Below are positions 1 through 12,227 of a stretch of DNA of 12,227 bases, piece by piece (within the stretch, counting starts at the first letter, position 1; each line of letters opens with the position of its first letter). The notes under the pieces are model-generated. The model was not told the DNA's origin. It did no database searches and was given only the letters and a program-made list of their open reading frames with translations. A program made the translations under genes and the position numbers. The DNA is from Casimicrobiaceae bacterium (GTDB taxonomy: Bacteria > Pseudomonadota > Gammaproteobacteria > Burkholderiales > Casimicrobiaceae). Location: NCBI GenBank assembly GCA_955652025.1, contig CATPAO010000254.1, positions 1 to 12,227 of the forward strand, read 5' to 3'.

Positions 1-1671
1 GACGGCGACCACGAGCTCCGAGAAATCGAACGGGCGTTGGCGGAGGCGGCCACCGCGCACGCCGGCGCGGACCCGGACGACCACGCGCAACACGGCGCGG
101 CGCTCGCGCTCCTACATCACCGCTTCGACGACATCGGCGCCTACAGCGCGCGGTCGCGCGCCGCGACGCTGCTCGCGGGTCTCGGCGTGCCCGAGGCGCG
201 ACATCGCGATCCGGTCGAGGGTTTCTCGGGCGGCTTCCGGATGCGCCTCAACCTGGCGCAGGCGCTGATGTGCCGCTCCGACCTGCTGCTGCTGGACGAG
301 CCGACGAACCATCTCGATCTCGACGCCGTCCTGTGGCTCGAAGATTGGCTCGCGCGCTATCCGGGCACGCTGCTTCTGATCACGCACGATCGCGATTTCC
401 TGGACGCCGTCGCCGGCATGATCGTCCATGTCGACACGGAAAAGCTTCGCGTCTACAGCGGCAACTACTCGCAATTCGAGCGCGAGCGGGCGCGGGTTCT
501 CGCGCTGCAGCAGGCCGCTCACGCGAAACAGCAGCGACAGATCGCGCATCTGCAGGCGTTCGTCGATCGCTTCCGCGCCAAGGCGACGAAGGCGAAGCAG
601 GCGCAAAGCCGGATCAAGGCGATCGAGAAAATGGAGTTGATTGCGGCCGCGCACGTCGACAGCCCGTTCGAGTTCGCCTTTGCCCCCACCGGCGCGATGG
701 CGCGTCAGCTGGTGCGGCTTGACCAGGCGACACTTGGCTACGGCGACATCGCCGTCCTTGCGGACGTCGACTGGAACGTGCTGTCCGACGCACGCATCGG
801 CCTCCTCGGCCCGAACGGCGCCGGCAAGTCCACGCTGCTGAAGGCAATCGCCGGCCGTCTCGCGCTGCACCGTGGGGGGCGGCTCGTCGCGCAAAATCTT
901 CGCGTCGGCTACTTTGCGCAGCACCAGGTCGAAGCGCTTCGCGGCGACGAATCGCCGCTCGCGCATCTGCAGCGGATCGAGCCCGCGACGCGCGAGCAGG
1001 CGCTGCGCGATTTTCTCGGCGGCTTCGATTTTCGCGGCGACCGGGCGACGTCGGCCGTCGCGCAACTTTCCGGCGGCGAAAAAGCGCGCCTCACGCTCGC
1101 GCTCATCGTCCGCGAGCGGCCGAATCTCCTGCTGCTGGACGAGCCGACGAACCACCTCGACATCGACATGCGCGAGGCGCTCACCGAGGCGCTGCAGGAT
1201 TTCGATGGCGCGCTGATCGTGGTGGCGCACGATCGTCATCTGCTCCGCGCGACGACGGACGAGCTATGGATGGTCAACGACGGCAAGGTCCTCCCGTTCG
1301 ACGGCGATCTCGACGATTATCGCGACTGGGTGCTGGCGCTCTCCCGCGGGACGCGTGACGACGGCCGGCAACCGCCGGCGACCGACCGCAAGACCAAGAA
1401 GCGTGCGGAAGCCGACGCCCGCCAACGGCGCGCCAACGTGCGCCGCCCGCTGCTCGCCCGGCAAACGACGCTCGAAGGCGAGATGGAAGCCTTGGGCATC
1501 GAAAAGAAGACCGTCGAAGCGTGGCTTGCGAGCGCCGACGCCTATGCCGAGGAGGCGCGGGAAACGCTGAGGACCGCGCTGGCGCGACAGGGCGAGCTCA
1601 CGTGGCGGCTCGCGCGACTCGAAGCGGAATGGCTGGAAGTTGCGGAAGCGCTCGAGCGGCCGAACGCGTAA
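1..1671 (+). CDS. yheS: ABC-F family ATPase, YheS type (5' end outside window)
   Basis: Soluble twin-ATPase protein of the ABC-F family, which acts on ribosomes rather than in membrane transport. The reading frame is open from base 1, so 556 residues are present and the start is outside the window. YheS is about 640 residues, so roughly 85 N-terminal residues, including the first Walker A, are missing. Visible in order: first signature F-S-G-G (about 223-234), first Walker B LLLLDEPTNHLD (283-318), an inter-domain linker rich in Lys, Arg and Gln that includes RFRAKATKAKQAQSRIK, second Walker A GPNGAGKST (808-834), second signature LSGGEKAR (about 1066-1089), second Walker B (1126-1161) and the switch VAHDRHLL. 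A charged C-terminal tail from about 1370 looks like a coiled coil. The linker and the AHVD-x-PF segment fit YheS better than Uup or EttA. It converges on the DUF3052 gene with a 30-base gap; I see no clear terminator there. Confidence 0.93.
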   Translation, partial: DGDHELREIERALAEAATAHAGADPDDHAQHGAALALLHHRFDDIGAYSARSRAATLLAGLGVPEARHRDPVEGFSGGFRMRLNLAQALMCRSDLLLLDEPTNHLDLDAVLWLEDWLARYPGTLLLITHDRDFLDAVAGMIVHVDTEKLRVYSGNYSQFERERARVLALQQAAHAKQQRQIAHLQAFVDRFRAKATKAKQAQSRIKAIEKMELIAAAHVDSPFEFAFAPTGAMARQLVRLDQATLGYGDIAVLADVDWNVLSDARIGLLGPNGAGKSTLLKAIAGRLALHRGGRLVAQNLRVGYFAQHQVEALRGDESPLAHLQRIEPATREQALRDFLGGFDFRGDRATSAVAQLSGGEKARLTLALIVRERPNLLLLDEPTNHLDIDMREALTEALQDFDGALIVVAHDRHLLRATTDELWMVNDGKVLPFDGDLDDYRDWVLALSRGTRDDGRQPPATDRKTKKRAEADARQRRANVRRPLLARQTTLEGEMEALGIEKKTVEAWLASADAYAEEARETLRTALARQGELTWRLARLEAEWLEVAEALERPNA

Positions 1672-1701
1672 AGACTATTGAGACAGAACCCCCACTTGCA
1701 A

Positions 1702-2139
1702 TCAGCAAGAGCCGCGCCGCCGCATGAACTTGAGTCCCGACCACGTCGCGTCGATCGCACAGACCTTGACGTCGACCAGGCCGGTGGGAAGGACGATCGT
1801 CCGCAACGCGTCTTCGGTGATGTCGGTCGCGACACCCGACGTCTTCTTCGGCCACGCGAACCAGACCATGCCGCCGACTTGCAGTTGAGGCAGCAGTTTG
1901 ACGAGGGCGCTGGCGCAGTCGGTTCGCTTTGCCGCGAACGCGAGCGCCACGTCGAACGCGGCGAGTCGAGGCAAGCGAACGATCCCGGCCGGCGCCCCGG
2001 CAAGCAACGCGTCCATCTGCGGGACGGGATTGTGTACGTAAAGCCGTTGCCCGCTCGCCAACCCGAGCTTCTGCCACAACGCCTTGCCGCTGTAGCCTAC
2101 GTCGCTCGATGCCGGAGGCGCGCGTTTGCTCGCAGCCAT
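1702..2139 (-). CDS. DUF3052 family protein
   Basis: Protein of 145 residues of unknown function. The family is recognised from G-Y-S-G-K-A-L near residue 15, the segment AWPKKTSGVATDITED (95-110), and VDVKVCAIDATWSGLKF near the C-terminus (122-138). In this family the AWPK and VATD stretches are the most conserved, and both are intact. I see no signal peptide or membrane segment, so it is probably cytosolic. The start was chosen because its ATG shares one base with the stop of the upstream methyltransferase (TGATG at 2137-2141), a usual sign of translational coupling. The same frame stays open much further upstream, but that stretch overlaps the methyltransferase coding region and reads as arginine-rich shadow. 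It is the last gene of a three-gene set with the permease and the methyltransferase. The link in function among the three is unknown. Confidence 0.85.
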   Translation of the reverse strand: MAASKRAPPASSDVGYSGKALWQKLGLASGQRLYVHNPVPQMDALLAGAPAGIVRLPRLAAFDVALAFAAKRTDCASALVKLLPQLQVGGMVWFAWPKKTSGVATDITEDALRTIVLPTGLVDVKVCAIDATWSGLKFMRRRGSC

Positions 2140-2897
2140 CAGCCGATCGACGGACCGGGACGATAGAACAGGTACAGCGCGAACCCCAGCGTATCGCGGC
2201 CCCAGCGCAGGTACCCGTCGCGCCAGCGGCGCACGCGTTCGAGCATCGCGGGAACGTCGGGATCCTCGGGCTGCTCGCGCGCATAGCGCTCGATCGAGCG
2301 GCAGTACTTCCACTCGTACTCGTCCCATTCGTCCTGCGATGCGGTCGTCGCGTGCATCGGTATCAATCCTACATCGACGCCGGCCTGCACGTTGCCCTTG
2401 TGATCCAGGAATTCGCCTTCGCTGCCGTCGAGCAACGTCAGGTAGTCCGGATGCGGCTTGGCACGCCAAAAACCTTCGCCGATCAGCACGTAGCCACCCG
2501 ACTTGGTCCAGATCTTGAGCTGTTTGCAAATGCCGGCCATGCCGCCCGCGATGCCGCCGCCGCCCAGCATCACTGAAAGGTGGAACGTCTCGGGGTCGGC
2601 CTGGAACTCGCGGATATCGATGTCGTCGAGATGAAGCTTGGCGAGCGCGCCGGTCCACTCGGCACGCTCGCGCGCCGCGTCGAGCATCATCGACGAGTTG
2701 TCGACCGCCACCACCGTCGAGCGAAAGCGCTCGATGATCCGCAGCGAGAGCTCGGCGCGGCCGCAGCCCAGATCGAGCACGCGCGACGCGTCGTCGAGCG
2801 GCAGCAGATCGAGCAGGCGCTCGACCTTGGCCGCCGAAATTGGGTTCATGTAGTCGTGATCGCGGTGCGCGATCGCGCTGAATTTGTGGCGGTTCAT
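2139..2897 (-). CDS. class I SAM-dependent methyltransferase
   Basis: Predicted Rossmann-fold methyltransferase of 252 residues. Motif I VLDLGCGRAEL (40-50) binds S-adenosylmethionine. The acidic end of strand 2 is V-V-A-V-D66, followed by NSSMMLDAARERA. A glycine-rich stretch LGGGGIAGGM (111-120) follows the third strand. The N-terminal HRDHDYMNPIS and the Trp/Tyr-rich C-terminal half (W-D-E-Y-E-W-K-Y) probably form the substrate cap, but the substrate cannot be told from sequence. Two starts are possible. The ATG at 2897 is used here. An in-frame GTG at 2912 overlaps the permease stop by four bases (GTGA) and would add five residues (V-N-T-S-T); by coupling logic it is equally attractive. 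No strong Shine-Dalgarno sequence favours either. The stop overlaps the DUF3052 start by one base. Confidence 0.85.
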   Translation of the reverse strand: MNRHKFSAIAHRDHDYMNPISAAKVERLLDLLPLDDASRVLDLGCGRAELSLRIIERFRSTVVAVDNSSMMLDAARERAEWTGALAKLHLDDIDIREFQADPETFHLSVMLGGGGIAGGMAGICKQLKIWTKSGGYVLIGEGFWRAKPHPDYLTLLDGSEGEFLDHKGNVQAGVDVGLIPMHATTASQDEWDEYEWKYCRSIERYAREQPEDPDVPAMLERVRRWRDGYLRWGRDTLGFALYLFYRPGPSIG

Positions 2898-2908
2898 CGT
2901 GGACGTGT

Positions 2909-4213
2909 TCACACCGGGCGCTCTCGCCAGGGCGCTACACGCAAGAGTAATGCCATCCCGGGCAACGCCAGCCCCGCGCACAACAGAAAGAAGTCGAACC
3001 AGCCGATCTGCTCGACGAGCCAGCCGGTCGAAGCGTTGAACAGCGTTCGCGGGACCACGGCGAGACTCGTGAAGAGCGCGAACTGCGTCGCCGTGTACCG
3101 CGGGTCGGTCGTGCGCGCGATGAACGCGATGAACGCGGCGGTCGCCAGCCCGACGCCGAGCGCTTCGAACGCGATGACCGCCGCCAGCAAAACGCGGTCG
3201 GCGCGATGCACGTACGCGAGCAACGCGAAACCGAGTATCGACACCAGTTGGACCGCGCCGAAGATCCAGAGTCCGCGGTTGATGCCGATGCGGATCATCC
3301 ACAAACCGCCCAGGAGACCCCCCACGATGCTCGACCACAACCCGGCGTTCTTGGCGATCAGCCCGATCTCGGACTTGGAAAATCCCATGTCAAGATAGAA
3401 CGGCGTCGCCAAAGCTGTGGCCATGCTGGCGCCGAGGTTGTACAGAAAAATGAACGCCAGGATCAGCAGCGCGGACCGCCAGCCGGCGCGGGTCAGGAAT
3501 TCGTGGAACGGCTCGACGACGGCCTCGGCGAGGGTTCGCGGCGCGTGGCGCGATCGGGCCGGCTCGGCGACCAGCAGCGTGTTCGCGATGCCGGGCAGCA
3601 TGAACAGCGCGGTGATCTCGAACACGCCGCGCCACGCCATGTGGTCGGCAAGGACCAGCGCCAGCGCGCCAGGAACGAGGCTCGCGACGCGATACGCTTG
3701 AACGTGAATCGAGTTGCCGAGCCCGAGCTCGGCATCGGGCAAGAGTTCGCGCCGGTACGCATCGAGCACGATGTCCTGGCTCGCGGAAAAGAAAGCGACG
3801 ATCGCCGCGAGGCACGCGATCGTCCACAGGTCGAGTTTCGGATCGAGCCATCCGAACAGCGGAATCGATGCAAGCAGCGCGATCTGCGTGATCAGCATCC
3901 AGCCGCGGCGGCGGCCCAGGAGCGGCAGCGCGTAACGATCGACGAGCGGCGACCAGAGAAATTTCCACGTATAGGGAAGCTGGATCAGCGCGAACAATCC
4001 GATCGACGTTAAGTCAACTTGTTCGGAACGGAGCCACGCCGGCAGGAGATTGATCAGGAGCCAAAGCGGCAGGCCGGAGCTGAAGCCGGTGAAGATGCAG
4101 ATGAGCATCCGCCGGTTGAAGAGCGCCTCGCGCCAGGTCTCTCGCGTAGGCGATGCGCCGTCGGGACGCGGGAGGGTCGATTCGTCCGCGGACGCGGCGG
4201 GCGGCAATGACAT
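2909..4213 (-). CDS. AmpG-like major facilitator superfamily permease
   Basis: Inner-membrane transporter of 434 residues with a hydrophobic pattern fitting about twelve helices after a 30-residue cytosolic tail. AmpG-like features are GFSSGLPLWLLINLLPAWLR (43-62), the loop LWSPLVDRY then GRRRGW (87-105), and S-A-S-Q-D-I-V-L-D-A-Y (143-153), which is characteristic of this subfamily. E. coli AmpG imports anhydromuropeptides for cell-wall recycling. Whether this homologue does so is an inference, since several AmpG-related permeases have no proven substrate and no recycling enzyme is visible nearby. It is shorter than E. coli AmpG (491 residues), which has two extra C-terminal helices. The frame is open about 100 codons upstream, but that part has shadow composition and overlaps metXW, so the ATG at 4213 is preferred. 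It overlaps the next gene by four bases if that gene starts at the GTG. Confidence 0.85.
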   Translation of the reverse strand: MSLPPAASADESTLPRPDGASPTRETWREALFNRRMLICIFTGFSSGLPLWLLINLLPAWLRSEQVDLTSIGLFALIQLPYTWKFLWSPLVDRYALPLLGRRRGWMLITQIALLASIPLFGWLDPKLDLWTIACLAAIVAFFSASQDIVLDAYRRELLPDAELGLGNSIHVQAYRVASLVPGALALVLADHMAWRGVFEITALFMLPGIANTLLVAEPARSRHAPRTLAEAVVEPFHEFLTRAGWRSALLILAFIFLYNLGASMATALATPFYLDMGFSKSEIGLIAKNAGLWSSIVGGLLGGLWMIRIGINRGLWIFGAVQLVSILGFALLAYVHRADRVLLAAVIAFEALGVGLATAAFIAFIARTTDPRYTATQFALFTSLAVVPRTLFNASTGWLVEQIGWFDFFLLCAGLALPGMALLLRVAPWRERPV

Positions 4214-4301
4214 GCGCCATTGTAGCCGCGCGAGCGGGTCGGTCGGTCGTCGCGTACGGCAAGCAACGACAACAAGTCGCGCGAGTGCGCCGGGATCGCG
4301 A

Positions 4302-6119
4302 CTATCGCCGCCGAAAGCGGTAGATCGCGAGCTCGCCACGGAGATTGGGCAGCGCTTTGACGCGCCGGCCGGCCGCGAGCACCACGCGGTCCAGCACCGT
4401 GCAATCGTGCGTCGCGAGGAAGGCGTCGAAGTCGGCGACAGTGCACAAGTGAATGTTCGGCGTGTCGTACCACTGATACGGCAGCGATTCGGACACCGGC
4501 ATCCGTCCGCGCACAATTTGCGCGCGATGCGACCAGTGGCCGAAATTGGGAAACGTCACGATCGCCTCGCGCCCGACGCGCAGCATTTCGCCGACGATCA
4601 CCTCGATCCGGCGCATCGCCTGCAGCGTCTGCGACAGGATCACGCAATCAAACGACGCGTCGTCGAATCCGGCGAGCCCGCGCTCCAAGTCGCTCTGGAT
4701 GACATCGATGCCATTTTCGAGGCTCGCCAGCATACCGGCGTCGGCGATCTCGATGCCATAGCCGCCCGCGCCGTTCGCTCCGCGCAGATAGGCGAGCAGG
4801 CTGCCGTCGCCGCAGCCCAGATCGAGCACGCGCGCATCCTTCGCGATCCAGCCCGCGATCGTCGCGTAGTCGGCGCGCGCAACGGCGTTCGCCGACGCGG
4901 GCCGCGCCGCACGCTGCGGTTTCGGCGACTCCGGCGCGATCTCCGCGGCGACGCGATCGAAATACGCCCCGACGACCGCGTGATATTGCGGATCGTCTAG
5001 CAGAAACGCGTCGTGGCCGTGCGGCGCGACGATCTCCGCGTACGAGACGCGCCGCCGGTCGTGCACCAGCGCCTTCACGATCTCGCGCGAGCGCGCCGCC
5101 GGGAATCGCCAATCAGTGGTGAATGCGACGACCAGGAATTCGCAGCGCGCCGCTGCCAGCGCCTTGGCGAGATCGCCGCCATATTCGCTCGCCGGGTCGA
5201 AATAATCGAGTGCCTTGGTGATGCGGAGATACGTGTTCGCGTCGTAGTATTCGGCGAACTTTTCGCCTTGGTAGCGGAGATACGATTCGATCTGGAACTC
5301 GGGCGCGAACGAGAAATTTTTTCCTTCGCGGAGCTGCCGGCCGAACTTCGCTTCCATCTGCTCGTCGGACAGATACGTGATGTGGCCGATCATCCGCGCG
5401 ACGCGCAGTCCGCGCCGCGGCTTGACGCCATGCGCTTCGAACTGGCCGTCGAAAAATTCGGGATCGGTGAGGATCGCCTGACGCGCGACCTCGTTGAAGG
5501 CGATGTTCTCGGCCGACAGGTTCGGCGCCGCCGCGATCACCAGCGCGTGGCGGATGCGATCGGGATAGCGCGTCGCCCACGCGAGCGCCTGCATGCCGCC
5601 GAGACTGCCGCCCATCACGCCGGCCCAGCGCTCGATGCCGAGCTGATCGGCGAGCCTGGCCTGCGATTCGACCCAGTCCTCGACGGTGACCATCGGAAAA
5701 TTTGCGCCGTATGGCTTGCGGCTGACCGGATCAGTCGACAGGGGGCCGGTCGAGCCGAAACAGCTGCCGAGGTTGTTCACGCCGACCACGAAGAAACGGT
5801 CGGTATCGAGCGGCCGGCCCGGACCGATCATGTTGTCCCACCAGCCGACGTTGTCCGGCTCGGAGGCGTAATAGCCCGCGACGTGATGCGATGCGTTGAG
5901 CGCGTGGCAGATCAGGACGGCGTTGCTGCGATCGGCGTTGAGCGTCCCGTACGTTTCGTACGCGATCTCATAACCCACGAGCGCGCGGCCGCAGGCGAGC
6001 GGCAGCGGCACGTCGAAGCGCGCGAGCTGCGGCGTGGCGGCGCCGACGCTTCGACCGGCGGTGTGTCGCGGTTCCGCCGCCGCGTCGGTGCCGCCGGTGG
6101 TGGCGGAAAACGAAGGCAT
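4302..6119 (-). CDS. metXW: MetX-MetW fusion: homoserine O-acyltransferase joined to MetW
   Basis: Single 605-residue polypeptide. Residues about 30-395 are MetX, an alpha/beta-hydrolase that transfers an acyl group from acyl-CoA to homoserine, the first committed step of methionine synthesis. Its catalytic triad is Ser172 in GGSLGG, Asp336 in TTDWRF and His369 in [12 protein letters not shown]. In many betaproteobacteria MetX uses succinyl-CoA rather than acetyl-CoA; I cannot decide the donor here. Residues about 416-605 are MetW, a methyltransferase-like protein needed with MetX in Pseudomonas, with motif [15 protein letters not shown] (431-445), then [10 protein letters not shown] and the characteristic [13 protein letters not shown]. 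The linker, about 396-415, is rich in Ala, Pro and Arg. It has no ATG, GTG or TTG between the two domains, so MetW cannot start separately in this frame. Start at the ATG at 6119, downstream of a good promoter; no strong Shine-Dalgarno sequence is seen. The 88 bases after the stop hold no clear signal. Confidence 0.92.
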
Positions 6120-6168
6120 CGCGTCGATCAATGGCGCCCGCAAGTGGCTCAAATCGGCGCTATGTGTG

Positions 6169-6197
6169 ATTCTAGCCTGTGCGTGGCGCGAAGTGAA
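6169..6197 (-). promoter_or_regulatory. sigma70-like promoter for metXW
   Basis: On the minus strand a -35 element TTCACT (6192-6197, four of six consensus bases) and a -10 element TAGAAT (6169-6174, five of six) are separated by exactly 17 bases. Transcription would begin near 6162 and leave a leader of about 43 bases before the metXW ATG at 6119. It lies in the 95-base gap after apbE, so metXW can be expressed independently of that set. The leader is too short for a SAM riboswitch and I see no MetJ-type repeat. Confidence 0.5.
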
Positions 6198-6214
6198 TCG
6201 GCGACAACGCTCCC

Positions 6215-7117
6215 TCACGCGGAGCGATGGACGCTGCCGTCGGGCCCAACGGCCAGATATGTCCATCGTTGCGCGTCCAGAAATGGGATCGCACACGCCT
6301 CCAGCAGCATCGCGACCGTCGCGCAACTTCCGGCGACGACGCACAGGGGCGCAACGACGCTGACCGATTGCCAGTGCGACACCGGCATGCCGGTTCGCGG
6401 ATCGATAAGATGGCAGTAGCGACGGCCATCGAGATCGAAATAGCGTTCGTAGTCGCCGCTGGTCGCCACCGCGCCGTCCGCGACTTCCATCACGGCAATC
6501 GCGCAATCGTCACGGCGCGGATCGCGGATGCCGATGCGCCATGGCGTGCCGTCCGCCTGCGTGCCGATTGCGCGCACGTCGCCGCCGAGATTGACGAGAC
6601 CATGCGCGATACCATGCTCGACGCAAATCGTCGCTGCGCGGTCGGCCGCATATTCCTTGCCGATGCCGCCCAGATCGATCTCCATGCCGCGCTCCGGCAG
6701 CCGGATCGCGCGGTCGTCCCATTCCACGCGTTGCCAACCGATCAATGCGCGCGCCTTTTCGATCGAAGCCGCGGAAGGGAGCCGCGCCGGCTTCGCCTTG
6801 AAGTCCCACACGCGACGCAGTACACCCGACGTTACGTCGAAACGGCCGTCGCTGAGGTCGAAGACCTGTTGCGCGTAGCGGAGCAACGCCGCGGTTTCGG
6901 CGTCGACCGCGACCGGCGCCGCTCCGGCCGCGCGATTGATTCGCGTCGTGACGCTGTCATCGCGATAGCGCGAATACTTCGCCTCGATCCGCAAGACGTC
7001 GGCGATCGCCGCGTCGGCGGCGCGTTGCGCTTCCGCGTGCGACGCCGCGAAAAGTTGCAGCTCGTGCTCGGCCGCCATCGCGCGAAATGCGAAACGAAAA
7101 GGCGCCGGCGCGGCCAT
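6215..7117 (-). CDS. apbE: ApbE-family FAD:protein FMN transferase
   Basis: Enzyme of 300 residues predicted to transfer FMN from FAD to Ser or Thr of a target protein. Family landmarks in order: F-R-A-M near residue 11, [12 protein letters not shown] (87-98), [12 protein letters not shown] (148-159), NLGGD (176-180), [11 protein letters not shown] (217-227), HLIDPRTG (236-243) and [11 protein letters not shown] (261-271). In many ApbE proteins the last motif reads A-D-A-L-A-T, whose Asp and Thr help bind Mg. Here Thr267 is kept, but the Asp position appears to be Gly263, which may mark a subfamily. No signal peptide or lipobox precedes the catalytic core, and no in-frame start exists upstream, so the enzyme appears cytosolic unless exported in another way. 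It starts 20 bases after the DUF3570 stop and is the last gene of the set, so the neighbours are its likely substrates. Confidence 0.92.
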
Positions 7118-7137
7118 CGCTCGAAGGACCGGATGTC

Positions 7138-8301
7138 TTAGAAAGTCTTCGCGATGCCCACGGAAATCCAGCGGGCCGAAAACGGCAGCAAATCGGCGCT
7201 GCCGCCCCCGCCCAAGCGCCAGCCCGCGCGCTGTTGATAGTAGCTGAACGCGAGATCGGCGCTCCAGCCGTCGGCGAATTGCTTGTCAATTCGCACCGAG
7301 GGCGTAAACGCGCCGAAAGCCGAAAGCCGGGTGTCGGCGGTGTACGGTTGTCCGAATTCGAGTCCGTTGCCGAATGGAGGACCGAAGTAGAAGTCCGCCG
7401 CGCTTTGCGTGTAGTAACGCAAGCTCGGCGTCACGGAGAACGCGTACGGCAGCGGCTGCGCCCACGCGACCTCGACGGCGTGCGACTGATCGCCGAACGA
7501 ATCATGGACGTAGCGATACGAGAGCCTGAGCGTCGCATCGAGCGAGGGCAGGTGCTGGTTCCACCGGGTGAGCCACGCGAGGACGCGTCGATGATCGGGC
7601 CGGACGTCGGAGAGTTTGTACGGATCGGAGTAATAGCCGTGGCCGGTCGAATAGGTGAGGTTCGACTGGACGATCGCATCGGCATTCACCGCCTGCGTCA
7701 CGCCGAACAGGAAATCGAGCGTTTCCCGCCGCCCGTCGTCGATCGTGCGATCGTGCGGATGGATGCGATCGGCGGCCGCGGACACGCCGAACGCGTACGT
7801 GCGATTCTTGTCGTCGGTCCACGTGCGCGCCTCGACGGTGATCGCGCGCGAAATGTAGTCGCGCTCGTGCGAGTACGCGCCGCCGACGCCCAATGCGAAG
7901 CGGTCGAAATAGCGGGTGAGCTTCGCGTCCCCTGCCGTTCGGTAGTCGGTGATGCCGATCCCCGACGCGCCGGACAGCGTGTTGAACGCGAGCGGCGACG
8001 CGCCCGACATGCTGTCGTAGACGAGCGTTCCCTCGAGCGATAGCGAATCGGAAAGCGGTCGCAGCACGTACAGAGACGGACTTCGCACCGTCATCCGGTC
8101 GGCGCCCGGCTGCCAGTCGCGATAATCAAAATATTTGAGCGCGATGACGCTCTGATCGGGCGCCGTTTGCGCGATCACGTTCGCGGGCAGGACGCCGGGG
8201 AGGGCCAGCGCGGCCGCGAGCAAGGCGCGAGCGGGCGCAGGCGCTGTGATGGCCTGCGGTCGTGGCGCCGCGTCCTCCCCCTCAGTTTCAGTTGCAGCCA
8301 C
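7138..8301 (-). CDS. DUF3570 family outer-membrane beta-barrel protein
   Basis: Protein of 387 residues assigned to DUF3570 from overall pattern and context. After a hydrophobic export segment (about 21-45, ALLAAALALPGV and onward) the chain alternates polar and aromatic residues in strand-like stretches and ends in I-A-K-T-F, with the C-terminal Phe expected of an outer-membrane barrel. Near the N-terminus it holds D-S-M-S-G-A-S (96-102) and N-T-L-S-G-A-S (107-113), which match or nearly match the ApbE flavinylation consensus. The start is a GTG at 8301 inside the end of the DUF4266 gene, a 14-base overlap. A start further downstream would remove the export segment, since the next Met is residue 70. 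The N-region before the hydrophobic stretch is long and has only two Arg, so the signal peptide is not textbook. It lies between the DUF4266 lipoprotein and ApbE genes; its function is unproven. Confidence 0.82.
   Translation of the reverse strand: MAATETEGEDAAPRPQAITAPAPARALLAAALALPGVLPANVIAQTAPDQSVIALKYFDYRDWQPGADRMTVRSPSLYVLRPLSDSLSLEGTLVYDSMSGASPLAFNTLSGASGIGITDYRTAGDAKLTRYFDRFALGVGGAYSHERDYISRAITVEARTWTDDKNRTYAFGVSAAADRIHPHDRTIDDGRRETLDFLFGVTQAVNADAIVQSNLTYSTGHGYYSDPYKLSDVRPDHRRVLAWLTRWNQHLPSLDATLRLSYRYVHDSFGDQSHAVEVAWAQPLPYAFSVTPSLRYYTQSAADFYFGPPFGNGLEFGQPYTADTRLSAFGAFTPSVRIDKQFADGWSADLAFSYYQQRAGWRLGGGGSADLLPFSARWISVGIAKTF
7996..8016 (-). other. candidate ApbE flavinylation motif in the DUF3570 protein
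   Basis: These bases encode D-S-M-S-G-A-S, residues 96-102 of the barrel protein. It fits the ApbE target consensus D-x-x-[ST]-G-A-[ST], in which FMN is linked to the last Ser or Thr, here Ser102. A second copy-like stretch, N-T-L-S-G-A-S at 7963-7983, has Asn instead of Asp. The match is read directly; modification is inferred from the adjacent apbE gene. Confidence 0.55.
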
Positions 8302-8524
8302 AGCCGCCTCCGCCGACGCCGTAGCCGCCGCCCGCGCCCTCCTTGCTGGTGTAGATGTGCTGGGTCGCCTTCGCGTCGGGCGAGTCGGCGTCGAATTGCA
8401 TCTCGCGCTTGGCGAGCTCGCCTTTTTCCCATGGCTTGGGCGGATCGAACGTCGCGCACCCGGCGGCGACGAGCAACATCGTCGGCATCGCCAGCCGCCA
8501 TACGATTCGACCCAACCTGCTCAC
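8288..8524 (-). CDS. DUF4266 small lipoprotein with Gly-rich CGCN tail
   Basis: Protein of 78 residues. A short basic N-terminus (R4, R7, R10) and a hydrophobic stretch lead to the lipobox V-A-A-G-C23, so Cys23 should be lipidated and the protein anchored in the envelope. The mature part has F-D-P-P-K-P-W-E-K-G-E-L-A, M-Q-F-D-A-D and H-I-Y-T-S-K-E-G, which fit DUF4266. It ends in a glycine-rich tail with Cys75 and Cys77 followed by a terminal Asn. The GTG start overlaps the TlpA stop by four bases (GTGA at 8521-8524), and the 3' end overlaps the DUF3570 start by 14 bases, so the three are translationally coupled. The function is unknown. The paired cysteines beside a thioredoxin-like partner suggest thiol redox or cofactor or metal binding, but this is inference. 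An automated caller could miss it because of its size and GTG start. Confidence 0.82.
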   Translation of the reverse strand: MSRLGRIVWRLAMPTMLLVAAGCATFDPPKPWEKGELAKREMQFDADSPDAKATQHIYTSKEGAGGGYGVGGGGCGCN

Positions 8525-9024
8525 CGACGCGCTTCCGTAAGCGTGCGGATCCGCTCCTCAAGCGCTGCGCGCCGCTCGTCGCGAAAGCCGACCTCGATCG
8601 CCACGACCTTGCCGTTCTTATCGATCAGGTAGGAGTTCGGCATTCCCTTGACCGCGTACGCGGTGGGCGTCGCGCCTTGCGCGTCGTACAGCACGGTGAA
8701 CTCCGCCGGCGTCTCAGCGAGAAAACGCTCTGCGTCGGCGCGCGTCTTGTCGACGTTGACCGCGACGATCGCGAGCCCCTTGCCGCCGTAGAGACGCTTC
8801 ATCGCGTTCATCCACGGAAACGAGCGGCGGCAAGGGCCACACCACGATGCCCAGAAATCGACGTAGACCACGTTGCCGCGGAGTTGATCGAGCGTGATCG
8901 TTTCGCCGGCGGCGGTTGGCAGCGCAAACGCAGGCGCCGCGTCGCCGGCGCCGACCGCTGCAGCGTCGTACGCGAAGCACAACGCGGCCGCGGCGAACGC
9001 GGCACGGAGCGCATGGGTCGTCAT
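8521..9024 (-). CDS. exported TlpA/ResA-like thioredoxin-fold protein
   Basis: Protein of 167 residues. A hydrophobic N-terminal segment (about 6-23, Ala-rich) looks like a signal peptide, so it should act in the periplasm. The AhpC/TSA-thioredoxin fold follows: APAFALPTAAGETITLDQLR (30-49), VVYVDFWASWCGPCRRSFPW with active-site Cys62 and Cys65, and the cis-proline loop GMPNSYLID (Pro129). W-C-G-P-C is the usual reducing type, as in TlpA, ResA and CcmG. It starts the four-gene set with DUF4266, DUF3570 and apbE; its TGA overlaps the DUF4266 GTG. A likely role is to keep the cysteines of the DUF4266 tail, or another envelope protein, reduced. The start is placed at ATG 9024, just before the signal peptide. 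An ATG at 9036 would add four residues (M-L-E-I), and an upstream in-frame stretch to 9108 looks non-coding. No clear Shine-Dalgarno sequence discriminates between them. Confidence 0.88.
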   Translation of the reverse strand: MTTHALRAAFAAAALCFAYDAAAVGAGDAAPAFALPTAAGETITLDQLRGNVVYVDFWASWCGPCRRSFPWMNAMKRLYGGKGLAIVAVNVDKTRADAERFLAETPAEFTVLYDAQGATPTAYAVKGMPNSYLIDKNGKVVAIEVGFRDERRAALEERIRTLTEARR

Positions 9025-9122
9025 GATTTCGAGCATCGCGGGGCGCAACGTCCACTCCCGGTCAGGTAAACACCGATTCCCCACCGCCTGTTCCACGCAA
9101 GGCGACAACGGGAAGAGACCTC

Positions 9123-10859
9123 TCAGACGTTGATGCGCTCGATGAGTGCCAGGACCTTTTGCGGCTCGACAGCGCGGCGGATCCGCTCGACCATGGCTCT
9201 TGCCACCGCGTACTCGCTTTGCAGTACGCGCTGCTTCACCGCGAGCAGGTGCGCCGGATGCATCGAGAATTGTTTGAGCCCCATGCCGAGCAGCAATCGG
9301 GTCAGCAGTGGCTCGCCGGCCATCTCGCCGCAGACGGCGATCGGGACGCCTGCCTTGTTCGCCGTGCCGATCGCGAGCGCCAGGAGCCGCACAACGGCGG
9401 GGTGCAGCGGGTCGTAGAGATGCGATACCGCTTCGTCGGCGCGGTCGACCGCGAGCGTGTATTGGATCAAGTCGTTGGTGCCGATCGAGAGAAAATCGAG
9501 CCGCGACAGGAACGCGTCCATCGCGAGCACCGCCGCGGGAATCTCGATCATGCCGCCAACGGCGATGTTGTCGTTGAACGCCATGCCCTGCTCTCGCAGG
9601 CTTTGCTTGGCGCGCGCGATCATAGCGAGCGTCTGGTCGATCTCGCCGACGGACGCGAGCATTGGCACCAGGATCTGCACGTTGCCGTAGTGCGACGCGC
9701 GCAGGATGGCGCGCAACTGGGTGATGAACAGCTTCGGCTCCGCCAGGCAGAAGCGTATGGCGCGGAGCCCGAGCGCGGGGTTCGGCGCGACGCGCGCCAA
9801 TCCGTCCAGCCCGGCTTTTTGCTTGTCGGCGCCCAGGTCGAAGGTACGAATCGTGACCGGCCTGTCCCCCATCCCCTGCGCCACCGCGCGGTAGGCCTCG
9901 AACTGCTCGTCCTCCGACGGCAACCCATCGCGGTTCAGGAACAGGAATTCGGAGCGGAACAGACCCACGCCGGACGCGCCGTTTTCGAGCGCCTGCCCGA
10001 GGTCATCCGGGAGCTCGATGTTCGCGTGCAGCTCGACCAGGATGCCGTCGAGCGTCTCCGCGGGCTTGGTGCGCAGGCGCTTCAGCTTTTGCCGCGCGAG
10101 ATCGAGCTCGTTCGACTTGAGCCGGTATTCGGCCAGCACCGCGCGGTCGGGATTGACGATGACGACATGGTTGGTGCCGTCGACGATCAGAAGCTCGCCG
10201 TCGCGGATCAGCTGCCGCGCGTTGTGCGTGGCGACAACCGCCGGCACGTTGAGGCTCCGCGCGACGATCGCGGTGTGTGACGTAACGCCGCCCAGGTCGG
10301 TCAGGAACGCGCCGTAATGATGATGCTTGAATTGGATGACGTCGGCCGGCGACAGGTCGTGCGCGACCAGGATCGTCTGCTCTTCGGCCTTCGCCGCCGG
10401 CAGCGTGCCGGGACGCCCCATCAGCCGCTTCAGCACGCGCTCGCCGACTTGCACCACATCGGCCTTGCGCTCGCGCAAGTACGAATCGTCGATCTGCTCG
10501 AACTGGTCGACGAGCACGCCCATCTGCTGCGCGAGCGCCCACTCGGCATTGCAGTGCTGCTCGGCGATGATCCTCTTCGGCGTCTCCGCGAGCGTCGGAT
10601 CGTTGAGGATCATCCAGTGCACGTCGATGAACGCGCCGAACTCGCCGGGCACGTCGTCCGCCGCCATCGCGCCGCGCAACGTTTCGAGCTCCTGCCGGAC
10701 TTCGCGGAATGCGAGCGTCAGGCGCTCGATCTCCGCCGTCACCTGTTTGGCCGAAATCGTGTAGTGGGCGACCTCGAGGAGCGCGTGCGAGACGAGCTGC
10801 GCGCGCCCGATCGCGATGCCGGCCGAGACGCCGACGCCGTGGAGCGCGAAGCTGACCAT
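9123..10859 (-). CDS. ptsI: PTS enzyme I (phosphoenolpyruvate-protein phosphotransferase)
   Basis: Cytosolic enzyme of 578 residues that autophosphorylates from phosphoenolpyruvate and passes the phosphate to HPr. The N-terminal HPr-binding domain includes DVHWMILNDP (79-88). The swivelling domain holds the phospho-histidine motif GGVTSHTAIVARS with His195. The C-terminal PEP-binding barrel shows GVGLFRSEFLFLNR (297-310), VTIRTFDLGADK (335-346), LVPM (397-400), GGMIEIP (435-441), SIGTNDLIQYTLAVDR (458-473) and the catalytic Cys510 in AVCGEMAGE. The length matches full-size EI (575 in E. coli) and all key residues are present. The start is supported by a GGGAG Shine-Dalgarno sequence seven bases upstream of the ATG; a small GC inverted repeat, CCCGC/GCGGG, touches it. 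It lies 22 bases after the second HPr gene and is the last gene of the PTS set. No clear terminator is seen in the gap that follows it. Confidence 0.97.
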   Translation of the reverse strand: MVSFALHGVGVSAGIAIGRAQLVSHALLEVAHYTISAKQVTAEIERLTLAFREVRQELETLRGAMAADDVPGEFGAFIDVHWMILNDPTLAETPKRIIAEQHCNAEWALAQQMGVLVDQFEQIDDSYLRERKADVVQVGERVLKRLMGRPGTLPAAKAEEQTILVAHDLSPADVIQFKHHHYGAFLTDLGGVTSHTAIVARSLNVPAVVATHNARQLIRDGELLIVDGTNHVVIVNPDRAVLAEYRLKSNELDLARQKLKRLRTKPAETLDGILVELHANIELPDDLGQALENGASGVGLFRSEFLFLNRDGLPSEDEQFEAYRAVAQGMGDRPVTIRTFDLGADKQKAGLDGLARVAPNPALGLRAIRFCLAEPKLFITQLRAILRASHYGNVQILVPMLASVGEIDQTLAMIARAKQSLREQGMAFNDNIAVGGMIEIPAAVLAMDAFLSRLDFLSIGTNDLIQYTLAVDRADEAVSHLYDPLHPAVVRLLALAIGTANKAGVPIAVCGEMAGEPLLTRLLLGMGLKQFSMHPAHLLAVKQRVLQSEYAVARAMVERIRRAVEPQKVLALIERINV

Positions 10860-10881
10860 CAGCGCGCTCCCGCGCCGCGGG

Positions 10882-11151
10882 TTACGCGTGTGCGCTCAGT
10901 CCGTCGCCGAGAAGCCGCAACATCGCCGCCATCGCCGCGGACTCGTCGGGACCGTCGGTCTCGACCTTGATCATGCTGCCAAAGCCGCCCGCGAGAAGCA
11001 TCACGGCGACGATGTTGCGCGCGCTGGCCCTGCGCCGTCCGCAGGTAAGCGCAACGTTGCAGCGGAACCGCGAGGCAAGCTGAACGATGCGTGCGCAGGC
11101 CCGCGCGTGCAGGCCCAGCCGATTGGTGATTTCGATTTCGCGTGTCTGCAT
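10882..11151 (-). CDS. second HPr paralogue with Asn at position 46
   Basis: HPr-like phosphocarrier of 89 residues from the chosen start. The active-site segment NRLGLHARA has His15, so it can in principle accept phosphate from EI. Aligned by eye without gaps to the neighbouring HPr, 41 of 89 positions are identical. Differences cluster at regulatory sites: the Ser46 region K-S-I-M-G is R-N-I-V-A, so the residue phosphorylated by HPr kinase in other HPr proteins is Asn. The second strand region is more basic and has cysteines at 19, 31 and 37 that the first HPr lacks. The start at 11151 (M-Q-T-R-E) aligns exactly with the first HPr. An ATG at 11166 would add M-S-D-H-V. Neither has a clear Shine-Dalgarno sequence. 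It follows a terminator-like hairpin and sits 22 bases before ptsI, so this copy, rather than the canonical one, is the immediate partner of EI in expression. Confidence 0.9.
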   Translation of the reverse strand: MQTREIEITNRLGLHARACARIVQLASRFRCNVALTCGRRRASARNIVAVMLLAGGFGSMIKVETDGPDESAAMAAMLRLLGDGLSAHA

Positions 11152-11173
11152 GACGTGATCGCTCATCGTGAGG

Positions 11174-11209
11174 AAAAAGGCCTCGGCCGCCCCCCAGCCG
11201 AGCCTCCTT
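11174..11209 (-). terminator. terminator- or attenuator-like hairpin between the two HPr genes
   Basis: On the minus strand the left arm AAGGAGGCTCGGC (11197-11209) pairs with the right arm GCCGAGGCCTTTTT (11174-11187) across a G-rich loop, with one bulged G and two G-U pairs. The end of the stem is A-U pairs over a run of five T, the form of an intrinsic terminator. It lies 8 bases before the nearer possible start of the second HPr gene, in the direction of transcription, so it would reduce or regulate transcription of the second HPr and ptsI. The left arm contains the Shine-Dalgarno-like AAGGAGG, which is hidden when the stem forms; no start codon follows it at a normal spacing. Confidence 0.6.
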
Positions 11210-11231
11210 ATTGAGCCGTCGCGTCATCGAT

Positions 11232-11285
11232 TGGTTCCGCGCTATTTATCAGATTCGGTTACGCCCACGTTACTCTTTGTTTCCA
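11232..11285 (-). promoter_or_regulatory. AT-richer intergenic patch upstream of the second HPr gene
   Basis: This part of the 135-base spacer between the HPr genes is clearly less GC-rich than its surroundings. On the minus strand it holds TGATAAATAG, partly like a -10 box, and two GTAAC pentamers eleven bases apart (11258-11262 and 11269-11273 on the plus strand as GTTAC). I find no matching -35 at normal spacing, so a promoter here is only a possibility. Confidence 0.22.
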
Positions 11286-11301
11286 AACGCGTCGCCCCAA
11301 T

Positions 11302-11571
11302 CTACGCGCCCTCGCCGAAACAGTCGCCGATCAGCGCGCACAGCGCGTCCATCGCCTGCGTCTCGTCGGGTCCGTCGATTTCCAGCGTGACCTTCGCGCC
11401 CTTGCCGGCCGCCAGCATCATCACGCCCATGATGCTTTTCGCGTTCACCTTGCGGCCGCTCCGCGAGATCTGCACGTCGCTCTGGAACTTGGCGGCCAGT
11501 TGCGTGAGCTTGGCCGAAGCGCGCGCGTGAAGCCCCAGCTTGTTGATGATTTCAACCTCGCGCTGGTGCAT
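11302..11571 (-). CDS. ptsH: HPr phosphocarrier protein, canonical copy
   Basis: Cytosolic phosphocarrier of 89 residues that receives phosphate from EI and passes it to EIIA proteins. The segment NKLGLHARASAKLTQLA carries the active-site His15, and AKSIMGVMMLAAGKG carries Ser46, the site used by HPr kinase/phosphorylase in bacteria that have it. E-I-D-G-P-D-E-T-Q-A-M (64-74) is the usual C-terminal pattern, so no family residue appears to be missing. It starts inside the end of the EIIA gene, a 20-base overlap, with no strong Shine-Dalgarno sequence, which suggests translational coupling to EIIA. It is followed by a 135-base spacer with a terminator-like hairpin. Such a spacer within this set is unusual, as HPr is commonly followed closely by EI. 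Expression may therefore favour EIIA and HPr over the downstream genes. Confidence 0.95.
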   Translation of the reverse strand: MHQREVEIINKLGLHARASAKLTQLAAKFQSDVQISRSGRKVNAKSIMGVMMLAAGKGAKVTLEIDGPDETQAMDALCALIGDCFGEGA

Positions 11572-11965
11572 ACACGGGAACCGTATCGACGTGCAGTACG
11601 CCCTCGCAGCCGCCGGACACCGCTTTCTTGATCAGCGTGTCCATCCCGTGCGTGCGGTAGGTGAACGCGCGCACAAGCATCGGGAGATTGACGCCGGCCA
11701 CGCCCTCGACGCGGCCGGGCTGCAACAATTTGACGGCCAAGTTGCAGGGCGTCGCGCCAAAGATGTCGGAGAACACGACGACGCCGTCGCCGGTGTCCAG
11801 GCGCGCGATCGCCGCCCGCGCCTGCGGAAGCAAGGCCAGCGGGTCGTCGGTGGATTTGACCCCGAGCGCGTCGAACTGCACCGGGCGTCCGCCCAGCACA
11901 TGGGTCACCGCCGTGACCAGGGCATCGCCCAGACTGTCGTGCGCAACGATCAGGACGCCGATCAT
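11552..11965 (-). CDS. PTS mannose-family EIIA domain protein
   Basis: Single-domain EIIA of the mannose type, 137 residues. The phosphorylation site is His9 in MIGVLIVAHDSLGDAL. VVVFSDIFGATPCN (62-75) is the other family hallmark, with the Asp that contacts the active site. V-N-L-P-M-L-V-R-A (92-100) follows, as usual in EIIA-Man. The length fits a stand-alone domain; no IIB, IIC or IID gene is visible. In betaproteobacteria this gene typically lies between gshB and the HPr gene, as here, and the system is considered regulatory rather than a sugar importer. The start at 11965 aligns with the family N-terminus; an upstream extension reads through intergenic sequence and is rejected. An extended -10 promoter sits about 36 bases upstream. 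The 3' end overlaps the HPr gene by 20 bases. Confidence 0.93.
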   Translation of the reverse strand: MIGVLIVAHDSLGDALVTAVTHVLGGRPVQFDALGVKSTDDPLALLPQARAAIARLDTGDGVVVFSDIFGATPCNLAVKLLQPGRVEGVAGVNLPMLVRAFTYRTHGMDTLIKKAVSGGCEGVLHVDTVPVYAPARG

Positions 11966-12000
11966 GGGGTAAGCGCCGGAGAAACCGTCTCTCGTCAATG

Positions 12001-12009
12001 ATGTTAGCA
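12001..12009 (-). promoter_or_regulatory. extended -10 promoter element for the PTS genes
   Basis: On the minus strand TGCTAACAT reads as TG-N plus a -10 hexamer TAACAT. Transcription would begin near 11994, about 29 bases before the EIIA ATG at 11965. No good -35 is seen at 17 bases, which an extended -10 can tolerate. It lies in the 115-base gap between gshB and EIIA. Confidence 0.35.
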
Positions 12010-12015
12010 CGCGCC

Positions 12016-12055
12016 CTTCACCGCGCCGCGCGGGCAGACGGAGCACGGCGCGAAG
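12016..12055 (-). terminator. GC-rich hairpin after gshB, possible terminator
   Basis: On the minus strand CGCGCCG and CGGCGCG form a perfect 7-base stem with a 17-base loop. Outside a short bulge, CTT pairs with AAG. It begins 26 bases after the gshB stop. There is no T run, so it is at best a weak or Rho-assisted terminator, or only an RNA structure before the EIIA promoter. Confidence 0.25.
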
Positions 12056-12080
12056 CGGCCGGCGGGTGAGGGGGTGACAA

Positions 12081-12227
12081 TTATTTGCTGCCGATCGTCT
12101 TCAGCAATGCGTCCGCGAACAGGCCCGCGACGTCGAATCCGGTCTGCTCCGCGATCTCGACGAAGCATGTGGGGCTCGTCACGTTGATCTCGGTCAGGCA
12201 CGGACCGATCACGTCGATGCCGGTGAC
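12081..12227 (-). CDS. gshB: glutathione synthetase, C-terminal end (5' end outside window)
   Basis: The minus-strand frame is open from the window edge to TAA at 12081-12083 and encodes 48 residues. It begins V-T-G-I-D-V-I-G and contains [11 protein letters not shown], the C-terminal ATP-grasp segment highly conserved in GshB, whose Asn binds Mg-ATP and whose following Ser/Thr-rich loop lines the glutathione site. The tail [19 protein letters not shown] fits the family end. GshB joins glycine to gamma-glutamylcysteine with ATP to make glutathione. Its placement upstream of EIIA, HPr and EI is the normal betaproteobacterial order. Because the start is missing, ORF callers that require a start codon would overlook it. 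Confidence 0.93.

What the first reader, a model, noticed from the sequence alone, without database searches (positions are those of the whole stretch)
7963..8016. ApbE flavinylation consensus inside the DUF3570 barrel protein
The barrel protein two genes before the end of an apbE-containing set has D-S-M-S-G-A-S (residues 96-102), an exact match to D-x-x-[ST]-G-A-[ST], and N-T-L-S-G-A-S eleven residues later. ApbE links FMN to the last Ser or Thr of such a motif. No classical FMN-bind domain protein is visible nearby, so the barrel itself is the best candidate substrate. A covalently flavinylated outer-membrane barrel would place FMN at or near the cell surface, which would be an unusual redox architecture.
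Basis: partly seen in the sequence, partly recalled or inferred. Interest (0 to 1): 0.75.

Follow-up and report, generated by a model that had tools for sequence, protein, structure and literature searches.

The report
Flavin-carrying outer-membrane barrel with cytoplasmic ApbE
A bacterial outer-membrane barrel protein has two sites where a partner enzyme is expected to attach a flavin (already shown for a green-sulfur-bacterium relative); here the sites lie in a loop predicted on the cell-surface side and the enzyme has no visible export signal, so the flavin is probably attached before the protein leaves the cytoplasm.

Summary
In detail: the DUF3570 protein (window 7138-8301, minus) has DSMSGAS (96-102) and NTLSGAS (107-113). 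That ApbE flavinylates a DUF3570 at two such motifs is already published for Chlorobium luteolum (PMC8238504), and the gene set (thioredoxin-like, DUF4266, DUF3570, ApbE) is the published one: a new member of a known kind. Motif 1 is in 80 of 80 related loci, a second [ST]GA[ST] in 62 of 80.

I add: (1) AlphaFold gives a 16-strand outer-membrane-type barrel (pLDDT 92.3; fold matches). Both serines lie in a flexible loop that is extracellular by normal topology; a Chlorobaculum homologue agrees. (2) The linked ApbE shows no export signal: 2 of 94 by a hydropathy test, against 28 of 30 control ApbEs and 89 of 94 DUF3570 partners. (3) These ApbEs form their own branch. A divergent DUF3570 group, in contrast, is paired with exported ApbEs.

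Best reading: FMN is attached in the cytoplasm, then carried through Sec and BAM to the outer face. The order of events is inferred, not shown.

The parts
7138..8301 (-). DUF3570 protein, 387 aa from GTG; predicted 16-strand outer-membrane barrel, presumed ApbE substrate
8167..8301 (-). signal-peptide region of DUF3570 (about residues 1-45); cleavage site assumed after AQ
   Evidence: hydropathy 2.26; no signal-peptide predictor was available
7996..8016 (-). flavinylation motif 1, DSMSGAS, acceptor Ser102
   Evidence: strict motif in 80 of 80 loci
7963..7983 (-). flavinylation motif 2, NTLSGAS, acceptor Ser113
   Evidence: second [ST]GA[ST] within 40 residues in 62 of 80 loci
7951..8004 (-). 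loop between strands 3 and 4 (mature residues 55-72) that holds both acceptor serines; extracellular side by canonical topology
6215..7117 (-). ApbE (FAD:protein FMN transferase), 300 aa, no visible signal peptide
   Evidence: PF02424 E 1.4e-81; N-terminus; hydropathy 0.16; solved ApbE relatives
8288..8524 (-). DUF4266 small lipoprotein-like protein ending GGGGCGCN (CxC)
   Evidence: PF14086 E 5.5e-21; CxC at the end in 110 of 110 loci with a DUF4266 hit, of 111
8521..9108 (-). TlpA/ResA-type thioredoxin-like protein with CGPC
   Evidence: PF08534 E 5.2e-26

Best explanation
This is a DUF3570/ApbE/DUF4266/thioredoxin-like electron-transfer set. The DUF3570 protein is a 16-strand outer-membrane barrel whose loop between strands 3 and 4 carries FMN on Ser102 and probably Ser113, put there by the neighbouring ApbE. 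Because this ApbE has no visible export signal while its substrate has one, FMN is most likely attached in the cytoplasm to the unfolded precursor; the flavinylated chain then goes through Sec and is assembled by BAM, which places the flavins at the extracellular rim or in the upper lumen of the barrel. There they would exchange electrons with the periplasmic thioredoxin-like protein through the CxC tail of the DUF4266 lipoprotein. Shown by others for a relative: flavinylation at both motifs by the cognate ApbE. Computed here: motif conservation, barrel, loop side, lack of an ApbE signal. Inferred: order of events, electron path, physiological acceptor.
For: Published flavinylation of C. luteolum DUF3570 by its cognate ApbE in E. 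coli, both motifs; most of the protein was in the lysed-cell pellet (PMC8238504). Motif 1 in 80 of 80 and site 2 in 62 of 80 loci, although the loop is of low confidence in the model. An ApbE in the same fetched locus in 72 of 80. One DUF3570, one ApbE, no FMN_bind and no DUF2271 match in the held, 67% complete genome. Barrel models of the window protein and of a Chlorobaculum homologue with both sites in the same loop; end-to-end matches to outer-membrane barrels. Of the 45 most conserved positions 38 are on the outer half or outer loops, against 195 of 342 residues. Signal test: linked ApbEs 2 of 94, control ApbEs 28 of 30, DUF3570 partners 89 of 94; in 19 of 94 the open frame leaves fewer than 20 residues before the domain. 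One branch (support 0.959) separates 92 linked ApbEs from 29 controls and 6 type B ApbEs. A review passage says the open SecY lumen may be as large as 2.4 nm (PMC6028853).
Against: No experiment on this protein. Eight of 80 related loci carry the motif but no ApbE was found in the fetched DNA. Conservation over all strand residues shows no bias to the outer half (p 0.55). The loop is of low confidence, so lumen versus outside cannot be decided. The signal test is a simple hydropathy rule, and at the laxer cut-off of 1.6 it flags 9 of 94 linked ApbEs. The control ApbEs are the best Pfam scorers and so lean to the classical type. A divergent DUF3570 group (type B) is paired with exported ApbEs, directly next to them in two genomes, so export of the enzyme is compatible with a DUF3570 partner. 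The paper's wording (signal-peptide-truncated apbE for one pair, 'a similar cloning strategy' for the Chlorobium pair) may mean that the C. luteolum ApbE has a signal peptide; I did not have its sequence. I know of no published ApbE-flavinylated protein that passes Sec after modification.
Confidence: 0.57

Rival explanations
1. The barrel is flavinylated in the periplasm: this ApbE is exported by a route not visible in its sequence, or a second, exported ApbE acts on it.
For: Most described ApbEs are secreted (PMC12052999 passages). The held genome is 67% complete, so a second ApbE may be missing. Type B DUF3570s sit in clusters with, and in two genomes directly beside, ApbEs that have a signal-like N-terminus.
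Against: No signal-like stretch in 92 of 94 linked ApbEs of the window's type, and fewer than 20 residues before the domain in 19; they form a separate branch.
Confidence: 0.3
2. The motif is conserved for folding or for binding a partner in the barrel loop, and the protein carries no FMN here.
For: Eight of 80 loci keep the motif with no ApbE in the fetched DNA; type B proteins keep the Asp, Ala and Ser, often with S or N in place of Gly.
Against: Published flavinylation of a DUF3570 at both motifs; an ApbE in the same locus in 72 of 80; the reviewed ApbE motif is D-x-x-[S/T]-G-A-[S/T].
Confidence: 0.06
3. The flavins face the periplasm or sit low in the lumen, so the system is purely periplasmic and not surface-exposed.
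For: The partners (thioredoxin-like, DUF4266) would face the periplasm; the loop position is not resolved.
Against: The loop joins an odd to an even strand, both chain ends lie on the other side, and the loops of its side are mostly the long ones; the Chlorobaculum model agrees.
Confidence: 0.17

Closest known systems
Chlorobium luteolum DUF3570 with its cognate ApbE (PMC8238504)
   Same: DUF3570 with two [ST]GA[ST] motifs and a cognate apbE; the paper's clusters also hold thioredoxin-like and DUF4266 genes
   Different: Here the organism is probably a betaproteobacterium (judged from named relatives) and nothing was tested; the cited main text does not use the word barrel
DsbD-type flavinylation clusters (PMC8238504, section 12 passage)
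   Different: No DsbD recognised in the window; one DsbD_TM match elsewhere in the genome; the thioredoxin-like protein matches Redoxin/AhpC-TSA and Thioredoxin_8, with no PF13899 listed
FMN_bind proteins (NqrC, RnfG, PplA; details partly recalled)
   Same: FMN by phosphoester on the last Ser/Thr of D-x-x-[S/T]-G-A-[S/T]
   Different: Small soluble domain, usually with an exported ApbE, not a barrel
Cytosolic ApbE and fumarate reductase of Klebsiella pneumoniae (PMC12052999 passage)
   Same: ApbE without a signal peptide
   Different: There the substrate is a soluble enzyme made by a cytoplasmic transferase; here the substrate has a signal peptide and is a predicted outer-membrane protein
Porin-cytochrome outer-membrane conduits such as MtrCAB (recalled, not tested)
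   Same: A barrel linked to redox cofactors, possible electron passage across the outer membrane
   Different: Flavin and thiol cofactors proposed in place of haem

Membership tests
DUF3570 (PF12094) | match above the family cut-off | tested here: met
   217.5 bits against 25
ApbE substrates | D-x-x-[S/T]-G-A-[S/T] | tested here: met
   DSMSGAS; the second site NTLSGAS lacks the Asp
ApbE substrates | covalent FMN on the last Ser/Thr | not testable with these tools
   needs protein chemistry; shown for a relative
Published ApbE/DUF3570/thioredoxin-like/DUF4266 cluster | the four genes side by side | tested here: met
   window 6215-9108
DsbD flavinylation system | DsbD in the cluster | tested here: not met
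   the one DsbD_TM match of the genome is on another contig; the paper counts 316 such clusters without DsbD
ApbE (PF02424) | match above cut-off with core motifs | tested here: met
   274.4 bits against 25.6; GGDVR, SGDYERYF and HLIDPRTG align with solved ApbEs; catalytic residues were not checked one by one
Periplasmic ApbE | signal or lipoprotein signal peptide | tested here: not met
   N-terminus and hydropathy test
Outer-membrane beta-barrel | even-stranded barrel with signal peptide and C-terminal Phe | tested here: met

The most novel reading that the evidence does not exclude
A dedicated branch of cytoplasmic ApbEs flavinylates the precursor of an outer-membrane barrel before export, so that a covalent redox cofactor is carried through Sec and BAM to the outer face, where two flavins together with the CxC tail of DUF4266 form a haem-free electron route across the outer membrane.
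Probability: 0.28. Interest if true: 0.82.

Novelty: new member of a known kind. Interest (0 to 1): 0.5.

Why it matters
If right, it answers how a flavin comes to sit on the outer side of an outer-membrane protein without a flavin exporter: it is loaded in the cytoplasm. It would also be an outer-membrane redox device built on flavin and thiols in place of haem. It makes the open function of DUF3570 and DUF4266 directly testable, because the order of flavinylation and export can be read from a precursor blocked in export, and the two DUF3570 groups (signal-less against exported ApbE) offer a natural comparison.

Tried and rejected
Simple 'motif only where apbE is adjacent' test: in 31 places fetched from 28 other genomes of a phylum sample, [ST]GA[ST] was in 20 of 21 with an ApbE within about 1.1 kb and in 3 of 9 without one; one more place lay at a contig end (Fisher p 0.0009). 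I reject it as evidence. The nine look like one divergent group (type B), so the rows are not independent; in the 80-locus set the motif stays in all 8 loci with no ApbE found; and two type B genes met later among the controls have S-S-A-S with an ApbE directly beside them.

Outer-half conservation over all strand residues: no difference (p 0.55); only the 45 most conserved positions show it (38 of 45; 31 of 38 without the motif loop).

Sequence search of solved structures with the DUF3570 profile: no match up to E 1, so the barrel rests on the model and on fold comparison.

Literature: DUF3570 and DUF4266 were each found in one held paper, the same one. Searches for flavinylation with outer membrane (one search listed 30 of 37 papers), ApbE with flavinylation motif, with signal peptide and cytoplasmic, with beta-barrel and flavinylation with SecYEG gave listings in which I saw no title or start of abstract describing a flavinylated barrel or flavinylation before Sec export. 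Figures, supplements and most subscription journals were not seen. A 2024 paper and its preprint say in passing that flavinylation sites reflect localisation in the outer membrane too; the search for DUF3570 did not list them.

Classical FMN_bind or DUF2271 as the real substrate: no match in the held genome, which is incomplete.

Full report
What is there. Four genes on the minus strand, tightly packed: thioredoxin-like (8521-9108), DUF4266 (8288-8524), DUF3570 (7138-8301) and ApbE (6215-7117); Pfam matches. DUF4266 and DUF3570 overlap by 14 bases, and the VAAT start of DUF3570, common in its homologues, is the DUF4266 end CGCN-stop read in another frame.

More than chance. Shuffling gives the strict motif in 152 of 20000 and two or more [ST]GA[ST] in 51 of 20000. 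In the window protein and 19 chosen homologues of 62-98% identity the core residues of both motifs are invariant. In the 102-row alignment residue 102 is Ser or Thr in 102 rows and residue 113 in 101.

Already known. PMC8238504 (seen: abstract and outline, sections 6, 7, 26 and 27, passages of others) reports that C. luteolum DUF3570 is flavinylated by its cognate ApbE in E. coli and that both serines had to be replaced to abolish it. [quoted passage not shown] The core of the finding is therefore published. The words barrel and porin do not occur in that main text, and outer membrane occurs once, about TonB receptors.

The ApbE has no visible export signal. In the window the ApbE domain starts about 12 residues after the start codon (hydropathy 0.16). 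A hydropathy test over possible starts (cut-off 1.9) found a signal-like stretch in 2 of 94 linked ApbEs, in both apparently at the edge of the domain (L090, L101), and 9 of 94 at the laxer cut-off 1.6; in 28 of 30 control ApbEs of the same class; and in 89 of 94 of the partner DUF3570 proteins. The 94 are the loci with an ApbE hit among 112 (window, 31, 80), minus two type B loci (L057, L059); in each locus the best hit to the window ApbE was taken, which leans to the window's type, and in two of them (L132, L141) it lies 4-7 kb away. In 19 of 94 the frame leaves fewer than 20 residues before the domain. The controls are the 30 loci handed out from 96 genomes with ApbE, best Pfam scores first, which leans to the classical type; two of them (L156, L162) proved to lie beside type B DUF3570 and DUF4266 genes, both with a signal-like stretch. 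An ApbE tree puts 92 linked ApbEs on one side of one branch (0.959), with 29 controls and 6 type B ApbEs on the other; rows with too short an aligned stretch were dropped (2 linked, 1 control). An MGT-like motif at the domain start is in 30 of 30 controls and in 1 or 3 of 94 linked ApbEs, by the pattern used. The window ApbE aligns with solved ApbEs through the core motifs. Five Chlorobiaceae ApbEs in the set (L129, L132, L137, L141, L143) also start close to the domain; the C. luteolum ApbE itself was not seen.

Reading. A substrate with a signal peptide and an enzyme without one suggest attachment in the cytoplasm before export. The published co-expression fits: it used signal-peptide-truncated constructs with a similar strategy for the Chlorobium pair, and most of the DUF3570 was in the lysed-cell pellet, so ApbE can modify chains that were not exported. 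That same wording could also mean that the Chlorobium ApbE had a signal to remove, which would count against me. A review passage gives an open SecY lumen of up to 2.4 nm from substrates with rigid organic tails (PMC6028853), so passage of FMN is not excluded. Cytosolic ApbEs are known for soluble, non-exported substrates (PMC12052999 passages). Electron flow from the thioredoxin-like protein to the DUF4266 CxC (at the end of the protein in 110 of 110 loci with a hit) to FMN is inference; the donor may be the DsbD-like protein found elsewhere in the genome.

Type B. Nine of the 31 sampled DUF3570 genes form a divergent group with S-[SNG]-A-S or T-G-A-S-I-D-V at site 1, in larger clusters in the one examined by Pfam (L062). 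Six of nine have a classical-type ApbE on the same strand about 6-17 kb away; a hydrophobic N-terminal stretch is readable by eye in four of these six (L176-L179) and not in the other two (L057, L059). Two further type B genes (L156, L162; DSVSSAS, DSISSAS) have an exported-type ApbE directly after them. So the two DUF3570 groups appear to use two sorts of ApbE, the window's sort being signal-less. Whether S-S-A-S is flavinylated is unknown; a review says changes in the Gly and Ala of the motif lower but do not abolish flavinylation in one enzyme.

Verdict. Ordinary in that it is a new member of a published system; interesting in that the enzyme looks cytoplasmic and the flavin sites look surface-side, both directly testable.

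Noticed in passing
L052, L053, L057, L059-L064; L156, L162; L176-L179: A divergent DUF3570 group (type B) with S-[SNG]-A-S at the site is paired with exported-type ApbEs, and in L062 lies in a cluster with OMP_b-brl and SH3 proteins, a protein with a hydrazine-synthase-alpha middle domain and TPR proteins.
   Followed up: partly
window 8288-8301: The DUF4266 gene end overlaps the DUF3570 start by 14 bases; the common VAAT start of DUF3570 is the CGCN-stop tail in another frame, which suggests translational coupling.
   Followed up: partly
window 8288-8524: The CxC at the DUF4266 C-terminus (mostly after a glycine run, ending CGCN in the examples printed) is present in 110 of 110 loci with a DUF4266 hit.
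   Followed up: partly
window 4302-6158: MetX-like (alpha/beta hydrolase) and MetW domains are read in one open frame of at least 618 aa, a possible fusion.
   Followed up: no
window 10882-11166 and 11302-11571: Two HPr-like proteins side by side next to ptsI (from the translations, family by recall); the first has Asn where the second has Ser at the site expected for regulatory phosphorylation (position recalled).
   Followed up: no
L132, L140, L141: In these Chlorobiaceae loci ApbE and/or DUF4266 lie 1-7 kb from the DUF3570 match or were not found, which may mean several DUF3570 copies in a row.
   Followed up: no
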